Shown here: positions 1 through 64,000 of the stretch, in pieces
How the letters are laid out: every line of letters starts with the position of its first letter
Numbering within the stretch: position 1 is the stretch's first letter
DNA from: Tsukamurella paurometabola DSM 20162
GTDB taxonomy: Bacteria > Actinomycetota > Actinomycetes > Mycobacteriales > Mycobacteriaceae
Reading direction: 5' to 3'
NCBI RefSeq assembly: GCF_000092225.1
Contig: NC_014158.1
Location: forward strand, 4,154,001 to 4,218,000
DNA length: 64,000 nucleotides
Translations under genes and position numbers: made by a program
The notes under the pieces: model-generated
Database searches by the model: none
What the model saw: the letters and a program-made list of their open reading frames with translations, nothing else
What the model was told of the DNA's origin: nothing

Positions 1-876
1 GCACGCTCGTGGCGGCTCGGATCGGTGTCCCGGGCCTTCGGATTCACCGTGGGCGGAGCAGCGATCGGCAGCACCGTCGCGATGATCGTGCTGTGGTGGC
101 ACACTCCCCGGACCGATCTCGTCGGCTCGGTCAGCGCGAAGCTCGCGGAGACAGCGACCGGGACGGCGCTGATCCTGACCTACGCCGGCTCGCTGTCGAT
201 CGGGCTGATCGTGCTGTTGGGCGCGTGCCGGTTCCACACCGACCGCCTGGGCGAGGTGGCCACCCGGGAGGTACGCACCGCGGTGGCGATCATCTCCGCC
301 GGTGTCGCGCTCGATCTGGTCTTCGCGGCCAACCAAGCCGCCAAGGCATTGTCGAGCGCGCACGGAACCCCGCTCGTGGCATTGGAATACGTCACCGCAC
401 CATCGGCGATCCTGGCCGCCGTGCTGTTGGGAGCCGGCTTCGCGTACCCGGAAGCCCGGCACCGCTGGCGCGATGCCGCTCGCGACGCCCGAGCCCGCCG
501 GACCTGCCGCGCACTCACCCCGCTGTGGACCGACCTGAACACCACCCGAGGCGCCGAACCCACGCCGTGGCTCGCCGCCGCGCACCCCGAGATCCGCGTG
601 TACCGGATGATGGTCGACATCCACGACGGCCTGATCCATCTCGCCCCCCTGCTCCCCGGCGTCGGCGAGCGATCACACCCGCAGTCGAGCGCGGAGTTCG
701 CCCGGGAGATCCGCGGCGCTGTGTTACAGATGCATAAATCGGACAGTCCGACGGAGGGACAGTACGGGTTCGGCGAGATCGCACGCCGCCCGGATCTACC
801 GTTTGACCAGCAGATTTCTTGGGTCAGCTCAGTCTCGCGCGAGTACCGATCGTTAACGGATCGTAAACAAACCTAA
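1..876 (+). CDS. MAB_1171c-like integral membrane protein, 5' end outside window
   Basis: The frame is open from base 1, so the gene starts upstream of the window; an internal GTG at 25 is only the first start visible. At least three hydrophobic segments come first, followed by a soluble tail that reads like the conserved C-terminal part of MAB_1171c-type membrane proteins (an ALTPLW block, then an IRVYRMMVDIHDGL block). In that family the tail often accompanies an XRE regulator; an EspR-like HTH gene lies 1 kb downstream. The function of the family is not established. The family call rests on my recall of the tail pattern. Confidence 0.6.
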   Translation, partial: ARSWRLGSVSRAFGFTVGGAAIGSTVAMIVLWWHTPRTDLVGSVSAKLAETATGTALILTYAGSLSIGLIVLLGACRFHTDRLGEVATREVRTAVAIISAGVALDLVFAANQAAKALSSAHGTPLVALEYVTAPSAILAAVLLGAGFAYPEARHRWRDAARDARARRTCRALTPLWTDLNTTRGAEPTPWLAAAHPEIRVYRMMVDIHDGLIHLAPLLPGVGERSHPQSSAEFAREIRGAVLQMHKSDSPTEGQYGFGEIARRPDLPFDQQISWVSSVSREYRSLTDRKQT

Positions 877-901
877 AAGGTGATTCGGGTCACTACCGAA
901 T

Positions 902-916
902 TCTACTGTCAGTAGA
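902..916. promoter_or_regulatory. 15-bp perfect palindrome, likely operator of the hydrolase gene
   Basis: TCTACTG-T-CAGTAGA is a perfect inverted repeat with a one-base centre, about 90 bp upstream of the alpha/beta hydrolase start. Its size and place suit a TetR- or MarR-type operator, but no such regulator gene is adjacent, so the binding protein is unknown. Confidence 0.4.
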
Positions 917-1006
917 TACTGTGGGTGTCAGACGTTCCGCCGACGCCGCCGGACGTTGCATCATATTCCTCCCCACGGGGACACCCACGACCGCAAGGTG
1001 CTCGCC

Positions 1007-1849
1007 ATGAACGAGAATTCCGTAGTCGCAACCCGTACCGAGAGCTTCCGGCGGCCGAACGGCATCCGGATCTCCTACCGCTACACCCCCGCTGCGGCGC
1101 ACGCAGCGAACCAGGCGCCGATCTTCCTCCTGCACGGAACGTTCCAGTCCGCGCGCATCTGGGAGTCCATCGGTGTCACCGACGCCCTGCGCGGCGATCG
1201 TCCGCTGATCGAGGTCGATATGCTCGGCCACGGCGCCAGCGACAAGCCGGTCGATCCGCAGGACTACCTGATCGAGGCGCTGGCCCACGACCTGCTCGGC
1301 ATCGCCGACGAACTGGGCTTCGAGCGATTCCACACGGTCGGCTTCTCGCTGGGTGCACGCACCTCGCTGCGCATCCCGTTCATCGCACCGGGCCGGCTGG
1401 AATCGATGGTGTGCGTGGGCGGTTCGCACCGCCCACAGCCCTCGTTGGCGGACCGCGTCTTCTTCCCGGGCGCCCGGGCCGCGCTCGACAGCGGATCAAT
1501 GGATGTCTTCATGGATCAGTGGGACGCGCAGCGCGAGCGGCCGCTCAGCGCTGCGTCACGCGATCGTCTGCGCACCAACGAGCCGGGGGCACTGGCCGCC
1601 TTCTTCGACTCGCAGGAACTCGATTCGGGTCGCGAGATCGACGACTATGCAGCGGTGTTCACCCCAGCGCTGTTCCTCGTCGGCGAGCACGACTCGGAGC
1701 GCCTGGCCGATTCCTGGCTGCTCGCGGGGACCATGCCGGCCGGCTACTTCTCCGTGCTCGAGGATGCAGACCACTCTGCGTCGATCCGCGCCGCGGCACC
1801 GGAGATCCTGCGGCACTTCGACGCACTGGAGTTGGCGTCCGCCGCCTGA
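1007..1849 (+). CDS. alpha/beta-fold hydrolase
   Basis: A 280-residue alpha/beta hydrolase. It shows an HG oxyanion motif (LLHGTF), a DMLGHG strand-loop, the nucleophile elbow GFSLGA, and a late EDADHS segment supplying the catalytic His; the acid probably lies in the VGEHDSE segment. There is no signal peptide, so it is probably cytoplasmic. The ATG at 1007 follows an AAGGTG Shine-Dalgarno-like stretch and is preferred to in-frame starts upstream (956). The substrate cannot be told. The gene stands alone behind the palindrome at 902-916 and converges on the EspR-like gene. Confidence 0.8.
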   Translation: MNENSVVATRTESFRRPNGIRISYRYTPAAAHAANQAPIFLLHGTFQSARIWESIGVTDALRGDRPLIEVDMLGHGASDKPVDPQDYLIEALAHDLLGIADELGFERFHTVGFSLGARTSLRIPFIAPGRLESMVCVGGSHRPQPSLADRVFFPGARAALDSGSMDVFMDQWDAQRERPLSAASRDRLRTNEPGALAAFFDSQELDSGREIDDYAAVFTPALFLVGEHDSERLADSWLLAGTMPAGYFSVLEDADHSASIRAAAPEILRHFDALELASAA

Positions 1850-1884
1850 CCCCGCTCGTACTCCACCGGGACCCGGTCGACGAT

Positions 1885-2268
1885 CTACTCGTCGGCCGGG
1901 TTCTGTGCTGAATGACCGGCAGCCGGAAGACCCTCCAGCTTCCGCGCGTTGTCGATGATCGCGACGATACTCGCCAGACTGGCCTCGCCGAGCCCTTCCG
2001 CCCGCAGTGCCAGCGCGCGAATCCCCGCCTCGCGCATCACCAACTCGGCGGCGAGCGCCGCCTCGTCGTCGGTGCCGGGTGCGGTCAGATGATCGACCGG
2101 AACCTCGAAGTACGCGGCGAGCGCCCGCAACAGCTCGATCGAGGGGTTGGCCCGGCCACCGTTGCGGAGCGCCGAGAGGTAACCCCCGGACACCCGCAAC
2201 GCCGGATTGCGCTCGCGCAACTCCGCGGCGATCGCATTGTTCGTCCGGGGCCGGCCCGCGGGGAACAT
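1885..2268 (-). CDS. EspR-like XRE-family HTH regulator
   Basis: A 127-residue protein with an N-terminal helix-turn-helix (SGGYLSALRNGGRANPS, about residues 27-43) and a helical C-terminal part (MREAGIRALALRAEGL...). That tail has the pattern of mycobacterial EspR, a dimeric DNA-bending regulator of ESX-1 genes. It starts at an ATG behind AAGGAG with six bases between. It is a single gene, convergent with the hydrolase. No ESX genes are visible, so the role is probably different or broader. The HTH call is firm; the EspR relation is inferred from two motifs. Confidence 0.75.
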   Translation of the reverse strand: MFPAGRPRTNNAIAAELRERNPALRVSGGYLSALRNGGRANPSIELLRALAAYFEVPVDHLTAPGTDDEAALAAELVMREAGIRALALRAEGLGEASLASIVAIIDNARKLEGLPAAGHSAQNPADE

Positions 2269-2341
2269 GTCGCGCTCCTTTCACCTCGGGCGGTACTGAG
2301 ACCTCCGGCCGGGAATCATCGGAGATTCGATGATGAGCTGG

Positions 2342-3199
2342 TCAACCTGCATGTTCGGCACGCGCCGCACGCACCGTCCGGCGCCACCGGAGCACCTCGC
2401 GCACCGCGAGGAAGGCCATGAACGTTCCCAACACAGCCGCGAGCCCTCTCTCCGGAAGGGCGAGCGCAAGGCTGACGCCCACGAGCGATCCGGGCAGCGC
2501 GGCGAGAGCGAGTGGCTTGCCCACGCGCAGGTCGGCGCTGCCGTGCCGGATGTGGGTCACTGCGCCGACGATGGCATTGGGCAGCATCACCAACAGCGAG
2601 GTTCCTGCCGCCGTGTGCAGGTTGGCACCGAACAGGACGGCCATCACCGGCACCACGAGCAGACCTCCGCCGAGGCCCATCGCCGCGGAGTAGGCGCCCA
2701 CGATCAGGCCGGTCACCGTGGCCACCGCCACGATCAGCGCGGTGCCCTCGAACAAGCCCGACGAGGAGCCGACCTGGATGCCGAAGGCCTGCAACAAGAA
2801 CTTCGTCGCCGACAGGGTGAGCACCAGCACGAACAGTGAGCGCAGCACCGCCTCGGGGACTTTGGATACCCAGCGGGCGCCCACATAGGCGCCGACCACG
2901 CCACCGATCATCAGGCCGATTCCGGGAACGATGTCGACATGGCCGCCGCGGAGGGCGTAGACGATCGACCCGACCAGTGCCGCGGAGACGTTCGCCAGGG
3001 TCGACGTGCCGTGGATGACGTGCCGCGGCAACGTCGAGTGCCGATCGAGGGCCGGCACCGTCACCACGCCGGTGCCACCCCCGAGCAGACCGCCCGAGAT
3101 GCCGCCGAGGAACCCGATCGAGGCCGACCGGCGCGGGCCGGGGATCTGCGGACCGCTGACCGACGATCCGGTCGCGGCGGGGGCTGCTGCCTGAGTCAT
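2342..3199 (-). CDS. TSUP (TauE/SafE) family membrane transporter
   Basis: A 285-residue polytopic protein with two repeated halves typical of the TauE/SafE family: a glycine-rich GGISGGLLGGGTGVVTVPAL motif near residue 30 and its partner AYSAAMGLGGGLLVVPVMAV near residue 170, with about eight hydrophobic segments. TSUP proteins export or import sulfite, sulfoacetate, thiosulfate or related anions; the substrate is not readable here. A GAAAGG-type ribosome site precedes the ATG. The divergent LysR gene shares the 105-bp promoter region and is the likely regulator. Confidence 0.82.
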   Translation of the reverse strand: MTQAAAPAATGSSVSGPQIPGPRRSASIGFLGGISGGLLGGGTGVVTVPALDRHSTLPRHVIHGTSTLANVSAALVGSIVYALRGGHVDIVPGIGLMIGGVVGAYVGARWVSKVPEAVLRSLFVLVLTLSATKFLLQAFGIQVGSSSGLFEGTALIVAVATVTGLIVGAYSAAMGLGGGLLVVPVMAVLFGANLHTAAGTSLLVMLPNAIVGAVTHIRHGSADLRVGKPLALAALPGSLVGVSLALALPERGLAAVLGTFMAFLAVREVLRWRRTVRAARAEHAG

Positions 3200-3271
3200 G
3201 GCGGACCTTTCATTGCTCGGCTAACTATTACCCAGGCTATTCGTGTCGAATCGATATGAAAATCCCCTCTT

Positions 3272-3290
3272 TTGCATCGCTATGATGCAA
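3272..3290. promoter_or_regulatory. LysR-type operator between exporter and regulator genes
   Basis: TTGCATC-GCTAT-GATGCAA is a perfect 7-bp dyad with a 5-bp centre in the divergent region. It fits the interrupted-palindrome (T-N11-A) boxes of LysR regulators. It overlaps the earliest in-frame TTG of the LysR gene, which argues for the later ATG start. Confidence 0.6.
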
Positions 3291-3304
3291 ATGTGCAGCA
3301 ATCG

Positions 3305-4204
3305 ATGGATCGGCAGCATGCCCTCGCCCCGGCGCTCACTGAGTTCCACGCCGTCATGCGCACCGGCAGCTTCGCCGGCGCAGCGACCGAGCTGCGGCTC
3401 ACCCCGACCACGGTGAGCCGGTCGATCCACCGCCTGGAGCACCGGCTGCGCCTGCGCCTGTTCGTTCCCCAAGGGCGCGGCGTGGCCCCCACCGCTGCCG
3501 CGACCGAGCTGGCCCGGTACGCCGAACGTGCGCTCGACGAGCTCGCCGTCGGCCTCCAGCGCGCGGATCTCGAGGCCTCGCCCGCCCCACTGATCCGGCT
3601 CGGATTCATCCGCACGCTGGGAGCGTCCTTCGTTCCCCGGATCGTGGCCGCGTACCGCCGTCCACACCCGGACGTGCGGTTCGTCTTCGAACAGGGCGTC
3701 ACCGACGATCTGCTCGACGCGGTCTCGGGGCGGCGCATCGATGCGGCGCTCGTCTCACCGCCCCCGGCCCGCGACGGACTCACGGTGACCGCGCTGTTCG
3801 ATCAGCCACTGGTGGTGGTCCCGCCCCCGGATTCGCCGTTCGCGGGGCGGGGGGAGATCGCCCTCGCCGAGCTGGCCGACGAAGGATTCATTCTGGCCCA
3901 GGCCGGCCTCGGCACTCGGGCGGCCACCGATGCACTGTTCCTCGGCGCCGGCTTCGAACCCCGCATCGTGCTGGAGACGGAGGACATGGCGATGGCACGC
4001 GCCATGGCTCAGGAGGGGTTGGGGCTGGCACTGGTGCCCGGTCCGGCCCCGGGTGACCCACCGTTCCCGCAGGAACACGTGCGTTTGACCGACGCCGCTG
4101 CGGTCCGCTCAGTGGTCGTGGTGACCGCGTCGGACGCGGCCGAATCCTCCCCCGCGGTCGCCTTCGCCCGGTTCTTGGCCCCGGCCGCCGCACCCCGGGG
4201 ATGA
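3305..4204 (+). CDS. LysR-family transcriptional regulator
   Basis: About 299 residues: an N-terminal winged HTH (FAGAATELRLTPTTVSRSIHRLE) and a periplasmic-binding-like effector domain from about residue 90 (PLIRLGFIRTLGASFVPRIV). It is divergent from the TSUP exporter with a dyad operator between them, so it probably controls that exporter and itself. Start chosen at ATG 3305, because in-frame TTG 3272 lies inside the operator; GTG 3293 is also possible. No clear Shine-Dalgarno, so translation may be leaderless or nearly so. Confidence 0.85.
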   Translation: MDRQHALAPALTEFHAVMRTGSFAGAATELRLTPTTVSRSIHRLEHRLRLRLFVPQGRGVAPTAAATELARYAERALDELAVGLQRADLEASPAPLIRLGFIRTLGASFVPRIVAAYRRPHPDVRFVFEQGVTDDLLDAVSGRRIDAALVSPPPARDGLTVTALFDQPLVVVPPPDSPFAGRGEIALAELADEGFILAQAGLGTRAATDALFLGAGFEPRIVLETEDMAMARAMAQEGLGLALVPGPAPGDPPFPQEHVRLTDAAAVRSVVVVTASDAAESSPAVAFARFLAPAAAPRG

Positions 4205-4325
4205 CATCCGCGCAAGGGTCCGGTGAATTCTGTGAGATACGGTCACGATCGGGCGATGCGCTGGTCAATGCTGTGCAAGGCTGAGCGGCGTAGTCAGTCC
4301 GCCCTTGCCGAAAGCTGAGCGAACC

Positions 4326-5948
4326 ATGCCGGAGTTCGTATCGACGTCCCGTTCCCGCCGTCTTGCCACCGGGTTGATCGCCCTGGTGAGCACGATCGCA
4401 CTCGCCCTGGGCACCGCCGCCGTCGGTGCCGCGGTCTGGGCGACGACGGTGCTGGTCGTGCCCGGAACGGGAACGAAGAACCCCGCCGTGGTGCCGGGCT
4501 ATCAGGAGAACGCCGTCGGCTATTACGTGGCACCGACGGGGGCCTGCGCGGACGGTTGCACCGCCGCCCCGGTGCCGTACATCGCCGAGTTCTGGCCGAT
4601 CCCGCTCAAGGGGTGGGGCGGGCTCGAGGGCGCCAAGTGGGACGATTCCGTTGCCAGCGGGGTCACCAGCCTCAACACCGTGTACGCGGCCACCGACAAG
4701 ACCGAGCCGATCGTGATCTTCGGCTACTCGCAGGGCGGGACGGTGGTCAGCGATGTGAAGCGGCAGTTCGCCGCGCAGCCGGGCGGCGTACCCGAGAACG
4801 TCTCGTTCGTCCTGATCGGCAATGCGAGCCGGCCCAATGGAGGCCTGTTCTCACGGCCGGCGTTCCTCGGCCATATCCCGATCCTCGACGTCACCTTCAA
4901 GCCGGGCACGCCCACCGACACCTCGACACAGGTCAACACGACCGACGTCGCGTTCCAATACGACGGTGTGACCGACTTCCCGCGCTACCCCGTGAATCTG
5001 CTCGCCACCGCGAATGCGCTCGCCGGTTTCTGGTTGGTGCACGGCAAATACCTCACGCCCAAGGGCGACGATCCGGCAACGGCGACCCCCATCGGGTACA
5101 CCCCTGATGAGGTACGCACCGCAGTCGCCCGGGCCACCGAGAACTGCACCGCCGCGAACTACTGCCAGGTCAGCGGCGACACCCGATACGTGACGCTGCC
5201 AGCGAAGATCCTGCCGATCATGCTGCCGCTGCTCGACCTGGGCGCCGCCACCGGAACCACCGCTGTGGTGCGCCCGCTCGTCGACCTGATCTCCCCGGTT
5301 ACCCGGGTTCTCATCGAAACCGGTTACACGCGTGATGATTACGGCCGCCAGACGCCGTTCGGTGTGGTGCCGCTGCTGAATCCGTTCACGCTGACCGCCG
5401 ATCTCGCCAGCGGAGTGGTGGAGGGTGTGCGCGCCGCCGCCACCGGCACCGGTGACGCCTCGCGCTACCTCGCGCCGAAGCCCGCGCCGGCGACCGAATC
5501 CACGGGTACCCCGAGCGCCGCGGCTTCCTCGACCGCTGCACCGCAACCGGTCTCGCTCACCCTCGCGCAGACGCCGTCGAGCACCGCCGCGGCGGGATCG
5601 AGCGCAGCGGGATCGAGCGCAGCGGGATCGAGCGCGGCGGGATCGAGCGCGGCGGCGACCGGTGCCGAGTCCACGAGCGCAGCGACGAGCAGCACGGCAT
5701 CGTCACAACCGACCGACACCGCCAAGGCCACCGGCACCGCGACCACGGAAGCCACACCGACCGGTTCCGCCGCGGGCGCGGCCTCGGGCACCGCGAAGGA
5801 CACCTCGCCGGGCGCCTCGGAGGAGACCTCTTCGTCGGGCACCGCGAAGGCGGGCACGTCGAAGGAGTCCACCGGCGCCCCGGCCACGGACGCGGCATCG
5901 ACCGGCTCCTCGGCGAGCGAGCCGGTCGGGGTGGCCGCGGCGGCCTAG
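4326..5948 (+). CDS. PE-PPE-domain serine hydrolase with low-complexity tail
   Basis: A 540-residue secreted or envelope protein. An N-terminal hydrophobic segment (residues 12-36, TGLIALVSTIALALGTAAVG) looks like a signal or anchor. It leads into the alpha/beta hydrolase domain found after PE/PPE leaders in mycobacteria, with VPGTGTKNP at the start and the nucleophile elbow FGYSQGGTVV. There is no PE or PPE leader itself. The last 160 residues are Ala/Ser/Thr-rich and include a four-unit tandem repeat. Family members are esterases or lipases of the cell envelope. Its TAG stop overlaps the opposing gene's stop inside one CTAG. Confidence 0.8.
   Translation: MPEFVSTSRSRRLATGLIALVSTIALALGTAAVGAAVWATTVLVVPGTGTKNPAVVPGYQENAVGYYVAPTGACADGCTAAPVPYIAEFWPIPLKGWGGLEGAKWDDSVASGVTSLNTVYAATDKTEPIVIFGYSQGGTVVSDVKRQFAAQPGGVPENVSFVLIGNASRPNGGLFSRPAFLGHIPILDVTFKPGTPTDTSTQVNTTDVAFQYDGVTDFPRYPVNLLATANALAGFWLVHGKYLTPKGDDPATATPIGYTPDEVRTAVARATENCTAANYCQVSGDTRYVTLPAKILPIMLPLLDLGAATGTTAVVRPLVDLISPVTRVLIETGYTRDDYGRQTPFGVVPLLNPFTLTADLASGVVEGVRAAATGTGDASRYLAPKPAPATESTGTPSAAASSTAAPQPVSLTLAQTPSSTAAAGSSAAGSSAAGSSAAGSSAAATGAESTSAATSSTASSQPTDTAKATGTATTEATPTGSAAGAASGTAKDTSPGASEETSSSGTAKAGTSKESTGAPATDAASTGSSASEPVGVAAAA
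5594..5653 (+). repeat. four tandem 15-bp units in the PE-PPE-domain gene
   Basis: Four consecutive copies of GGGATCGAGCGCAGC (the last two with A changed to G) encode a repeated AAGSS unit in the low-complexity tail. Because the unit is a multiple of three, copy number can change without breaking the frame. Confidence 0.85.
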
Positions 5949-6586
5949 CTGCCCGAGAAGAACGCGGCGGTGCGCTCGCCCTGTGCGCGGGCCTGCTCCT
6001 CGGGCACGCCGGCGGCGACGGTGGCGTCGGCCCACTTCGCGGCCGAGGCCTTGACGAAGGCCTGCGCCGTCGGGGTGGCGAAGAAGGCTTCGGCGTCCTC
6101 GGGCCGGTCCTGGCCGGTGATCAGGTAGGCGCCCAGACCCAACAGGCTCAGATCCCAGCCGACGCCGGTGGCACCGGGGCCGAACTGCTCGTAGAAGTCA
6201 CGTGCGTTATCGCCGAAGTGGGTCAGCGTGAGGCGGGCACCGTCACCGTCGGGCGCGACGGTGACCTCGACCTTCGAGGCGCCGCCCATGATCTCCCAGC
6301 TCACCAGGTAGCGGTTCGGGGCGTCGCATTCGAGCACCGAGCCGGCGGCGTTGTCCTCCACCTGAAAGCGGCCGCCCAATTCGAGGTCGCCGTGCACGGC
6401 GGAGAACCACCGCGGCAGGCGCTCGGCATTGGTGACGGCATCCCACAGATCGGCGACGTCGGTCGGGTAGGTCTGGCTCAGCGATGCGGAGACGTACACA
6501 TCGCCCTCTCCGCTGTCGCGGACTTCGGCGGTGCGGGTGACGGCCTCCGGGGCGGCCGCGGCGAGTGCGTCGATGTCGTAGGTCAT
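5945..6586 (-). CDS. SRPBCC (AHSA1-like) protein
   Basis: A 213-residue START/Bet v1-like fold protein: VYVSASLSQTYPTDVADLWDAVTNAERLPRWFSAVHGDLELGGRF is the usual opening of AHSA1-type SRPBCC proteins. A C-terminal extension (residues 155-213) has no recognised motif. The ATG overlaps the stop of the ArsR gene (ATGA), so the two are translationally coupled. ArsR-SRPBCC pairs of this kind are common in actinobacteria; the ligand is unknown. Confidence 0.8.
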   Translation of the reverse strand: MTYDIDALAAAAPEAVTRTAEVRDSGEGDVYVSASLSQTYPTDVADLWDAVTNAERLPRWFSAVHGDLELGGRFQVEDNAAGSVLECDAPNRYLVSWEIMGGASKVEVTVAPDGDGARLTLTHFGDNARDFYEQFGPGATGVGWDLSLLGLGAYLITGQDRPEDAEAFFATPTAQAFVKASAAKWADATVAAGVPEEQARAQGERTAAFFSGS

Positions 6587-6921
6587 GATTCCTCCAGCCT
6601 GCGCGTGCGTTTGCCGCGCGCGATCTCGGTACCCAGGGCCGCGAATTTCGGCTCCCAGAAGCGTCGAAAAGGGATCAGCCAGTCGTCCACCTCGCGCAGC
6701 GACTCGGACTGCACCGCGTAGAGGCGGCGCGTGCCTTGGGGGCGCACCGTGACGAATCCCGACTCCCGCAGCTGACGCAGATGCTGGGAGACGGCGGGCT
6801 GACTGATTCCGAAACGCGCACGCACCTCGTCGGTCAGCTCACCCGCCGACTTCTCGCCGTCGGCGAGGAGTTCGAGCAGGTGGCGGCGGACCGGATCACC
6901 GAGGATGTCGAAGGCGTGCAC
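6583..6921 (-). CDS. ArsR-family repressor
   Basis: A 112-residue winged-helix protein (ILGDPVRRHLLELLADGEKSAGELT, then ISQPAVSQHLRQLRESGFV). The metal-binding cysteines of ArsR/SmtB sensors are absent, as is usual for members paired with SRPBCC genes. It is the first gene of a two-gene operon and probably self-regulates through the dyad at 6938-6959. The C-terminal segment WLIPFRRFWEPKFAAL is typical of this ArsR subgroup. Confidence 0.85.
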   Translation of the reverse strand: MHAFDILGDPVRRHLLELLADGEKSAGELTDEVRARFGISQPAVSQHLRQLRESGFVTVRPQGTRRLYAVQSESLREVDDWLIPFRRFWEPKFAALGTEIARGKRTRRLEES

Positions 6922-6937
6922 CCGATGAGTATTTCAT

Positions 6938-6959
6938 TGATGGCTTATATAAGTCAAGA
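6938..6959. promoter_or_regulatory. AT-rich dyad upstream of the arsR-type gene
   Basis: CTTATATAAG (6944-6953) is a perfect 10-bp palindrome; outward extension matches 8 of 11 positions per arm. It lies about 20 bp before the ArsR start in an unusually AT-rich patch, as expected for a promoter overlapped by a repressor site. Confidence 0.5.
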
Positions 6960-6972
6960 ATAAAATATGGAT

Positions 6973-8511
6973 CTAGCTGACGGTGACCTTGATCGTCCGG
7001 GTGGCGGTCGCCTCGTTCAACCGAGCCGTGTCGACGCGGAGCACTTCCAGGCTGTCCTGCAGGCCGTTCGCGAGCATCTTCGGCTTGAGCTGGAAGGGCA
7101 CCTTCGGGCCGGCGATACCGGCCAGGCCGAAATCGCTGTCGTTGGCGATGTACAGGGTCTTTCCGCCATCGACGGTGGTCAGACCCTCGACCTTGTCATG
7201 GCCGAAGAAGGTACCTCGAGGATTGAGCTTGTCGACGAGCCCGCTCAGGTCGAGCGCCACCGACTTACGGACGGGCGTGATGCCCGCGGCTTTGAGGGCG
7301 CTCTCCGCCGCTGCGGTATTGCTGACCCCCACGATCGTTTCCAGATTCTGCTGCTCGGTGAGCGGCGTGGCACCGTCGAGACTGATCGTGTAGATCGTCT
7401 TATTGGCCTTGGGGGCGAGTTTGCCGTCGCGCTCGTCGACCAGGAACTCGGTGTTGGAGATCGCGGTGATCTCGGAAACCGCCTTCTTGGTGTCCTTGGG
7501 GTTGTCGAGCAGGTACGCGAACTGCTGTGTCGCCTTGGTCTTGAGGTCGACGGTCACGATCCGGGTGGCCGGTACCTCCTTGGCATTGCCGCTCAGCCCC
7601 GGCAGGTTGAGCGCCGACTGCATGATTCCGACCAGCTTGGAACCGTCGGGAGTGAGGGTCAGACCCTCCATGCCTTGGTTCGGGGTGCGGTTCTTGAGCA
7701 CCTCGGGTAGGCCGCGCCCCGGCGCGAGCCGCTCGAGCTCCTGGCCGTTGGAGTCGAAGTGAATGAGGAACGGGCCGTATTCGTCGGACACCCAGAAGGA
7801 TCCGTCCGGCATCGCGACCAGGCCCTCGGAGTCGATGCCGTGATCCGTGGGCGGGATCTCCCGGCCGTCCAGGTCGATGATCTTCTCGCCCGTGGGCGCC
7901 GCTGTGTCAGTGCGGCCGTTGAGCGGCCGGCCGTCGGGGCCCTTGAGGGTGATCACACTCAACAACCTGGCGACCCCGGATTCGAGCTTGAACCGGCCGA
8001 TCTGCGGCGTGAAATCGGGTGTCACCGAGATCTTCTGATCCTTCTGCGGACCATCGACATTGGGGCCGCGATCGGTGAGGCCGTAGAACTCGTCCGGTGC
8101 GCCGGGAACGGGCACCCACGACGAGCCGTAGCCGCTCGCGTCCACGCTGACCCCGCCGACGGTGGTGAGCGGCGGGATGTCCGAGGAGAACAGCTGGACC
8201 GCAGGCGACACGGTGGCCTTGAGCTCCACCGTCCCCGTGTAGCCGCTGTTCGGCTTGAACACCAGGGCACCGCCCTTCCCTGCCTCGACGGTGCCGTTCG
8301 GCGACGATTCGACACCGACGACCGCACCGCCGTCAGCGAGCTTCGCGAGCTGTCCGGCGGAGATCGTGAGCGGCGTGTTCACGCCGGTGGTCAGGTCGAG
8401 CGTGGCGGCGTCGTCGCCACGACCGGAAGAGCATCCAGCGCTGACGATGACCAGTGTGGCACCGATCAGTGCGGCGGCGAGCGGGGTGACGATCAGGCGG
8501 CGATCAGACAT
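6973..8511 (-). CDS. phytase-like (esterase-like) lipoprotein
   Basis: A 512-residue exported lipoprotein. The signal peptide (VTPLAAALIGATLVIVSAGC) ends in lipobox VSAGC. The body carries the phytase-like beta-propeller pattern: FYGLTDRGPNVDG, IDSEGLVAMPDGSFWVSDEYGP, and NQGMEGLTLTPDGS. This domain is usually described as esterase-like phytase; whether it acts on phytate is unproven. ATG 8511 gives the cleanest signal peptide. The gene stands alone, downstream of and codirectional with the ThDP enzyme operon. Confidence 0.78.
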   Translation of the reverse strand: MSDRRLIVTPLAAALIGATLVIVSAGCSSGRGDDAATLDLTTGVNTPLTISAGQLAKLADGGAVVGVESSPNGTVEAGKGGALVFKPNSGYTGTVELKATVSPAVQLFSSDIPPLTTVGGVSVDASGYGSSWVPVPGAPDEFYGLTDRGPNVDGPQKDQKISVTPDFTPQIGRFKLESGVARLLSVITLKGPDGRPLNGRTDTAAPTGEKIIDLDGREIPPTDHGIDSEGLVAMPDGSFWVSDEYGPFLIHFDSNGQELERLAPGRGLPEVLKNRTPNQGMEGLTLTPDGSKLVGIMQSALNLPGLSGNAKEVPATRIVTVDLKTKATQQFAYLLDNPKDTKKAVSEITAISNTEFLVDERDGKLAPKANKTIYTISLDGATPLTEQQNLETIVGVSNTAAAESALKAAGITPVRKSVALDLSGLVDKLNPRGTFFGHDKVEGLTTVDGGKTLYIANDSDFGLAGIAGPKVPFQLKPKMLANGLQDSLEVLRVDTARLNEATATRTIKVTVS

Positions 8512-8577
8512 GGCACTGTGCTTACCAGATCGACGTGAACCGCTCATGGCTCGATGTGATCCGCCCGGTGCGCGCGG

Positions 8578-10203
8578 CTACGCGGTGCGCAGATGCAGCA
8601 GGTGCACCCCACCCGCGGCCACGGATTCGGCCACCGCCGCGGTGAGGCCGGTGCGCTCGACCCTCCGGCCCCGGGCGCCGAACGCCTCGGCCAGCGCCGC
8701 CCAGTCCGGCTGGTGCAACTCGACACCGATGGGAGCGATGCCGCGCTCGACCTCGTTCTGCCGGATCTCAGCGTAACCGCCGTTATCCACGCAGACGATG
8801 GTGAGATCGATCCGCTGCTCCACGGCCGTGGCCAGTTCGTTGACGCTGAACATCAGCGCACCGTCGCCCAGGACGGCGACCACCGGCACATCCGGATCGG
8901 CGATCCGTGCACCGATGGCGGCGGGGAGTCCGTAACCGAGCGTGGCATAGGTCGGCATGTAGAGGAATCCGTGCGGTGCGGACTGGGTGAGGACATTGCT
9001 CAGTCCGAGGTAGACGACCTGCGACGAGTCGCCGGCCACGATCGCACCCGCGGGGATCGCGGTGGCGATGTCTTCGGCGAGGGCCACGGTGTCCGCGTCC
9101 ACGGCGGACATCTCGGCCGCGATGGCGCGCCGCACGGGATCCAGGTCCGGCCTGGGCCGGTCCGCCGGTCGAAGCCGGTGAAGTAGTGCATCGAGAGCGG
9201 CCGCACTATCCCCGAGTAGACCGACATCGGCGGCGAGGTTCTTCTGCAACTGGTCCGCAGCGATGTCGACGCGGATGACGCTGCCGCGCGCCGCGACCGA
9301 CGGCCACCACAGCTCGGCCTCGCCCAGTTTCGAGCCGACGACGAGCAGAACGTCGGCGTCCTCGGCGTACTCCCGCGCGGCGGGCAGGCGCAGATTGGCG
9401 CCGAGCGACAGGGCATGCCGCTCATCGAGCACCGCCTTGCCGTTCGTGGTGGTGAGCACGGGCGCGCAGAGCCGCTCGGCGAGCTCGGCGACGCGGGCCG
9501 CCGCGCGGGTCGCGCCGCCGCCGGCGATGATGACGGGCCGCTCGGCGCCGGACAGCAGCTGCGCCGCGCGCTCGACGTCCCCCGGATCCGGCTCGGCGGG
9601 CGCAGCGGCGGGCCGGGCGCAGCGCAGCACCGGATCGACACCCGCAGGTTCCTCCAGCAGGTCGAGCGGGATCTCGATGTGCACCGGCCTCGGCCGGCCG
9701 GACGTGAACAGCGCGAAGGCATCGTGGACCGCTTCGACGGCGGCCTCGGCGGTGAGCACCCGCCGCGACCACTGCGCCACCGCGTCGACCATGGCCGAGG
9801 CGTTCTTCGTCTCGTGCAGCGTCCCGACATCGGCGAACTCGGCTCCGCGCGGGGTGCCGGGCGAGATCACCAGCAGAGGCCGGGATTCACAGAAGGCCGT
9901 GCCGATGGCGCTGAGCGCGTTCTGCAGCCCGGGCCCCGATGTGGTGATGACGACGCCGGGAAGGCCCGTGCGCTGCGACCATCCGTCTGCGCCGTAGCCC
10001 GAGCCCTGCTCGTGCCGGTTGGTGACCGCGCGGATCCCCAGGTCGGCGAGCGGTCGGTACAGCTCCAGGTTGTGCGTGCCGGGGATCCCGAAGACAGTGG
10101 TGATGCCGTAGGAAGCAAGGCATTCCATGACGGCCCGACCCGTGGTGTCGGCGTAGCGATGAGCCGGGTCCGCGGTGTTCGGCTGGTTGTCCATGGTGCT
10201 CAT
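8578..10203 (-). CDS. ThDP-dependent acetolactate synthase-like decarboxylase
   Basis: A 541-residue three-domain thiamine-diphosphate enzyme. The N-terminal PYR domain has the catalytic Glu in NRHEQGSGYGADG and the TTSGPG loop; the C-terminal PP domain has the ThDP motif GDGALMFSVNELATAVEQ...VCVDNGGYAEI. The opening (VFGIPGTHNLELYRPL) resembles 5-guanidino-2-oxopentanoate decarboxylase (AruI) more than true acetolactate synthases. It is the third gene of an operon (ATGA overlap with the amidohydrolase) with an MHS transporter, so it probably decarboxylates a 2-oxo acid made during breakdown of an imported nitrogen compound. The substrate is inference. Confidence 0.75.
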   Translation of the reverse strand: MSTMDNQPNTADPAHRYADTTGRAVMECLASYGITTVFGIPGTHNLELYRPLADLGIRAVTNRHEQGSGYGADGWSQRTGLPGVVITTSGPGLQNALSAIGTAFCESRPLLVISPGTPRGAEFADVGTLHETKNASAMVDAVAQWSRRVLTAEAAVEAVHDAFALFTSGRPRPVHIEIPLDLLEEPAGVDPVLRCARPAAAPAEPDPGDVERAAQLLSGAERPVIIAGGGATRAAARVAELAERLCAPVLTTTNGKAVLDERHALSLGANLRLPAAREYAEDADVLLVVGSKLGEAELWWPSVAARGSVIRVDIAADQLQKNLAADVGLLGDSAAALDALLHRLRPADRPRPDLDPVRRAIAAEMSAVDADTVALAEDIATAIPAGAIVAGDSSQVVYLGLSNVLTQSAPHGFLYMPTYATLGYGLPAAIGARIADPDVPVVAVLGDGALMFSVNELATAVEQRIDLTIVCVDNGGYAEIRQNEVERGIAPIGVELHQPDWAALAEAFGARGRRVERTGLTAAVAESVAAGGVHLLHLRTA

Positions 10204-11870
10204 GCCACACCGTACCGACGGCAGCCGTCGACCCAGGTCTGCTGTACCTCGATCTCGGCGATGCGTTCCGGCGGCACCGCGAGCGGATCCTCCGAGAGCA
10301 CCACGAAGTCGGCGTATTTGCCCACGGTGAGCGAACCGAGATCGTCTTCGCGGCCGAGCGAGACCGCGCCCTCGTAGGTGTGCGCTCGAAGCGCGGTCCG
10401 GGCGTCGATCCGCAGCGTGTCGGCGCCGAGCCGGTGCCCGCGCCGGGTGACCCTGGTGACCGCGGTTCCGATGGCCTCCAGCGGGATCGGGTCGGCGACC
10501 GGCGCGTCGGAGGAGATGGTCGGCGCGACGCCCGCGGCCACGAATTCTCCGAGCGGATTGAATCGCTCACCGGGCGTGCCGATGGCCTGTTCCACCCCCT
10601 CGCCCCAGTTGTAGTAGTGCTGGGGCTGATTCACGGGCCGGATGCCGGACGCGGCCATCCGCGAGATCTGCTCCGGTGTGGGGAGTCCGCAGTGCTCGAT
10701 CCGGTGGCGCGCATCGTCGTCGGGCCGATCCGCCAACGCGGATTCGATCGCCGAGACCACCATCTCGATGGCCGTGGGCGACTGCGCGTGCGTCGCCGTC
10801 TGCAGTCCGGCCAGATGGGCCTTGCGGATCAACGCCGCGTACTCGGCCGGCTCGTGATAGAGCTGACCGGTCCGGCACGGGTCACCGACATAGCCGTCGG
10901 GGAAGTACGCGGTCCACCCGCCCAGAGTGCCGTCGGCGTACAGCTTGATTCCCGCGAAGCTCAGGCGGGAGTTGCCGAACTGACCCACCAGGCCCATCTC
11001 GATGGCCTCATCGAGCAGGTGTGAGAGCAGGTACATGCTGACCCGGAGCGGCAACCGGCCGGCTTCGGCGAGCCGCAGGTACATGTCGAACTCGCGGCGC
11101 GAGACCTGGGCGTCGCCGATCGTGGTGACGCCCCCGGCGAGGAACCTCCCGGTGGCGGCATCGAGTTGGCGCAGGTGTTCCTCCGGTTCGTCCGCCAGGT
11201 GAAAGTTCGGCCCGTGGTGCCCCACCTTGACGCCTTGAACCCCGGTCAGGATGTTGCACGCGGCATCGGAGAGCTCTCCGGTCAGTTCGCCGTCCGCATC
11301 GCGGAAGAATCTCCCGCCCTGCGGGTCCGGCGTATCCCGGTCGACGCCGTGTGCCGTGAAGGTGAAGGAGTTGACGACGCCGCCGTGACCCGAGGCGTTC
11401 ATCAGGTAGACCTCGCGGTCCGCCGCCACCTGATCGAGCTCGAACCGGGTGGGGTGTCGTCCCTCCACGAGGTTGCGGTGCTCGTACCCGTAGCCGCGAA
11501 TGGGGCGTCCCGCGGGCAGGTCGGCGGCCGCGGACCTGAGAAGCGCGACGATCTCGGGGATCGTCGTCGCTCGCTCCGGGCCACAGTCCACCCATGTCAT
11601 CATCTGGCCGTACATCAACGGGTGCGCATGGGCATCGACGAAACCGGGAACGATGACCGACGCACCGACGTCCACCGTGTCGGGGGACAGGTTGCGCCGA
11701 CCGGCCTCGGTACGGCACTGCGCTGCGGTCCCCACCGCGACGATCCGGCCCGCGTGCACCAGCATCGCCGTGGCCTCGGGGGCGTCGTCGTCGACGGTGT
11801 GGATACGCCGCGCGAGGATCAGCAGGGGCGTGCTCTGTTCGGAACGGTCGAAGGGGGCGAGCTTCCTCAT
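10200..11870 (-). CDS. YtcJ-like metal-dependent amidohydrolase
   Basis: A 556-residue amidohydrolase of the YtcJ group. The first metal motif is HAHP (FVDAHAHPLMYGQM, about residue 80); later ligands are in THAQSP and RIEHCGL, and the catalytic Asp in SSDAPVADP. The C-terminal strand module GSLTVGKYADFVVL closes the composite domain. It overlaps both neighbours by ATGA, placing it firmly in the transporter-amidohydrolase-decarboxylase operon. It would hydrolyse a C-N bond of an imported amide or cyclic amide; which one cannot be seen. Confidence 0.85.
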   Translation of the reverse strand: MRKLAPFDRSEQSTPLLILARRIHTVDDDAPEATAMLVHAGRIVAVGTAAQCRTEAGRRNLSPDTVDVGASVIVPGFVDAHAHPLMYGQMMTWVDCGPERATTIPEIVALLRSAAADLPAGRPIRGYGYEHRNLVEGRHPTRFELDQVAADREVYLMNASGHGGVVNSFTFTAHGVDRDTPDPQGGRFFRDADGELTGELSDAACNILTGVQGVKVGHHGPNFHLADEPEEHLRQLDAATGRFLAGGVTTIGDAQVSRREFDMYLRLAEAGRLPLRVSMYLLSHLLDEAIEMGLVGQFGNSRLSFAGIKLYADGTLGGWTAYFPDGYVGDPCRTGQLYHEPAEYAALIRKAHLAGLQTATHAQSPTAIEMVVSAIESALADRPDDDARHRIEHCGLPTPEQISRMAASGIRPVNQPQHYYNWGEGVEQAIGTPGERFNPLGEFVAAGVAPTISSDAPVADPIPLEAIGTAVTRVTRRGHRLGADTLRIDARTALRAHTYEGAVSLGREDDLGSLTVGKYADFVVLSEDPLAVPPERIAEIEVQQTWVDGCRRYGVA

Positions 11871-13180
11871 GCGGCGGTCCTCTCGGAGACGGTCCCGTCG
11901 GGTGCGGAATCCGGCTCGGCATCAACATATTGGGGTGCGAAGTACGTGCAGACCGTCGCAATGGCCGCCATCACGGTGAACATGGCGATCACCGACCAGA
12001 TCGATCCCGTCCAGCCGAGCAGCATGGTCGCGAACCAGGGCGAGAATCCCGCCCAGATGGCCGCTCCCAGCCCGTAGGTGAGGGCGACCGAGGTGTAGCG
12101 CGCCCCAGGCGGAAACAGCTGGGACATGATCGCGGCGAGCGGTGCGTAGGTGGCGCTGAGCGCCACGCGGACGAGTGAAGCCAGCAGGAAGACCAGGGGT
12201 TCGACGTGCCCCGGCAGGATCAACAGGAACGGCGCGAAGGTGAGCACCGATGCCGCCAAGCCGATGTACATCACGTTCTTGCGACCCCATTTGTCGCCCA
12301 GCCAGGCCACCGGCAGGGTCACCAAGAATTCCACGAGGGACGCCACCGTCATGGCGTCGAGGATGACCCGTTCGGACATCCGGATCGTCTCGCCCGTGGC
12401 ATAGGACGTGGCGAAAGTTGTTGCCAGGTAGTAGCCGCCGGTGGAGATCGGCAGGATGCCGATGCCCAGCACGATGGCGAGACGATTCGAGCGCAGCGCG
12501 GACCGCAGTGGCAGCTCCTGCTGCTTGCCCTGCACTTCGGCCTCGAAGACCGGCGATTCCTCGACGCGGTACCGGACCCAGAAGCCGACCGCGATCAGGA
12601 CGATCGACAGCAAGAACGGGATGCGCCACCCACCATTGAGGATGAAGTCGTCACCGAGGCGCGACATCAGCGCGAAGATTCCCGAGGCGAGAAGCGCGCC
12701 TGCGGGATTCCCCAGCTGAGTGAAGCCCCCGTAGAAGGTCTTGGACTTCGCCGGTGCATGCTCGACACTCATCAGCACCGCGCCACCCCACTCACCTCCC
12801 ACGGCCAGGCCCTGCATCGCCCGCAGCGCGATGAGCATGATCGGTGCCCAGATTCCCACCTGGGCGTGGGTGGGCAGCACGCCCACGAGCACCGTCGAGA
12901 CGCCCATCAGCAGGAGAGTCAGCACGAGCGAGCGTCGTCGTCCGAGCCGATCACCGATGTGGCCGAACAGGATCGCGCCGACCGGCCGGACCACGAAGGC
13001 GATGGCGAAGGTCGCGAACGCCGCCGCCGTCTCCGCGACCGCATTGTCACTCGGGAAGAACAGCGGACCGAAGACCAGTGCGGCGGCGGTGGCGTAGACG
13101 TAGAAGTCGTACCACTCGATCGTGGTGCCGACGAACGCGGCGAGCCCCGCACGGCGGGACCGGTTGTGACTGCTGGACAT
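11867..13180 (-). CDS. MHS-family MFS transporter
   Basis: A 437-residue major facilitator. It opens with the metabolite:H+ symporter signature FVGTTIEWYDFYVYATAAAL, has the loop 2-3 motif GHIGDRLGRRRSLV and about 12 membrane helices. Members import organic acids, betaines or aromatic acids. ATG 13180 is preceded by GAGGAG at good spacing; a longer frame upstream lacks transporter features. First gene of a three-gene operon (ATGA overlap with the amidohydrolase) and divergent from an Lrp-type regulator. Confidence 0.85.
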   Translation of the reverse strand: MSSSHNRSRRAGLAAFVGTTIEWYDFYVYATAAALVFGPLFFPSDNAVAETAAAFATFAIAFVVRPVGAILFGHIGDRLGRRRSLVLTLLLMGVSTVLVGVLPTHAQVGIWAPIMLIALRAMQGLAVGGEWGGAVLMSVEHAPAKSKTFYGGFTQLGNPAGALLASGIFALMSRLGDDFILNGGWRIPFLLSIVLIAVGFWVRYRVEESPVFEAEVQGKQQELPLRSALRSNRLAIVLGIGILPISTGGYYLATTFATSYATGETIRMSERVILDAMTVASLVEFLVTLPVAWLGDKWGRKNVMYIGLAASVLTFAPFLLILPGHVEPLVFLLASLVRVALSATYAPLAAIMSQLFPPGARYTSVALTYGLGAAIWAGFSPWFATMLLGWTGSIWSVIAMFTVMAAIATVCTYFAPQYVDAEPDSAPDGTVSERTAA

Positions 13181-13396
13181 GGACAGCTCCTCGCTGCGGG
13201 AAGTATGCGCATGATCGTAAGTTCGGTGGCATGTGACGGCAAGCACAGTACCGGCGCAAATGGAGGCCCTGAACTGCGAATATGCTCGCCGTTCGCCGCC
13301 TTTCCATGGCAGATCCGCTGCTTCGCGGCAGATGCGCCGCACATGTGTAGTTGAATTCGAGCGAATCCCGCGAGTCGGATGAACGTCAGGTGAACC

Positions 13397-14287
13397 ATGG
13401 ATATCGACGATGAGCTCGTCCACGCCCTGCAGGAGAACGGCCGGATCAGCGTGCAGGATCTGTCCCGGCGGTTCGGGGTGTCGCGGGCGACGGTCGCCGC
13501 CCGACTACAGACGCTGTTCGAGTCCGGCGCCGTGCGCGTGGTGGCCGCCGTCGATCCCGGCTTCCTCGGCCAGCATGTGATCGCCCACCTGATGATCAGC
13601 GCCGACGGACCGGTGGGGCCGATCGCCGAAGCCCTGGCCGAATACGAACAAGCGGTACTGGTCTCCGCGGTCGGGGGCGCGCCGGACCTGATCGCCGAGA
13701 TCCGGGTGGGCTCGCACACCGAGTTGCACGATATGGTCCGCACCATCCGCGCGATCCCCACCGTGACCGCGGTGCAGACCCACGTCTACGCCTCGGTGAT
13801 CAAAGGATTCCTCGTCTCAGGCCATCAGGGCGAGACCGCGATCGACGACATCGATGTCGCGATCATCGAGCAATTGCAGCGCGACGGCCGGACCAGCTTC
13901 CGGGCGCTCGGCGACCGCGTGCGCCTGTCGCCGTCGTCGGTGTCCGCGCGCGTCCGGCGACTGATCGATCACCGGGTGATCCGCATCAGCACCGTCGAGG
14001 CGCGCAGCGTCACGCAGCGGCAGCTTCCGCTCGGTATCGGAATCGTGTTGCGCGACGACGACGATGCGGTCGTCGAGTACCTGACCCAGCGCCGGGGCGT
14101 CGACTTCGCGGCCCGGGTGACGGGGCGATTCGATGTCCTCGCAACCCTGCTGGAACGCAGCAGCGCGGCGCTGCTGCAGATCGTCGAGGACCTACGGTCG
14201 ATGGCGGGCGTCGGACACGTCGAGGCGTGGGTGCACCTGTCGATCGTCAAGGAGGACTATTCGCGGGCGATCGGCCGCACGGGCTGA
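13397..14287 (+). CDS. two-module Lrp/AsnC-family regulator
   Basis: A 296-residue protein made of two AsnC-type units in tandem: HTH 1 (ISVQDLSRRFGVSRATVAARL) with a following ligand-binding module, then HTH 2 (TSFRALGDRVRLSPSSVSARVRRL) with a second module ending in VEAWVHLSIVKEDY. Single-unit Lrp proteins are about 150 residues, so this is a duplicated form. It is divergent from the MHS transporter operon across 216 bp and is its likely substrate-responsive regulator. A paralogue with the same layout lies at 46337-47212. Confidence 0.85.
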   Translation: MDIDDELVHALQENGRISVQDLSRRFGVSRATVAARLQTLFESGAVRVVAAVDPGFLGQHVIAHLMISADGPVGPIAEALAEYEQAVLVSAVGGAPDLIAEIRVGSHTELHDMVRTIRAIPTVTAVQTHVYASVIKGFLVSGHQGETAIDDIDVAIIEQLQRDGRTSFRALGDRVRLSPSSVSARVRRLIDHRVIRISTVEARSVTQRQLPLGIGIVLRDDDDAVVEYLTQRRGVDFAARVTGRFDVLATLLERSSAALLQIVEDLRSMAGVGHVEAWVHLSIVKEDYSRAIGRTG

Positions 14288-14293
14288 CGGCCG

Positions 14294-15388
14294 CTACTGG
14301 TCGATGCGGTTGCCGTCGGCATCCCAGTGCTCGGCCACCTTCTTGCTGGGCTGTACCCGCGGCGGCTCCCCCGGCATCTTCGGGTAATCAGGTGGGAAGT
14401 TCAGCTCCACGGGGTGTTCCTCCCACTTCTGCAGCAGCGGCGTGAGGTCGTGCGCCACCTCGTCCATCTCCGCCCACGGATTCCCGTCGGCCAGCCGTTC
14501 GGGCACGGTGAACAGGTTGAACATCCGCGGATCGGTGACCTCGGCCAGCTCTTCCCAGGTGAGCGGGGTGGAGACGGTGGCTCCCTGCACGGCGCGCAAC
14601 GACCAGGCCGAGGCGATGGTGCGGTCGCGGCAGTTCTGGTTGTAGTCCACGAAGATCCGCTCGCCCCGTTCCTCCTTCCACCAGGCGGTGGTCACGCCGT
14701 CGTCGCGCTTCTCCAACTCGCGCCCGAAGGCGATGGCCGCGTGCCGGACGTCGGTGAACTCCCAGCGGGGTTCGATGCGGACGAAGACGTGCACGCCGCG
14801 ATTGCCGGAGGTCTTGCAGAAGGCGCGCATTCCGAGGTCGGCGAACAGCTGCCTCGCGATGGCCGCCACACGCACGACATCACCGAAATCGGTGCCGGGC
14901 TGGGGATCCAGGTCGATCCGGAGCTCGTCGGGACGGTCCACATCGGCGCTGCGCACGGGCCAGGGATGGAAGGTGATGGTGCCCATCTGGGCACACCAGA
15001 CCGGGATGGCGATCTCCGACGGGCACAGCTCGTCCGCCGGACGACCGGACGGGAAGGCGATGCGCACCGTCTGCGCGTACGGCGGGGCGCCCTTCATCAT
15101 CCGCTTCTGATAGAAGCCGTCGGCGTCCTTGTCCTGCGGGCCCTGAGCCAGCCGGCCGCCGGGGTGCACACCGCCGGGCCACCGTTCGAGCGCCGTGGGG
15201 CGGTCGCCGATCGCGGCGAGAAGCGGCCCACCGACGGCAGCGAAGTACTGCGCCACCTGGAGTTTGGAGACCGCGGAGGTGAGATCGGTGGCGGGGTAGA
15301 TGATCCGGTCGGGGCTCGAAACCCGAACCGCCCGGTCGGCTCCATCACCGCCCGGGACGATCACCTCGGCTGCCGGGGCCTTCGCCAT
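14294..15388 (-). CDS. Prim-PolC-type (LigD polymerase-domain) primase-polymerase
   Basis: A 364-residue stand-alone polymerase of the LigD PolDom/AEP class. Motifs include DELRIDLDPQPGTDFGDVV (metal-binding DxD) and CKTSGNRGVHVFVRIEP (the SGxxGxH motif). The ATG shares one base with the ligase stop (TAATG). In mycobacteria the equivalent pair LigC and Prim-PolC (PolD1) fills short gaps with ribonucleotides in excision repair. No Ku or nuclease domain is present here, which fits that role rather than end joining. Confidence 0.88.
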   Translation of the reverse strand: MAKAPAAEVIVPGGDGADRAVRVSSPDRIIYPATDLTSAVSKLQVAQYFAAVGGPLLAAIGDRPTALERWPGGVHPGGRLAQGPQDKDADGFYQKRMMKGAPPYAQTVRIAFPSGRPADELCPSEIAIPVWCAQMGTITFHPWPVRSADVDRPDELRIDLDPQPGTDFGDVVRVAAIARQLFADLGMRAFCKTSGNRGVHVFVRIEPRWEFTDVRHAAIAFGRELEKRDDGVTTAWWKEERGERIFVDYNQNCRDRTIASAWSLRAVQGATVSTPLTWEELAEVTDPRMFNLFTVPERLADGNPWAEMDEVAHDLTPLLQKWEEHPVELNFPPDYPKMPGEPPRVQPSKKVAEHWDADGNRIDQ

Positions 15389-16428
15389 TACACGCCCTCC
15401 TGGAGTACATCGTCGAGGTCGTAATTGACTGGGACGTCGAGCTGCTCGTATCCACAGCTCTCCGGCGTGCGGTCGGGACGCCAACGCTTGAATTTGGCGG
15501 TGTGCCGCAGGCGCATTCCCTCCATCTGGTCGTAGTCGAATTCGACGACCAGCTCGGGGCGCACGGGCACCCATTCCCCCGTCTTCTCCGGCGTGGCCCA
15601 GCGATTGGGCTCGCCCTGGACCGAGTCGGCGGTGCGCATGGGTTCGAGGAGTTGCAGGTACTCCTCGCGTTTGGCGGCGGTGAAGGCGCCGATGCCGCCG
15701 ATCGGGAGGAGCTGATCGTCCTGGTACAGGCCGAGCAGCACCGATCCGACGGCGTTCGGCTGCGATTTGTGCGGGCGGTAACCGATCACCACGGCCTCGG
15801 CGGTGCGGGCGTGCTTGACCTTGATCATCTCCCGCTTGCCGGGCAGGTAGTGCCCGTCGATACGCTTCGAGATCACCCCGTCCAGGCCCGCTCCCTCGAA
15901 TCGCTCGAACCAGTCGGCGGCCGCGGCGGCGTCGGTGGTGACGCGGCTGATCTTGCACGTACCGGTACCGGCATACGCGGAGACGAGCACGTGGCGGCGC
16001 GCGCTGAACGGCTTACCGGTGAGATCGACCTCGGCCATGGCGATCGCGTCGAAGCCGATGAAGATGGCCGGGGTCTCCTCGGCGAGCTTGGTGATCCGGG
16101 ACTGCGCGGGGTGGATGCGGGCCGAGAGCGATTCCCAATCGAGGCGCTTGCGGCCCTCGCGGTGTACGGCGACGGCGATCTCCCCGTCGAGCACACACCG
16201 CTCGGGAAGCTCGGCCCGCGCGGCGGCGACCACCTCGGGGAAGTAGCGGCCGAGGTCTTTGCCGCTGCGCGAGCCGATGAACACCTCGTCGCCATCGCGG
16301 AAGATGAGGGCGCGGAAGCCGTCCCACTTCGGCTCGTGCGAGTACGCGGCGTCACCGGCCGAGCCCGGTATCGTCTTGGCGGCCTTGGCGAGCATCGGAT
16401 CGAGCGGCGGGTTCACGGGGAGGTCCAC
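15388..16428 (-). CDS. ligC: ATP-dependent DNA ligase C
   Basis: A 346-residue ATP-dependent ligase. The nucleotidyl-transfer motif EPKWDGFR (catalytic Lys near residue 32) is followed by GSRSGKDLGRYFPEVV, LDGEI and the motif V region EAVVIGYRPHKSQ. The OB domain occupies the C-terminal third. Its size matches LigC of mycobacteria, which lacks the polymerase and nuclease domains of LigD. GTG 16428 gives the expected VDLPVNPPLDPMLAKA opening. It is the upstream gene of the ligC-polymerase operon. Confidence 0.88.
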   Translation of the reverse strand: MDLPVNPPLDPMLAKAAKTIPGSAGDAAYSHEPKWDGFRALIFRDGDEVFIGSRSGKDLGRYFPEVVAAARAELPERCVLDGEIAVAVHREGRKRLDWESLSARIHPAQSRITKLAEETPAIFIGFDAIAMAEVDLTGKPFSARRHVLVSAYAGTGTCKISRVTTDAAAAADWFERFEGAGLDGVISKRIDGHYLPGKREMIKVKHARTAEAVVIGYRPHKSQPNAVGSVLLGLYQDDQLLPIGGIGAFTAAKREEYLQLLEPMRTADSVQGEPNRWATPEKTGEWVPVRPELVVEFDYDQMEGMRLRHTAKFKRWRPDRTPESCGYEQLDVPVNYDLDDVLQEGV

Positions 16429-16484
16429 GCGTCCGATCGTAGGCGGCACCGCCGCCAGGGGGACGGATCCCGGCGGGAATCCCC

Positions 16485-17018
16485 TCAGCCCATGCTCTTC
16501 TGACCGTCGATGGTCTCCCGGATGATGTCGGCGTGCCCCGAGTGGTGAGCCGTCTCTGCGGCGATGTGCAGGAACACCCGGCGCACGGTCCAGAAGACGC
16601 CGGCCGGCTGCCACGGCGCCTCCGGCAGCTCATACGCGGTGTCGAGATCGAGGGTGCGCACCAACTCATCGGTCTCGGCGGCCACCCGCTCGTACTCCGC
16701 GAGGGCGGACTGCACCGTCTGTCCGTCGGTGAGCCGGAAGGAATCCGCGAAGGCGGCGGCCTGTTCGGGGGTGATGTTCTCGAAATCGATGTCGTCCATC
16801 GCGTGGCCGTTGCCCAGCGCGAACCGCTGCCAACCCCGCTCGACTTCGGTGACGTGCTTGACGAGGCCACCCACGGTCAGCTCGCTGACGGTGCTGCGGG
16901 TGTTCGCCTGCTCGTCGGTCAGGCCCTGGGCTGCGAAGCGCAGGAAGTGTCGGCGCTCGGCCAAGAGGCTGAGGATGTCGGCGCGTTCTCCGGTGATGGT
17001 CTGCTGTGTTTCGGTCAT
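16485..17018 (-). CDS. DinB-family (DUF664) protein
   Basis: A 177-residue helical-bundle protein. HVTEVERGW near residue 55 and AAETAHHSGHADIIRE near the C-terminus hold the His residues that bind a metal in DinB/YfiT-type putative metalloenzymes, some of which use mycothiol. ATG 17018 is preferred; a GTG two codons earlier is also open. Divergent from the WYL regulator across 62 bp, which suggests that regulator controls it. The substrate is unknown. Confidence 0.78.
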   Translation of the reverse strand: MTETQQTITGERADILSLLAERRHFLRFAAQGLTDEQANTRSTVSELTVGGLVKHVTEVERGWQRFALGNGHAMDDIDFENITPEQAAAFADSFRLTDGQTVQSALAEYERVAAETDELVRTLDLDTAYELPEAPWQPAGVFWTVRRVFLHIAAETAHHSGHADIIRETIDGQKSMG

Positions 17019-17080
17019 GAACACACGCTAGAAGTCATTAGTGCCAGTTTCTGTCCTTAATCTGAGAAATACTCTGATTC

Positions 17081-18031
17081 ATGGCGAACACGAGCTCTCG
17101 AACACTGCGACTGCTCTCCCTCCTGCAGACGCATCGCTACTGGCCGGGCACGGAACTGGCCGATCGGCTGGAGGTCTCGGTGCGCACCCTGCGCCGTGAC
17201 ATCGAGCGGCTCCGGGAACTGGGATACCCGGTGAACGCCTCCCGGGGCGTGGACGGGGGCTACCAGCTGGCCGCCGGCGCCGCACTCCCCCCGCTGGTCC
17301 TCGACGACGAAGAGGCCGTCGCGATCGCGGTCGGACTCCAGGCCGCGGCCCAGGGCGGGGTCACCGGTATCGCGGAGACGTCGGTGCGGGCTCTGGGCAA
17401 GGTGGCCGCGGTGATGCCGCCGCGACTGCGTAAACGGGTCGAGGCGTTCGGGGCCGTGACCCAGCCCGCAGGCTGGTCGGGCGGACCCGCGGTCGACCCG
17501 CGGATACTCACCGATCTCGCCGAGGCGTGCCGGGCGGAGGAGCGGATCGAGTTCGGTTACACCGCGGCCGACGGTGCCGTGACCGAGCGGCTGGCCGAGC
17601 CCCTGCGGCTGGTGTCCCTGGGGCGCCGCTGGTACCTCGTCGCGTACGACCTGCACCGGCACGACTGGCGCAGTTTCCGTCTGGACCGGATCAGCGGACC
17701 GTCGCGCACGGGGATGCGATTTCGACCCCGCGAATTGCCCGCCGAGGACGCCGCGGCCTACGTCCTCGCGTCGGTCGGCCAACGAGCGCCCGGATACTCG
17801 ATCGAGTTCCGGGTGGAGGCACCGATGGAGACAGTGCGCTCGGCCATCGGCCGATACGCGCGACTCTCGGCCGACGGTGCGGTGACGGTGGTGCGCATGC
17901 AGGCCGACACGCTCGATTGGGCCGCGATGGCGATCGCGGTGCTCGGGGCGCCGGTCACCGTGGTGGAGCCGCCCGAATTGGTGGAGCATGTGGCGGGTTG
18001 GGCGCGCACGCTCGGTGCGGTGCGCTCGTAA
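17081..18031 (+). CDS. HTH-WYL transcriptional regulator
   Basis: A 316-residue protein with an N-terminal HTH_11 domain (GTELADRLEVSVRTLRRDIERLRELG), a middle region and a WYL domain (LGRRWYLVAYDLHRHDWRSFRLDRI). It is divergent from the DinB gene and ends nine bases before the GluQ-RS start. WYL proteins sense small ligands or nucleic acid; this one most likely regulates the DinB gene. Confidence 0.85.
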   Translation: MANTSSRTLRLLSLLQTHRYWPGTELADRLEVSVRTLRRDIERLRELGYPVNASRGVDGGYQLAAGAALPPLVLDDEEAVAIAVGLQAAAQGGVTGIAETSVRALGKVAAVMPPRLRKRVEAFGAVTQPAGWSGGPAVDPRILTDLAEACRAEERIEFGYTAADGAVTERLAEPLRLVSLGRRWYLVAYDLHRHDWRSFRLDRISGPSRTGMRFRPRELPAEDAAAYVLASVGQRAPGYSIEFRVEAPMETVRSAIGRYARLSADGAVTVVRMQADTLDWAAMAIAVLGAPVTVVEPPELVEHVAGWARTLGAVRS

Positions 18032-18040
18032 GCTGGTGCG

Positions 18041-18898
18041 GTGACGGCCGGACGCTATGCACCGAGCCCCTCGGGCGATCTGCATGTGGGGAATCTGCGA
18101 ACCGCACTGCTCGCGTGGCTGTTCGCCCGCTCGACGGGCCGCGAATTCCTCATGCGGGTCGAAGATCTCGATACCGGACGGACGGTCGACGGTGCCCAAG
18201 CACGTCAGTTGGCCGACCTCGCCTCGCTGGGACTCGATTGGGACGGTCCCGTCGTCCGGCAGTCCTCGAGAACCCGGATGTACGCGGATGCGCTGGAGCG
18301 ACTCGATGTGTACGAGTGCTATTGCACCCGCCGCGAGATCCTCTCGGCACCTTCCGCCCCGCACACCCCCGACGGCGCCTATCCCGGCACCTGCCGTGAC
18401 CTCACCGAGGCGGAGCGCGTGGAGCGGCGGGCGGCCCGCCCGGCGGCCCTGCGGCTGCGTTCGACGGTGCGCTCGTTCACCGTGCACGACGAGTTGCACG
18501 GTCAATACACCGGCGTGGTCGACGATTTCGTGCTGCGACGCGGAGACGGCACGTACGCCTACAACCTCGCCGTGGTGGTCGACGATGCCGCCCAGGGCAT
18601 CGATCAGGTGGTGCGCGGCGACGATCTGCTCTCCTCCGCTCCGCGGCAGGCCTACCTCACCGAGTTGCTCGGCGGTACCGCACCCCGGTACGCGCATGTG
18701 CCGATGGTCTTGGGCCCCACCGGTGTCCGGCTCGCCAAACGGGACGGTGCCGTCACCCTCATCGAGCGCGGAGGGCCACAGGTGGTGCTGCCGGAGCTGG
18801 CCGCCAGCCTGGGACTGGCCGGGTCGACCCCGACCGACATGCTCGACGGCTTCGATCCGGCGCGGCTCCCCCGCGAGCCCTGGACGCTTCCGCTCTGA
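18041..18898 (+). CDS. gluQ: glutamyl-Q tRNA(Asp) synthetase
   Basis: A 285-residue truncated glutamyl-tRNA synthetase paralogue. The class I HIGH-type motif is in [20 protein letters not shown], the KMSKS-type motif is RLAKRDG, and a zinc site CYC...Y..GTC sits near residues 90-115. It lacks an anticodon-binding domain. GluQ-RS transfers glutamate onto queuosine at position 34 of tRNA(Asp) rather than onto the tRNA end. The start is GTG 18041. A Tgt domain, which installs the queuosine base, is encoded within 3.5 kb. Confidence 0.9.
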
Positions 18899-19090
18899 GT
18901 CCGGGCGCGGTGACCTGCATCCACCCGCCCGCCGTGCCGTACGGCATTCGCGGCAGCGATGCCCGCGAGGAAGTCCCCGAACCACGTCACGAGCTCTCTG
19001 GCACTTCGCGTCTCGCCTGTCCTGTTCGTCATGACCACGACGCTACGGGCGTGACTCTCGTGCGCCCAGTGGCCTATATGCCACATACCA

Positions 19091-20056
19091 TCAAAATATG
19101 GCCTCGTCCCGCTGGGATCGGAACCGGTCGCGGTACGCGGTGGGATTGAGCCCGGTCTGCCGCTTAAAGTGATAGCGAAGGGTCTCCTCAGCATCGAAAC
19201 CGGCGCGCGCGGCGACTGCAGTGACCGGCTCGTCGGTGGTCTCGAGCAGACCCATCGCGCGATACACCCGCTGTCGAACGAGCCACTCCAGCGGAGCCGA
19301 ACCCGTGTGCCGTTTGAACTGGCGATGCAGGGTACGACGCGAGACGCCAGCCCGAGTCGCCATTTCGTCGACCCCCGCGACGGTGTCCAGACAGTGGGCG
19401 ATCGACTCCAGGAAATCGGCGAACCGCGCATCCACATCCGGGCGGAGGGCATCGATCGTCACGAACTGCGATTGATCGCCGTCCCGGTGCGGTGCAACCA
19501 CCATGCGTCGCGCGACCTCGTTAGCGGTCGCCGGCCCGTGATCTTCACGAATCAGCTTGAAGCACAAGTCGAGTCCAGCAGCAGACCCGGCCCCGGTCGT
19601 CACATTCCCATCACGCACGTAGAGGTCCGACGGTGTCACGTGAACACGTGGGAAGCGATGCTGCAGAAGGCTCGCGTAGCGCCAATGCGTCGTGGCGCGA
19701 CGTCCGTCGAGTAGGCCCGCCTCGGCGAGAGCGAAAGCACCGCTGCAGATCGACACCATTCGCGCGCCGTTGCCCGCGGCGGCGCGCAGGTATTCGGTCC
19801 ACTCGGGATTGGAGTTCCGGCGCGGATCGGTCACCGCAGTCACGATGACGGTATCGGCAGTCGCGATGTCGGCGAGGCCGAAGCCCGGGGTCAGTATTGC
19901 CCCTCCGACCGTGTGCACTCCTCCTGCCGGCCCACAGGCTCGGACGTCGTAGTCGAGCGTCACATCCCCCCAGGCGAACCCGAGGGCCTCGACCGCGATT
20001 CCGTACTCGAACAGCGTCATACCGTCGCAGACCGGCAGGGCGACGACGTGAGCCAT
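19091..20056 (-). CDS. GlxA-type AraC regulator with DJ-1/PfpI domain
   Basis: A 321-residue protein: an N-terminal class I amidotransferase-like domain (SICSGAFALAEAGLLDGRRATTHW, about residues 103-126) and a C-terminal AraC domain with two HTH motifs (VDEMATRAGVSRRTLHRQFKRHTG and VTAVAARAGFDAEETLRYHFKRQTG). The Cys in SICSG is conserved in GlxA-like regulators. It lies between gluQ and the MmpL-Tgt gene, transcribed alone towards gluQ. Target genes are not evident. Confidence 0.85.
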   Translation of the reverse strand: MAHVVALPVCDGMTLFEYGIAVEALGFAWGDVTLDYDVRACGPAGGVHTVGGAILTPGFGLADIATADTVIVTAVTDPRRNSNPEWTEYLRAAAGNGARMVSICSGAFALAEAGLLDGRRATTHWRYASLLQHRFPRVHVTPSDLYVRDGNVTTGAGSAAGLDLCFKLIREDHGPATANEVARRMVVAPHRDGDQSQFVTIDALRPDVDARFADFLESIAHCLDTVAGVDEMATRAGVSRRTLHRQFKRHTGSAPLEWLVRQRVYRAMGLLETTDEPVTAVAARAGFDAEETLRYHFKRQTGLNPTAYRDRFRSQRDEAIF

Positions 20057-20142
20057 GGCCTGATCCTACGCACGAGGAGTCTTCCGGCCAAGGCCGTGCG
20101 TGGGGCGGCCCCGGAGAGTTCCTCTCCTGCGGTTTCGGCCGA

Positions 20143-23100
20143 CTAGTCCGACTTCGCGAGGTGCTGCTGGGTGCCCTTGTAGTAGCGGCCCAGGAACTCC
20201 TCCTTGAACTCCCAGTAGGTGCCGTCGACCATCGACTGCCGGATCTTGGCCACGAGCGAGACGATGAACTGCTCGTTGTGGATGGTCGCCAACGTCGCCG
20301 CCAGCCCCTCCTTGGCCTTGAACAGGTGGTGGATGTAGGCCCGGGAGAACTGCGAGGTGTAGTTCTGCGTCTCCGGGTCGAGCGGCTGGAAGTCGGTCTT
20401 GAACCGCGAGTTGGTCACGTTGTAGCGGCCGTCCACGGAGTAGATCGCGCCGTTGCGGGCCACCCGCGACGGCGACACGCAATCGAAGGTGTCGATGCCC
20501 TGCTCCACCGCGGCGAAGATGTCGTCCGGCTCGGAGATACCCAGCAGGTGCTTCGGCTTATCCTCCTCCAGCTCCTGGTTCACCCAGCGCACGATGGTCG
20601 CCAGGTTCGCCTTCTCCAGGGCACCGCCGATGCCGTAACCACCGAAACCGAGACCGCCGCCCTCGCGGTCCTCGTCGCTCAGCGCCCGCAGATCACGAGC
20701 GGCCTTGCGCCGCAGGTCCTCGTACTGCGCGCCCTGCACCACGCCCCACAACGAGATCGCGTCGTGGCGCTGCGCGGTGAGCCAGTTGTGCTCGGACAGC
20801 GAGCGCCGGGCCCACAGCCGAGTCCGCTCCAGCGACTCCACCTGGTACGCCCGGGTGTTGTGCAGGGTGGTCAGCTCATCGAAGGCGAAGATGATGTCGG
20901 CGCCCAGCTGGTGCTGGATCTGCATCGACCGCTCCGGCGTGAACCGGTGCTCCGTGCCATCGAGATGGCTCAGGAAGGTGACCCCGTCGTCATCGACGCG
21001 GGAGAGCCGGTCCTTGCCCTCGGCGATGGCATCGTCGCCCTGCAGCTCCTGATCACCGTTCATATCGATGACCTTCTTGAAGCCCGAACCCAACGACATC
21101 ACCTGGAAGCCACCGGAATCGGTGAAGGTGGGGCCGTCCCAGTTCATGAACTTACCGAGGCCACCGGCCTGCTCCACGATCTCCGGGCCGGGCTGCAGGT
21201 ACAGGTGGTAGGCGTTCGCCAGTACCGCCTGCGCACCCAGATCGGCCACTGCATCCGGCATCACCGTCTTCACGGTCGCCTTGGTGCCCACCGGGATGAA
21301 CGCCGGTGTCAGGATCTCACCGTGCGGCGTGAGCAGGCGGCCGGCACGGCCCAGCGGACCGTCGGGCCCCTCGAGCCGCGCGTCGATGTCGAACCGGGTC
21401 GGATCGCTGATGTGCTCGTTCTGCAGCCGGGTACGGCTGGTCATCGAGCGGTAGTCGGACCGCAGCGCGGTGAGCTCCGCCGCGATCGCCTTGTTCTGCT
21501 CACGCAGCTGCGCCAGCTCGTCGCGAGTGCGATCCGCGCGGGTCCGCTCGGCCCGGCGGATGGGCCCCGTCGTGGTCTCGGCATCCGTCGGCTTGGCCGG
21601 GCGCGCGAGCGGGTACTCGCCGGTATCCGGGACGGAAACCGCTGCGGCGGCCTCGGTCTCGTCGGCGTCCGTCGATGCTGCGGCCGGAATCGGCGCGGTC
21701 GCCGCGGCAGCCGGTGTCGACTGCGCCGGGATCTGCTGCGTGGGCAGGCCCACCGGCGCGGTCGGGACGGCACCGTTGACGTAGCCGTTCACGCCGCCGG
21801 TCACCTTCACCTTCTCGGTGTCGGACGCGCCCGCACGGGCTGCCACCGGAACCTCGGTGGTGTCGTGCTCGGCCAGTGCGTCCGGGAGCGGCGCGGTATC
21901 GGTCGAGGTCTTGGCCAGCACGGAGGCGAGCGCTTCACCCTCGATATCGACGTTCGGCAGGATCCGGTCGAGCCACTTGGGCAGCCACCACGCGGCATCG
22001 CCGAGCAGCATCATGATCGAGGGGATGATCACCATGCGCACCACGAAGGCGTCGAACAGCACGGCGGCGGCCAGGCCGAAGCCGATCTCCTTGATGAACA
22101 CCGCGTCGTTGAGGATGAACGAGGCGAACACCGAGATCATGATGATCGCGGCGGCGGTAACCACACGGGCGCCGTACTGCACACCGGTGACGACGGACTT
22201 GGTCGCATCGCCCGTGTGCGTGTACTCCTCACGCATCCGGGACACCAGGAACACCTGGTAGTCCATCGCGAGGCCGAAGACGATGCCGATCATGAAGATC
22301 GGGAGGAACGACACCAGTGGCTGCGTGTTGTCGATGAGGCCGAGCGCACCGTCGGTGAAGATCGCCGAGGTCACGCCGAAGGTGGCCACCACCGAGAGCA
22401 GGAAGCCGAGCACGGCCGTCAGCGGCACCAGGATCGACCGGAAGGCCACCAGCAGCAGCAGGAAGGCGAGGCCGACGACGATGGCGACGTAGATCGGCAG
22501 CGCCTCCTTCGACAGCTTCTCCGAGATGTCCATCTCGATGGCGGTGTTACCCGCCACGCCGAGGTCCATGTTGAAGGCCTGCTTGAGGCCGTTCGGTCCG
22601 TTCGGCAGCGCCCGCAGGTCCTCGACGAGGTCCTTGGTCAGCTGATCGGTCGGGCCGCCCTTGGGGGTGACGACGATCGTCGCGGCCTTGTTGTCCGGCG
22701 CGAGCTGCGCGATCTGGGCGTTCGCGACCTTGGTCTTCATCTCGGGATCGTTGTTGAGCCGGTCGACGATCTGCGCGTAGGCGCGCAGCCGCTGGCCCGG
22801 ATCGGCTTTCGAACCGTCGACCGCCACCATGAGCTGGCCGTTGGAACCCTTACCCCACGCATCCGAGGTGAGGTCGTAGGCCTTGCGTTCGGACGTCGAC
22901 TTCTCGCTCATGCCCGAGCTCGGTAGCGCGGTCTGCATGTCCTTCATCGGAATCGCGAGGATGCCGAGCACCGCGACACCGGCGAGCAGCGTCACGACCG
23001 GGACCTTCTTGATCACATTGGCCCAGCGCAGGCCGTTCGCGGTGCGGCCCTCGCCCTCGTCGGTGTCCGGCGGGTGCAGGCCCTTGACCCGGCCGGCGAA

Positions 23101-24291
23101 GACCTTGCTGCCGAACAGGCCCAGCAGGGCCGGCAGCAGGGTGAGCGCGACGATGACGGCGATGAGCACGCCCCACGCCGCCGCCACACCCATCTGGCCG
23201 AGGAAGTCCATCCCGATGAAGGCGAGCGCGGCCAGCGCGATGATCACGGTGAGGCCCGCGAAGATCACCGCGGAGCCGGCGGTGCCCACGGCGATACCCG
23301 CCGCCTCGGCGCGCTGCTCCTTGGTGGTGGCGCCCAGGCGCCGGAGTTCGTGCCGGAATCGGGACACGATGAACAGGGCGTAGTCGATGGTGACGGCGAG
23401 GCCGATCATCGAGGTGAGCACCGTGGGGAACGTGCCGAGCTCGATGAATCGGGTGGCGATCATGACGCCCGCGAGGGCGACGGGGACCGCGATGATCGCG
23501 TTCATCAGCGGCAGGCCCCATGCCACCAGCGAAGCGAACGTGATGATCAGGACGATCGCGGCCACCAGCATGCCGATCAGCTCGCTGGTCATGCCCATGT
23601 CTTCCATGCCCTTGGCGGCGGAACCGTCGGCCTCGACCTGCAGCGACCCCTGCGAGGCGTCCTGGCCCGCGATCCGGGCGTCCTTGATCTTCTCCGCGGT
23701 GTCCTTCGGCAGATCGGTGACCTTGCCGATGAAGTCGACCTTGAGCTTGGCGGTCTTCCCGTCCGGGCTCACCGTGGAGGTGACGGCGGCATCGGCCTTC
23801 TGCTGCTCGGGCGATTTGGTGGAGGCGATGTCCTTCTGCTGCGCCTGCATCGCGGCCAGGGTGTCGCGCTGCGCGGGAGTGAGGACACCGTCGTCGAGCT
23901 TGCCGGTGGGGTTGTGCAGGAGGTTCGGGTCCTTGACGATCGAGACCTGCGTGCCGTTCTCGTCCTTGGTGAGGCCCTTGATCTCCTCGATCGTCTTGTC
24001 GATGCCCGCCGTGTTCTTCGGATCGGTGAGCTTGCCGTCCTTGGCGTGGAAGACGATGGTCGCCGACGCGCTCGTGAACGGATCATCGGAGCCCTGTCCG
24101 CCGAACTGCGCGTTGACGATGTCCGTCGCCTTCTCGGACGGCAGCCCGGGAAGGTTGAAGTTGTCGACGGTGGGCTTGCTGAGCGTCGCGGCACCGACGC
24201 CCATGCCGATCAGCAGCAGCACCCAGACGGCGATGACCTTGAAACGGTTCAGGTAGGCGAACTTGCCCAACCGGTAGAGAAGCAGTGCCAT
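20143..24291 (-). CDS. MmpL/RND transporter fused in frame to tRNA-guanine transglycosylase
   Basis: One uninterrupted 1,382-residue frame. Residues 1-790 are an MmpL-type RND transporter with two half-repeats, each holding the proton-relay GxxxDY motif (GLAVTIDYALFIVSRF and GLAMDYQVFLVSR). Residues 790-950 are an acidic Ala/Thr/Pro linker ending in a coiled-coil-like stretch. From M950 (ATG at 21444) a Tgt domain of 433 residues follows, with DSGGFQVMSLG (active-site Asp) and FDCVSPSRVARNG (nucleophile Asp). The zinc cysteines of bacterial Tgt are missing: the CxCxxC site reads T-Q-N-Y-T-S at 20353-20370; the distal His in TIHNE remains. ATG 24291 has GGAG upstream. No stop separates the parts, but internal initiation at 21444 could also give free Tgt; no good Shine-Dalgarno is seen there. 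Confidence 0.85.
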   Translation of the reverse strand: MALLLYRLGKFAYLNRFKVIAVWVLLLIGMGVGAATLSKPTVDNFNLPGLPSEKATDIVNAQFGGQGSDDPFTSASATIVFHAKDGKLTDPKNTAGIDKTIEEIKGLTKDENGTQVSIVKDPNLLHNPTGKLDDGVLTPAQRDTLAAMQAQQKDIASTKSPEQQKADAAVTSTVSPDGKTAKLKVDFIGKVTDLPKDTAEKIKDARIAGQDASQGSLQVEADGSAAKGMEDMGMTSELIGMLVAAIVLIITFASLVAWGLPLMNAIIAVPVALAGVMIATRFIELGTFPTVLTSMIGLAVTIDYALFIVSRFRHELRRLGATTKEQRAEAAGIAVGTAGSAVIFAGLTVIIALAALAFIGMDFLGQMGVAAAWGVLIAVIVALTLLPALLGLFGSKVFAGRVKGLHPPDTDEGEGRTANGLRWANVIKKVPVVTLLAGVAVLGILAIPMKDMQTALPSSGMSEKSTSERKAYDLTSDAWGKGSNGQLMVAVDGSKADPGQRLRAYAQIVDRLNNDPEMKTKVANAQIAQLAPDNKAATIVVTPKGGPTDQLTKDLVEDLRALPNGPNGLKQAFNMDLGVAGNTAIEMDISEKLSKEALPIYVAIVVGLAFLLLLVAFRSILVPLTAVLGFLLSVVATFGVTSAIFTDGALGLIDNTQPLVSFLPIFMIGIVFGLAMDYQVFLVSRMREEYTHTGDATKSVVTGVQYGARVVTAAAIIMISVFASFILNDAVFIKEIGFGLAAAVLFDAFVVRMVIIPSIMMLLGDAAWWLPKWLDRILPNVDIEGEALASVLAKTSTDTAPLPDALAEHDTTEVPVAARAGASDTEKVKVTGGVNGYVNGAVPTAPVGLPTQQIPAQSTPAAAATAPIPAAASTDADETEAAAAVSVPDTGEYPLARPAKPTDAETTTGPIRRAERTRADRTRDELAQLREQNKAIAAELTALRSDYRSMTSRTRLQNEHISDPTRFDIDARLEGPDGPLGRAGRLLTPHGEILTPAFIPVGTKATVKTVMPDAVADLGAQAVLANAYHLYLQPGPEIVEQAGGLGKFMNWDGPTFTDSGGFQVMSLGSGFKKVIDMNGDQELQGDDAIAEGKDRLSRVDDDGVTFLSHLDGTEHRFTPERSMQIQHQLGADIIFAFDELTTLHNTRAYQVESLERTRLWARRSLSEHNWLTAQRHDAISLWGVVQGAQYEDLRRKAARDLRALSDEDREGGGLGFGGYGIGGALEKANLATIVRWVNQELEEDKPKHLLGISEPDDIFAAVEQGIDTFDCVSPSRVARNGAIYSVDGRYNVTNSRFKTDFQPLDPETQNYTSQFSRAYIHHLFKAKEGLAATLATIHNEQFIVSLVAKIRQSMVDGTYWEFKEEFLGRYYKGTQQHLAKSD

Positions 24292-24445
24292 GGGAGGTAC
24301 TCCGGTTCGTCGGACGGCGCGTGGGACTGCCGCGGCCGCGGCTGCGGTTCTGCCGACAAGTGTACCGATGGTTTCACCCTGCAATAAAGTCGCTGACCGG
24401 GTCTTTTGTGAGTTCAATCACGGAATCATGGGTAGGGTGTGGCGC

Positions 24446-24847
24446 ATGAGCACTTTGCGCAGGTCAGCAACACCAGTCACAGCAGTCGCAATTGCAACGT
24501 TCGGCGGCCTTCTGCTCGCCGGCTGCGGTGGTTCGACCACCGATCAGGACGGCGTGAGTGCCCCGGCGACCCCCGCATCGTCCAGCACCGCCCCGGTGAC
24601 CCGCGGCGAGATGTGCGGCCAGACCAAGGGACCCGACGGTCCGCTCTACGTGCACGCCCTGGGCACCACGAAGGTCGACTGCGTGGAAGCGATGACCATC
24701 GCCGACACATTCAGCCCCCAGATCGCCGCCGGCAAACCCGTCACCGTCGACGGCTGGAACTGTTCGTTCCCCACCTCACCGGGCATGCTCGCGCGGTGCG
24801 ACAGCACCAAGAGCACCCAAGCGATCGGCTTCTTCAGCTCGCACTGA
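24446..24847 (+). CDS. small secreted lipoprotein
   Basis: A 133-residue protein with a signal peptide and lipobox LLAGC (residues 21-25), then a Thr/Ser/Pro spacer and a compact domain with three cysteines (EMCGQTKG, VDCVEAM, WNCSFP) besides a late CDS segment. It resembles small mycobacterial lipoproteins of unknown function. It is divergent from the MmpL-Tgt gene and overlaps the end of the convergent NAT gene by 14 bp. Confidence 0.72.
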   Translation: MSTLRRSATPVTAVAIATFGGLLLAGCGGSTTDQDGVSAPATPASSSTAPVTRGEMCGQTKGPDGPLYVHALGTTKVDCVEAMTIADTFSPQIAAGKPVTVDGWNCSFPTSPGMLARCDSTKSTQAIGFFSSH

Positions 24848-25685
24848 CCCGGTTCTCGACCAGGCGATCCACCTCGGCGGCGACCTCGTCGGACAGGTCG
24901 ATCGCGAAGGCCTCGGCCAAGATCTCCCGACGGTCCGCGGCCGGGTACGGCGCGACCTCCCGGAAACCATCGGGGCGGGTGGTGATGATGCTGTCGCCGG
25001 TCAGCACGAGGCGCCGGTCAGGGTGATTCATCACCACCATGAGGCGGCCGCGGAAGGGCGAGAACGGCGAGGTGGCCACGTAGTAGTTGGTCATCCGCAG
25101 ATCGGACCAGGTGCGCGCCGCGAGCGGGAACCGGTACTGCGGGCGCCATTGTCCGGAGCTGGGATCGAAGAAGTCGAGCTGCCACTCCTCGGCGAAGCCC
25201 GGTGTCGAGCGGGTGACCCGGTAGGTCCACCCACCCGCATCCTGCTCCAGCCCGTCGACCAGCCGCAGCGGCGCCAGCGGCACCGCCCCGAAGCCGACCT
25301 CGACGAGCCACCGCGCACCGTCGACCTGCACCACCAGCAGCGCATGCGTCGACGCAGACGTCTCCCCCTGCAGGAGCACCCGGCCGGCCACCGCACTGAA
25401 CACGAACCCGTGCCGTTGCAGCACCGCGGCGAGCAGAGGCGTGTGGCCGGTGCAGCCGTAGCCGCGGCGCCCGTCGATCATCCGACGCTGGAGCGCGCCG
25501 ATCGTCAGCTCGCCCGGGATACCCCGGACCGCGTCGATGTTCTCCCACGGCAGGGTCGTCGCGTGCGCCGCGACCAGTCGCGCAAGACCGTCGGGATCGG
25601 CGGCGACGGGGGCATCGAGCCCGACCCGCCTCAGATACCGGTCGAGATCCAGTTCGTCGGCGCCCCAGGCCTCGTCGTGGTTCAT
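24834..25685 (-). CDS. arylamine N-acetyltransferase-like protein with atypical active site
   Basis: A 283-residue member of the arylamine N-acetyltransferase family: LPWENIDAVRG opening, Cys region GRRGYGCTGH, His in STHALLVV, and the third triad region WLVEVGFGAV. Normal NATs read RGGYC directly before the loop and have Asp in DVGFG. Here there is an extra residue before the Cys and Glu replaces Asp. The enzyme may be altered in activity or specificity. Mycobacterial NAT acetylates arylamines such as isoniazid; that activity is not assured here. Confidence 0.75.
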   Translation of the reverse strand: MNHDEAWGADELDLDRYLRRVGLDAPVAADPDGLARLVAAHATTLPWENIDAVRGIPGELTIGALQRRMIDGRRGYGCTGHTPLLAAVLQRHGFVFSAVAGRVLLQGETSASTHALLVVQVDGARWLVEVGFGAVPLAPLRLVDGLEQDAGGWTYRVTRSTPGFAEEWQLDFFDPSSGQWRPQYRFPLAARTWSDLRMTNYYVATSPFSPFRGRLMVVMNHPDRRLVLTGDSIITTRPDGFREVAPYPAADRREILAEAFAIDLSDEVAAEVDRLVENRVSAS

Positions 25686-25769
25686 GTCTTCATCTCACTC
25701 CCGTGGGGGATACCGCGCCACTCCTGCGGGTGATCCGCGCGGCCGCGGCGGCAACCTACCGTCCCGGAT

Positions 25770-26408
25770 ATGAAGAAACTGCTGGTCGGATCGCTCATCG
25801 TCGCGGCATTCCTCGCCTACGCGCTCCCCGTGTACCTCACCGGTGGCAGCCGGGTACCGCTCGACGGTCAACCCTCCTGGTACTACCCACTCCTGGTGGG
25901 GCACATCATGCTCGGCGCCGTCGCGATGCTCGCCGGGCTGGTGCAACTCGGCCGACGCTGGTTCGCCCGCTATCACCGGATCGCCGGGCGGGTCTACGTG
26001 GCGTGCGCGATTCCGGTCGGGCTGGCGTCGATCACCGTGGGCGCGATGACGCCGTTCGGGCCGGCGAACGCCGTCTCCAACGTGACGCTGGGCTCGTTGA
26101 TGCTGGTGTTCACCGTGCTCGGTGTGCGCTCGATCCTGGCCCGCGACGTGACGCAGCACCGGCGCTGGATGCTTCGCAGCGCGGCGCTGATGTACTCGGT
26201 GATCATCAACCGCATCCTGGGACCGGTGATGTTCCTGCTGCTCGACGGCCTGGGCCTGGAATCGCGCGTGGTGGACGGTCTGGGCGTGGCGCTCACCGCC
26301 TGGATGAGCTGGCTGCTCGCCCTGGGTGTCTGCGAGTGGTGGCTGCGCCGCACACCCCGTCGCGAAACCGGCACTCGGATCGGTCGGACGAAGACCATCG
26401 CCGCGTAA
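25770..26408 (+). CDS. DUF2306-family membrane protein
   Basis: A 212-residue protein with about six hydrophobic segments and conserved HI..G (LLVGHIMLG), YHRIAGRVYV and TQHRRWMLRSAALMYSVIINRIL motifs typical of DUF2306 membrane proteins. The function is unknown; the His residues may bind haem or metal. Monocistronic, followed by a strong hairpin. Confidence 0.7.
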   Translation: MKKLLVGSLIVAAFLAYALPVYLTGGSRVPLDGQPSWYYPLLVGHIMLGAVAMLAGLVQLGRRWFARYHRIAGRVYVACAIPVGLASITVGAMTPFGPANAVSNVTLGSLMLVFTVLGVRSILARDVTQHRRWMLRSAALMYSVIINRILGPVMFLLLDGLGLESRVVDGLGVALTAWMSWLLALGVCEWWLRRTPRRETGTRIGRTKTIAA

Positions 26409-26443
26409 GCGGAGAGAACGCCGGTTCGGCGCAGAGACGACGA

Positions 26444-26472
26444 AGCCCTCCCCGATCGAATCGGGGAGGGCT
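26444..26472. terminator. 13-bp-stem hairpin after tRNA-Ser(CGA)
   Basis: AGCCCTCCCCGAT pairs perfectly with ATCGGGGAGGGCT around a 3-base loop. It lies five bases beyond the 3' end of the tRNA on the minus strand and 36 bases beyond the DUF2306 stop on the plus strand, so it could terminate both. Confidence 0.7.
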
Positions 26473-26476
26473 GTGG

Positions 26477-26564
26477 CGGTGGCGGGGGGATTTGAACCCC
26501 CGGTACGGGGTTACCGCACACAACATTTCGAGTGTTGCACCTTCGGCCGCTCGGACACGCCACC
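26477..26564 (-). tRNA. tRNA-Ser(CGA)
   Basis: An 88-nt class II tRNA. Acceptor GGTGGCG pairs with CGCCACC, the anticodon loop is CTCGAAA on stem CAACA/TGTTG (anticodon CGA), there is a long variable arm, and the T arm is GGGGGTTCAAATCCCCC. No CCA is encoded. Reads serine codon UCG. Confidence 0.93.
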
Positions 26565-26610
26565 GTCGGAGTACTTTACCGGAAGTCGACCACAGCTCTA
26601 AATCAGCAGG

Positions 26611-27075
26611 TCATCCCCGGTGCGGGGCGAAGAAGTCGGTGAGCAGGGCCCCGCACTCCCCGGCGCGGATGCCGCCGCGGACGCTCACCCGGTGCGTCAC
26701 CCGGGGATCGCGCACCACATCCCACACCGAACCGACCGCACCGGTCTTGGGTTCGTACGCCCCGAACACCAGGCGCTCGATCCGTGCCGACACCAGCGCG
26801 CCCGCGCACATGGCGCACGGTTCCAGGGTGACGGCCAGCGTGCAGCCGCCGAGCCGCCAGCCGTCGCCGAATCGGGTGGCCGCCTCCCGGATCGCGAGCA
26901 CCTCGGCGTGCGCGGTCGGATCTGCGAGGGCCTCGCGCCGGTTCCCGGCCCGCGCGAGCACGACACCGTCGGGATCGAGGATCACGGCGCCCACGGGCAC
27001 ATCGTCGGGACCGGAGAGCCCGGCGGCTTCCAGCGCGAGCCCCATGGCGGAGCGCTCGGCATCGAGATGCGACAC
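26611..27075 (-). CDS. tadA: tRNA adenosine(34) deaminase
   Basis: A 154-residue zinc deaminase with HAE (PTAHAEVLAIREA) and PCAMCAGAL. It converts A34 to inosine in tRNA-Arg(ACG), a gene for which sits at 39501-39573. The GTG start follows the stop of the partner gene by one base, so the two are coupled. The length matches bacterial TadA. Confidence 0.9.
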   Translation of the reverse strand: MSHLDAERSAMGLALEAAGLSGPDDVPVGAVILDPDGVVLARAGNRREALADPTAHAEVLAIREAATRFGDGWRLGGCTLAVTLEPCAMCAGALVSARIERLVFGAYEPKTGAVGSVWDVVRDPRVTHRVSVRGGIRAGECGALLTDFFAPHRG

Positions 27076-27076
27076 G

Positions 27077-27595
27077 TCAGGTCAGGGCGTCGAGGATCTT
27101 CGCGAGCTCGGCCTCGAACTGCAGGCGCTCGGCGATCACCTGTACCTGCTCGTCGGCATAGAGATCGGGATCGGCCAGCAGCACGCTGAACTCCTGCTCG
27201 CCCAAGCCCAGGTCGCCGAGGATGTTCAGGTCTCCCTCGGGCCACGGATCGGTGTCGTCGACCTCATCGGGGTCGAGATCGGGCACGTCCACATTGAGCC
27301 TGCCCAGGGTCTGCTCGGCCAGATCGTCGAAGATCGCGGCGGTCGCATCGGAGAGCAGCAGCCGGGTGCCCGACGGGCCCGGGCGCACGATCACGAAGTA
27401 CTCGTCGTCCACGTTGAGCAGCCCGAACGCGGCACCCGCGGCGCGCAGCGAGCGGAGTTCCTCCTCCGCGCGGGCCACGTTCCGCAGTACCGCGGGGTCG
27501 AGCAGCGACACCGTCCAGGACGTCTCGTCACGCACCACCGCCACGGCGTAACCGTCGATGTCGTCGTACCGATCCGGCGAGGTCTGTGCGGCCAT
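27077..27595 (-). CDS. tRNA adenosine deaminase-associated protein
   Basis: A 172-residue acidic protein. The openings DDIDGYAVAVVRDETSW and GAAFGLLNVDDEYFVIVRPGP match the actinobacterial family that always precedes tadA. One base separates the two genes. Its role is unknown; a regulatory or accessory part in deamination is inferred only from the constant pairing. Confidence 0.8.
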   Translation of the reverse strand: MAAQTSPDRYDDIDGYAVAVVRDETSWTVSLLDPAVLRNVARAEEELRSLRAAGAAFGLLNVDDEYFVIVRPGPSGTRLLLSDATAAIFDDLAEQTLGRLNVDVPDLDPDEVDDTDPWPEGDLNILGDLGLGEQEFSVLLADPDLYADEQVQVIAERLQFEAELAKILDALT

Positions 27596-27675
27596 GCATG
27601 AACCGTAGCCGCTATCACGTCGCAGCGGCAGCGTCGCGAGCGGTTTCTTGACGCTGCTGTGGAACGCTGGACCCC

Positions 27676-28650
27676 GTGTCCGTGCAGCGTGCTCCCCACT
27701 CCGACCTTCCCGTCTGCGTCCTCGGCCTCGGCCTGATCGGTGGCTCGATCCTGCGCGCCCTGCACCGAGCCGGCCGCACGGCGTACGGCTGGAACCGCTC
27801 GGCGGCCGCCGCCGACGACGCCTCCGCCGCCGGGTTCGACGCATCGTCGGACCTGGAAGCCACGCTGCGCCGCGCCGACGCCGGACAGCACGTGATCGTG
27901 CTGGCGGTGCCCGTCCCGGCTCTCGACCCGGTACTCGCCGCGATCGCCGAAAACGCTCCGAACGCCTGGCTCACCGACGCGGTGAGCGTCAAGGGCGACG
28001 TGGCCCGGCGGGTCGCCGACGCGGGACTCACCGCGCGCTACGCGGGCGGGCATCCGATGGCCGGGACGGCGTTCTCGGGGTGGGACGCCACCGACGCCAC
28101 CCTGTTCGACGGTGCCACCTGGGTGGTGACCGCCGACGACGCGACACCGGCGCCGGCGTGGCGACTGGCGGCGTCGGTGGGCCTGGATTGCGGGGCGGTC
28201 GTGGTGCCGGCGGGGTCGGCGGAGCACGATGCGGCGGTCGCCCGGATCTCACATTCGGTGCATGTGGTGGCCGAGGCGGTGGCGATCACCGCCGAGTCGG
28301 ACCCGGCCGCGAAGCAGCTCGCCCTGACCCTGGCAGCCAGCAGCTTCCGCGATGTGACCCGGGTGGCGGGCACGGCACCGTCGCTGGTGAACGCGATGTG
28401 CGAGGCCAACCGGGACGCGCTGCTGGACGCGCTCGACGACACGATCGCCGAGCTGATCGCGGCGCGCACCGAACTGGCCGACAGCGGCACCGTCCGGGAC
28501 GTCACCGAACGTGGATACGCCGCGCGCCGGGCCTACGACAACGCCCGCCGCACCCCGGTCGTCCCCGTGCTCGACGGGGCGGGATGGCAGCGGGCGCTGC
28601 GGGAGGCCGGCCACGCGGGTGGCGTGGTCACCGAATTGCCGACGACCTAG
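27676..28650 (+). CDS. tyrA: prephenate dehydrogenase
   Basis: A 324-residue NAD(P)-dependent enzyme: Rossmann motif VCVLGLGLIGGSILRAL at residue 13, DAVSVKG and GGHPMAGTAFSGW (substrate His/Gly region), and a helical C-terminal dimer domain. It oxidises prephenate to 4-hydroxyphenylpyruvate in tyrosine synthesis. GTG start. A Pat-type aromatic aminotransferase for the next step is encoded at 47255. Its TAG stop overlaps the convergent gene's stop. Confidence 0.85.
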   Translation: MSVQRAPHSDLPVCVLGLGLIGGSILRALHRAGRTAYGWNRSAAAADDASAAGFDASSDLEATLRRADAGQHVIVLAVPVPALDPVLAAIAENAPNAWLTDAVSVKGDVARRVADAGLTARYAGGHPMAGTAFSGWDATDATLFDGATWVVTADDATPAPAWRLAASVGLDCGAVVVPAGSAEHDAAVARISHSVHVVAEAVAITAESDPAAKQLALTLAASSFRDVTRVAGTAPSLVNAMCEANRDALLDALDDTIAELIAARTELADSGTVRDVTERGYAARRAYDNARRTPVVPVLDGAGWQRALREAGHAGGVVTELPTT

Positions 28651-29261
28651 TCGACCCTGCGGGCCAGGCCCGGGTAGTCGACGACGAAACCGTCCTCGTC
28701 GACCGAGAGTTTGGAGCTGGAGACCGGCGAGATCACGGTGATGCCGTCGGCCGCGGCGGCGTAGCTGATCACCGTCTCCTTCACCTGGAGCGTGGGCAAC
28801 TCGACGTAGACGACCGGCACGTCGACGTCCTCCACGTGACTCTGCAGGTTGTACCGGCGGATGGTGAGCGCGTTGAAGAACGCGGACCTGAGCACGTCCA
28901 CGCTGAGCGCACCGGAGAAGAAGCCGCGCTCGGCGCCCTGCGCACCCTGCACGAGCCAATGGCTCTCACCATCGCGGGCGATGGTCACCTGGGCCTCACC
29001 GGACGCGGTGAGCGCGTGCACGGACAGGCGCTTGGTGACGCCCTCATCGTCGGTCACCAGGTCGTAGGAGGCGTTGAAGGCGGGCCCGTCGGCAGAGGGC
29101 GCCGCGATGATCCGGCCGTACGCCTTGATCCGGTCGCCCGTCACCTGCACGCGCACGGACTCCAGGAGATTCCCGTCGTCCGATCGCCAGGTGAGCATCC
29201 GAGGCCAGCTGCCCCCGGTGATCACGGTGGCACCGGTGTCTGCGGAAGTAGCATTGGTCAC
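28647..29261 (-). CDS. putative glycolipid-binding (DUF1089-like) protein
   Basis: A 204-residue protein whose centre (ASYDLVTDDEGVTKRLSVHALTASGEAQVTIARDGESHWLV) is the hallmark of the putative glycolipid-binding family. No signal peptide. Start chosen at GTG 29261 (VTNATSADTG). The binding role is a family label rather than demonstrated. Convergent with tyrA, sharing four bases at the stops. Confidence 0.72.
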   Translation of the reverse strand: MTNATSADTGATVITGGSWPRMLTWRSDDGNLLESVRVQVTGDRIKAYGRIIAAPSADGPAFNASYDLVTDDEGVTKRLSVHALTASGEAQVTIARDGESHWLVQGAQGAERGFFSGALSVDVLRSAFFNALTIRRYNLQSHVEDVDVPVVYVELPTLQVKETVISYAAAADGITVISPVSSSKLSVDEDGFVVDYPGLARRVD

Positions 29262-29331
29262 GCCTATACGGTAGACCTTTGCAAAATGTGCCCTGAGCCA
29301 CACCACGGCCGGGTAGCCGGGGCGTGCGTTG

Positions 29332-29724
29332 TCAGAGTGCGGCGATCGCCTCGATCTCGACCACCTGATCGTCGTAGCGCAGCCGGCTCACGCCCACGAT
29401 GGATACCGGCGGCACCGTCTCGAACAGCCCGGTGAGGGCGTCCTCTGCGACCTGCAGGTCGACTTGCAGATGTTCCGAGACGAAGACGGTGAGCCGGGCG
29501 ACGTCGGCCAGGCCGGCGCCGCGCTCGCCGAGGATCGTGGCGAGGTTGTCGATCGCCGAGGCGATCTGGCCCTGGACGTCGCCGGGGGCGACGGTGGTGC
29601 CGCCCACGTCACGTGCGGCGACGCCCGCCACGTGGAGCGTGGCGCCGGCGGGCACGGTCGCACTGTATGCGTGCGAGATCGCGGTGGTCAGCGTGTCCGA
29701 GCCATTGAGCTCCACTTTCGCCAT
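29332..29724 (-). CDS. RidA/YjgF-family protein
   Basis: A 130-residue RidA-like protein (LHVAGVAARDVGGTTVAPGDVQGQIASAIDNLATIL, ending PPVSIVGVSRL). The Arg that RidA uses for imine hydrolysis is not at the expected CPVRxA site; PPVSIVGV stands there, so it may belong to a non-deaminase subgroup. It lies two bases after the upstream gene's stop and is probably co-transcribed with it. Confidence 0.78.
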   Translation of the reverse strand: MAKVELNGSDTLTTAISHAYSATVPAGATLHVAGVAARDVGGTTVAPGDVQGQIASAIDNLATILGERGAGLADVARLTVFVSEHLQVDLQVAEDALTGLFETVPPVSIVGVSRLRYDDQVVEIEAIAAL

Positions 29725-29726
29725 GA

Positions 29727-30173
29727 TCAGGCCGCGTTCTTCTGCACCACGGCGCCGACGCGCGGTAGGGCCGCGACCACGTTCTCCTTGGCCTTACCGC
29801 GGAGACTGCCGTACGCCTTGCGCAGCGCGGGCTGACTCGTGGACTCGGCGCGCTGATCGGTGACGGAGAGCAGGGCATCGCCCACCTCGTCGCCGCGCGA
29901 GGCGAGGTACTGACCGAAGTCGCCGGGACCCTGGGCCTGGAAGTCGGCCCAGAACAGATCGAGCGCCGACGCGAACTCGGGCAGCAGCTTGGTGAGAGCG
30001 GACTCGATCACCGACGGCGAGACCTTCTTCACGGCGCCGTAGGCGGCCTTGATCGCGGTGCCGGAGAGGCCACTCTTGTCCTTGACCTCGGCGTCGACCA
30101 CGGAGGCGAAGTCGGCCACCACGGCGGGCTGCCGGGCGGGATCGAGAAGCGAGGTGGTCAGCGACGTCGACAC
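29727..30173 (-). CDS. conserved actinobacterial protein of unknown function
   Basis: A 148-residue helical, soluble protein without signal peptide (SLLDPARQPAVVADFASVVDAEVKDKSGLSG...). I recognise a conserved hypothetical of mycolata (DUF6918-like) but no function. First gene of a two-gene unit with the RidA-like gene. Confidence 0.6.
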   Translation of the reverse strand: MSTSLTTSLLDPARQPAVVADFASVVDAEVKDKSGLSGTAIKAAYGAVKKVSPSVIESALTKLLPEFASALDLFWADFQAQGPGDFGQYLASRGDEVGDALLSVTDQRAESTSQPALRKAYGSLRGKAKENVVAALPRVGAVVQKNAA

Positions 30174-30365
30174 GGTGGACCTCCGGGAACGAGACGATGT
30201 CGGACGGTGCCGGGCGGCACCGCAGTCGAGCTTATAGGCAGCCCGGAAGCCCCGCAGACGCCCCGGCGGGGAGCGACGAAAGACAACAAATCGGCCACAA
30301 CCGGGTTCGTTTTTGTGAGGTGCGTCACCTGTGCTCTAGGTTGAGGATTGAAGGAAGGGGTTGCA

Positions 30366-30430
30366 ATGACGAGCAGCCGATCCGGCAGGGCGAACGCCCG
30401 GCAGGTTTCCGGCCGGGGCCCGGTCCGGTT
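30366..30430 (+). pseudogene. 5' fragment of CocE/NonD hydrolase gene, cut off by IS30 copy 1
   Basis: ATG 30366 stands behind a strong ribosome site (GAAGGAAGGGG) and reads MTSSRSGRANARQVSGRGPVR before the element begins. Deleting 30431-32212 and one GTT duplication joins this fragment in frame (codon TTC across the junction) to the coding sequence from 32216 onward, giving a 678-residue hydrolase. As it stands the frame runs into the element end. Confidence 0.85.
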
Positions 30431-30483
30431 GGCGGATTCTAGGGATCGTCGCAACACCGAGCCTGGTAGGGCCCACCATACGG

Positions 30484-30516
30484 AAGTGCTCCGCTGAGTA
30501 TTCCAGCGGAGCGCTT
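30484..30516. repeat. 13-bp inverted repeat near the right end of IS30 copy 1
   Basis: AAGTGCTCCGCTG pairs with CAGCGGAGCGCTT (one G-T wobble) around a 7-base loop, 25 bp inside the right inverted repeat and upstream of the passenger promoter. It could block read-through into the passenger gene from outside, or be a transposase site. The matching site in copy 2 is 60987-61019. Confidence 0.6.
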
Positions 30517-30535
30517 CTGGGATCCGCGGTGCTCG

Positions 30536-30565
30536 TTGCATTACGTGCACGCATTCGCATATAAT
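30536..30565 (+). promoter_or_regulatory. sigma-70-type promoter of the His-rich passenger gene
   Basis: A -35-like TTGCAT (30536-30541), an 18-bp spacer and a consensus -10 TATAAT (30560-30565). The ATG starts only seven bases after the -10, so the transcript should start at or next to the ATG (leaderless). The same promoter is in copy 2 at 60938-60967. Confidence 0.65.
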
Positions 30566-30572
30566 CATGCCT

Positions 30573-30731
30573 ATGACGATGACGCGCACTGAGCACCTGG
30601 CACACGACCACTCCGACCATGCCCATGGACCCGACTGCGGCCACGAGGCTATCCAGCACGGCGATCACGTGGACTACGTCCACGATGGGCACCGTCACGC
30701 TCCGCATGGTGACCACTACGACGAGCACTGA
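30573..30731 (+). CDS. 52-residue His-rich protein carried by IS30 copy 1
   Basis: A 52-residue protein with 14 His, one Cys and many Asp; key segments are AHDHSDHAHGPDCGHE and HVDYVHDGHRHAPHGDH. The pattern suits binding of Zn, Ni, Co or Cu ions. Similar short His-rich proteins occur in actinobacteria, often near metal-transport genes (recalled, not searched). The gene converges on the transposase and has its own leaderless promoter. A passenger gene is unusual for an IS30-family element. The coding frame is clear; the metal role is inference. Confidence 0.75.
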   Translation: MTMTRTEHLAHDHSDHAHGPDCGHEAIQHGDHVDYVHDGHRHAPHGDHYDEH

Positions 30732-30784
30732 TCCAAACGCCGCACGATGTCCTACGCTCGCGATACGAGCGCGGGGCATCGGTG

Positions 30785-32158
30785 CTAGCGAGCTGTAATG
30801 AGGTCACGCAAACGCTCGGCTGGTGTCTTCCAGCCGAGCGTTTTGCGTGGTCGGCGATTGAGTTTCTGGGCGACGAGTTCGAGGTCTTCGCGGCCGTAGG
30901 CGCTCAGGTCGGTGCCTTTCGGGAAGTACTGGCGCAGTAGTCCATTGGTGTTCTCGTTGCTTCCGCGCTGCCAGGGTGAGTGGGGATCGCAGAAGTAGAC
31001 CGGAACCCCGGTGGCGACCGTGAATTGTTGGTGGGCGGCCATCTCGCAGCCCTGGTCCCAGGTCAGTGATCCCCGCAAATGTCCTGGGAGATTTCCGATC
31101 AACGAAACCAGCACGTCACGGACTTCTTCGGCGGAGTGGCCGCCAGGCAGGTGGCCGAGCATGACGTAGCGGGTGGAGCGTTCGACGAGTGTGACGATCG
31201 CGGACTCGCTGCGAGTACCGACGATCAGGTCACCTTCCCAGTGGCCTGGCACGGCTCGATCCTCGACCTCGGCGGGCCGGTCGGAGATCATCACCATCTT
31301 GTCGACGAATCGTCTGGTGCGATGTTCGGCGCGGCGGTGGGGCTTGCGGCGGGTGCGGCCCGTTCGCAAGGCCATCGCGACTTCACGGCGCAGGCCGCCC
31401 CGAGCCTGAACGTAGATCGACTGGTAGATCGTCTCGACGCTCACACGCATACTTTGCTCGTTGGGGAACTCGGTCACTAGAGAGTGACATATCTGCTCTG
31501 GGGACCACTGGTCCTGCAGTTTGTTCTCGACGTAGTCCCGCAGCGGACCGGCCTGGGCCAGTTTCGCTGGCTTCGGCCGTGACCGGCTCTTTTCCCACCT
31601 GCGGTGCGCCTGATGCGGGCGATAGGCACCGTTGACAACGCCAGCGTCGATCTCCCGTTTGATCGTCGATGCTGGCCGGCCGAGCTCCCTGCCGATGGCC
31701 CGCAGCGATGCCCCCTCGCGGCGCATGTCAGCGATAGTTTCCCGCTCGGTCAAGGTCAGAAACCGTGGATGCAGGCTCCGCTGCCTCGGTGCATCCGATT
31801 CCACTCCGACCCACGTGACCGCACCTGTCAGGTAATCGATCTTGCGTCCGTCGGGATGGATACGAGTATCGCCAATCTTGCGCACCCCTCGATCCCAGTC
31901 CCCAGCAGTGCGAACGCTGACACCGACACGCCGAGCAGCGTCCGGCCGCAGCACCCCCTCACGGCGAAGCCGGTCGTACTCGGCCCGGCCGGGATGACCA
32001 CCATTGCTAGTGCTCCCACGTCCACGCAGGCCCGCCCTGCGCATCCATCCAAACGCCGTATTCACTGTCACCCCCGCCGCCCTAGCAGCGACCGACACAT
32101 TGCCGTCAGACACGTCCAATTCCTTGAAGAACCTCTTCTTCACCATCGGTGAATGCAC
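30785..32158 (-). CDS. IS30-family transposase, copy 1
   Basis: A 457-residue transposase: an N-terminal HTH, a second HTH_38 domain typical of IS30 (LTERETIADMRREGASLRAIGRELGRPASTIKREID), and a DDE/rve catalytic domain with Asp in GHWEGDLIVGT, Asp in LTWDQGCEMA and Glu in RGSNENTNGLLRQYFPKGTDL. The start is GTG 32158 just after a 12-bp hairpin; an in-frame ATG lies four codons on. The encoded protein matches that of copy 2. Confidence 0.93.
   Translation of the reverse strand: MHSPMVKKRFFKELDVSDGNVSVAARAAGVTVNTAFGWMRRAGLRGRGSTSNGGHPGRAEYDRLRREGVLRPDAARRVGVSVRTAGDWDRGVRKIGDTRIHPDGRKIDYLTGAVTWVGVESDAPRQRSLHPRFLTLTERETIADMRREGASLRAIGRELGRPASTIKREIDAGVVNGAYRPHQAHRRWEKSRSRPKPAKLAQAGPLRDYVENKLQDQWSPEQICHSLVTEFPNEQSMRVSVETIYQSIYVQARGGLRREVAMALRTGRTRRKPHRRAEHRTRRFVDKMVMISDRPAEVEDRAVPGHWEGDLIVGTRSESAIVTLVERSTRYVMLGHLPGGHSAEEVRDVLVSLIGNLPGHLRGSLTWDQGCEMAAHQQFTVATGVPVYFCDPHSPWQRGSNENTNGLLRQYFPKGTDLSAYGREDLELVAQKLNRRPRKTLGWKTPAERLRDLITAR
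30807..30847. terminator. long hairpin inside the 3' end of the transposase gene, copy 1
   Basis: CGCAAACGCTCGGCTGG pairs with CCAGCCGAGCG-TTTTGCG around a 6-base loop, with one bulged T. It lies within the last 21 codons of the transposase and 76 bp beyond the passenger gene stop, so it may terminate the passenger transcript before it becomes antisense to the transposase. The equivalent in copy 2 is 60656-60696. Confidence 0.55.
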
Positions 32159-32199
32159 GATCCCCGCAACTCCTTGCTATCCGCGGTGTTGCGGGGATC
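32159..32199 (-). promoter_or_regulatory. hairpin over the transposase ribosome site, copy 1
   Basis: GATCCCCGCAAC and GTTGCGGGGATC form a perfect 12-bp stem with a 17-base loop immediately before the transposase GTG. The AAGGAG Shine-Dalgarno lies at the loop/stem border. Such structures in insertion sequences often keep outside transcripts from producing transposase. The copy in the second element is 59304-59344. Confidence 0.6.
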
Positions 32200-32339
32200 G
32201 CTAGAACCCACGGTTCCCGCTGTGGGACCGCCGTCGTGCGCTTCCCGTCCCGAACCGGGAGCATCACGCCCGCGTCGACCACTCGCTCCCGCTCGGGGAT
32301 CCGACCGGCGGCGCCGACGCCCTCGCGTGGCGCGAGGCG

Positions 32340-34187
32340 GTGGACGGCCGGCTCACCTACCCCCGTGTGCACATCGACCGCAACGTCGACATCACGATGT
32401 CCGACGGTGTGCGACTGCGCGCGACGGTCGTGCGGCCGGCGGAGCGCGACGGGCGCCCGGTCGAGACGGCCTACCCCGCGATCCTGAACCTGAATCCGTA
32501 CAACCGCACCGTGGTCGACGCGATCGACGAGACCACGCACGCGGCCTTCGTCGGCCCGGTGATCACGCGCGCGGCCAAACCGCTGACGGCGGGCACCGTC
32601 GATCTGTCGGGCGGGCTGCTCGAAGGATTCGGCATCAATCGACGGTTGGTGCGCAGCGGGTACGCACAGGTGATCGTGGACGTGCGCGGCACCGGCACCT
32701 CGCACGGGGTATGGCAGATCCTGGGCCCGCGGGAGCAACAGGACTCCGTCGAAGTGATGGCCTGGGCGCGCGAACAGTCCTGGTGCAATGGCAAGTTGGG
32801 CATGGGTGGCTGGTCGTACTCGGCGATCAACGCCTTGCAGGCGGCAGGCCACACCCCGGACGGCCTGGGCGCCGTCTTCGCGATCGAGGGCAGCGAGGAC
32901 ATCGTCCGCGACATCTACATCACCGGCGGTCTACCGTCGGTGTTCATCCCCCTCTGGCTGGGTGCGGTCAACACCCTCAAATGGCTGTACAACCCGCGCA
33001 CGCTTCTCCGGGACACGGTGAACGGCAATGTGATCCGATGGCTGGTCAGCCGCATCGGCTCACCCGCCACCGAGATCGCCTCCGTGGTCCGCGGGGTAGT
33101 CACCGGGCGCGACCCACGCGTGAACGACAACCCCTACTTCACCGAGCGGCAGGCCCGGATCGGCGCGATCACCGCACCCACCTTCCTGTTCGGCGGTTGG
33201 CACGACCTGTTCGGGCGCAGCACGCCGCGGATCTACTCGCGCTTGAATCTGCCTGCGGGACAGAAACAAATGGTGATCACCGATGGCTATCACTTCGATA
33301 TGGGCTCGGGTTTCGGCGGCACTCAGGCGCCACCGCGGATCGACGTGCTTGAACGAGCCTGGTACGACCGGTGGCTCAAGGACATCGATAACGGCGTCGA
33401 CCGCTACGGTCCGGTGACCCTGGAACAGCAGGGCGGCGGCTGGACCGCGGGGGAATCCTTCCCCCGGCCCGGCGCCCGCACCCACCGGCTGTACGCGACG
33501 CCGGCACCGTCCGGCACGGCGGAGCACGCGCGCTACGACGGCGGCCTGGCCACCTACCCGGCGCGTCGGCGCGACCTGGCGTCCACGCGGATCGACCTGC
33601 GCGGCTTGACTTCACCGGATATGACGCATGTGCTGGCGGGGCTCACGAAAGCGCTGCCCTTCACCGACGATGCGGCAACACAGGAACGCGGCGCGATCTG
33701 CTTCACTTCTCCCCCGACGGCGTGGCCGGTGCAGCTGAGCGGCGCGATCAACGTGCACCTGGTCACGCGCTGCGCGGGCGAGGAGGCGATCTGGACCGTC
33801 ACCGTCAACGATGTGTCGCCGGACGGCACGTCGACGGTGCTCAGCGGTGGGGCGCTGATGGCCTCGAATCGCGCCGTGGACGCCGAGCGCTCCGACTACG
33901 ACGCCGACGGCGAGTTGCTCTCGGCGTTCCACCCGCTCACCTGGTCGGCGAAGCAGAAGGTGGTACCCGGCGAGACGATCGAGCTGGACATCGATGTGGT
34001 TCCCACGGACGCCCTCCTGGAGGAGGGGCACCGGTTGCGGATCGATGTGTACGCCGGCAGCGTGCCGCGCTACTTGGCCACCCTGCCCGATCTGGCGCGC
34101 ACGCGGCTGGGCCGCCAGGACGTCCTGCTCAGCCCCGACCGCCCGACCTATGTGAGCGTGCAGCTCGTCGGCGATCCCGGGTGGTGA
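32340..34187 (+). CDS. CocE/NonD (X-Pro dipeptidyl-peptidase-like) hydrolase, N-terminus removed by IS30
   Basis: Coding sequence of the interrupted hydrolase continues in frame from 32216; the first usable start after the element is GTG 32340, giving 615 residues and lacking about 63 of the original N-terminus. Features: SDGVRLRATVVRP, VDVRGTGTSHG, nucleophile GGWSYSAINAL, and a C-terminal jelly-roll domain (GAINVHLVTRC, then EGHRLRIDVYAGSVPRY) of the X-Pro dipeptidyl-peptidase class. The whole alpha/beta domain survives, so a truncated active protein is possible if the GTG is used; no strong ribosome site is seen. Original gene start is 30366. Confidence 0.82.
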   Translation: MDGRLTYPRVHIDRNVDITMSDGVRLRATVVRPAERDGRPVETAYPAILNLNPYNRTVVDAIDETTHAAFVGPVITRAAKPLTAGTVDLSGGLLEGFGINRRLVRSGYAQVIVDVRGTGTSHGVWQILGPREQQDSVEVMAWAREQSWCNGKLGMGGWSYSAINALQAAGHTPDGLGAVFAIEGSEDIVRDIYITGGLPSVFIPLWLGAVNTLKWLYNPRTLLRDTVNGNVIRWLVSRIGSPATEIASVVRGVVTGRDPRVNDNPYFTERQARIGAITAPTFLFGGWHDLFGRSTPRIYSRLNLPAGQKQMVITDGYHFDMGSGFGGTQAPPRIDVLERAWYDRWLKDIDNGVDRYGPVTLEQQGGGWTAGESFPRPGARTHRLYATPAPSGTAEHARYDGGLATYPARRRDLASTRIDLRGLTSPDMTHVLAGLTKALPFTDDAATQERGAICFTSPPTAWPVQLSGAINVHLVTRCAGEEAIWTVTVNDVSPDGTSTVLSGGALMASNRAVDAERSDYDADGELLSAFHPLTWSAKQKVVPGETIELDIDVVPTDALLEEGHRLRIDVYAGSVPRYLATLPDLARTRLGRQDVLLSPDRPTYVSVQLVGDPGW

Positions 34188-34256
34188 CCGCGCGGGTTTC
34201 GCACCCGCGCAAACCGGCTCCGCGGTGGGCCCCGCGGCGCTATCTTCGGTGACAGG

Positions 34257-35486
34257 ATGGTTGCTGGTACTCGGCCGGCCACGCGGACCTCGGCCGCGCG
34301 GCTGCACAGGATGTTCGTCGACGGTGCGGTCGACGAATCGGTGCTGCGCGGAACCGCATTGCGCCGCCTGATCGCCGAGAGCTGGCAGCGGAGCAAGGCT
34401 GTGGGCGTGAACCCGGACGGGGAGGCACCGTCGGGCGGCGGAATGCTCGACGAGTTGCGCGCCCGCAACCCCCTGAGCGGCGTGATGCCGGTGATCCGGC
34501 GCCTGCTGGTGGACGATTCCCCGGGCACGATGGTCGCCGTCGCGGACCGCGAGGGCACGCTGCTGTGGGTGGAGGGTGACGGCGCCTCGATGCGCCGGGC
34601 GGCGGCGATGAACTTCGCGCCGGGTGCGAACTGGAGCGAGTCGGCGGCGGGCACCAACGCTCCCGGCACCGCGCTCGCCCTCGACACCGAGGTACAGATC
34701 TCGGGATCCGAGCACTTCGCCCGGCTCGCGCACGGCTGGAACTGCACGGCGGTCCCGATCCACGATCCGCTCACCCGCGCGCCGATCGGCGTATTGGACG
34801 TGACGGGCGGACCACAGGCGGCCACGCCCCAGGCGTTGTCCCTGGTGCGGGCTGCCGCGATGGCGGTCGAGGGCCAGCTCGCGGTGATGCGGCTGACGGC
34901 GGCGCCCCCGGCACCGTCGGCCCGGCTCCGGTTGCTCGGCGGGCGGCCGAGGCTGGAGATGAACGGCCGGAACGTGCCGCTCACCGGACGGCACGCCGAC
35001 ATCTTGGCCCTGCTGCTGCGGCACCGCGAGGGCCTGACCGCCGATCACCTGGCGCTTCTGCTCGACGAACGCGACCTGGACGTGGTCACCGTGCGCGCCG
35101 AGATCTCCCGGCTGCGGAAGTCCATCGGCGCGGAGTTCCTGGGGTCGCGGCCGTACCGGCTGCTGGGGCCGATCGCATCCGACGCCGACGAGGTGGCGGT
35201 GGCGGTCCGCGAGGGCCGGGTGGCGGACGCCCTGGCCGCCTATCCGGGGCCGCTGCTGCCGCAGTCGGTGGCGCCGGGGGTGGCGCGGCTGCGCACCGAA
35301 TTGTCGGAGGCGCTCCGGGCGGCGGTGCTGGCCACCCGCGATCTGGGCCTGTTACGACGCTGGCTCGACCTGCCGGAGGGACGCGATGACCGCGCCGCGT
35401 GGGAGGTGCTGCACCGAGGGTCGACCGGGATCGCGCGGGCCGAGGCGAACGGTCGCCTCGCCGGCCTCGACCTCGACCTCGCCTGA
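34257..35486 (+). CDS. GAF-domain transcriptional regulator
   Basis: A 409-residue protein with an AcoR-like N-terminal part: ALRRLIAESWQRSKAVGV, then a GAF domain (VADREGTLLWVEGD ... GTNAPGTALAL ... CTAVPIHDPLTRAPIGVLDVTGG). Instead of the AAA+ and Fis domains of AcoR it ends in a winged-helix module (LTADHLALLLDERDLDVVTVRAEISRLRKSIG). This short form commonly precedes aldehyde dehydrogenase genes in actinobacteria. It probably controls the adjacent aldehyde dehydrogenase through the palindromes at 35514-35566. Confidence 0.8.
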   Translation: MVAGTRPATRTSAARLHRMFVDGAVDESVLRGTALRRLIAESWQRSKAVGVNPDGEAPSGGGMLDELRARNPLSGVMPVIRRLLVDDSPGTMVAVADREGTLLWVEGDGASMRRAAAMNFAPGANWSESAAGTNAPGTALALDTEVQISGSEHFARLAHGWNCTAVPIHDPLTRAPIGVLDVTGGPQAATPQALSLVRAAAMAVEGQLAVMRLTAAPPAPSARLRLLGGRPRLEMNGRNVPLTGRHADILALLLRHREGLTADHLALLLDERDLDVVTVRAEISRLRKSIGAEFLGSRPYRLLGPIASDADEVAVAVREGRVADALAAYPGPLLPQSVAPGVARLRTELSEALRAAVLATRDLGLLRRWLDLPEGRDDRAAWEVLHRGSTGIARAEANGRLAGLDLDLA

Positions 35487-35513
35487 GGGATCCGGCCGGT
35501 CGGACTCCGCGGC

Positions 35514-35566
35514 TGCAACGTCGTTGCAACGATGCACGGCCTAGCGTGGGTTGTGACTTGAGTCAC
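35514..35566. promoter_or_regulatory. two perfect palindromes upstream of the aldehyde dehydrogenase gene
   Basis: TGCAACG-T-CGTTGCA (35514-35528) and GTGACT-TG-AGTCAC (35553-35566) lie in the 102-bp gap between the GAF regulator and the aldehyde dehydrogenase. They are candidate binding sites for that regulator. A GGAGG ribosome site follows before ATG 35589. Confidence 0.5.
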
Positions 35567-35588
35567 TCAACTCATCTGGAGGCACGTC

Positions 35589-37112
35589 ATGACCGTTTAC
35601 GCACGTCCCGGGGCCCCCGGCTCCCTCATGAGCTACCAGTCCCGGTACGACAACCTGATCGGCGGCCAGTGGGTGGCGCCGGTGCAGGGCCGGTACTTCG
35701 AGAACCCGTCGCCCGTGACCGGGCAGGTGTTCTGCGAGGTGGCCCGGTCGACCGCCGAGGACATCGAGCTGGCACTCGACGCCGCGCACGCGGCCGCCCC
35801 CGGCTGGGGCAAGACGGCGGCCACGGCCCGCGCGAACATCCTGCTGCAGATCGCCGACCGGATGGAGGCGAACCTGGAGGCGATCGCCGTCGCCGAATCG
35901 TGGGAGAACGGCAAGCCGGTCCGCGAGACGCTCAACGCCGACATCCCGCTCGCGATCGATCACTTCCGGTACTTCGCGTCGGTGCTGCGGGCCCAGGAGG
36001 GCAGCATCTCCGAGATCGACGAGAACACTGTGGCCTACCACTTCCATGAGCCGCTCGGCGTTGTGGGACAGATCATTCCGTGGAACTTCCCGATCCTCAT
36101 GGCGGTGTGGAAGCTGGCCCCGGCGCTCGCCGCGGGCAACGCGATCGTGCTCAAGCCCGCCGAGCAGACGCCGGTCTCCGTGCTGTACCTGTTCTCGCTG
36201 ATCGGCGATCTGCTGCCGCCGGGTGTGGTGAACATCGTCAACGGTTTCGGCCTGGAGGCGGGTAAGCCGCTGGCGTCGAGCAAGCGGATTCGCAAGATCG
36301 CCTTCACCGGTGAGACCACCACGGGCAAGCTGATCGCCGGTTACGCCGCCGACAACCTGATTCCGGTCACGCTGGAGTTGGGAGGCAAGAGCCCGAACGT
36401 CTTCTTCAAGGACGTCATGGCCGCGAACGACGATTACCAGGACAAGGCGCTCGAGGGCTTCACGATGTTCGCGCTGAACCAGGGCGAGGTGTGCACCTGC
36501 CCGTCGCGCGCGCTGCTGGAGAAGCCGATCTTCGACGAGTTCCTCGAACTCGGTTCGATCCGCACCAAGTCGATCATCCAGGGCGATCCGCTCGATACCG
36601 ACACCATGATCGGCGCACAGGCGTCGAAGGAGCAGCACGAGAAGATCCTGTCGTACATCGACATCGGGCGCAGCGAGGGTGCCACCCTGGTCACCGGTGG
36701 TGAGGCGGCCGATCTCGGCGGCGACCTGTCGGGCGGCTACTACATCCAGCCGACCATCTTCTCGGGCTCGAACGACATGCGGATCTTCCAGGAGGAGATC
36801 TTCGGCCCCGTGCTCGCGGTGACCTCGTTCGACGGTTACGACAACGCGATGGAGATCGCCAACGACACCCGCTACGGCCTCGGCGCCGGCGTATGGTCGC
36901 GCAACGGCGACATCGCCTATCGCGCGGGCCGCGATATCCAGGCCGGGCGCGTGTGGACGAACACCTACCACCAGTACCCTGCGCATGCGGCGTTCGGCGG
37001 CTACAAGGATTCGGGTATCGGCCGGGAGAACCACAAGATGATGCTCGATCATTACCAGCAGACGAAGAACCTGCTGGTCTCGTACGCGCCCACCGCGCAG
37101 GGCTTCTTCTGA
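35589..37112 (+). CDS. NAD-dependent aldehyde dehydrogenase (AldA/ExaC type)
   Basis: A 507-residue aldehyde dehydrogenase: [32 protein letters not shown] (cofactor loop), Glu in LELGGKSPN and catalytic Cys in [12 protein letters not shown]-terminal [12 protein letters not shown]. The double Cys and overall form match the ExaC/AldB group that oxidises acetaldehyde and related short aldehydes. The DUF779 gene that usually accompanies it is 1.6 kb downstream (38724-39101), separated by two unrelated genes. The regulator gene is directly upstream. Confidence 0.9.
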
Positions 37113-37141
37113 GTCTCTGATCGCCCCGGGTGAGGGTGTCT

Positions 37142-37175
37142 GCGGCGCCGCTCCGATTCGTCGGGGTGGCGCCGC
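37142..37175 (+). terminator. hairpin after the aldehyde dehydrogenase gene
   Basis: GCGGCGCC pairs with GGCGCCGC around an 18-base loop, followed by CTTTCG, 30 bp after the stop codon. A plausible terminator, though the T-tract is short. Confidence 0.5.
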
Positions 37176-37185
37176 CTTTCGCTTC

Positions 37186-37244
37186 ACCTTCGGTGCGAAA
37201 GTGTGGCGAATCGGGTGTTCTCCCCGCAATTCGGCACCGAAGGT
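37186..37244. repeat. 59-nt palindromic repeat, copy A
   Basis: The arms (ACCTTCGGTGCGAA... and ...TTCGGCACCGAAGGT) pair over about 20 bases with one bulge and a few mismatches, leaving a short loop. A second copy of the same length and layout is 142 bp downstream. It resembles a REP-type intergenic element. Beyond the hairpin at 37142-37175 and these two copies I see no gene in 37113-37587. Confidence 0.7.
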
Positions 37245-37327
37245 GCGAGGCCTCGATCTTTTGCACCCTTCTGCGGTTCTGATCGCTCATCCGCCGCACT
37301 TACCTGCACAAAGTCACCGTCGGCTTC

Positions 37328-37386
37328 ACCGTCGGTGCGAAACTGCGGCGGATCTCCTCTGTTCACCGCAGTTCGGCACCGAAGGT
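37328..37386. repeat. 59-nt palindromic repeat, copy B
   Basis: Same arms and length as copy A with several changes, some of them compensated in the pairing (GAAACTGCGG with CCGCAGTTC pairs better than copy A). No coding sense; lies before the PAP2 gene. Confidence 0.7.
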
Positions 37387-37587
37387 TGCTCGCCGTGAGC
37401 GCCGGTCACGCCTACGTGCAGATATGGACTTCGCTCACCCGCCCGCCCGATCGCTCGCGGGCGGCTGGTTCGACCGCTGGAGTCCGCCGCCGCCCCGCAC
37501 CGACGGCTACTCGACCTCGTACCGCCCCGGCTAGCTTTACCCGTTCATGGGTTGCGATCACGCACAGTCCACGGGCAATCTGGCGGG

Positions 37588-38307
37588 ATGCCTTTCCCCT
37601 GGAAGTCTCTTCGCCTCGACGTGACGGCGCTGGTCGTCGCGGTCGCCCTCACCGTGGCGACGGTGCTGTGGGGGCTACTGCTGAACCGCCGGCCCATTTC
37701 CGAGGCCGACGGTCAGGTGTTGCATGAGATGGTGCTGCACCGCAGCGAAGGAGCCACCGCGGTGATGCGGGCGATCACCGACTTCTTTTCGCCCACGGTC
37801 ACCCTCGTCCTCGCCGCGATGATCGCGGGGCTGCTGGCGTGGCGGCGTTCTCCCGCGGCGGCGGCATTCGTCCTGGGCTCGACAGCGGCAGCGGCGACGC
37901 TCGCCTACCTGCTCAAGGTGGTGTTCGCGCGGCAGCGTCCGCCTGTGGTCGATCACCTGGCCGACGAGCACGATTTCGGTTTCCCGTCGGGCCACGTCAC
38001 GGGGACGACGGCGCTGCTGGTGGCGACGGCGATCGCGCTCACGGTCGGCTGGTCGGCGCGGCGGATCGCGTTCGCTCTGGTGGTCCCCGCTGTGGTGGTG
38101 GGTGCGGTCGCCGCGAGCCGCCTGTACCTGGGTGTGCATTGGTTCTCCGACACCGCAGCGGGAGTCGCCATCGGCCTCGCCGGGGTCGCGGCGGCGCTGA
38201 CGGTACTGCCACCGACGTCATGGACGGCGGTGGACGCGTGGCTCTCCGCCCTGATCAGTCGGAGTCGCGCTCGGCGAACACCTCTCGCGCGACGAGCGTC
38301 GCGTTGA
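37588..38307 (+). CDS. PAP2-family membrane phosphatase
   Basis: A 239-residue protein with about six membrane helices and the three PAP2 motifs: KVVFARQRPP, FPSGH and SRLYLGVHWFSDTAAG. Members dephosphorylate lipid phosphates such as phosphatidic acid or undecaprenyl diphosphate. The basic C-terminus overlaps the convergent AhpD-like gene by 53 bp, so the stop-proximal part is shared by both strands. Confidence 0.83.
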   Translation: MPFPWKSLRLDVTALVVAVALTVATVLWGLLLNRRPISEADGQVLHEMVLHRSEGATAVMRAITDFFSPTVTLVLAAMIAGLLAWRRSPAAAAFVLGSTAAAATLAYLLKVVFARQRPPVVDHLADEHDFGFPSGHVTGTTALLVATAIALTVGWSARRIAFALVVPAVVVGAVAASRLYLGVHWFSDTAAGVAIGLAGVAAALTVLPPTSWTAVDAWLSALISRSRARRTPLARRASR

Positions 38308-38665
38308 TCGCGCGCGGGAAGCCCGCATAAGCAGCGGAGTGCAGGAACACCTCGTTGATCTCCTCGCGGGTGATACCCACGTTGAGTGAGGTGTTCACGT
38401 GCACGCGCAGTTGGTTCTCGGTGCCGCCCAGGGCGGTGAGGATTCCCAGCGTCACCAGCTGTCGGCTGCGCGGGTCCAGGCCCGGCCGGGCGTAGACGTC
38501 GCCGAATCCCCACGCGGCGATGTGGTGTGCGAGAGCAGGATTGGTCTCGGCGAGTGAATCGATCACCGCCCGTGCCTGTTCGCCGTCGATTCCGGCGAGT
38601 ACCTCGAGGCCGGTCTCCCGCCGCGCCCGGCTCTCCGCGCTGGCGATGTCGTGCTGCTCGGTCAT
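38255..38665 (-). CDS. carboxymuconolactone decarboxylase (AhpD-like) family protein
   Basis: A 136-residue CMD-family protein: RQLVTLGILTALGGTENQLRVHVNTSLNVGITREEINEVFLHSAAYAGFPRAINA. The redox CxxC of AhpD is absent and the form matches the 4-carboxymuconolactone decarboxylase branch. It stands alone without other protocatechuate genes, so the true substrate is uncertain. Confidence 0.8.
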   Translation of the reverse strand: MTEQHDIASAESRARRETGLEVLAGIDGEQARAVIDSLAETNPALAHHIAAWGFGDVYARPGLDPRSRQLVTLGILTALGGTENQLRVHVNTSLNVGITREEINEVFLHSAAYAGFPRAINATLVAREVFAERDSD

Positions 38666-38723
38666 GACCCCTCCCGTCGGCACCCGCACCGTGCAGATGC
38701 TTCGATGCCGACACTAATACCGA

Positions 38724-39101
38724 TCAGTGCTGCGGGGCGGGACAGGCGGCACCGTCGGTACCCGCGATCCGCACCCGCGAGACGAAACGGTGACCACTGG
38801 AACCCTCCAGCGAGAATCCGGCGGCCCGTCCGGGCTCGGCGTCCAGGATCAGGGTGCTGTTCTCCCACACCCGCGCCTCCCCCTCGGAGACCCAGACGGG
38901 CACGATGTCGCCGTCACCCAGGTCGACGGTGCCGAGCCGCACGTTGGCCTCGCCCACCCGGAATTCGTCGACGGTGAAGCACATCGGGGCGGAGCCGTCG
39001 CAGCAGCCGCCGCTCTGGTGGATCAGGAGGGGGCCGTGCTGCGCCCACAACTCGCGCAGGAGCGTGCGCGAGCAGTCCGTCGATTCCACCCGCTCACTCA
39101 T
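38724..39101 (-). CDS. DUF779-family protein
   Basis: A 125-residue protein with the family signature HQSGGCCDGSAPMC near residue 30 and the tail GHRFVSRVRI. DUF779 genes typically sit beside ExaC-type aldehyde dehydrogenase genes (mycobacterial Rv0458/Rv0459 arrangement); here the partner is at 35589-37112. The paired Cys may bind metal or assist the dehydrogenase; this is unproven. ATG 39101 follows GAGGAG. Confidence 0.78.
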   Translation of the reverse strand: MSERVESTDCSRTLLRELWAQHGPLLIHQSGGCCDGSAPMCFTVDEFRVGEANVRLGTVDLGDGDIVPVWVSEGEARVWENSTLILDAEPGRAAGFSLEGSSGHRFVSRVRIAGTDGAACPAPQH

Positions 39102-39286
39102 GCCGCTCCTCACGCCGTCCCCTGACGGTAGTCCGCCCGCGGACGCACCGTCATGGGATCGTCACCAACGGTGACCACGAAAGCCACGTACCCTCGAATC
39201 AGGGTCGATGACTCCACCGGGATCCGCCCGGTGTTCCCAGCTCGAAGCACCGGGCGAGCACGATTCTCACCAGGAGCAGGAGTGCC

Positions 39287-39385
39287 ATGACCACGAAAAC
39301 GAAGAAGCCGCCGCTGCACCGCCGCCGCTGGCCGTGGATCGTGGGCGGACTGTTCGTCCTCATCACCATTCCCGGATTCCTCTGA
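39287..39385 (+). CDS. 32-residue single-pass membrane peptide
   Basis: ATG 39287 follows GGAGCAGGAG at good spacing. The peptide has a basic start (TKTKKPPLHRRR) and one hydrophobic segment (WIVGGLFVLITIPGFL), in the style of the small membrane proteins common in actinobacteria. It lies alone between the DUF779 gene and the tRNA cluster. No function is known. Confidence 0.55.
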   Translation: MTTKTKKPPLHRRRWPWIVGGLFVLITIPGFL

Positions 39386-39457
39386 CGCTCCGCTCTCCGC
39401 TCGCGGCGTGAGTAGCTCCGCAACCGACGGCCCGGGTTCCGAGTCGGCGCGACACGA

Positions 39458-39491
39458 ATCAGGTCCGGTTCCTCGCGGAACCGGACCTGAT
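39458..39491 (-). terminator. terminator of the tRNA-Ser/tRNA-Arg unit
   Basis: A perfect 15-bp stem (left arm ATCAGGTCCGGTTCC) with a 4-base loop, nine bases beyond the 3' end of tRNA-Arg on the minus strand. No T-tract, as is common for actinobacterial terminators. Confidence 0.75.
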
Positions 39492-39500
39492 CGTCACTTG

Positions 39501-39573
39501 TGCGCCCGAAGGGATTCGAACCCCTGACCTTCTGATCCGTAGTCAGATGCTCTATCCACTGAGCTACGGGCGC
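39501..39573 (-). tRNA. tRNA-Arg(ACG)
   Basis: 73 nt: acceptor GCGCCCG/CGGGCGC, anticodon loop CTACGGA on stem TCTGA/TCAGA (anticodon ACG), T arm AGGGGTTCGAATCCCTT. A34 is the TadA substrate, giving inosine that reads CGU, CGC and CGA. It follows tRNA-Ser(GCT) by 40 bases and is probably co-transcribed. Confidence 0.95.
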
Positions 39574-39613
39574 ATACCCATTTTCAGTTGTGCCGGTCCG
39601 AAGACCGACGTGG

Positions 39614-39702
39614 CGGAGGCGAGAGGATTTGAACCTCCGGTCCGGTGTTGGCCGGACAACTCATTAGCAGTGAGTCCCATTCGGCCGCTCTGGCACGCCT
39701 CC
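39614..39702 (-). tRNA. tRNA-Ser(GCT)
   Basis: 89 nt, class II: acceptor GGAGGCG/CGCCTCC, anticodon loop CTGCTAA on stem ACTCA/TGAGT, long variable arm, T arm with GGTTCAAATCC. Reads AGC and AGU. No CCA is encoded. Confidence 0.94.
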
Positions 39703-39814
39703 AAATCGGACGCGATGCGCGAGCGATCCTTACGGGTCACGCGCAACCGCCGAGCAGCTACTTTACACAACGCCCCCGGAACCCACAAAACCGCAGGCCA
39801 CGCCGCTTCGGCCG

Positions 39815-40351
39815 TCAGTGCTCGTCGCGGGTGACGAGGTCCTCCCACGTGAGGTCGACACGCACCTCGACCGGACCGACGATGCCGGCGAGCAGACCCG
39901 CCGCGCGGTCCCGCAGTCGATCTCCGCCGGCGAGCATGGTCTGCGGCCGCCGCTCGGCGCCGACCGCGACGAGGTGGATGTGCACGGCGGTCACGGCGGC
40001 GCCATCGAAGGCGAACTCGACGTCGGCGATCGCTGCGGACTCGGCGGCCGCCTCCGCGGACAGCGCGAAGGTCAGTGCCCGTGTCAAGGCGAGCTGCGTG
40101 ATCGTGGCGCCAGGAGTCGTGGTCGCAACTGGGCGCGACCGCCGCGGCAGCCCGGAAACCTGCTGCGCGATCGCCGAGCGCAGTCGCTCCATCGCCTCGC
40201 CGCTCCACCCGGACACCGGCGCACCGGAATCGGCCGCGGGGGCGTCGGAATCCGATTCGGCCTGGACCGCCAGCCGACGCGTCGCGTCGGCAATCCATTC
40301 GTTCGCCACCGCGGCTTCGTCAGCCGGGTCTTTTGCTCGAGTGAAACTCAT
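39815..40351 (-). CDS. Asp23-module-associated protein of unknown function
   Basis: A 178-residue soluble protein. The segment LRDRAAGLLAGIVGPVEVRVDLTWEDL resembles the closing strand-helix of Asp23/Gls24 domains (compare AVESMTGLEVTEVNVTVHDV in the neighbour). It lies downstream of the sigma factor gene, across 70 bp and on the same strand. I would place it in the same envelope-stress module, with low certainty about the domain. Confidence 0.5.
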   Translation of the reverse strand: MSFTRAKDPADEAAVANEWIADATRRLAVQAESDSDAPAADSGAPVSGWSGEAMERLRSAIAQQVSGLPRRSRPVATTTPGATITQLALTRALTFALSAEAAAESAAIADVEFAFDGAAVTAVHIHLVAVGAERRPQTMLAGGDRLRDRAAGLLAGIVGPVEVRVDLTWEDLVTRDEH

Positions 40352-40421
40352 AGCTCCCCCAGTGTGACCACGAATCGCCCACTTGTACAAGGCCGAAATC
40401 TCTCGCGCTGCATAGAACGGG

Positions 40422-40982
40422 TCATGGTCGGTATCCCTCCAGCGCCTCGGCGAGGCGGCGACGGGTGCGCTGGAGGTGCCCCCGAACGGACCCCTCCGTG
40501 GTGCGCAACACCGCCGCGATCTCGGTGGTCGAGAGCCCGTCCACCTCGCGCAACCACCAGGCCGCGCGCGCCGGATACGGCAGCCGTGCGAGCTCGCGGC
40601 TGAGCGCGTCCAGGAAGTCGCTATCGGCGACCTGTTCGACGGGGCCGGGCTCGGTGGTCGCGACCTCCTGGACCGCCTCTGACAGCACCATGCCCTTGCG
40701 CCGTCGCAGCACGTCGATGGTCTTGCGGGAGGCGATGGAGAACAGCCAGGTGCGGACAGTCGACCGGAATGCAAACGTCGGGAGCGCCTTCCACGCCGCG
40801 ATGAGCGACTCCTGCACGACGTCATCGCAATCGGTGCGCTCAGAGAGGGTGCGAGCGACGAACCGGTACATCGCCGGCGCATGCCTTTGCACGAGCGCAT
40901 CGAATGCGGCGGCGTCACCGCGCTGCGCCCGCCTGATCAAAGTCTCGTCGGAGAGCGACGACAACAGCCCCGGGTCGTTCAA
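40422..40982 (-). CDS. ECF-type RNA polymerase sigma factor
   Basis: A 186-residue sigma factor with region 2 (FDALVQRHAPAMYRFVARTLSERTDCDDVVQESLIAAWKAL) and region 4 (LPYPARAAWWLREVDGLSTTEIAAVLRTTEGSVRGHLQRTRRRL). It is divergent from the Asp23 operon, whose upstream region holds an ECF-like promoter, so it probably controls that operon. No classical anti-sigma gene is adjacent. Confidence 0.88.
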   Translation of the reverse strand: MNDPGLLSSLSDETLIRRAQRGDAAAFDALVQRHAPAMYRFVARTLSERTDCDDVVQESLIAAWKALPTFAFRSTVRTWLFSIASRKTIDVLRRRKGMVLSEAVQEVATTEPGPVEQVADSDFLDALSRELARLPYPARAAWWLREVDGLSTTEIAAVLRTTEGSVRGHLQRTRRRLAEALEGYRP

Positions 40983-41053
40983 CCATCCTCCTTCGTGAGA
41001 TAGGTCACAACCGCGTGCCGATCTCGCGTAGGAGCCGACTCACCCATAGTGCC

Positions 41054-41077
41054 GGAACGGATCCCGGTACATCAGTC
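41054..41077 (+). promoter_or_regulatory. possible ECF promoter of the Asp23 operon
   Basis: GGAAC (41054-41058), 16 bases, then GTC (41075-41077), within the sigma-Asp23 divergent region. The pattern fits group IV sigma promoters loosely. The transcript would begin shortly before the AAGGAG ribosome site at about 41083. Confidence 0.35.
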
Positions 41078-41095
41078 GACACAAGGAGACGGAAG

Positions 41096-41563
41096 ATGAC
41101 CTCGACCACTACCAAGCCCACCGCTTCGACTGCAGCCGCCGATAAGACCCCCGGCTCGGAGCTCGCCACGGCCAACGGGCGCGGCTCGACCAGCATCGCC
41201 GATGTCGTGGTGTCGAAGATCGCGGGCATCGCTGCGCGCGAGGTGGACGGTGTGTACGACCTCGGCGGCCAGGCCGCCCGTGTGGTCGGCAAGATCCGCG
41301 AGACCCTTCCCGGCGCCCCGGACCTCACGCAGGGTGTCACCGTGGAGGTTGGCGAGAAGCAGGCGGCTGTCGACGTGGCCATCGTCGCCGAGTACGGCGT
41401 CGCCATCCACGACCTGGCCGCAGGCATCCGCAACAACGTGATCGACGCCGTCGAGTCGATGACCGGCCTCGAGGTGACCGAGGTCAATGTGACCGTGCAC
41501 GACGTGCACTTCGCCGATGACGACGACACTGAGGCCGACTCCTCGGAGTCGCGGGTCCAGTGA
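41096..41563 (+). CDS. Asp23/Gls24-family envelope stress protein
   Basis: A 155-residue Asp23 protein: TSIADVVVSKIAGIAAREVDGVYDLGG, VTVEVGEKQAAVDVAIVAEYGVAIHDLAAGIRNNVIDAVESMTGLEV. In firmicutes Asp23 is held at the membrane by AmaP; here an AmaP-like gene is the fifth of the same operon. Acidic C-terminal tail. ATG 41096 follows AAGGAG. First gene of a six-gene row. Confidence 0.88.
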   Translation: MTSTTTKPTASTAAADKTPGSELATANGRGSTSIADVVVSKIAGIAAREVDGVYDLGGQAARVVGKIRETLPGAPDLTQGVTVEVGEKQAAVDVAIVAEYGVAIHDLAAGIRNNVIDAVESMTGLEVTEVNVTVHDVHFADDDDTEADSSESRVQ

Positions 41564-41880
41564 GGCACGCGCACGCGGAGTTGGTCGACCGGATCGTCGC
41601 GGCCGTGACGGCCGTGGACGGTGTGGCCGGTCTGTACGCCGGCGCAGCCGGATCGGCCGCGACGTACCTGCCGGGCCGGACGGTGCCCGGGGTCCGCGTG
41701 GACGACGAGGCGGGACAGGTGAACCTGATCGTGGAGTTCGGCGAGGACACCGACATCGTCGCCGTCGCCGACCGGGCACGGCAGGCCGCGAGCGACGCGG
41801 CCGGGGTGCCGATCGACGTGACGGTGTCCGATATCCGGATGCCCACGAGTACTGATCGTTCGAAGGAGATGACCGCATGA
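41560..41880 (+). CDS. small Asp23-like protein
   Basis: 106 residues: AELVDRIVAAVTAVDGVAGLYAGAAG then VNLIVEFGEDTDIVAVADRARQAASDAAGVPIDVTVSDIRM. The order of strands and the closing VTVSDI resemble a shortened Asp23 domain. GTG start overlaps the Asp23 stop (GTGA), and its own stop overlaps the next ATG. Confidence 0.65.
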   Translation: MRHAHAELVDRIVAAVTAVDGVAGLYAGAAGSAATYLPGRTVPGVRVDDEAGQVNLIVEFGEDTDIVAVADRARQAASDAAGVPIDVTVSDIRMPTSTDRSKEMTA

Positions 41881-42059
41881 CGCAGAACTTCACCGTGTGG
41901 GGAGTAGTGATCGGACTACTGCTGGCCATCGCCGCGGTCTCCGGCGGGCTCGTCGGATTCCTGCTGGCGATCGTGCTCGGCGGCGCCGGGCTCGCGATCG
42001 GCGCGCACTTCGACGGTCTGATCGATCTGACCGCGCTGCGCCGCCGCGACCGGAGCTGA
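41877..42059 (+). CDS. DUF2273-family small membrane protein
   Basis: 60 residues with two close membrane segments (VWGVVIGLLLAIAAVSGGLVGFLLAIVLGGAGLAIG) and a basic C-terminus. DUF2273 proteins regularly accompany Asp23 and AmaP genes. ATGA overlap with the gene before. Confidence 0.78.
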   Translation: MTQNFTVWGVVIGLLLAIAAVSGGLVGFLLAIVLGGAGLAIGAHFDGLIDLTALRRRDRS

Positions 42060-42061
42060 CC

Positions 42062-42838
42062 ATGACTGCCCCCGAGACCACACCCGCCGCCACCACCGAT
42101 ATCGCGGCGACTCCCACGGGGTCCGCTCCTGATCGTCTCGATCGCGGCACGACAGCGATCGACGATCGGGTCCGGCGACGCCTCGTCGAACACGCGGTCC
42201 TGTCGGTGTCCGGTACGAGTCGGCACCGTGGGCTGCCGGGGCGCAGCCTGCCGTCGGTGCGGTTCGCGGACGGCGACGTGCAGGTGCAGGTCGCCGCGCA
42301 GTGGCCGCTCGACGCGTCCCGGCTGGTCGATTCGGTCCGCGGGGCCGTCGATGACGAGCTCGCTCGCAGTTTGGGCTCGTCACCGTCGTCGGTGCAGGTG
42401 CACATCGCACGGGTGGACGGCGAATCGTCGGCACCGCGGCGGGCTCAGTTGTTGCACTCCGCCGCGGAATCCGAGGCGCAGCCGCACGCGACGATCGACG
42501 CGCGCCGCAACGCACCCCGGAAGACGGCGGGCTCGTCCATCGTGGCGGTGCCCGTGCTCCTGGCGTTCTTCGCGCTCGGCGTCCTCGCTCTGCGCGATAG
42601 CCTGGTATCGCTGGGCTGGCTGGGCGGCACTCGGTGGATCGACGCGGTCCCCCGGATCGCCGACGACCTCCGCTGGGCGTGGTGGACGTGGCCTGCCGCG
42701 ATCGCTGCCATTGTGGTGGGCGTGGTCTTCGTGATCTCCGCGATCAAACCACGGCGGCGCAGCCACACGGCCGTGTCCGACGAACTCTGGCTGGGGCGCC
42801 GCGTCGCGCGCGCCCGACGACGGGAGGTTCGCTCATGA
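42062..42838 (+). CDS. DUF6286-like membrane protein of the Asp23 operon
   Basis: 258 residues. The first half (HAVLSVSGTSRHRGLPGRSLPSVRFADGDVQVQVAAQWPLD) is again Asp23-like; the second half has two membrane helices (VAVPVLLAFFALGVLALRD and TWPAAIAAIVVGVVFVISAI). A membrane-bound Asp23 variant is the best reading. It begins two bases after the DUF2273 stop. Confidence 0.65.
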   Translation: MTAPETTPAATTDIAATPTGSAPDRLDRGTTAIDDRVRRRLVEHAVLSVSGTSRHRGLPGRSLPSVRFADGDVQVQVAAQWPLDASRLVDSVRGAVDDELARSLGSSPSSVQVHIARVDGESSAPRRAQLLHSAAESEAQPHATIDARRNAPRKTAGSSIVAVPVLLAFFALGVLALRDSLVSLGWLGGTRWIDAVPRIADDLRWAWWTWPAAIAAIVVGVVFVISAIKPRRRSHTAVSDELWLGRRVARARRREVRS

Positions 42839-43410
42839 GGTCATCGACCCGGGTCATCGACCGCATCCTGACCGGCCTGCTCGGGCTGGGACTGATCGCC
42901 GGGGGCGGCTGGCTCCTGGCCTACCGGCAGGGCGTGCGGTTCACCACCGACGCCACGCACCGACTGGCACCGGATGTGATCGCACGGACCCCCGACCAGC
43001 CGTGGTGGCAAGCGGCGGTCGTCGCAGCGGGTGTGGTGCTCATCCTGCTCACCGCATGGCTGCTGGTGCGGCACCTGCGGGCGCCCGCGTCGAAGACGGT
43101 CGACACGGAGCACGGCGGCACCGTCGACCTGTCCCGGATCGCCGATGCGGTGGCCGACGATCTGGCGCGAAGCGACGTGATCCGGCGGGCGCGAGCGAGG
43201 ACGCTGGTGGAGCGGGGTCACCCCGTGATCCGCGTGTCCGCGACGGTGGCGCCGGGCGCCGCCGACGACGAGCTCGCCACCCTCGCCCGGGCGGCTCAGC
43301 ACGAGGTGACCCGGGCGACCAATCCGGATGTGCGACTTCAACTCCTCGTCAACGGCGAGGATGCATCCGAACGGCGGCGCGAACGCAGCGCCGCAACCAC
43401 TGAGGCTTGA
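42835..43410 (+). CDS. AmaP-like membrane anchor of the Asp23 module
   Basis: 191 residues with two N-terminal membrane helices (ILTGLLGLGLIAGGGWLLAY, WQAAVVAAGVVLILLTAWLLVRHL) and a soluble Asp23-like domain (DLSRIADAVADDLARSDVIRRARARTLVERGHPVIRVSATVAPGA). The layout matches AmaP, which tethers Asp23 to the membrane. ATGA overlap with the gene before. Confidence 0.75.
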   Translation: MRSSTRVIDRILTGLLGLGLIAGGGWLLAYRQGVRFTTDATHRLAPDVIARTPDQPWWQAAVVAAGVVLILLTAWLLVRHLRAPASKTVDTEHGGTVDLSRIADAVADDLARSDVIRRARARTLVERGHPVIRVSATVAPGAADDELATLARAAQHEVTRATNPDVRLQLLVNGEDASERRRERSAATTEA

Positions 43411-43465
43411 GGCGGGGACCCCGCCTCGGGAAATAGAGAGACACCAACCGAGAGGAAGTACGGCA

Positions 43466-43675
43466 ATGGGAATCGCTGACGACGCGAAGAACAAGGCAGA
43501 AGACCTCAAGGGCCGTGCGAAGGAGGCGGCCGGCGCCGCCACCGGTGACGACGACCTCAAGGCCGAGGGTCAGGCCGATCAGGGCCTCGCCGAGGTCAAG
43601 GATAAGGTCGCCGAGGCCGCCGACAAGGTCAAGGAGGGCGTCGACGCCGTCAAGAACAAGCTGACGGGCAACTGA
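43466..43675 (+). CDS. CsbD-family stress protein
   Basis: A 69-residue highly charged protein (IADDAKNKAEDLKGRAKEAAGAATGDDDLKAEGQADQ) of the CsbD type, which rises under general or envelope stress. A GAGAGGAAG ribosome site lies 55 bp after the AmaP-like gene. Last of the operon, followed by a strong hairpin. Confidence 0.87.
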   Translation: MGIADDAKNKAEDLKGRAKEAAGAATGDDDLKAEGQADQGLAEVKDKVAEAADKVKEGVDAVKNKLTGN

Positions 43676-43710
43676 CGCCGCCGCGGCTCCTCCTGCCGCA
43701 CAACGATGCC

Positions 43711-43738
43711 GAGGCCGGCCCCGATCGGGGCCGGCCTC
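43711..43738. terminator. 28-bp perfect palindrome between convergent genes
   Basis: The arm GAGGCCGGCCCCGA and its exact complement form an uninterrupted palindrome between the CsbD and cyclase stops, 36 bp from one and 12 bp from the other. A likely bidirectional terminator. Confidence 0.7.
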
Positions 43739-43749
43739 GCGCCGTCGGG

Positions 43750-44373
43750 TCAGAACGGTCGGGCCACGGCACGGACCGGCGCACCGTCGAGCGGCCCGAC
43801 GGCGAGCGGGTGGATACCCACCTCGCATTCCGCGGGCAGCGCGGTGAGCCCGCGCAGGTTCTCGACGATGAGCCCGTCGCGACCCAGGACGAGCGCGTGC
43901 ACGGGGAAGTCCGGTGAATCGATCGGATCGGGGCTGAACGCGTCGACACCCAGCACCCGCATCCCACGCGACCACAGCAGTTCGGCCGATTCGACGGTGA
44001 GCGCGGGGTGTTCCCGGTAGCCGCGCGTACCGAACCACCGATCCCATCCGGTGGCGATCAGCACGATCGGCGGTAGCCGCTCGGGCAGCTCTCCCAGGTC
44101 ACCGACCTCGATCCTGCCGCTCGCGGCGGCGTCGACGGCGATCACCCGTGCGGGACCGAGCAATTCGCCGAGTCCGATCTGATCGACCGTGCGGCCACCG
44201 GCGACGGTATGACACGGCGCGTCCACGTGGGTGCCGCTGTGCGTGGACAGCTGTAGGCGGGAGACGGCCACCCCGTCGGCCTCGAGCGTGAGTGCGGGCT
44301 CGATCACGATCGGCGGATCACCGGGGTACTGCGTCCCCGGAGTCAGCGTGTGCGTCAAGTCGATCCAGGTCAC
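43750..44373 (-). CDS. cyclase-family (KynB-like) metal hydrolase
   Basis: A 207-residue cyclase/arylformamidase-fold protein with the metal motif STHSGTHVDAPCH and an early DLTHTLTPGTQYPGDPP. Relatives hydrolyse formylkynurenine, isatin or similar cyclic amides. Third gene of an operon with an NCS1 transporter (ATGA overlap) and a SnoaL-like gene; the transporter hints at a nucleobase- or hydantoin-like substrate. Confidence 0.8.
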   Translation of the reverse strand: MTWIDLTHTLTPGTQYPGDPPIVIEPALTLEADGVAVSRLQLSTHSGTHVDAPCHTVAGGRTVDQIGLGELLGPARVIAVDAAASGRIEVGDLGELPERLPPIVLIATGWDRWFGTRGYREHPALTVESAELLWSRGMRVLGVDAFSPDPIDSPDFPVHALVLGRDGLIVENLRGLTALPAECEVGIHPLAVGPLDGAPVRAVARPF

Positions 44374-45722
44374 ACGGCCACGCTATCGGTATCGCGGTGA
44401 TCGCGGTTCCGGACGGCGACGCTCGCGGCCCAGTACAGCCCCGCGCTCACCAGGAAGGTGGGCACGGTGGCTCCCACGGGGCTCACCCACAGGTAAGTGA
44501 TCGCCGACGAGAATCCGACACCCACCAGCCATACGATGACCGCCACCGGATTCCAGCCGCCGCGGTACCAGTAATCCCGCGAACCCGCTTCCGCGAGCGA
44601 CGCGGCGTAGCGGCCACGCCGGAGCACGTAGAAGTCCACGATGATGACGGCGAAAACCGGGATGAAGACGATTCCGATGGCGGTCAGGAACGCGGTGAAC
44701 TTGTCCAGCAGCGCCAGCCATGCCGATCCGGCGATCGAGATCACGCCGAGTCCGAGGGCGGCGGGCAGGAACCGGATGCGTCCGGGCTCCGCGTTCACCA
44801 GCGAGGTGACCATCCCGTAGACGGCCATGGTGTTGGTGGCCATCACGGAGAAGAACACCACGATCGCCAGTGGCACGCCGAATTCGGCGACGATCACCGT
44901 CGGATCGAACGGCGGCGCTTCCTTGCCACCCGCGAGCAGCCACGCGATCGCGGTGGCGCCCAACGCCATCGCGGCCACCGTGGACGCCACATAACCGAGC
45001 CCGGATCCCACGACGCCGCCGCGAGAGGTGGCGGCGAAACGGTTGATATCGGCGGAGAGCACGGTCCAGGAGATGGCGGTGGCCACGACGATGTCGAAAA
45101 TGCCGAGCCCGGTGAGTCCTTCGGGGTCGCGCGGCAGGGTGTCGAGGCGGGCGAATCCGTCACCGAACATATCGATGAACAGATAGGCCATGATGCCCAG
45201 GATCACCACAGCCAGAATAGGTTCCACTTTGGCGATACCGGTGTGCCCGAAGATCGCGAGAGAGACCACGATCACCTCGCACAGCACGGAGAACAGTGTC
45301 GGGTTCGAGTACCCGGTCTGCTGCGCCACCACGTAATTCACCGTGACACCGGCCAGCATGGCCTGCACCCAGCTCCAGCCCATGAGCACGGCGATGTTGG
45401 CGGCCACGGGAATCCGGCTGCCACGCACCCCGAACGAGGCGCGGGTGAGCGCCATCGTGGGAAGCCCGGTGCGGGTGCCCACGTTACCGACGGTCACCAG
45501 CACCAGGGCGCCGACCACCGTGCCGGCCAGGATCAACCACAGCGCACTGCTCAGCGACACCGAGGGGACGAACAGTGTGCCGGTGAGCATCGTGGTCACC
45601 ACGAGGTTCGCCGCGAGCCAGATCGCGAAGATGCGGCGACCACTGAGGTCGCCGGTCACGGGGGTACCGTCGTCGGCTCCAGCGTGCAGGTGCGCGTCGA
45701 GGCGCCGGTAGTAGCGCAGCAT
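44370..45722 (-). CDS. NCS1-family nucleobase/cation symporter
   Basis: A 450-residue transporter with about 12 helices. Typical NCS1 segments are ANLVVTTMLTGTLF, LPTMALTRASFGVRGSRIPVAANIAVLMGWSWVQ and the central NINRFAA-like SADINRFAATSRGG. The family carries cytosine, uracil, allantoin, hydantoins or thiamine precursors. ATG 45722 shares one base with the stop of the SnoaL-like gene. Confidence 0.85.
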   Translation of the reverse strand: MLRYYRRLDAHLHAGADDGTPVTGDLSGRRIFAIWLAANLVVTTMLTGTLFVPSVSLSSALWLILAGTVVGALVLVTVGNVGTRTGLPTMALTRASFGVRGSRIPVAANIAVLMGWSWVQAMLAGVTVNYVVAQQTGYSNPTLFSVLCEVIVVSLAIFGHTGIAKVEPILAVVILGIMAYLFIDMFGDGFARLDTLPRDPEGLTGLGIFDIVVATAISWTVLSADINRFAATSRGGVVGSGLGYVASTVAAMALGATAIAWLLAGGKEAPPFDPTVIVAEFGVPLAIVVFFSVMATNTMAVYGMVTSLVNAEPGRIRFLPAALGLGVISIAGSAWLALLDKFTAFLTAIGIVFIPVFAVIIVDFYVLRRGRYAASLAEAGSRDYWYRGGWNPVAVIVWLVGVGFSSAITYLWVSPVGATVPTFLVSAGLYWAASVAVRNRDHRDTDSVAV

Positions 45723-46117
45723 CAGGCGGCCGAGAGGTGCTCGTGGACTGCGAGGAGCCCGCCATCGGTGGCCACGGCGAAGACGATCGACTCGCGTTCG
45801 CGGGTCTCGGTGCGGGTACCGTCGCCGTCCTGGGTCACGGTGCGCACGCGGTGGGTGAACACGGCGGTCCGGTCCACGATCGTGACGGTGCGTTCGGTGC
45901 TTTCGCAGGAGATCACCCGCCAGCCGGTATTCACCCAGCCGGACCACAGACGCTCGTACTCGGCTCGGTCGCCGAGCGTGCGCGGCTCGGTGTGGAAGAC
46001 GAAGGTGGCCCGCGGGTGAAAGCCCGCGAAGTACCCGTCGGTGTCGGTGGCCGCGAAGGCCTCGATGATCTTCTCGGCCGCAGCGAGTACGGCGTCGTCG
46101 TCGATGGGCTGGTCCAT
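45722..46117 (-). CDS. SnoaL-like/nuclear transport factor 2-fold protein
   Basis: 131 residues with an NTF2-like pattern (AAEKIIEAFAATDTDGYFAGFHPRATFVFHTEPRTL ... VFTHRVRTVTQDGDGTRTETRERESIVF). First gene of the three-gene catabolic operon, behind GGAG. It may bind or isomerise a pathway intermediate. Confidence 0.72.
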   Translation of the reverse strand: MDQPIDDDAVLAAAEKIIEAFAATDTDGYFAGFHPRATFVFHTEPRTLGDRAEYERLWSGWVNTGWRVISCESTERTVTIVDRTAVFTHRVRTVTQDGDGTRTETRERESIVFAVATDGGLLAVHEHLSAA

Positions 46118-46336
46118 TTCATCTCCTGACCTGCGGTTCCCCGCGCTGAGTCGGCCAACTGTAAGGCCGATCACAAGCTCTCGCAAGCAGTTCGAAACTA
46201 CGCAATGCGCACTGACGGCGGATGTGTACGTACTGACCACGTTCTCGTCGCCATTGCGCACACCAGAGCAGGTCATGGTGCAGTATTGGCACACGCGACC
46301 GCGCCGAAAGTGCGGAGGGGAATTCGGGAGGTGCCT

Positions 46337-47212
46337 GTGGACGCGATCGACCGGACACTCCTCGATCTCCTTGTCCGGGACGGACGGATGAGCCACCGCG
46401 AGCTCGCCGCAGCAGCCGGAATCACCCGCGCCACCGTCGCGTCCCGACTACGCCGCCTCCTCGATTCCGGTGCCTTCACGGTGCAGGGCGTGGTGCATCC
46501 ATCGGTGCTGGGACGCGGCACCATCTGCTACGTCCGGATCGAGGTCGACGGTCCCGCGGGCGCGATCGCCGAAGCGGTCGCATCACTGCCCGAGGTCGTC
46601 TACGTTTCCATCACCACCGGCCGTTTCGCGGTGGCCGCCGAGATCCGCGCGGGTTCCGCCGAGGCGGTCGACGGTGCGCTCGCCCGCCTTCGCGGACTCC
46701 CCGGGGTGGCGCGGGCGGAGACGCTGGCGTACCGGGAGGTGCATCGCGATGCGGTCGGACCCGTCGGGGATGCGGGGATGCAGCTCGACGCGACCGATAT
46801 CGCGCTGCTGCGGGTCCTGGAGCGGGACGGCCGAGCGTCCTATGTGCACCTCGCGACGCAGGCCGGTCTGTCCGCCGCCGCCGCGCGGCGACGAGTGCTG
46901 CGCCTGGTGGAGGCATCGGTGGTCCGGATCGGCCCGATCGTGAGCCGCGGCTCGGAGCACGCGATGGGGATGGGGATCCACGTGCTCGGCGCCGCGCGGG
47001 ACGCCGCCGGCGAGGTGGCGGATGTCGCCGGTGTCAGTTTCCTGGCCCGCACGCTGGGCACCTTCGATCTGCTCGCGACGGTCCGTGCCCCGTCGGCGGC
47101 CGGACTGGCGCAGGCGATGGATGCGGTGCGCGACGTGCGCTCGGTATCCGGGGTGGAGACGTGGTCGCACCTCCGGTTCGTCAAGGAGTCGTACGCCTCG
47201 CTCGGAGGTTGA
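46337..47212 (+). CDS. two-module Lrp/AsnC-family regulator
   Basis: 291 residues with two AsnC units: HTH 1 MSHRELAAAAGITRATVASRLRRL and HTH 2 ASYVHLATQAGLSAAAARRRVLRLV, each followed by a ligand module; the end VETWSHLRFVKESY matches the paralogue at 13397. GTG 46337 has GGGAG six bases upstream. Divergent from the SnoaL/NCS1/cyclase operon across 219 bp and therefore its likely regulator. Confidence 0.84.
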   Translation: MDAIDRTLLDLLVRDGRMSHRELAAAAGITRATVASRLRRLLDSGAFTVQGVVHPSVLGRGTICYVRIEVDGPAGAIAEAVASLPEVVYVSITTGRFAVAAEIRAGSAEAVDGALARLRGLPGVARAETLAYREVHRDAVGPVGDAGMQLDATDIALLRVLERDGRASYVHLATQAGLSAAAARRRVLRLVEASVVRIGPIVSRGSEHAMGMGIHVLGAARDAAGEVADVAGVSFLARTLGTFDLLATVRAPSAAGLAQAMDAVRDVRSVSGVETWSHLRFVKESYASLGG

Positions 47213-47254
47213 CGGGGTCCGGGGCGCTGCGGAGCGCCGGACTACCCTGGCGGG

Positions 47255-48346
47255 GTGGCCTCCGCGAACGAACCCCAGCCCGGACCGCTCGGCATCCGCG
47301 CCGACCTCGACACGCTGCCGGCGTACGTGCCGGGCAAGGCGCTGCCGTCGGCGATCAAACTCTCGTCCAACGAGGTGGTCGAGGGTCCGCTGCCCTCCGT
47401 GGCCACCGCCCTCGCGGAGGCGCTGGCGAGCGCCAACCGATACCCGGACAACGGCGCCGTTGCTCTGCGCGCAGAGCTGGCGAAGCTGACGGGCGCGACC
47501 GAAGAGCAGTTGCACGTGGGCTGCGGATCCGTGGCGCTGTGCCAGGACCTGGTACAGGTCACCTGCCGGCCCGGCGACGAGGTGATCTTCGCGTGGCGCA
47601 GCTTCGAGGCCTACCCGATCATCACCCGGGTGGTGGGTGCGGTTCCGATGCAGGTGCCGCTCACCCCGGATGCGGTGCACGATCTGGACGCGATGGCGGC
47701 GGCGATCACCGATCGCACGCGCCTGATCTTCGTCTGCAACCCGAACAACCCCACCGGCACGACGGTCTCCGAACAGCAGCTCGAGGAGTTCCTCGCGGCG
47801 GTGCCGCCGCACGTGATCGTCGCCCTTGATGAGGCGTACTACGAGTACCACCGCGGCAACGAGCAGTCGGGCGAGCGGATCGACGGCACGGCGGTGGCGG
47901 CGCGGCATCGCAATGTGATCGCACTGCGCACCTTCTCCAAGGCGTACGGACTCGCGGGCCTGCGGGTGGGTTACGCGATCGGCGATCCCGAGCTCATCGG
48001 CGCTTTGACCAAGGTGCATCTGCCGTTCTCGGTCAGCGTGGCCGCGCAGGCCGCCGCGATCGCGTCGCTGCGCGCGAACGACGAGCTGCTGGCCCGCACG
48101 GAGGCAGTGGTCACCGAGCGGATCCGAGTACGGGACGCACTGCGGAAGAACGGATTCGAGGTGCCGCACACCCAGGCCAATTTCGTGTGGCTGCCCCTCG
48201 GCGAGGATGCGGCCCGATTCACCGCCGATGCCGCCGAGGCCGGAATCCTGGTGCGCGGCTTCGCGGGCGACGGTGTGCGGGTCACCGTGACCACACCGGA
48301 GGAGAACGACGCTTTCCTCTCCTTCGCGAAGGAGTGGTCGAAATGA
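47255..48346 (+). CDS. pat: aromatic/histidinol-phosphate-type aminotransferase
   Basis: A 363-residue class I/II PLP enzyme: CNPNNPTGT, DEAYYEY and the PLP lysine in TFSKAYGLAGLRVGYAIG. The opening GIRADLDTLPAYVPGK and LSSNE fit Pat, the aromatic aminotransferase close to HisC2 of mycobacteria, which would finish tyrosine and phenylalanine synthesis after TyrA (27676). GTG start. No his operon is nearby, which favours Pat over HisC. Confidence 0.8.
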   Translation: MASANEPQPGPLGIRADLDTLPAYVPGKALPSAIKLSSNEVVEGPLPSVATALAEALASANRYPDNGAVALRAELAKLTGATEEQLHVGCGSVALCQDLVQVTCRPGDEVIFAWRSFEAYPIITRVVGAVPMQVPLTPDAVHDLDAMAAAITDRTRLIFVCNPNNPTGTTVSEQQLEEFLAAVPPHVIVALDEAYYEYHRGNEQSGERIDGTAVAARHRNVIALRTFSKAYGLAGLRVGYAIGDPELIGALTKVHLPFSVSVAAQAAAIASLRANDELLARTEAVVTERIRVRDALRKNGFEVPHTQANFVWLPLGEDAARFTADAAEAGILVRGFAGDGVRVTVTTPEENDAFLSFAKEWSK

Positions 48347-48777
48347 GCCTGGGTAAGCATGAATTCGCTTTCACCGCGCACGTTCGCGTGCGCTGGTCGG
48401 ATATGGACGCGCTGGGCCACGTGAATCATGCTCGGATGGTGACGCTGCTGGAGGAAGCGCGGATCCAATGGCTGCTCTCGGCGGGTGAGAAGTACGCGCC
48501 GCTGATCAAGAGTGCGTTCATCGCCGATGTGGCGATCAAATACAAGGCGCAACTGTTCCATGAGGATTCGCCCGTCCAGGTGGGCATGTACATCGCCGGA
48601 AACCGCAGCGTCGATTTCACCATCGGCTACGAGGTGCGAGCGAACGGCGCAGCGCCCGAGTCGAAGCCCGCGATCGTGGCCACCACGCAGATGGCCGTGG
48701 TCGATATCGACAAGCGCGCCCTGCGCCGCCTCACCGACGAGGAGAAGTCCTACCTGGCGTCCTGGTCCCGCGCGTGA
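48343..48777 (+). CDS. acyl-CoA thioesterase (4HBT family)
   Basis: 144 residues of hotdog fold with VRWSDMDALGHVNHARMVTLLEEARIQWL, where the first Asp is the expected active-site residue. Acts on acyl-CoA of unknown chain. ATGA overlap with pat; convergent 28-bp overlap with the next gene. Confidence 0.83.
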   Translation: MSLGKHEFAFTAHVRVRWSDMDALGHVNHARMVTLLEEARIQWLLSAGEKYAPLIKSAFIADVAIKYKAQLFHEDSPVQVGMYIAGNRSVDFTIGYEVRANGAAPESKPAIVATTQMAVVDIDKRALRRLTDEEKSYLASWSRA

Positions 48778-49928
48778 TCGCCCGTCGGGGGCCGTCCCGG
48801 CGAATCGGGCCGACCCACTGACGGCGGCAGCGCTTGCCGACTCGCTCCGCCGAGTTCCCCACGCACCCCGACGATCTGGTTCGCGACGCGGTGGGCGCTC
48901 TGCGTCGAGATCTCGCGTTCGCCGGAACGCAACACCAGCTCGTGGATCTGCTGATCGATGGACTCGATCGACATGCGGCGCGGACGGCGGGAATCGGCGA
49001 CGTCCACGAGGTCGCCCACCTTGGTCAGGGCGGTCACCCGTTCCACCAGCTCGTCCCACACCCGGTCGAGCTCGCTGGAGCGGGTACCGTCGGCCAATCC
49101 CGGGGCGTAGCGCAGTTGACCCCACACCCGCTTGAGTTGTGCCACATCCGCGGAGATCTGCACCAGGTCGGTGGGGAGGTCCAGCTGCATCAGTTGCTCG
49201 TCGAGGTCGCCCGAGCTTACGGAGCGGGAATAGGTGACCTTGTCGTACACCAGGCCGGCCAGGAACAGCAGCACGTCGTACCGGTCCTCGAAGATCAGCA
49301 ATCGCGGATCCGGGGCTCCGTGCCCGTCGACCCAGTCCGCGACCTGCGGCGCCAGTCGCAGCACCGGACCGGCCACCCGGGACACGGTGCGGGCCGCGAG
49401 CGCCGCCGCCGACGGCGTCATCGGCAGCGGGGTCTGACAGAGCGCGTCGAACAGGGCGTCGCGCTCATCGAGATCGAGATGAACCGCATCCTTGCGGGCC
49501 TTGCGCACGGCGCGCACACCGGCGGCGAACGACACCCGATTGAGGGTGAAGGCATGCCGATATCCGGCCAGTTTGCGGCGGGCGTCCGCGGCGCGCAACG
49601 CCTCTGCAGCACTCTTCGCCTGGGCGAACGGGCTCGGCGGAGCATCGTCGAGCGATGTGGACGGTGCAGTCGGGGGATCGGCGATCCGGCCGAGCTTGCG
49701 CAGCTTGGCGTAGCCGCCGATATCGGGGAAGGCCCGCTCGGTGTCGAACCGATTGATCACCACGTCGCGGGCAGCGGGCTGGAGGTGGCCGGCGGCGATG
49801 AGTAGCGCAGCCTCGTCGGACAGCTCACGGCGAGGCATCGGAATGGCCCGGGCCTCGCACCAGCGGCGCACCGGCGCCTCGATGTGCACCTCGGGCTCGG
49901 GCACACCCTGCGGCTCCGATTCGGTCAT
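48750..49928 (-). CDS. conserved actinobacterial protein of unknown function
   Basis: A 392-residue soluble, mostly helical protein with no signal or recognised motif. The middle (DLDERDALFDALCQTPLPMTPSAAALAARTVSRVAGPVLRLAPQVADWV) and FEDRYDVLLFLAGLVYDKVTYSRSV look conserved in character. The tail is Pro/Arg-rich. Coupled by ATGA overlap to the acyltransferase gene upstream. I do not recognise the family. Confidence 0.6.
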   Translation of the reverse strand: MTESEPQGVPEPEVHIEAPVRRWCEARAIPMPRRELSDEAALLIAAGHLQPAARDVVINRFDTERAFPDIGGYAKLRKLGRIADPPTAPSTSLDDAPPSPFAQAKSAAEALRAADARRKLAGYRHAFTLNRVSFAAGVRAVRKARKDAVHLDLDERDALFDALCQTPLPMTPSAAALAARTVSRVAGPVLRLAPQVADWVDGHGAPDPRLLIFEDRYDVLLFLAGLVYDKVTYSRSVSSGDLDEQLMQLDLPTDLVQISADVAQLKRVWGQLRYAPGLADGTRSSELDRVWDELVERVTALTKVGDLVDVADSRRPRRMSIESIDQQIHELVLRSGEREISTQSAHRVANQIVGVRGELGGASRQALPPSVGRPDSPGRPPTGDHARDQDAR

Positions 49929-51061
49929 CCGGTCACCCCCTCTCGTCGCCCGTGCGTTCGGTTCCCCCGATCATTGTCCCCGAACGGCAGCGCCGCGCGC
50001 AGCGCCCACGCGAGAGGGACGCTCACGATCGACGTCGTCACGAACGCGACCAGCACATTTCCGGTGAACATCGGCCAACCGAAGACGTCTAAGAGCAGAA
50101 CGTCCATCACGATCAGGTGCACCAGGAAGTATTCGTAGGAGATCTCGCCGAGCCACACCATCGGGCGGCTGCCCAGGAAGCGGTGATAACGGTCCGTCGC
50201 CGCGGGTGCGAGCCCGAGGGGAGCGATCAGTGCCGTCGCCACGACGAGGTAGAGCGCGGATTTCACGATGGCCTCCACCACGCTCTTCGGCACCATCATC
50301 GGCGGGCCGCCGATCGCGGGCAGCGCGGAGACGACGAACGCGGTGACCGCGACCAGCAGGCACGCCGGGGTGGCCCAGCGCGGCCAGCCGCGCATCAGTT
50401 CGGCGCACACGGTGAGCGCCATACCGGCGACGAACCACCACAGGTACGCGGGCGGCCACATGCGCGCGGTGATCTGGATGTCCGGGGCGATCGCCATCCA
50501 CGCCGGGCTGATCAGGGCCAGCGCCGCGAGAGAGCCCAGGAGCAGCCCCGGCCGCCACCGGTAGCGGCACACCACGGCGGTGAGTACCCAGCCGATGAAC
50601 GGCAGCGCCACGTAGAAGGCCACTTCGACGGCCAAGCTCCATGCCTGGGTCAGGCCCACCCGCAGGTGCCCGAAACCGTAGATCTGGATGAATCCGAGGT
50701 TGCGCAGGTAGCCGTCGATACCCGCGCCCGACGGATTCGGCTCGGGCCGGACCAGCCCGAGGAGGTAGACGAACGTGACCACGACCCAGTACGCGGGGAC
50801 GACGCGGCGGAACCGGTGCCAGGCGTACCGACGCAGATCTGGCTGTCGATGGGTTCCGTCCCGGAGCAACCGCACCCAGGGCCGGAACAGGAGGAAACCC
50901 GACAGCGCGAAGAAGATGGGAACGCCGATTTCGAACCGCGCCCAGAGGTGCCCGGCGAAGTCGTCGGTGTAGTGGCCCGTCGAGAATGCGGCATGGGTGA
51001 GGCAGACCGCGGCTGCGGCGATGGCACGCAGCCCGGTGAGCGGTGCTACCCGACCGTGCAT
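49925..51061 (-). CDS. acyltransferase-3 (OafA-like) membrane protein
   Basis: A 378-residue membrane acyltransferase with about ten helices: LTGLRAIAAAAVCLTHAAF (catalytic His) and PIFFALSGFLLFRPWVR, both family hallmarks, plus SYEYFLVHLIV. Such enzymes acetylate or acylate envelope sugars and lipids. It precedes the unknown 392-residue gene in one operon. Confidence 0.85.
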   Translation of the reverse strand: MHGRVAPLTGLRAIAAAAVCLTHAAFSTGHYTDDFAGHLWARFEIGVPIFFALSGFLLFRPWVRLLRDGTHRQPDLRRYAWHRFRRVVPAYWVVVTFVYLLGLVRPEPNPSGAGIDGYLRNLGFIQIYGFGHLRVGLTQAWSLAVEVAFYVALPFIGWVLTAVVCRYRWRPGLLLGSLAALALISPAWMAIAPDIQITARMWPPAYLWWFVAGMALTVCAELMRGWPRWATPACLLVAVTAFVVSALPAIGGPPMMVPKSVVEAIVKSALYLVVATALIAPLGLAPAATDRYHRFLGSRPMVWLGEISYEYFLVHLIVMDVLLLDVFGWPMFTGNVLVAFVTTSIVSVPLAWALRAALPFGDNDRGNRTHGRREGVTG

Positions 51062-51086
51062 TCCTCCATTGTGACCGGCCGGATAG

Positions 51087-52052
51087 TCAGGCCCCCGGGG
51101 CCTCCTGGAAGACGCGGCGGTAGCCGAGCGGAGTCATTCCGGTGTCGCGGCGCAGATGGGCACGAAGACTCGCGCCGGTGCCGAGCCCTGAGTCGCGGGC
51201 GACGGCGTCGACGGAGAGGTCGGAGGTCTCCAGCAGGAGGCGTGCTCGGTCGAGGCGACGGCGCAGGATCCACGCGCCCGGGGTCTCGCCGGTCTCCTCC
51301 CGGAAGCGCCGGTTGAAAGTGCGTACGGAGAGGCCGGCGCGGCGGGCGAGCTGGTCGACTGCCAGATTCTCGTCCAGATGCTGCTGCGCCCACTCCCGCA
51401 CGGCGACGGTGCTTCCCGCACCGCTCGCGGGCACGGGCACGTCGACGAACTGCGCCTGGGTGCCCTCGCGACCGGGCGGGATCACGCAGTACCGGGCCAC
51501 CTTGTTGGCCATGGCGGCACCGTGGTCCTTCCGGATCAGGTGCAGGCACAAGTCGAGTCCCGCGGCCAGGCCGGCGGAGGTGAGCACGTCACCGTCGTCG
51601 GTGAACAGCACGTGGTCGACGAGCCCGACGCGCGGGTACATCCTGTGTAAGTGCGCTCCGTACTTCCAATGCGTGGTGACCGACCGGCCGTCGAGCAGCC
51701 CGGCGGCGGCGAGGACGAAGGCACCGGTGCAGATGGAGACGATGCGGGTGCCGGGACGAATGCTGCGAAGCGCGGCGCGGACCTCGTCGGGCAGTGTGCC
51801 GTCGGTGCGCGGTCCCGGGATCTTGGTGCCGGGGATGATGACGGTATCGGCGAACGGGAGCACCTCGGGTCCGGCTTCGGGGGTCACCGCGTAGCCGCCG
51901 GTCGCGGCGACCGGGTTGCGGTCGAGCCCGCATGTGATCACTCGGTACAGCGGCTGTCCCGCTTCGGTTTTCGCCTCCGAAAAGCACAGCGGAGGGATTG
52001 CCGCATCGAATCCGACGATCGGTTCCAACAGCAGGACGGCCACGGTGTGCAT
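51087..52052 (-). CDS. GlxA-type AraC regulator with DJ-1/PfpI domain
   Basis: 321 residues: an amidotransferase-like domain (VSICTGAFVLAAAGLLDGRSVTTHWKYGAHL) then an AraC domain (LAVDQLARRAGLSVRTFNRRFREETGETPGAWI). Divergent from an MFS transporter across only 28 bp, so it very likely regulates it. Similar in plan to the GlxA-type gene at 19091. Confidence 0.86.
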   Translation of the reverse strand: MHTVAVLLLEPIVGFDAAIPPLCFSEAKTEAGQPLYRVITCGLDRNPVAATGGYAVTPEAGPEVLPFADTVIIPGTKIPGPRTDGTLPDEVRAALRSIRPGTRIVSICTGAFVLAAAGLLDGRSVTTHWKYGAHLHRMYPRVGLVDHVLFTDDGDVLTSAGLAAGLDLCLHLIRKDHGAAMANKVARYCVIPPGREGTQAQFVDVPVPASGAGSTVAVREWAQQHLDENLAVDQLARRAGLSVRTFNRRFREETGETPGAWILRRRLDRARLLLETSDLSVDAVARDSGLGTGASLRAHLRRDTGMTPLGYRRVFQEAPGA

Positions 52053-52080
52053 GGCAGGATTCTTTCATATCTTGTCATTG

Positions 52081-53397
52081 ATGCCACTGGAACCGGAGCG
52101 GCGTTCCGGGGATTCTCGACGAGTGAACTCGAAACTGAGGTTTCCGCACTACGCCTGGATCGTGGCCGGCGTCGCCTTCGTGACGATGCTCGGCGCGGCT
52201 GGATTCCGCTCCGTGCCGGGCGTGATGATGGACCCGCTGCACATGGAGTTCGGCTGGTCGCACGCCACGATCGGCGCCGCGATGTCGGTGAACATGGCCC
52301 TCTTCGGGCTCACCGCCCCCTTCTCCGCCGCACTCATGGACAAGCTCGGGGTGCGACCCGTCGTGATCGGCGCGCTGACGCTCGTCGCCGCCGGAACCGG
52401 TCTCGCAGTGTTCATGACAGACGCCTGGCAGTTGGTGCTGTTGTGGGGCGTGCTCGTCGGGCTCGGGACGGGCTCGCTGTCGACCGCCTTCGTCGCGACC
52501 ATCGCGATGCGCTGGTTCGTGGCCCGACGGGGCCTGGTGACCGGCGTTCTCACCGCGGCCAGCGCCACCGGGCAGCTCATCTTCCTGCCGGTGGTGGCGG
52601 CGATGTCGGAGTCGTACGGCTGGCGGACGGCCACGCTGGTGGTGACCGCGGTGGCCGTGGCGGTGATCCCGCTCGCCGGCCTGCTACTGCGATCGTGGCC
52701 TTACGACAAGGGAATTCCGCCCTTCGGTGCCAACGAGGTGGTCGCGCCGCCCGCACCGACGCAGGGCGCCGTGCGGGCGGCGTTCGCGGGCCTGGCCCTC
52801 GGCGCCCGTAGCCGGGCGTTCTGGCTCCTGGCGGCGAGCTTCGCGATCTGCGGGGCCACGACGAACGGCTTGCTGCAGACCCACTTCATCCCTGCCGCAG
52901 GCGATCACGGCATGCCCGCGACGGCAGCGGCGTCGCTGCTCGCGATCATCGGGGTGTTCGACGTGGTGGGCACCATCGCGTCGGGCTGGCTCACCGACCG
53001 TGTGGATTCGCGGATCCTGCTGGTGATCTACTACCTGGGCCGCGGGACGGCGCTCGCCTTGTTGCCGTCCCTGCTCTCGCCCCACGTCGCGCCCGGGCTG
53101 CTGGTGTTCATCCTGTTCTACGGCCTCGACTGGGTGGCCACGGTACCGCCCACCATGGCGTTGGCGCGCGAGCACTTCGGCGAGAACACGCCCGTGGTGT
53201 TCGGCTGGATCTTCGCCTCGCACCAGCTCGGCGCCGCGGTGGCGGCGTTCGGCGCGGGCTACATCCGCGATTCGACCGGCGGCTACGACCCGGCGTTCTA
53301 CACCGCCGGCGCCCTGTGTGTCGCTGCGGCGATCATGTGCTGGGCGGTACCGCGGGCTCGGCGGGCGGTTGCGGCGCCGGAGCCGGTGCCTGCCTGA
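52081..53397 (+). CDS. MFS transporter (monocarboxylate/OFA-like)
   Basis: A 438-residue transporter with 12 helices: HYAWIVAGVAFVTMLGAAGFRSVPGVM, FGWSHATIGAAMSVNMALFGLTAPF and DKLGVRPVV between helices 2 and 3. It fits the oxalate/formate and monocarboxylate-like MFS branch. ATG 52081 has no ribosome site and may start a leaderless message; GTG 52123 is an alternative. Confidence 0.82.
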   Translation: MPLEPERRSGDSRRVNSKLRFPHYAWIVAGVAFVTMLGAAGFRSVPGVMMDPLHMEFGWSHATIGAAMSVNMALFGLTAPFSAALMDKLGVRPVVIGALTLVAAGTGLAVFMTDAWQLVLLWGVLVGLGTGSLSTAFVATIAMRWFVARRGLVTGVLTAASATGQLIFLPVVAAMSESYGWRTATLVVTAVAVAVIPLAGLLLRSWPYDKGIPPFGANEVVAPPAPTQGAVRAAFAGLALGARSRAFWLLAASFAICGATTNGLLQTHFIPAAGDHGMPATAAASLLAIIGVFDVVGTIASGWLTDRVDSRILLVIYYLGRGTALALLPSLLSPHVAPGLLVFILFYGLDWVATVPPTMALAREHFGENTPVVFGWIFASHQLGAAVAAFGAGYIRDSTGGYDPAFYTAGALCVAAAIMCWAVPRARRAVAAPEPVPA

Positions 53398-53418
53398 TCG
53401 GGCCCCAGGGAAGTCCGT

Positions 53419-54120
53419 TCAGCAGTAGCCGCAGACGCCGGTGGCGGCGAGCTCGGTGAAACAGTTGGGGCAGAGCTTGGCCTGGCGCGGTTCGGGTTTC
53501 GCCGGGGCGGAGGTCTTCGCGGGCTTGGCGGCGGCTCCGGCGCTCACCCGAGGCGGTGCGCTGGTGCGCGCCTTCACGACGCGACCGGTCGATTTCGCGG
53601 GACGGGTCCGCGCGGCCTTGGCCTCGGCCACCCGGTGCGCCTCGGCCAACTTCGGGGTCAGTTGTGGCCCGGCACCGGCCGGGATCGCCGCCCCGTAGTG
53701 CAGGTAGCAGGCGAATCGCGCCGCGGCGGCGTGCTCGTCGAGATTGGCCGGAACCGGAAGCCCGGCGGCCGCGACCGCATAGGCGTATCCCTCGCCGACC
53801 TTCTGATCGTGCCCCACGGTGAGCGCCACGAGCGGCGGTTCCCCCGCGGCCTGGCAGCGGTCGGTGATGCGACGCTGGAGTGCCGCGATCCACGTGCGGA
53901 CCGGCGCACGGGTGGCGATGCCCACCTCCGCCTGAGCACGAGCCGCAAGCTCGGCGAAACTGATGTAAGCGCCGTAGCGGCCGGCGGTCTCGACCAGAGC
54001 GGTGTAGGCCGCGTCGGCCCAGCGATCGAGCGCCTCGTCGAACGGGACCGAGAGTTCGTTAGCGGTCCGCCACGCTTCGAGATCGATCGGGTCTTCAGGG
54101 GCAGCGCCGGGTTCGCTCAC
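53419..54120 (-). CDS. conserved protein with C-terminal zinc ribbon
   Basis: 233 residues. The N-terminal 145 residues (WADAAYTALVETAGRYGAYISFAELAARAQAEVGIATRAPVRTWIAAL...) look like a compact helical domain; then a basic Lys/Ala/Pro linker; then CPNCFTELAATGVCGYC, a CxxC-x8-CxxC zinc ribbon at the very end. The whole suits a nucleic-acid-associated protein. The function is not known. Confidence 0.6.
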   Translation of the reverse strand: MSEPGAAPEDPIDLEAWRTANELSVPFDEALDRWADAAYTALVETAGRYGAYISFAELAARAQAEVGIATRAPVRTWIAALQRRITDRCQAAGEPPLVALTVGHDQKVGEGYAYAVAAAGLPVPANLDEHAAAARFACYLHYGAAIPAGAGPQLTPKLAEAHRVAEAKAARTRPAKSTGRVVKARTSAPPRVSAGAAAKPAKTSAPAKPEPRQAKLCPNCFTELAATGVCGYC

Positions 54121-54168
54121 TGATTCATTTTACGTCCGGCCCCGGGGTGCAACGCAAACCGTTGCGCT

Positions 54169-54951
54169 CTACGTGAACTGGCGCACAACGTCGTACCCGA
54201 TCTTGCAGATGAACGCGGAGACGACCACCAGGAAGACGATCTTGACGAAGCCACTGCCCTTGGCGACGGCGGTCCGCGCGCCGAGATACCCGCCCGCCAC
54301 ATTGGCGCACGCCATGGCGATGCCGAGCTTCCAGAACCCCGCGCCCTGAGGTAGGAAGACCACGAGCGAGGCGAGGTTGGTGGCGAGATTGGCCACCTTC
54401 GCCTTGGCCGAGGCCTCCAGAAACGCGTAGCCCATCAGGCCGACCATCGCGAAGACGAAGAAGGAGCCGGTCCCCGGACCGAGCGCACCGTCGTAGACGC
54501 CGATCGCGAACCCGGCGATCCCGGCCGCGACGAGGTGGCGGTGCCCGGCGAACCGGAGCGCGGTGCTGCCACCGAGGTCCGGCTGACGCAGCGTGTAGAC
54601 GAACACCACGATCAACGCGGCGAGGATGATCGGGTTGAACGCCGCGCGCGGGATGTGCGAGGCGATGAGCGAGCCCGCGACGGCTCCCGCGAACGCGGGC
54701 AGCGCGAGGGCGATCGCGGTGCGCGCATCGGGCTTGACCCGCCGCCAGAACGTGATGCTGCTGGTGGTGGTGCCCGCGATGGAGGCCATCTTGTTGGTGG
54801 CGAGCAGGTGGATCGGCGCGGCCGTGGGAAAGGCGATCAGAAGCGCCGGGAGCTGGATCAGCCCGCCGCCGCCGACCACGGAGTCGACCCAGCCCGCGGC
54901 CAACGCGGCCAGCAGGAGAAGCAGCAGGGTCGTGGTTGCGATATCGGGCAC
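54169..54951 (-). CDS. TSUP (TauE/SafE) family membrane transporter
   Basis: 260 residues, about eight helices, with GWVDSVVGGGGLIQLPALLIAFP and the second-half partner GVYDGALGPGTGSFFVFAMV. This YfcA-like form differs from the TSUP protein at 2342. GTG 54951 is chosen, giving a start just before the first helix; an upstream extension would overlap the divergent gene's start. Confidence 0.82.
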   Translation of the reverse strand: MPDIATTTLLLLLLAALAAGWVDSVVGGGGLIQLPALLIAFPTAAPIHLLATNKMASIAGTTTSSITFWRRVKPDARTAIALALPAFAGAVAGSLIASHIPRAAFNPIILAALIVVFVYTLRQPDLGGSTALRFAGHRHLVAAGIAGFAIGVYDGALGPGTGSFFVFAMVGLMGYAFLEASAKAKVANLATNLASLVVFLPQGAGFWKLGIAMACANVAGGYLGARTAVAKGSGFVKIVFLVVVSAFICKIGYDVVRQFT

Positions 54952-54976
54952 CGGATCATCGTGCTGTAATGGCCTT

Positions 54977-55486
54977 GTGCATATCAACCCTTACGGCACG
55001 GATCCGGTGCTGCTCGCGGTCGACCTGGCGAACCACCCGCCTGCCGACCTCGCCGACCTGGTCCGACGGTGCGACGAGCACGCGATGTCGATCGAGTCCG
55101 TGGGCGATGGGGACTACGAGGGCTGCCGCGCGGTGATCGACGCGTGGCTCACCGTGGTAGATGCGGCCGAGGTGTCCGAGCGAGTGGACCGACTCAATGC
55201 CCTCCTCGCCACGCACGCCTCGTATCCACGGGTGACCGACCACACCGGTACCGGATGGCACATCCACTACCGCGAGTCCGGGGCCACCCTCGCAGGCCAG
55301 CTCGCGGTGCTGATTCTGACGGGGACAGCCCTGCACCTGACCGAGCGCGGGATGGGACGGCTGGGGCGATGCGCCTCCTCCGACTGCGAGCGCGTGTACG
55401 CCGACGTCTCGCGGAACGGTCGCCAGCGGTACTGCTCGCCGCGCTGCGGGAGCCGCGAAGCGGTGCGCAGACATCGGGCCGCGTGA
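54977..55486 (+). CDS. CGNR zinc-finger (ABATE-domain) protein
   Basis: 169 residues: an N-terminal ABATE-like domain (DPVLLAVDLANHPPADLADLVRRCDEH) and a C-terminal CGNR-type zinc finger in a variant form (GRCASSDCERVYADVSRNGRQRYCSPRCGSREAVRRHR). Putative stress or transcription regulator. GTG start; divergent from the TSUP gene and its likely regulator. Confidence 0.82.
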   Translation: MHINPYGTDPVLLAVDLANHPPADLADLVRRCDEHAMSIESVGDGDYEGCRAVIDAWLTVVDAAEVSERVDRLNALLATHASYPRVTDHTGTGWHIHYRESGATLAGQLAVLILTGTALHLTERGMGRLGRCASSDCERVYADVSRNGRQRYCSPRCGSREAVRRHRAA

Positions 55487-55558
55487 TCCAAGGTCTCCCG
55501 ATCATCCTTGGAGGTCTGCACAAGACACGCACCGGCCGAGCACCGTACGGTCGTCACC

Positions 55559-56116
55559 ATGCCCAACGACACCGCACTCGCCGACAGCCCCCTCACTCCC
55601 GAAGAGATCAGTGAGCGCGCGCAGGCGGCGGTGGGCTACCACTACGTGCACCCGGATACCTACGTGATCGGGCGCGAGAAGGTGCGCGAATACGCCCGCG
55701 CCTCCCAGTTCACCGACCCCCGCTACTTCGACGTGGCGGCGGCTGCCGAGGCCGGATACGACGATCTCGTCGCGCCGCCGATGCTCGTGAGCGTGGCGGG
55801 CATCGTCGCCAACCGGCATCTGTTCGACGATTCGGTGATCGGCTACGGCGCCAGCCAACTGCTGCAGGCCGACGAGTCGATGACCTACCACCACCCCGTG
55901 GTCGCCGGCCACGAGCTGACGATGCACGTCCACGTCGACAAGTACCGCCAGGTGGGCGGATTCGATATGGTCACCATCCGCAACGAGATGTACTCCCAGA
56001 GCGACGAGCACCTGGTCACGTTCTCCACCACTCTGATCGGCGGCTCCCCCGACGACGAGGCCGATTACGGCGACGTGGCCGAGAAGATCGTGATGCACGG
56101 GGTCATGAACGCCTGA
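55559..56116 (+). CDS. MaoC-like FAS1-type dehydratase-domain protein (HadA-like)
   Basis: 185 residues of hotdog fold: AVGYHYVHPDTYVIGREKVREYARAS, DDLVAPPMLVSVAGI and a DESMTYHHPVVAGHELTMHVHV segment, as in the N-terminal FAS1 dehydratase domain and in HadA/HadC of mycolic acid synthesis. The catalytic DxxxxH motif is not evident, as in HadA-type structural partners, and no HadB gene is adjacent. Could serve another beta-hydroxyacyl-CoA pathway. Confidence 0.72.
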   Translation: MPNDTALADSPLTPEEISERAQAAVGYHYVHPDTYVIGREKVREYARASQFTDPRYFDVAAAAEAGYDDLVAPPMLVSVAGIVANRHLFDDSVIGYGASQLLQADESMTYHHPVVAGHELTMHVHVDKYRQVGGFDMVTIRNEMYSQSDEHLVTFSTTLIGGSPDDEADYGDVAEKIVMHGVMNA

Positions 56117-56168
56117 GGCCTCATGGCCGTACGACGCGCACGCGGGTACCGAACCGCGGACCGTCGGG

Positions 56169-57128
56169 CTAGCGGCGGTTGCGGCGGCGCTCGGCCGGGG
56201 TCGCACCCTGTTCGCCCAGCGGCTCGTCGAGAATCTTCTCCTTACCGAGCACCGACCCCCGCAGACGCAACCGGATTCGCTGATCGAGCAGCATCATCCG
56301 CTGGTATTGATAGAGCGCCCAGGGGTTGACGACATCGGCGATGCGGAGCAGACGCAGCAACCGGTCGAACCACAGCTGCTCGGTATCACTCCAGCTCCAG
56401 CCGAGCATCTCCCGGAACTCGGGCGGCAGGTTGCCGCGCGTGAGGAAATGGTTGAGGGGACCGAACACCTTCGCCAGCACCCACCCGGGCGCGCCGAGCG
56501 CTTCGTTCAGAAACATGAAGTCCGACAGCGATTTCAGATCGTCGCGGACTTCGGGTGCGATGGACAGCGCAGGCCGCATCGATTCCCAGTAGGCCTCGAA
56601 CTCGGCCCAACTCTGCGGCCACGCCGATGCCGGCACGTTCACACCCGTCGCGAGTGGCTCACCCGCCCGAGTGAGCACGTCGAGCGTGTCGCGGTCGAGT
56701 GGGCCGTAGAGGAACTCGTACTGGTCGATGTAGAAGCGGAACAGGCACACGGCCACCCAGAGCTTTTGCGACCGCGAGTTGCCGCTGTACTTCACCGGAC
56801 TCGACGCGGTGGAGTGCACGTGCGCGTGTACCTTGGCGATCTCCTGGCGGAGCGCGGCGCGATCGTCGTCATTACCGGCGACAGCGACCACCAGGTACTG
56901 GCCTGTGGTACGCAATCGCTTGAACGGATGCCGTCGGGGGCTCCCCGATTCCACCCGGCTCTCGTGCACTCCGTGCCCGACGGCCGGCAGCGAGAGCTGC
57001 ATGATGATGTTCGCGACACCGCTGGTGAGGCCGACGAGCGTGAGCAGGTCCGCAAGCGTCTGCGGCTGCCGGGCGCGGCGGGAGCGGGTGAGAGCCTGAT
57101 CGACAACAGCCATATCCCTATCATGCAT
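56169..57128 (-). CDS. oxygenase MpaB-family (DUF2236) protein
   Basis: 319 residues with VAGNDDDRAALRQEIAKVHAHVHS, LWVAVCLFRFYIDQYEFLYGPLD and FLTRGNLPPEFREMLGWSWSDTEQ. This fits the DUF2236/ER-bound oxygenase MpaB family, haem-type oxygenases related to latex-clearing protein. ATG 57128 or ATG 57113 could be the start. Confidence 0.8.
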   Translation of the reverse strand: MHDRDMAVVDQALTRSRRARQPQTLADLLTLVGLTSGVANIIMQLSLPAVGHGVHESRVESGSPRRHPFKRLRTTGQYLVVAVAGNDDDRAALRQEIAKVHAHVHSTASSPVKYSGNSRSQKLWVAVCLFRFYIDQYEFLYGPLDRDTLDVLTRAGEPLATGVNVPASAWPQSWAEFEAYWESMRPALSIAPEVRDDLKSLSDFMFLNEALGAPGWVLAKVFGPLNHFLTRGNLPPEFREMLGWSWSDTEQLWFDRLLRLLRIADVVNPWALYQYQRMMLLDQRIRLRLRGSVLGKEKILDEPLGEQGATPAERRRNRR

Positions 57129-57179
57129 TCATCACCGCAAAGATGCACCCGTTTCGAGAACATCGAATAACTTCGTTGC

Positions 57180-57467
57180 TCAGTTGAGCCGTTCGGTGAG
57201 GTGCACCGTCACGTCGTCACCGTCGGTCTTGCCGATCTTCCTGCGGATCGCGGCGGAGACGGGGAGCTTGTGCGTGCCGTCGCCGAGCGCCATGAACGAC
57301 GAGGTGAACGGCTCACCGTCGACGGTCCCCGCGACCTTCACCAGCCCGCGGGTGCCGAAGATCGTGGCGGAGTCGGGAAGCTGCACGCACGTCCACGTGT
57401 CTCCCTCCCGCACCTTGCCGAGTCTGGCCGTGAACGTGATGTCGAGCGGGCCTGCCGTGGCTTCCAT
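57180..57467 (-). CDS. DUF1905-family protein
   Basis: 95 residues forming a small beta barrel ([77 protein letters not shown]). The DUF1905 signature is clear; the role is unknown, and relatives are often fused to YdeI-type OmdA domains. Last clearly ordinary chromosomal gene before the accessory region. Confidence 0.83.
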
Positions 57468-57543
57468 GAAGCCTCCTTGGAAACGAAGTGCCGGTGGAGT
57501 CCAGTGTCCACCGGCGTGATCGCCGTGTCCGAGCTTCTGCTCT

Positions 57544-57580
57544 ACGGAAGCGGAGGGACTTGAACCCCAGTGGTATCACG
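57544..57580 (-). other. tRNA 3'-end-like segment, possible attachment-site remnant
   Basis: Read on the minus strand, CTGGGGTTCAAGTCCC followed by TCCGCTTCCG resembles a T arm plus acceptor strand of a tRNA. Base pairing of the T stem is imperfect and there is no D arm or anticodon arm, so this is not a tRNA gene. Fragments like this can remain where an element has integrated into a tRNA gene. Speculative. Confidence 0.25.
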
Positions 57581-57657
57581 CACGCTCGCTTTGAGACCGC
57601 CGTGGGAGCCTCCGTTTGATGCGACAATTGAGCGCAAACAGATATCCGGACAGGGGG

Positions 57658-57737
57658 ACGTCCGGGTGTCGGACTCCCTGTCCCGCTGTCCGGTACGCGT
57701 GTCTGCCTGTCCGATAGAACCACGTCTGGGTGTCGGA
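57658..57737. repeat. short direct repeats rich in TGTCCG/CGGACA
   Basis: ACGTCCGGGTGTCGGA (57658-57673) recurs as ACGTCTGGGTGTCGGA (57722-57737), with 64 bp between starts; CTGTCCGG and CTGTCCGA lie between, and CCGGACA just before. An iteron-like or operator cluster; what binds it is unknown. Confidence 0.5.
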
Positions 57738-58365
57738 TGGTGGCTGACGATATTCGCCGCCTGGCGGCCCCTTCCCACGGCGGTGAGGTGAGGTCAATCG
57801 AGATCCATGCCGCCTGCAACCGATCCCGCGCCGAGAGGAGCTCCGGTGGGAAGACGGAGTACACGCCGCGGTAGCCGGCCGGTTGGACGGTACCGCGCTT
57901 GCTCGCGCGGAAGAGCGCTTCGGGATGAATGGCCATGGAAGGCGAGCCGGCGGATCGCGGCGTCCGTCGCGGCAACGGCCTCCTTCGATCCGGTCACGGC
58001 TTCAACCCTGGCAGAACGCCTGGAGCCTCGGTTGACGACGCACTGGGGGAGAATCGGGATGCGTGGCCGGCGATGCGCGCGGGCCCGGGGATCTGGCAGC
58101 GGCGCTGTGACCGAGACATCACGATCCAGTATGAGCGTTTCGTCAACTGGAAGCGCTCGCAACGCACGTCAAGGGCGACGTCGGCCTCCTGACCTGCGAG
58201 TTTCCAATCCTGCGTCTCACGCGCAAGCGATTCAGGATCGAGAGCTCCGAATGTGTCAATTGCATAACGGTCGTTCGCGGGGCTTCCAAAAAGCCTGAAC
58301 GTCTGCTTCAGTGTTACGAAAGTTGCGTATGAGACTGATGTGAATTCAGTGAGGGTGGGGACAAC

Positions 58366-59397
58366 GTGATCGGTAATGGTGTGAATCAGGCTGCGCGACG
58401 GGGCAACCTCGAGCAGAGGCGCCGAAACCGCGATACCAAGTCGAACCTGCGGACCGCGGCTGCGATCACGGTCGTCAGCGGTGTTGCTCTCGCGGGTGGC
58501 GTCGTCGCGGCGGCACCGCCGGCGGCGGACAAGGCGCCGCGGCCCGGAGCTATCCGGACGGGCTTGTTCGCCGACACCTCCCGAGCGCTAGAGACCCGCG
58601 AGGGCTACGTGATTCGGGCGTGGAAGTACGGCGAGGAGCTGCGGTCGATCATCCCGCTCGGTCGTGCCTTGAACACGTACGAGGCGATAGTCTCGATAGC
58701 CGGTGAGGGGCTGATCGAGTTCAAGGATCCGAAGAATAAGCCGAAGGTGCCGATCCGGAGCGCGTCGATCACGGTGGGCCTGACCTTGGCGTGCGCGGCC
58801 ACCCCGCAGAACCTGCAGATCGGCGGCACCCTGTCGAATGCGGTGAACGCGTCGGTGACGCCGTCGTTGTCGGGCACCGTCGGTGCCACTGCGGGCGGCC
58901 AGGGCGGGTCGAGCGGCGGACAGGGCAGCGGCTCAGTGAACGGATCGATCACCCCCAGCATCTCGGGGACGCTCGGCGACACGGTCACCACGTCCGGAAC
59001 CATGACCGGCACCATCGCACCGGGAACGTCGAAGGACTTCCCGGTCGCCAAGAAGAGCCTCACTGGCCAGTCCGGGTATGTGGTGACTAAGGAGACGCGG
59101 ATCGCGATGGACTCGTGCCTCGGCGGCGCGCAGGTCCGTGCGTACGCCACCGCGACGCTGTCGACCGATCAGGGCGATTCGGCGATCACGACGTACGGTA
59201 AGCCGCTGTTCATCGAGCGCGACAACCCCGGGCCCGCGAAGAACCCGCCGACGGTCACCGAGGATCCGAAGCCGGCCCCGGCTCCTGCTGCGTGGGTTCT
59301 AGCGATCCCCGCAACACCGCGGATAGCAAGGAGTTGCGGGGATCGTGCATTCACCGATGGTGAAGAAGAGGTTCTTCAAGGAATTGGACGTGTCTGA
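58366..59397 (+). CDS. MspA-family porin, tail replaced by IS30 sequence
   Basis: 343 residues as it stands. A signal-like segment (TAAAITVVSGVALAGGVVAAA) is followed by an MspA-type beta domain whose closing strands (GAQVRAYATATLSTDQGDSAITTYGKPLFI) match the end of mycobacterial MspA. A Gly/Ser-rich insert (GGQGGSSGGQGSGS) is unlike classical MspA. Up to residue 308 the sequence is native; the last 35 residues come from the element end. Mature MspA makes an octameric outer-membrane channel, and the core here seems intact. GTG 58366 follows GGGTGGGG. Confidence 0.75.
   Translation: MIGNGVNQAARRGNLEQRRRNRDTKSNLRTAAAITVVSGVALAGGVVAAAPPAADKAPRPGAIRTGLFADTSRALETREGYVIRAWKYGEELRSIIPLGRALNTYEAIVSIAGEGLIEFKDPKNKPKVPIRSASITVGLTLACAATPQNLQIGGTLSNAVNASVTPSLSGTVGATAGGQGGSSGGQGSGSVNGSITPSISGTLGDTVTTSGTMTGTIAPGTSKDFPVAKKSLTGQSGYVVTKETRIAMDSCLGGAQVRAYATATLSTDQGDSAITTYGKPLFIERDNPGPAKNPPTVTEDPKPAPAPAAWVLAIPATPRIARSCGDRAFTDGEEEVLQGIGRV
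59304..59344 (+). promoter_or_regulatory. hairpin over the transposase ribosome site, copy 2
   Basis: Same 12-bp stem and 17-base loop as in copy 1, directly before GTG 59345, with AAGGAG at the loop border. Confidence 0.6.
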
Positions 59398-60718
59398 CGG
59401 CAATGTGTCGGTCGCTGCTAGGGCGGCGGGGGTGACAGTGAATACGGCGTTTGGATGGATGCGCAGGGCGGGCCTGCGTGGACGTGGGAGCACTAGCAAT
59501 GGTGGTCATCCCGGCCGGGCCGAGTACGACCGGCTTCGCCGTGAGGGGGTGCTGCGGCCGGACGCTGCTCGGCGTGTCGGTGTCAGCGTTCGCACTGCTG
59601 GGGACTGGGATCGAGGGGTGCGCAAGATTGGCGATACTCGTATCCATCCCGACGGACGCAAGATCGATTACCTGACAGGTGCGGTCACGTGGGTCGGAGT
59701 GGAATCGGATGCACCGAGGCAGCGGAGCCTGCATCCACGGTTTCTGACCTTGACCGAGCGGGAAACTATCGCTGACATGCGCCGCGAGGGGGCATCGCTG
59801 CGGGCCATCGGCAGGGAGCTCGGCCGGCCAGCATCGACGATCAAACGGGAGATCGACGCTGGCGTTGTCAACGGTGCCTATCGCCCGCATCAGGCGCACC
59901 GCAGGTGGGAAAAGAGCCGGTCACGGCCGAAGCCAGCGAAACTGGCCCAGGCCGGTCCGCTGCGGGACTACGTCGAGAACAAACTGCAGGACCAGTGGTC
60001 CCCAGAGCAGATATGTCACTCTCTAGTGACCGAGTTCCCCAACGAGCAAAGTATGCGTGTGAGCGTCGAGACGATCTACCAGTCGATCTACGTTCAGGCT
60101 CGGGGCGGCCTGCGCCGTGAAGTCGCGATGGCCTTGCGAACGGGCCGCACCCGCCGCAAGCCCCACCGCCGCGCCGAACATCGCACCAGACGATTCGTCG
60201 ACAAGATGGTGATGATCTCCGACCGGCCCGCCGAGGTCGAGGATCGAGCCGTGCCAGGCCACTGGGAAGGTGACCTGATCGTCGGTACTCGCAGCGAGTC
60301 CGCGATCGTCACACTCGTCGAACGCTCCACCCGCTACGTCATGCTCGGCCACCTGCCTGGCGGCCACTCCGCCGAAGAAGTCCGTGACGTGCTGGTTTCG
60401 TTGATCGGAAATCTCCCAGGACATTTGCGGGGATCACTGACCTGGGACCAGGGCTGCGAGATGGCCGCCCACCAACAATTCACGGTCGCCACCGGGGTTC
60501 CGGTCTACTTCTGCGATCCCCACTCACCCTGGCAGCGCGGAAGCAACGAGAACACCAATGGACTACTGCGCCAGTACTTCCCGAAAGGCACCGACCTGAG
60601 CGCCTACGGCCGCGAAGACCTCGAACTCGTCGCCCAGAAACTCAATCGCCGACCACGCAAAACGCTCGGCTGGAAGACACCAGCCGAGCGTTTGCGTGAC
60701 CTCATTACAGCTCGCTAG
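59345..60718 (+). CDS. IS30-family transposase, copy 2
   Basis: 457 residues, matching the product of copy 1: HTH_38 domain and DDE catalytic domain intact, no frameshift. Both copies therefore look capable of transposition. The GTG start lies 11 bases after AAGGAG. Confidence 0.93.
   Translation: MHSPMVKKRFFKELDVSDGNVSVAARAAGVTVNTAFGWMRRAGLRGRGSTSNGGHPGRAEYDRLRREGVLRPDAARRVGVSVRTAGDWDRGVRKIGDTRIHPDGRKIDYLTGAVTWVGVESDAPRQRSLHPRFLTLTERETIADMRREGASLRAIGRELGRPASTIKREIDAGVVNGAYRPHQAHRRWEKSRSRPKPAKLAQAGPLRDYVENKLQDQWSPEQICHSLVTEFPNEQSMRVSVETIYQSIYVQARGGLRREVAMALRTGRTRRKPHRRAEHRTRRFVDKMVMISDRPAEVEDRAVPGHWEGDLIVGTRSESAIVTLVERSTRYVMLGHLPGGHSAEEVRDVLVSLIGNLPGHLRGSLTWDQGCEMAAHQQFTVATGVPVYFCDPHSPWQRGSNENTNGLLRQYFPKGTDLSAYGREDLELVAQKLNRRPRKTLGWKTPAERLRDLITAR
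60656..60696. terminator. long hairpin inside the 3' end of the transposase gene, copy 2
   Basis: Mirror of the copy 1 hairpin: a stem of about 17 bp between the CGCAAAACGCTCGGCTGG-type arms, within the last codons of the transposase and beyond the passenger gene's stop. Confidence 0.55.
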
Positions 60719-60771
60719 CACCGATGCCCCGCGCTCGTATCGCGAGCGTAGGACATCGTGCGGCGTTTGGA

Positions 60772-60930
60772 TCAGTGCTCGTCGTAGTGGTCACCATGCG
60801 GAGCGTGACGGTGCCCATCGTGGACGTAGTCCACGTGATCGCCGTGCTGGATAGCCTCGTGGCCGCAGTCGGGTCCATGGGCATGGTCGGAGTGGTCGTG
60901 TGCCAGGTGCTCAGTGCGCGTCATCGTCAT
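60772..60930 (-). CDS. 52-residue His-rich protein carried by IS30 copy 2
   Basis: Same product as the passenger of copy 1 (14 His in 52 residues). Its leaderless promoter TATAAT lies at 60938-60943. Convergent with the transposase; 53 bp separate the two stops. Confidence 0.75.
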   Translation of the reverse strand: MTMTRTEHLAHDHSDHAHGPDCGHEAIQHGDHVDYVHDGHRHAPHGDHYDEH

Positions 60931-61075
60931 AGGCATGATTATATGCGAATGCGTGCACGTAATGCAACGAGCACCGCGGATCCCAGAAGCGCTCCGCTGG
61001 AATACTCAGCGGAGCACTTCCGTATGGTGGGCCCTACCAGGCTCGGTGTTGCGACGATCCCTAGAATCCGCCCTG

Positions 61076-61292
61076 TCGCGGGAACCGCGATCGCCGCCGC
61101 GAAGAAGGCCGAGCCGGTCAAGCCCGCCCCGAAGCCCGCAGCGCCGGCCGCGAAGCCCGCGGGCGTGACGCCGAAACCGGTCGCCGTGTCCCCGTCGAAG
61201 CCCGCACCGCGCCGTCGTCGGCCGCCGCACCGCCGGCGAAGCCCGCCCCGGTGAAGGCGGTCGGGTCTGAGCGACTGGTGCAGGTCCGGTGA
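61076..61292 (+). pseudogene. 3' fragment of the MspA-family gene beyond IS30 copy 2
   Basis: After removal of the element and one CTG, the porin frame continues through GTAIAAAKKAEPVKPAPKPA and on to VAVSPSKPAP. At about 61207-61210 the natural sequence seems to shift frame: the original frame hits TGA at 61252-61254 after an Arg-rich run, while the other frame reads on as APSSAAAPPAKPAPVKAVGSE to TGA at 61290-61292. A single lost G in a CCGGCGCCG-like run would explain this; it could be decay after the insertion or a sequencing error. Confidence 0.7.
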
Positions 61293-61322
61293 CCGCGCGC
61301 CGTCGAGCAGGAGAGCGGGCGC

Positions 61323-61544
61323 ATGGCTGAACAGGGGCGCGGGAGCGTGCTCAAGGACGCGCTGGGTTTCGCCGCCGGTGCCGTGTTGATCGTGTGCTGC
61401 GCGGTGACGCTGCCGCAGCTCCCGAAGGCGGTCGACGCGATCGGCCCCTGGCCGGTATGGGGCGGGGTCTTCGTGGTCACGATTGTCGCGGGCTGGCTGT
61501 TCTGGTCGAACGTCCAGAAGCTGTACGAGGCAATGCGCCGGTGA
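61323..61544 (+). CDS. small two-helix membrane protein
   Basis: 73 residues with two hydrophobic segments (AAGAVLIVCCAVTLPQL and WGGVFVVTIVAGWLFW). GGAG lies 12 bases before the ATG. Its TGA overlaps the next gene's GTG (GTGA), so the two are coupled. I do not recognise a family. Confidence 0.65.
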   Translation: MAEQGRGSVLKDALGFAAGAVLIVCCAVTLPQLPKAVDAIGPWPVWGGVFVVTIVAGWLFWSNVQKLYEAMRR

Positions 61545-62023
61545 GCGATCCTGTCGAGCTGAATCTGGCCCAGGCGCTGCAGCGGGCATTCATCGAGGCC
61601 GGCGAACCGAGCATCAGCTCAGTCGCCACCGGGTCCGGGGTCTCCCGCCAGCGCCTGTCGGCGTGGCGCTCGGGACGACACGTCCCCTCGCGATTCGAGG
61701 ACCTCGAGCCCGTCGTCGCGTACCTGCACCTCGCCGGTGACAGCTCGAGCGACGCTACGGACGGTTCGCTGGGTGCCGAGCGGGTCACCCTCTGGGAGGC
61801 AGAGCACTGGAGGCAGGCATGGACTCGCTCGCTCACCGCCGAACCGGGCGGAGACGCCGTCGAGGGGGATCGAGGTGGCGAGAACGCCTTGACTCAACTG
61901 GCTGGGGATCCGCCGGACGAGTACGACCGCAAGCCGCTCGCTCTCGCTGTCATCACCCTCCTGGTCGTCCTTGTCGCGGCCCTCGCAGTCGGGGCGTTCT
62001 TCTTGAGCAAGGCCTACATCTGA
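61541..62023 (+). CDS. HTH protein with C-terminal membrane anchor
   Basis: 160 residues. The N-terminus is an XRE-like HTH (ALQRAFIEAGEPSISSVATGSGVSRQRLSAWRSGRHVPSRFEDLEPVVAYLHLAG), the middle is acidic and presumably unstructured, and the end is one membrane helix (ALAVITLLVVLVAALAVGAFFL). A membrane-tethered DNA-binding protein is suggested. GTG start overlaps the upstream stop. Similar HTH-TM proteins occur in actinobacterial mobile elements, but I cannot name the family. Confidence 0.7.
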   Translation: MSDPVELNLAQALQRAFIEAGEPSISSVATGSGVSRQRLSAWRSGRHVPSRFEDLEPVVAYLHLAGDSSSDATDGSLGAERVTLWEAEHWRQAWTRSLTAEPGGDAVEGDRGGENALTQLAGDPPDEYDRKPLALAVITLLVVLVAALAVGAFFLSKAYI

Positions 62024-62049
62024 TGGTGCTGGAGGCCGCAAGACCGCAA

Positions 62050-62070
62050 GACCCGCGCCTCTTGCGGGTC
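62050..62070 (+). terminator. hairpin after the HTH-membrane gene
   Basis: GACCCGC pairs with GCGGGTC around a 7-base loop, 26 bp after the stop. Direct repeats of CCGCAAGACC flank it (near 62036 and 62135). Terminator or repeat-derived structure. Confidence 0.4.
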
Positions 62071-62100
62071 CCCGGACACCCACCCAGAAGGTCACGGTTC

Positions 62101-62122
62101 GGTCACGGAAAATGCTGTGACC
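62101..62122. promoter_or_regulatory. inverted repeat upstream of the GH19-like gene
   Basis: GGTCAC-N10-GTGACC, in a 243-bp gap before the GH19-like gene; an extra half-site GGTCAC lies at 62091. The layout suits an operator, possibly of the HTH protein upstream. Confidence 0.35.
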
Positions 62123-62266
62123 AGCGGTCCGGCACCGCAAGACCGCGCAAGACCCCGCAGGACCGTTGAACCCGCGCCCCCGGCCGTGCTCTGGTGAACT
62201 CACTTCCCGCTGATCGTGAACACCGCACCGATCGGCACCCCCTTCTCCTCACGAAACGAGGCACAC

Positions 62267-63982
62267 GTGGCATCCCCATCCGATCCATCCACCGGCCGCG
62301 CCGGCGACACGGAGCAGTTTCCCGTCGCCCGCACCGGCGCGCATGCGGCTGTAGAACCCGCCGACGCCGCACCCACCGACGGGCCCGCACATGCGGTGGG
62401 ATCCGACTCGGGTTCGGGCATCAGCCGCGCCGGGTGGTGGGCCATCACGATCGCCGCGGCCGTCCTGCTGATCCTCGGGTTCCTGCTGACCTTCGGACCG
62501 GCCCGGTACTGGACGCCGGTGCCGGTGGTTTTCCTCGGGTACTTCCTCATCTCCGGGCTGATCGGGCTGGTGTTCTGGAAGGGCGTCCGCGAGCTCCGGG
62601 ACTCGAACCCGACCCTGCACTCCGGTGACGGCCCCGCCTCGCCCGGCGCCCGGATCGCCGCCGCGATCGGCGCCGTCGGCATCGCATCCGCACTCGTACT
62701 TCTCCCCGCTGGCCTGTCCGATGCGCCGGCCAACGCGGCGCCGTGCCCGGACGGGACGAACACCTGCGGGCCGCAGCCGACCATGGGCCCGCAGCCCACC
62801 CAGGGCAACGGCGGCAACACCACCGCCCCGCAGGCCCCGAACACGACCGTGCCCGGCTACACCGCCCCGGACACCCCGCCGCAGCAGGGCAGTGGCAGCA
62901 CCCCGACCGTGCAGGGGCAGGTCCCGACCATGCCCACCGGCGACACACCGTCGAACGGCTGCATCTTCAACTGCGGCCCCACCCAGGCCCCGCAGACCGG
63001 GCAGCCGACGGCGCCGCAGAACGGCCAGAACCCCGTCACCACGGCACCGAACACACCCGCGACCACCCCGCAGGCACCGACCACAACGCCACGGCTGCGT
63101 ACCCCGACGCCCGAGACCACCACCTCGACGACCTCGAGCAAGGCGCGCGACCGCGACGACGACCAGCAGCGCAGCAGCGACGAGGATCGCGACAAGAACT
63201 CCGGCATCCCCTACCAGGCCGCCGAGATCGCCGCGCTCGCGGGGACCTACCGGCGCAAGAAGACGTCGGACGCAGTCCGCGGCGGGCAGGTCGTCTCCGA
63301 GTACGCGACGCGGACGCTATACACGAACGCCACTGCGGTCAGCAAGCCCGTGCAGGGCACGCCGACCCCGACGCCAGGGCCTGACGACGGAGGCTGGACT
63401 GGAAATCCAGGCAAGGGCCCTGATTCGCGGTGGCGACTCACTGCTGAGCAGGTGCAGAAGATCATGCCGAATGCTTCCCGCAAGAACATTGACAAGTATC
63501 TGCCGTACCTGAACGAGCTGGTCACAGCCATTGACGGTTGGGAGAACAAGAAGCGCACCGCAGCTCTACTAGCGATGATCACGGTCGAGACTGGAAGCCT
63601 CGGCAGCATGAACGAGTTGGAGCCGCCCGCCGCTCTCGGAAACTACTTCGGTCGTGGGTTCATCCAGCTCACGGGTACGTGGAGTGGCGGTCCGGGCAAC
63701 TACGCTTCTGCACAAGAGGCCCTTGGGCTTCCATTGGTCTCCAACCCCGCCTTAGCCGCCGATCCCCGCAACTCGGTCGCGATCACCGCTTGGTTCTGGC
63801 AGCACAATCCAACGCTGGGCGGCGTCAACCTGAATTCGTTCGCGGACAAAATGACCAACGCATCTGATCTGGCTTCGGTCACGCGCGGAATCTTCGGTAG
63901 CGTTGACTATTCGGAACTTGTTGCGAAGGCTGCAGAGACGCAGCGGGAAGCTGCATGGACACGAGCTATGGGGGTGCTCTAA
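62267..63982 (+). CDS. membrane-anchored GH19/lysozyme-like cell-wall hydrolase
   Basis: About 571 residues. Three N-terminal membrane helices (WWAITIAAAVLLILGFLLTF, VPVVFLGYFLISGLIGLVFW, AAIGAVGIASALVLLPAGL) are followed by about 190 residues of Pro/Thr/Gln linker, a short charged segment, and a C-terminal GH19-like domain (ALLAMITVETGSLG with the catalytic Glu, YFGRGFIQLTGT, GLPLVSNPALAADPRNSVAITAWFW). This domain is typical of phage and conjugation-associated muramidases. Start GTG 62267 has GAGG upstream; GTG 62216 lacks one. It probably opens peptidoglycan for an envelope-spanning machine or porin-like complex, which is inference. Confidence 0.75.
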   Translation: MASPSDPSTGRAGDTEQFPVARTGAHAAVEPADAAPTDGPAHAVGSDSGSGISRAGWWAITIAAAVLLILGFLLTFGPARYWTPVPVVFLGYFLISGLIGLVFWKGVRELRDSNPTLHSGDGPASPGARIAAAIGAVGIASALVLLPAGLSDAPANAAPCPDGTNTCGPQPTMGPQPTQGNGGNTTAPQAPNTTVPGYTAPDTPPQQGSGSTPTVQGQVPTMPTGDTPSNGCIFNCGPTQAPQTGQPTAPQNGQNPVTTAPNTPATTPQAPTTTPRLRTPTPETTTSTTSSKARDRDDDQQRSSDEDRDKNSGIPYQAAEIAALAGTYRRKKTSDAVRGGQVVSEYATRTLYTNATAVSKPVQGTPTPTPGPDDGGWTGNPGKGPDSRWRLTAEQVQKIMPNASRKNIDKYLPYLNELVTAIDGWENKKRTAALLAMITVETGSLGSMNELEPPAALGNYFGRGFIQLTGTWSGGPGNYASAQEALGLPLVSNPALAADPRNSVAITAWFWQHNPTLGGVNLNSFADKMTNASDLASVTRGIFGSVDYSELVAKAAETQREAAWTRAMGVL

Positions 63983-64000
63983 ATGAGGCTCAAGTACGTG
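63983..64000 (+). CDS. start of next gene, cut by window end
   Basis: ATG 63983 follows the TAA of the GH19-like gene with no gap and reads MRLKYV before the window ends. Probably the next gene of the same operon; nothing can be said of its product. Confidence 0.4.

Follow-up and report, generated by a model that had tools for sequence, protein, structure and literature searches.

A continuous MmpL–Tgt fusion gene in Tsukamurella and related zipper–Tgt modules on other exporters of the genus

We analysed a window of 64,000 nucleotides of the Tsukamurella paurometabola DSM 20162 genome (NC_014158.1, positions 4,154,001 to 4,218,000), in which a minus-strand open reading frame of 1,382 residues (20143–24291) joins an MmpL/RND exporter, an Ala/Thr/Pro-rich linker, a zipper-like helix and a complete Tgt in one real fusion gene. 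The zipper and Tgt recur together as a module on other exporters of the genus. The reading that we favour, with not quite even confidence, is that the window gene supplies a membrane-tethered working Tgt, and that other exporters acquired copies of its zipper+Tgt end, which would serve there as a tag that does not catalyse and may dimerise.

The original prediction, which knew of no standard fusion of this kind, had been overtaken by Quaiyum et al. 2024 (PMC11130926), who describe an MMPL fusion, Tpau_4044, and an MFS–Tgt fusion, Tpau_0550, as possible queuosine-precursor importers and name MMPL and MFS transporter–bTGT fusions as unique to Tsukamurella species. Matched by gene order number, these two are almost certainly the same genes as fusions found here. 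In the passages of that paper considered here there is no mention of the zipper, of other module-bearing exporters, or of the loss of Tgt pocket residues and zinc cysteines, all of which are features of the Tsukamurella copies in our analysis. The joining of exporter and Tgt is thus already published, and, as far as those passages go, the family of worn-down copies on other exporters appears to be new.

Results

Exporter and Tgt share one reading frame

As predicted, no stop separates the RND transporter from the Tgt: the frame is open from the ATG at 24291 to the stop codon at 20143–20145, and the single protein matches both Pfam MMPL (277 bits in two stretches, cut-off 20.5), which places its first part among MmpL/RND exporters, and Pfam TGT. 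Third-position G+C (GC3) is 0.94 in the MmpL part, 0.87 in the linker, 0.91 in the zipper and 0.92 in the Tgt part and drops to 0.55 upstream of the ATG at 24291, which is therefore likely the true start. A TTG start at 24417 was dismissed because GC3 there is only 0.55, and a chance open reading frame in G+C-rich DNA was dismissed on the Pfam matches, GC3 and dN/dS. The features of the region are as follows.

21925–24291, minus strand: MmpL-type RND exporter part, residues 1–789 (Pfam MMPL; nearest solved relatives are MmpL3 chains, E 2e-54)
21520–21924, minus strand: Ala/Thr/Pro-rich linker, residues 790–924 (composition; dN/dS)
21415–21519, minus strand: zipper-like helix and conserved exit, residues 925–959 (heptad pattern; profile match of 99.7 bits)
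20143–21351, minus strand: Tgt part, residues 981–1382 plus stop (Pfam TGT, 382.5 bits; TIGR00430; site table; fold search)
20350–20373, minus strand: ETQNYTSQ in place of three zinc cysteines (site table)
20323–20343, minus strand: RAYIHHL, containing Tyr330/His333 of the Tgt dimer hot spot (site table)
18041–18898, plus strand: glutamyl-tRNA-synthetase-like gene, presumably GluQ (Pfam tRNA-synt_1c, 144.9 bits)

A homologue of the glutamyl-tRNA-synthetase-like gene was also present at 16 of the 20 tgt loci fetched from sister genera.

An Asp-Tyr pair, which we take to be the proton relay, is present in both halves of the MmpL part. Two GxxxDY motifs had been claimed; the one in the second half (GLAMDY, residue 673) is strict, the first relay motif reads AVTIDY. 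The nearest solved MmpL by sequence is MmpL3, the trehalose monomycolate exporter, but with 233.1 bits the window protein lies far under the cut-off of 1400 for the MmpL3 equivalog NF052608. The link does measure the 160 residues given for it, counted from where the MmpL core ends up to Met 950, but its supposed acidity is only mild (22 Asp/Glu versus 16 Lys/Arg), and its final part shows the heptad pattern. The linker, here delimited as the stretch that starts 150 and ends 30 residues ahead of Tgt residue 1, has the dN/dS of a coding sequence, 0.21–0.47 among six window-type pairs.

The fusion is kept across the genus and probably arose from neighbouring genes

A continuous MmpL–linker–zipper–Tgt frame was found in 14 of 16 Tsukamurella genomes. 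In G007 the window-type gene is cut at contig ends; the G014 assembly, 83% complete, is frameshifted, and its MmpL and Tgt frames overlap in different phases. Among the 15 other genomes, 13 have MmpL motif, zipper and Tgt motif in a single frame, an agreement that speaks against a chance frame and led us to dismiss the assembly error considered originally. The reading as a true fusion, by which Tgt would be anchored to the membrane, is supported.

Five of the 20 fetched sister-genus loci carry mmpL next to tgt as two genes, as do named loci of Hoyosella, Lolliginicoccus and Williamsia soli, and a neighbouring pair of this kind is the most likely origin of the fusion. The suggestion of a lost stop codon is borne out to this extent, but stop loss alone would be insufficient because linker and zipper are extra sequence. 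In the MmpL tree, for which 'other' rows were kept only if their locus number was divisible by three, the window MmpL forms a group with an SH-aLRT of 93 together with four of the eight tgt-adjacent MmpLs and two near ones; that only four of the eight do so speaks against the reading that we favour. The MmpL of the second fused MmpL type, termed C, falls outside this group, so that the tree lends no support to a duplication of the entire window gene as the source of C, although its long branches leave the placement of C unsure.

Zipper–Tgt modules sit on five kinds of exporter

In total, 41 zipper+Tgt modules were found in the 16 genomes, on five exporter kinds, two of them MmpL (window and C type) and three MFS. 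Every zipper shares a frame with Tgt except in G007, where the two lie on two contig ends. In the window protein the zipper has L, N, L and Y at its a positions and L, I and L at its d positions and is predicted, with low confidence, to be one helix; a heptad pattern is present in all 40 modules scanned, each with Asn at one a position, and also in the G007 module. A scan of 298 genomes, with 22 candidates scored for each genome listed, so that further ones may exist, gave one weak zipper match outside the genus (G113, 26.5 bits), which we took as chance as the frame looks, by eye, like a glycosyltransferase.

B-type modules, carried by an MFS exporter, occur in 15 of the 16 genomes, and the C-type module is absent from eight. 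The MFS parts of B and of the loci L053 and L063 are mutually only 25–30% identical and are thus different exporters. The best NCBIfam scores of three fused MFS parts are to OtrB/Tcr3, LfrA and EmrB-type exporters, all under the naming cut-offs except for the EmrB/DHA2 subfamily in two cases, and regulators of MarR or TetR type adjoin three fused MFS loci (L032, L048 and L053). In the Tgt tree the 15 window-type rows, whose end branches measure 0–0.13, form a group apart from the remaining fused rows; the B clade has a stem of 0.41 and the C clade one of 0.98. The module on the LfrA-like MFS protein of L053 is nested inside the B clade and looks like a recent transfer. The tree and the site table below include 19 of the 24 non-genus genomes with Tgt and all window-type copies but that of G007; the counts given for B and C do not include L048 and L063.

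Three loci depart from this picture. The B-type module of G014 has no MFS part and lies directly behind a MarR-type gene, so that either the exporter is dispensable there or the assembly is faulty. The C-type MmpL of G005 is interrupted by approximately 3.6 kb carrying an ISL3-type transposase. At the C locus of G011 the MmpL is present without module, a MerR-like frame, read by eye, takes the module's place, and tblastn gave no convincing module remnant.

Only the window-type Tgt keeps all the catalytic and base-pocket residues checked

The Tgt-like domain is full-length, as predicted: Pfam TGT covers residues 981–1371 and the score for TIGR00430 is 379.2 bits, above the cut-off of 306.75. 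This cut-off is missed at L032 (227.7 bits) and L065 (118 bits), the scored representatives on which the statement for B and C copies rests, and likewise at L053 (202.8 bits) and L063 (164.8 bits). Asp102, Asp280, Asp156, Gln203 and Gly230 are present in all 15 window-type rows (without G007), and in the site table the window type is the only type in the Tsukamurella genomes to keep every catalytic and pocket residue checked. At Leu231 and Met260 it has Ala and Leu, as do the free relatives. Phe106, Gln107, Asp156 and Gln203, kept in 15 of 15 window-type rows, are either lost or cannot be aligned in all 15 B rows and all eight C rows. B rows retain Asp102 (15/15), Asp280 (15/15), Gly230 (14/15) and Arg286 (12/15); C rows retain Asp102 (8/8) and Gly230 (6/8) and have Glu at the position of Asp280 in seven of eight cases. 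The L048 copy retains Phe106, Asp156, Gly230 and Asp280.

The zinc ligands Cys318, Cys320 and Cys323 are lost in all 15 window-type rows, where His349 is kept (15/15), and the same three cysteines are missing in eight of the 19 free-standing relatives compared. The window copy shares fold, Asp102, Asp280 and most of the base pocket with bacterial Tgt (TIGR00430; Z. mobilis TGT structures), but is exporter-fused and lacks the three zinc cysteines. The predicted structure is a middling model (mean pLDDT 65.9, 22 rows), good enough to judge the Tgt fold but not the loop that lacks zinc.

Tyr330 and His333 belong to the Tgt dimer hot spot according to the passages of PMC5395182 considered here. 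Tyr330 is present in all 15 B rows and in seven of the eight C rows, His333 in every row of both types, although this retention could serve folding instead. The hot spot is only partly kept, as Phe92 is found in none of the 15 B rows and residue 326 is non-aromatic in seven of eight C rows. Values of dN/dS for Tgt are 0.01–0.09 for the window type, 0.11–0.26 for B and 0.24–0.31 for C, indicating that B and C copies are under purifying selection.

Discussion

In the tag reading, which we favour, the window Tgt, anchored at the inner membrane face, would modify tRNA with salvaged queuine, queuine would enter via a separate importer of the QPTR family, and the exporters would go on exporting their own substrates. 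The B and C modules would be a pairing device, combining zipper and remaining Tgt dimer face, rather than an enzyme, and might link exporters to each other or to active MmpL–Tgt, by analogy with eukaryotes, where the inactive QTRT2 is the partner of QTRT1. The conserved frame, the Tgt and MmpL trees, the variety of exporters that bear the module, the loss of the pocket with Tyr330/His333 kept, purifying selection, the zipper pattern in 40 of 40 modules and a QPTR importer in every genome, with QueA and QueG in none, support this reading; it is weakened by the exporter-less B module of G014, the interruption in G005, the C locus without module in G011 and the partial dimer hot spot, and the non-catalytic role of B and C by the fact that Asp102 and Gly230, in B also Asp280, are largely kept.

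In the passages of PMC6165067 considered here, QTRT1 and QTRT2 are an active and an inactive Tgt-type subunit, a possible parallel to the window type and the B and C copies, and QTRT2 keeps the fold with a degenerate base site and Glu for the catalytic Asp, like most C rows. These passages mention no transporter, whereas the Tsukamurella copies are exporter-borne and their pairing is proposed by us. A more far-reaching version, in which zipper+Tgt is a genus-specific docking module on several unrelated exporters that assembles a membrane complex around one active Tgt, with the worn-down copies as bacterial counterparts of QTRT2, is possible but doubtful.

The fusion might instead be of little consequence, with Tgt working as elsewhere, a neutral tether and the extra copies being decaying duplicates. 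The strong conservation of the window-type Tgt fits this, as do the divergence of the C type, its interruption in G005 and the absence of its module from half of the genomes, and the lone B module of G014. We nevertheless consider it unlikely, given B-type modules under constraint in nearly all genomes, the uniformly kept zipper, and the module on the LfrA-like exporter that resembles a recent transfer.

Quaiyum et al. and the original prediction proposed that the fused transporter brings in queuine or another queuosine (Q) precursor, which then passes to the attached Tgt. Searches confined to QueA and QueG found neither in any of the 16 Tsukamurella genomes, so that the genus would have to salvage, if Q is present; mmpL beside tgt in several sister genera also agrees with import, and the passages of PMC11130926 considered here score MMPL and MFS families as candidates and report one Bartonella MFS protein that moves preQ1 and preQ0. 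However, all 16 Tsukamurella genomes have an importer of the QPTR family, and in 12 of the 21 non-genus genomes with both QPTR and tgt, by hand count, the two are no more than 2 kb apart; the fused MFS parts score nearest drug-exporter families, three of their loci adjoin MarR/TetR-type regulators, and most base-pocket residues are lost in B and C copies. In the same passages the MMPL of Corynebacterium propinquum failed to complement preQ1 uptake, for which the authors allow expression failure. The QPTR importer and the exporter-like MFS parts weaken the import reading, which we regard as quite unlikely; coupling of queuine uptake to its use was the weakest part of the original prediction.

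Highly improbable are two products, the full fusion and a free Tgt arising from the proposed internal start at 21444 or from proteolysis of the long, flexible linker: an ATG is indeed present there, with Met at the equivalent place in 14 of 15 window-type rows, but no Shine-Dalgarno-like stretch was seen ahead of it by eye, G008 has Thr at this position, and the conserved zipper stretch spans the site.

Fusions of enzymes with transporters are often read as a transporter feeding its enzyme, and this one entered the literature in that way. The genus-wide view offers a testable alternative, a tRNA enzyme turned into an exporter tag, with copies graded from intact to degenerate. Were the tag reading true, tRNA modification and membrane export would be connected, and inactive Tgt subunits could be studied in a bacterial model; if the tether alone is real, Tsukamurella would still possess a natural membrane-bound Tgt.

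Layout, conservation and origin of the MmpL-Tgt fusion

The continuous frame proposed in the original prediction proved to be genuine. In the genome of Tsukamurella paurometabola DSM 20162 (main contig, 4,379,918 bases) it runs on the minus strand from an ATG at 24291 to a stop codon at 20143-20145 and encodes 1,382 residues, with Pfam assigning MMPL to its N-terminal part and a complete TGT domain to residues 981-1371. The MmpL core ends at about residue 789, a boundary set by hand at VDIEGEALA, and is followed by an Ala/Thr/Pro-rich linker of 135 residues, a zipper-like stretch from residue 925 and then Tgt. Third-position G+C is 0.87-0.94 across the MmpL, linker, zipper and Tgt parts and 0.55 upstream of the ATG.

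Related genomes were examined for the same frame, and the window-type fusion is uninterrupted in 14 of the 16 genus genomes. The exceptions are genome G014 (83% complete), whose overlapping MmpL and Tgt frames differ in phase, and G007, where contig ends split the gene. All five named matches with a continuous fusion (L094-L098) are from Tsukamurella. Besides being genuine and conserved, the fusion is known from the literature: our literature search returned one relevant paper (Quaiyum et al. 2024, PMC11130926), whose text reports both T. paurometabola fusions, Tpau_4044 (MMPL) and Tpau_0550 (MFS), and puts them forward as transporter candidates, and whose supplements could mention the zipper and the extra copies.

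Tgt is free-standing in the frames compared from sister genera, and the four of the longest that were put through Pfam have TGT as their sole domain. Of 20 sister loci fetched, five have an mmpL gene immediately ahead of tgt and co-oriented with it, as do named loci from Hoyosella, Lolliginicoccus and Williamsia soli, where MmpL terminates shortly past the motif at which the Tsukamurella linker starts. In the MmpL tree, four of the eight MmpLs adjacent to tgt, together with two near ones, form a group with the window-type MmpL (SH-aLRT 93); of the other four, three cluster with MmpLs of Rhodococcus and the last is on its own. Together, the adjacency in sister loci and this grouping indicate that the fusion most likely arose from neighbouring mmpL and tgt genes, with linker and zipper as additional sequence.

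The zipper-Tgt module is carried by further transporters

A second Tgt domain, the only other one in the window genome, belongs to a fusion with an MFS protein. Searching the genus with a zipper profile gave 41 copies, distributed over 16/16 genomes and sorted by rows into 16 window-type copies (A), 15 of the type borne by an OtrB-like MFS (B), eight on a second MmpL (C) and one each at loci L053 and L063; when 298 genomes of the order were scanned for the zipper, strong matches came only from the sample's two Tsukamurella genomes. The G007 copy was assigned to A on its Tgt half, and L048 (G008) to B on its MFS, which shares 72% identity with the L032 one, although its Tgt branches outside the B clade of the Tgt tree. 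Twelve fused copies were analysed with Pfam (P0001, the window protein; L032, L048, L049, L050, L053, L059, L063, L065-L068) and five of these with NCBIfam (P0001, L032, L053, L063, L065).

An OtrB-like MFS carries the B module in 14 genomes. In G014 (L052:6916-8791) a B-type module directly follows a MarR-type gene without an MFS part between, which could be a genuine deletion or an error of assembly. The carriers at L053 and L063 are an LfrA-like and an EmrB-like MFS, respectively, sharing only 25-30% identity with the MFS of B and with one another; the L053 module looks like a recent transfer onto its MFS. MarR-type genes precede the fused MFS genes L032 and L048, a sucrase/ferredoxin-like gene adjoins that of L063, and the C gene L065 comes after a response regulator gene. 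The L053 gene (5864-8809), an LfrA-like MFS with a B-type Tgt module, adjoins a TetR-type regulator.

At the C locus of G011 the downstream DNA is conserved and the MmpL, 68% identical to that of L065, ends without a module, which may represent module loss or a state before its gain, the identity also being compatible with a paralog. At this locus (L208:3351-6729) a MerR-like frame occupies the place that the module has in other species. In G005 (L066:1914-5610) the C-type gene is interrupted by ~3.6 kb that encodes a transposase of the ISL3 family and a regulator of DJ-1/AraC type.

All 40 modules scanned have hydrophobic zipper residues at a and d, apart from the second a (Asn) and the last a (Tyr), and 39 of them have Glu-Arg as the second g-e pair. 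An Asn so placed is characteristic of parallel dimers. The zippers may form homo- or hetero-pairs.

Tgt is intact in window-type copies and degenerate in the others

Tgt sites were compared in Z. mobilis numbering for 15 A rows (G007 left out), 15 B rows (13 OtrB-like fusions, L052 of G014 and L053) and eight C rows, with L048 and L063 outside the B and C counts. D102, F106, Q107, D156, Q203, G230 and D280 are kept in all 15 A rows, whereas F106, Q107, D156 and Q203 are lost or unalignable in the B and C rows. D102 persists in 23/23 B and C rows, G230 in 14/15 B and 6/8 C, and D280 in 15/15 B and 1/8 C, with Glu in the other seven. At position 102, L048 carries Glu and L063 Asn; of the other checked residues, L048 retains F106, D156, G230 and D280 but has lost Q107 and Q203, and L063 retains only G230 and D280. 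The TGT dimer hot spot comprises, according to the text of PMC5395182, Phe92, Trp326, Tyr330 and His333. Tyr330 is kept in 15/15 B and 7/8 C rows and His333 in all 23; Phe92 is lost in 15/15 B rows, and residue 326 is non-aromatic in 7/8 C rows.

His349 is kept in every row of the table, and the three zinc cysteines are missing in 15/15 A rows and in 8 of 19 free-standing relatives. Eight free-standing sister-genus Tgts (L015, L017, L018, L019, L020, L022, L025, L030) lack these cysteines and keep the histidine and the catalytic residues; they possibly represent a zinc-free Tgt lineage.

Rough dN/dS values, from a simple pairwise Nei-Gojobori script of our own in which the parts were delimited by set distances from Tgt, were 0.01-0.09 for Tgt in six A pairs, 0.11-0.26 in six B pairs and 0.24-0.31 in three C pairs. 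A linkers gave 0.21-0.47 and A zippers 0-0.12. For the pair L053/L054, whose transporters are unrelated so that only zipper and Tgt are informative, the values were 0.26 (zipper) and 0.24 (Tgt).

Queuosine setting and role of the module

A probable GluQ-type gene lies near the fusion (18041-18898) and recurs at 16 of the 20 tgt loci fetched from sister genera, which fits queuosine metabolism. QueA and QueG, the two enzymes searched for, were not found in any of the 16 genus genomes, which makes queuine salvage the likely route in Tsukamurella; the text of Quaiyum et al. (PMC11130926) describes salvage for most Actinomycetota of its gut set. The suggestion that the fusion is an importer feeding Tgt, coupling queuine uptake to use, is weakened by the presence of a QPTR-family importer of queuosine precursors in 16/16 genomes. 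The exporter-less module of G014 and the broken or module-less C loci speak against a strict need for such a module. The evidence favours a putatively working Tgt that would be held by a tether, with its module copied onto other exporters, and pairing is the likeliest, if unproven, purpose of the copied module.
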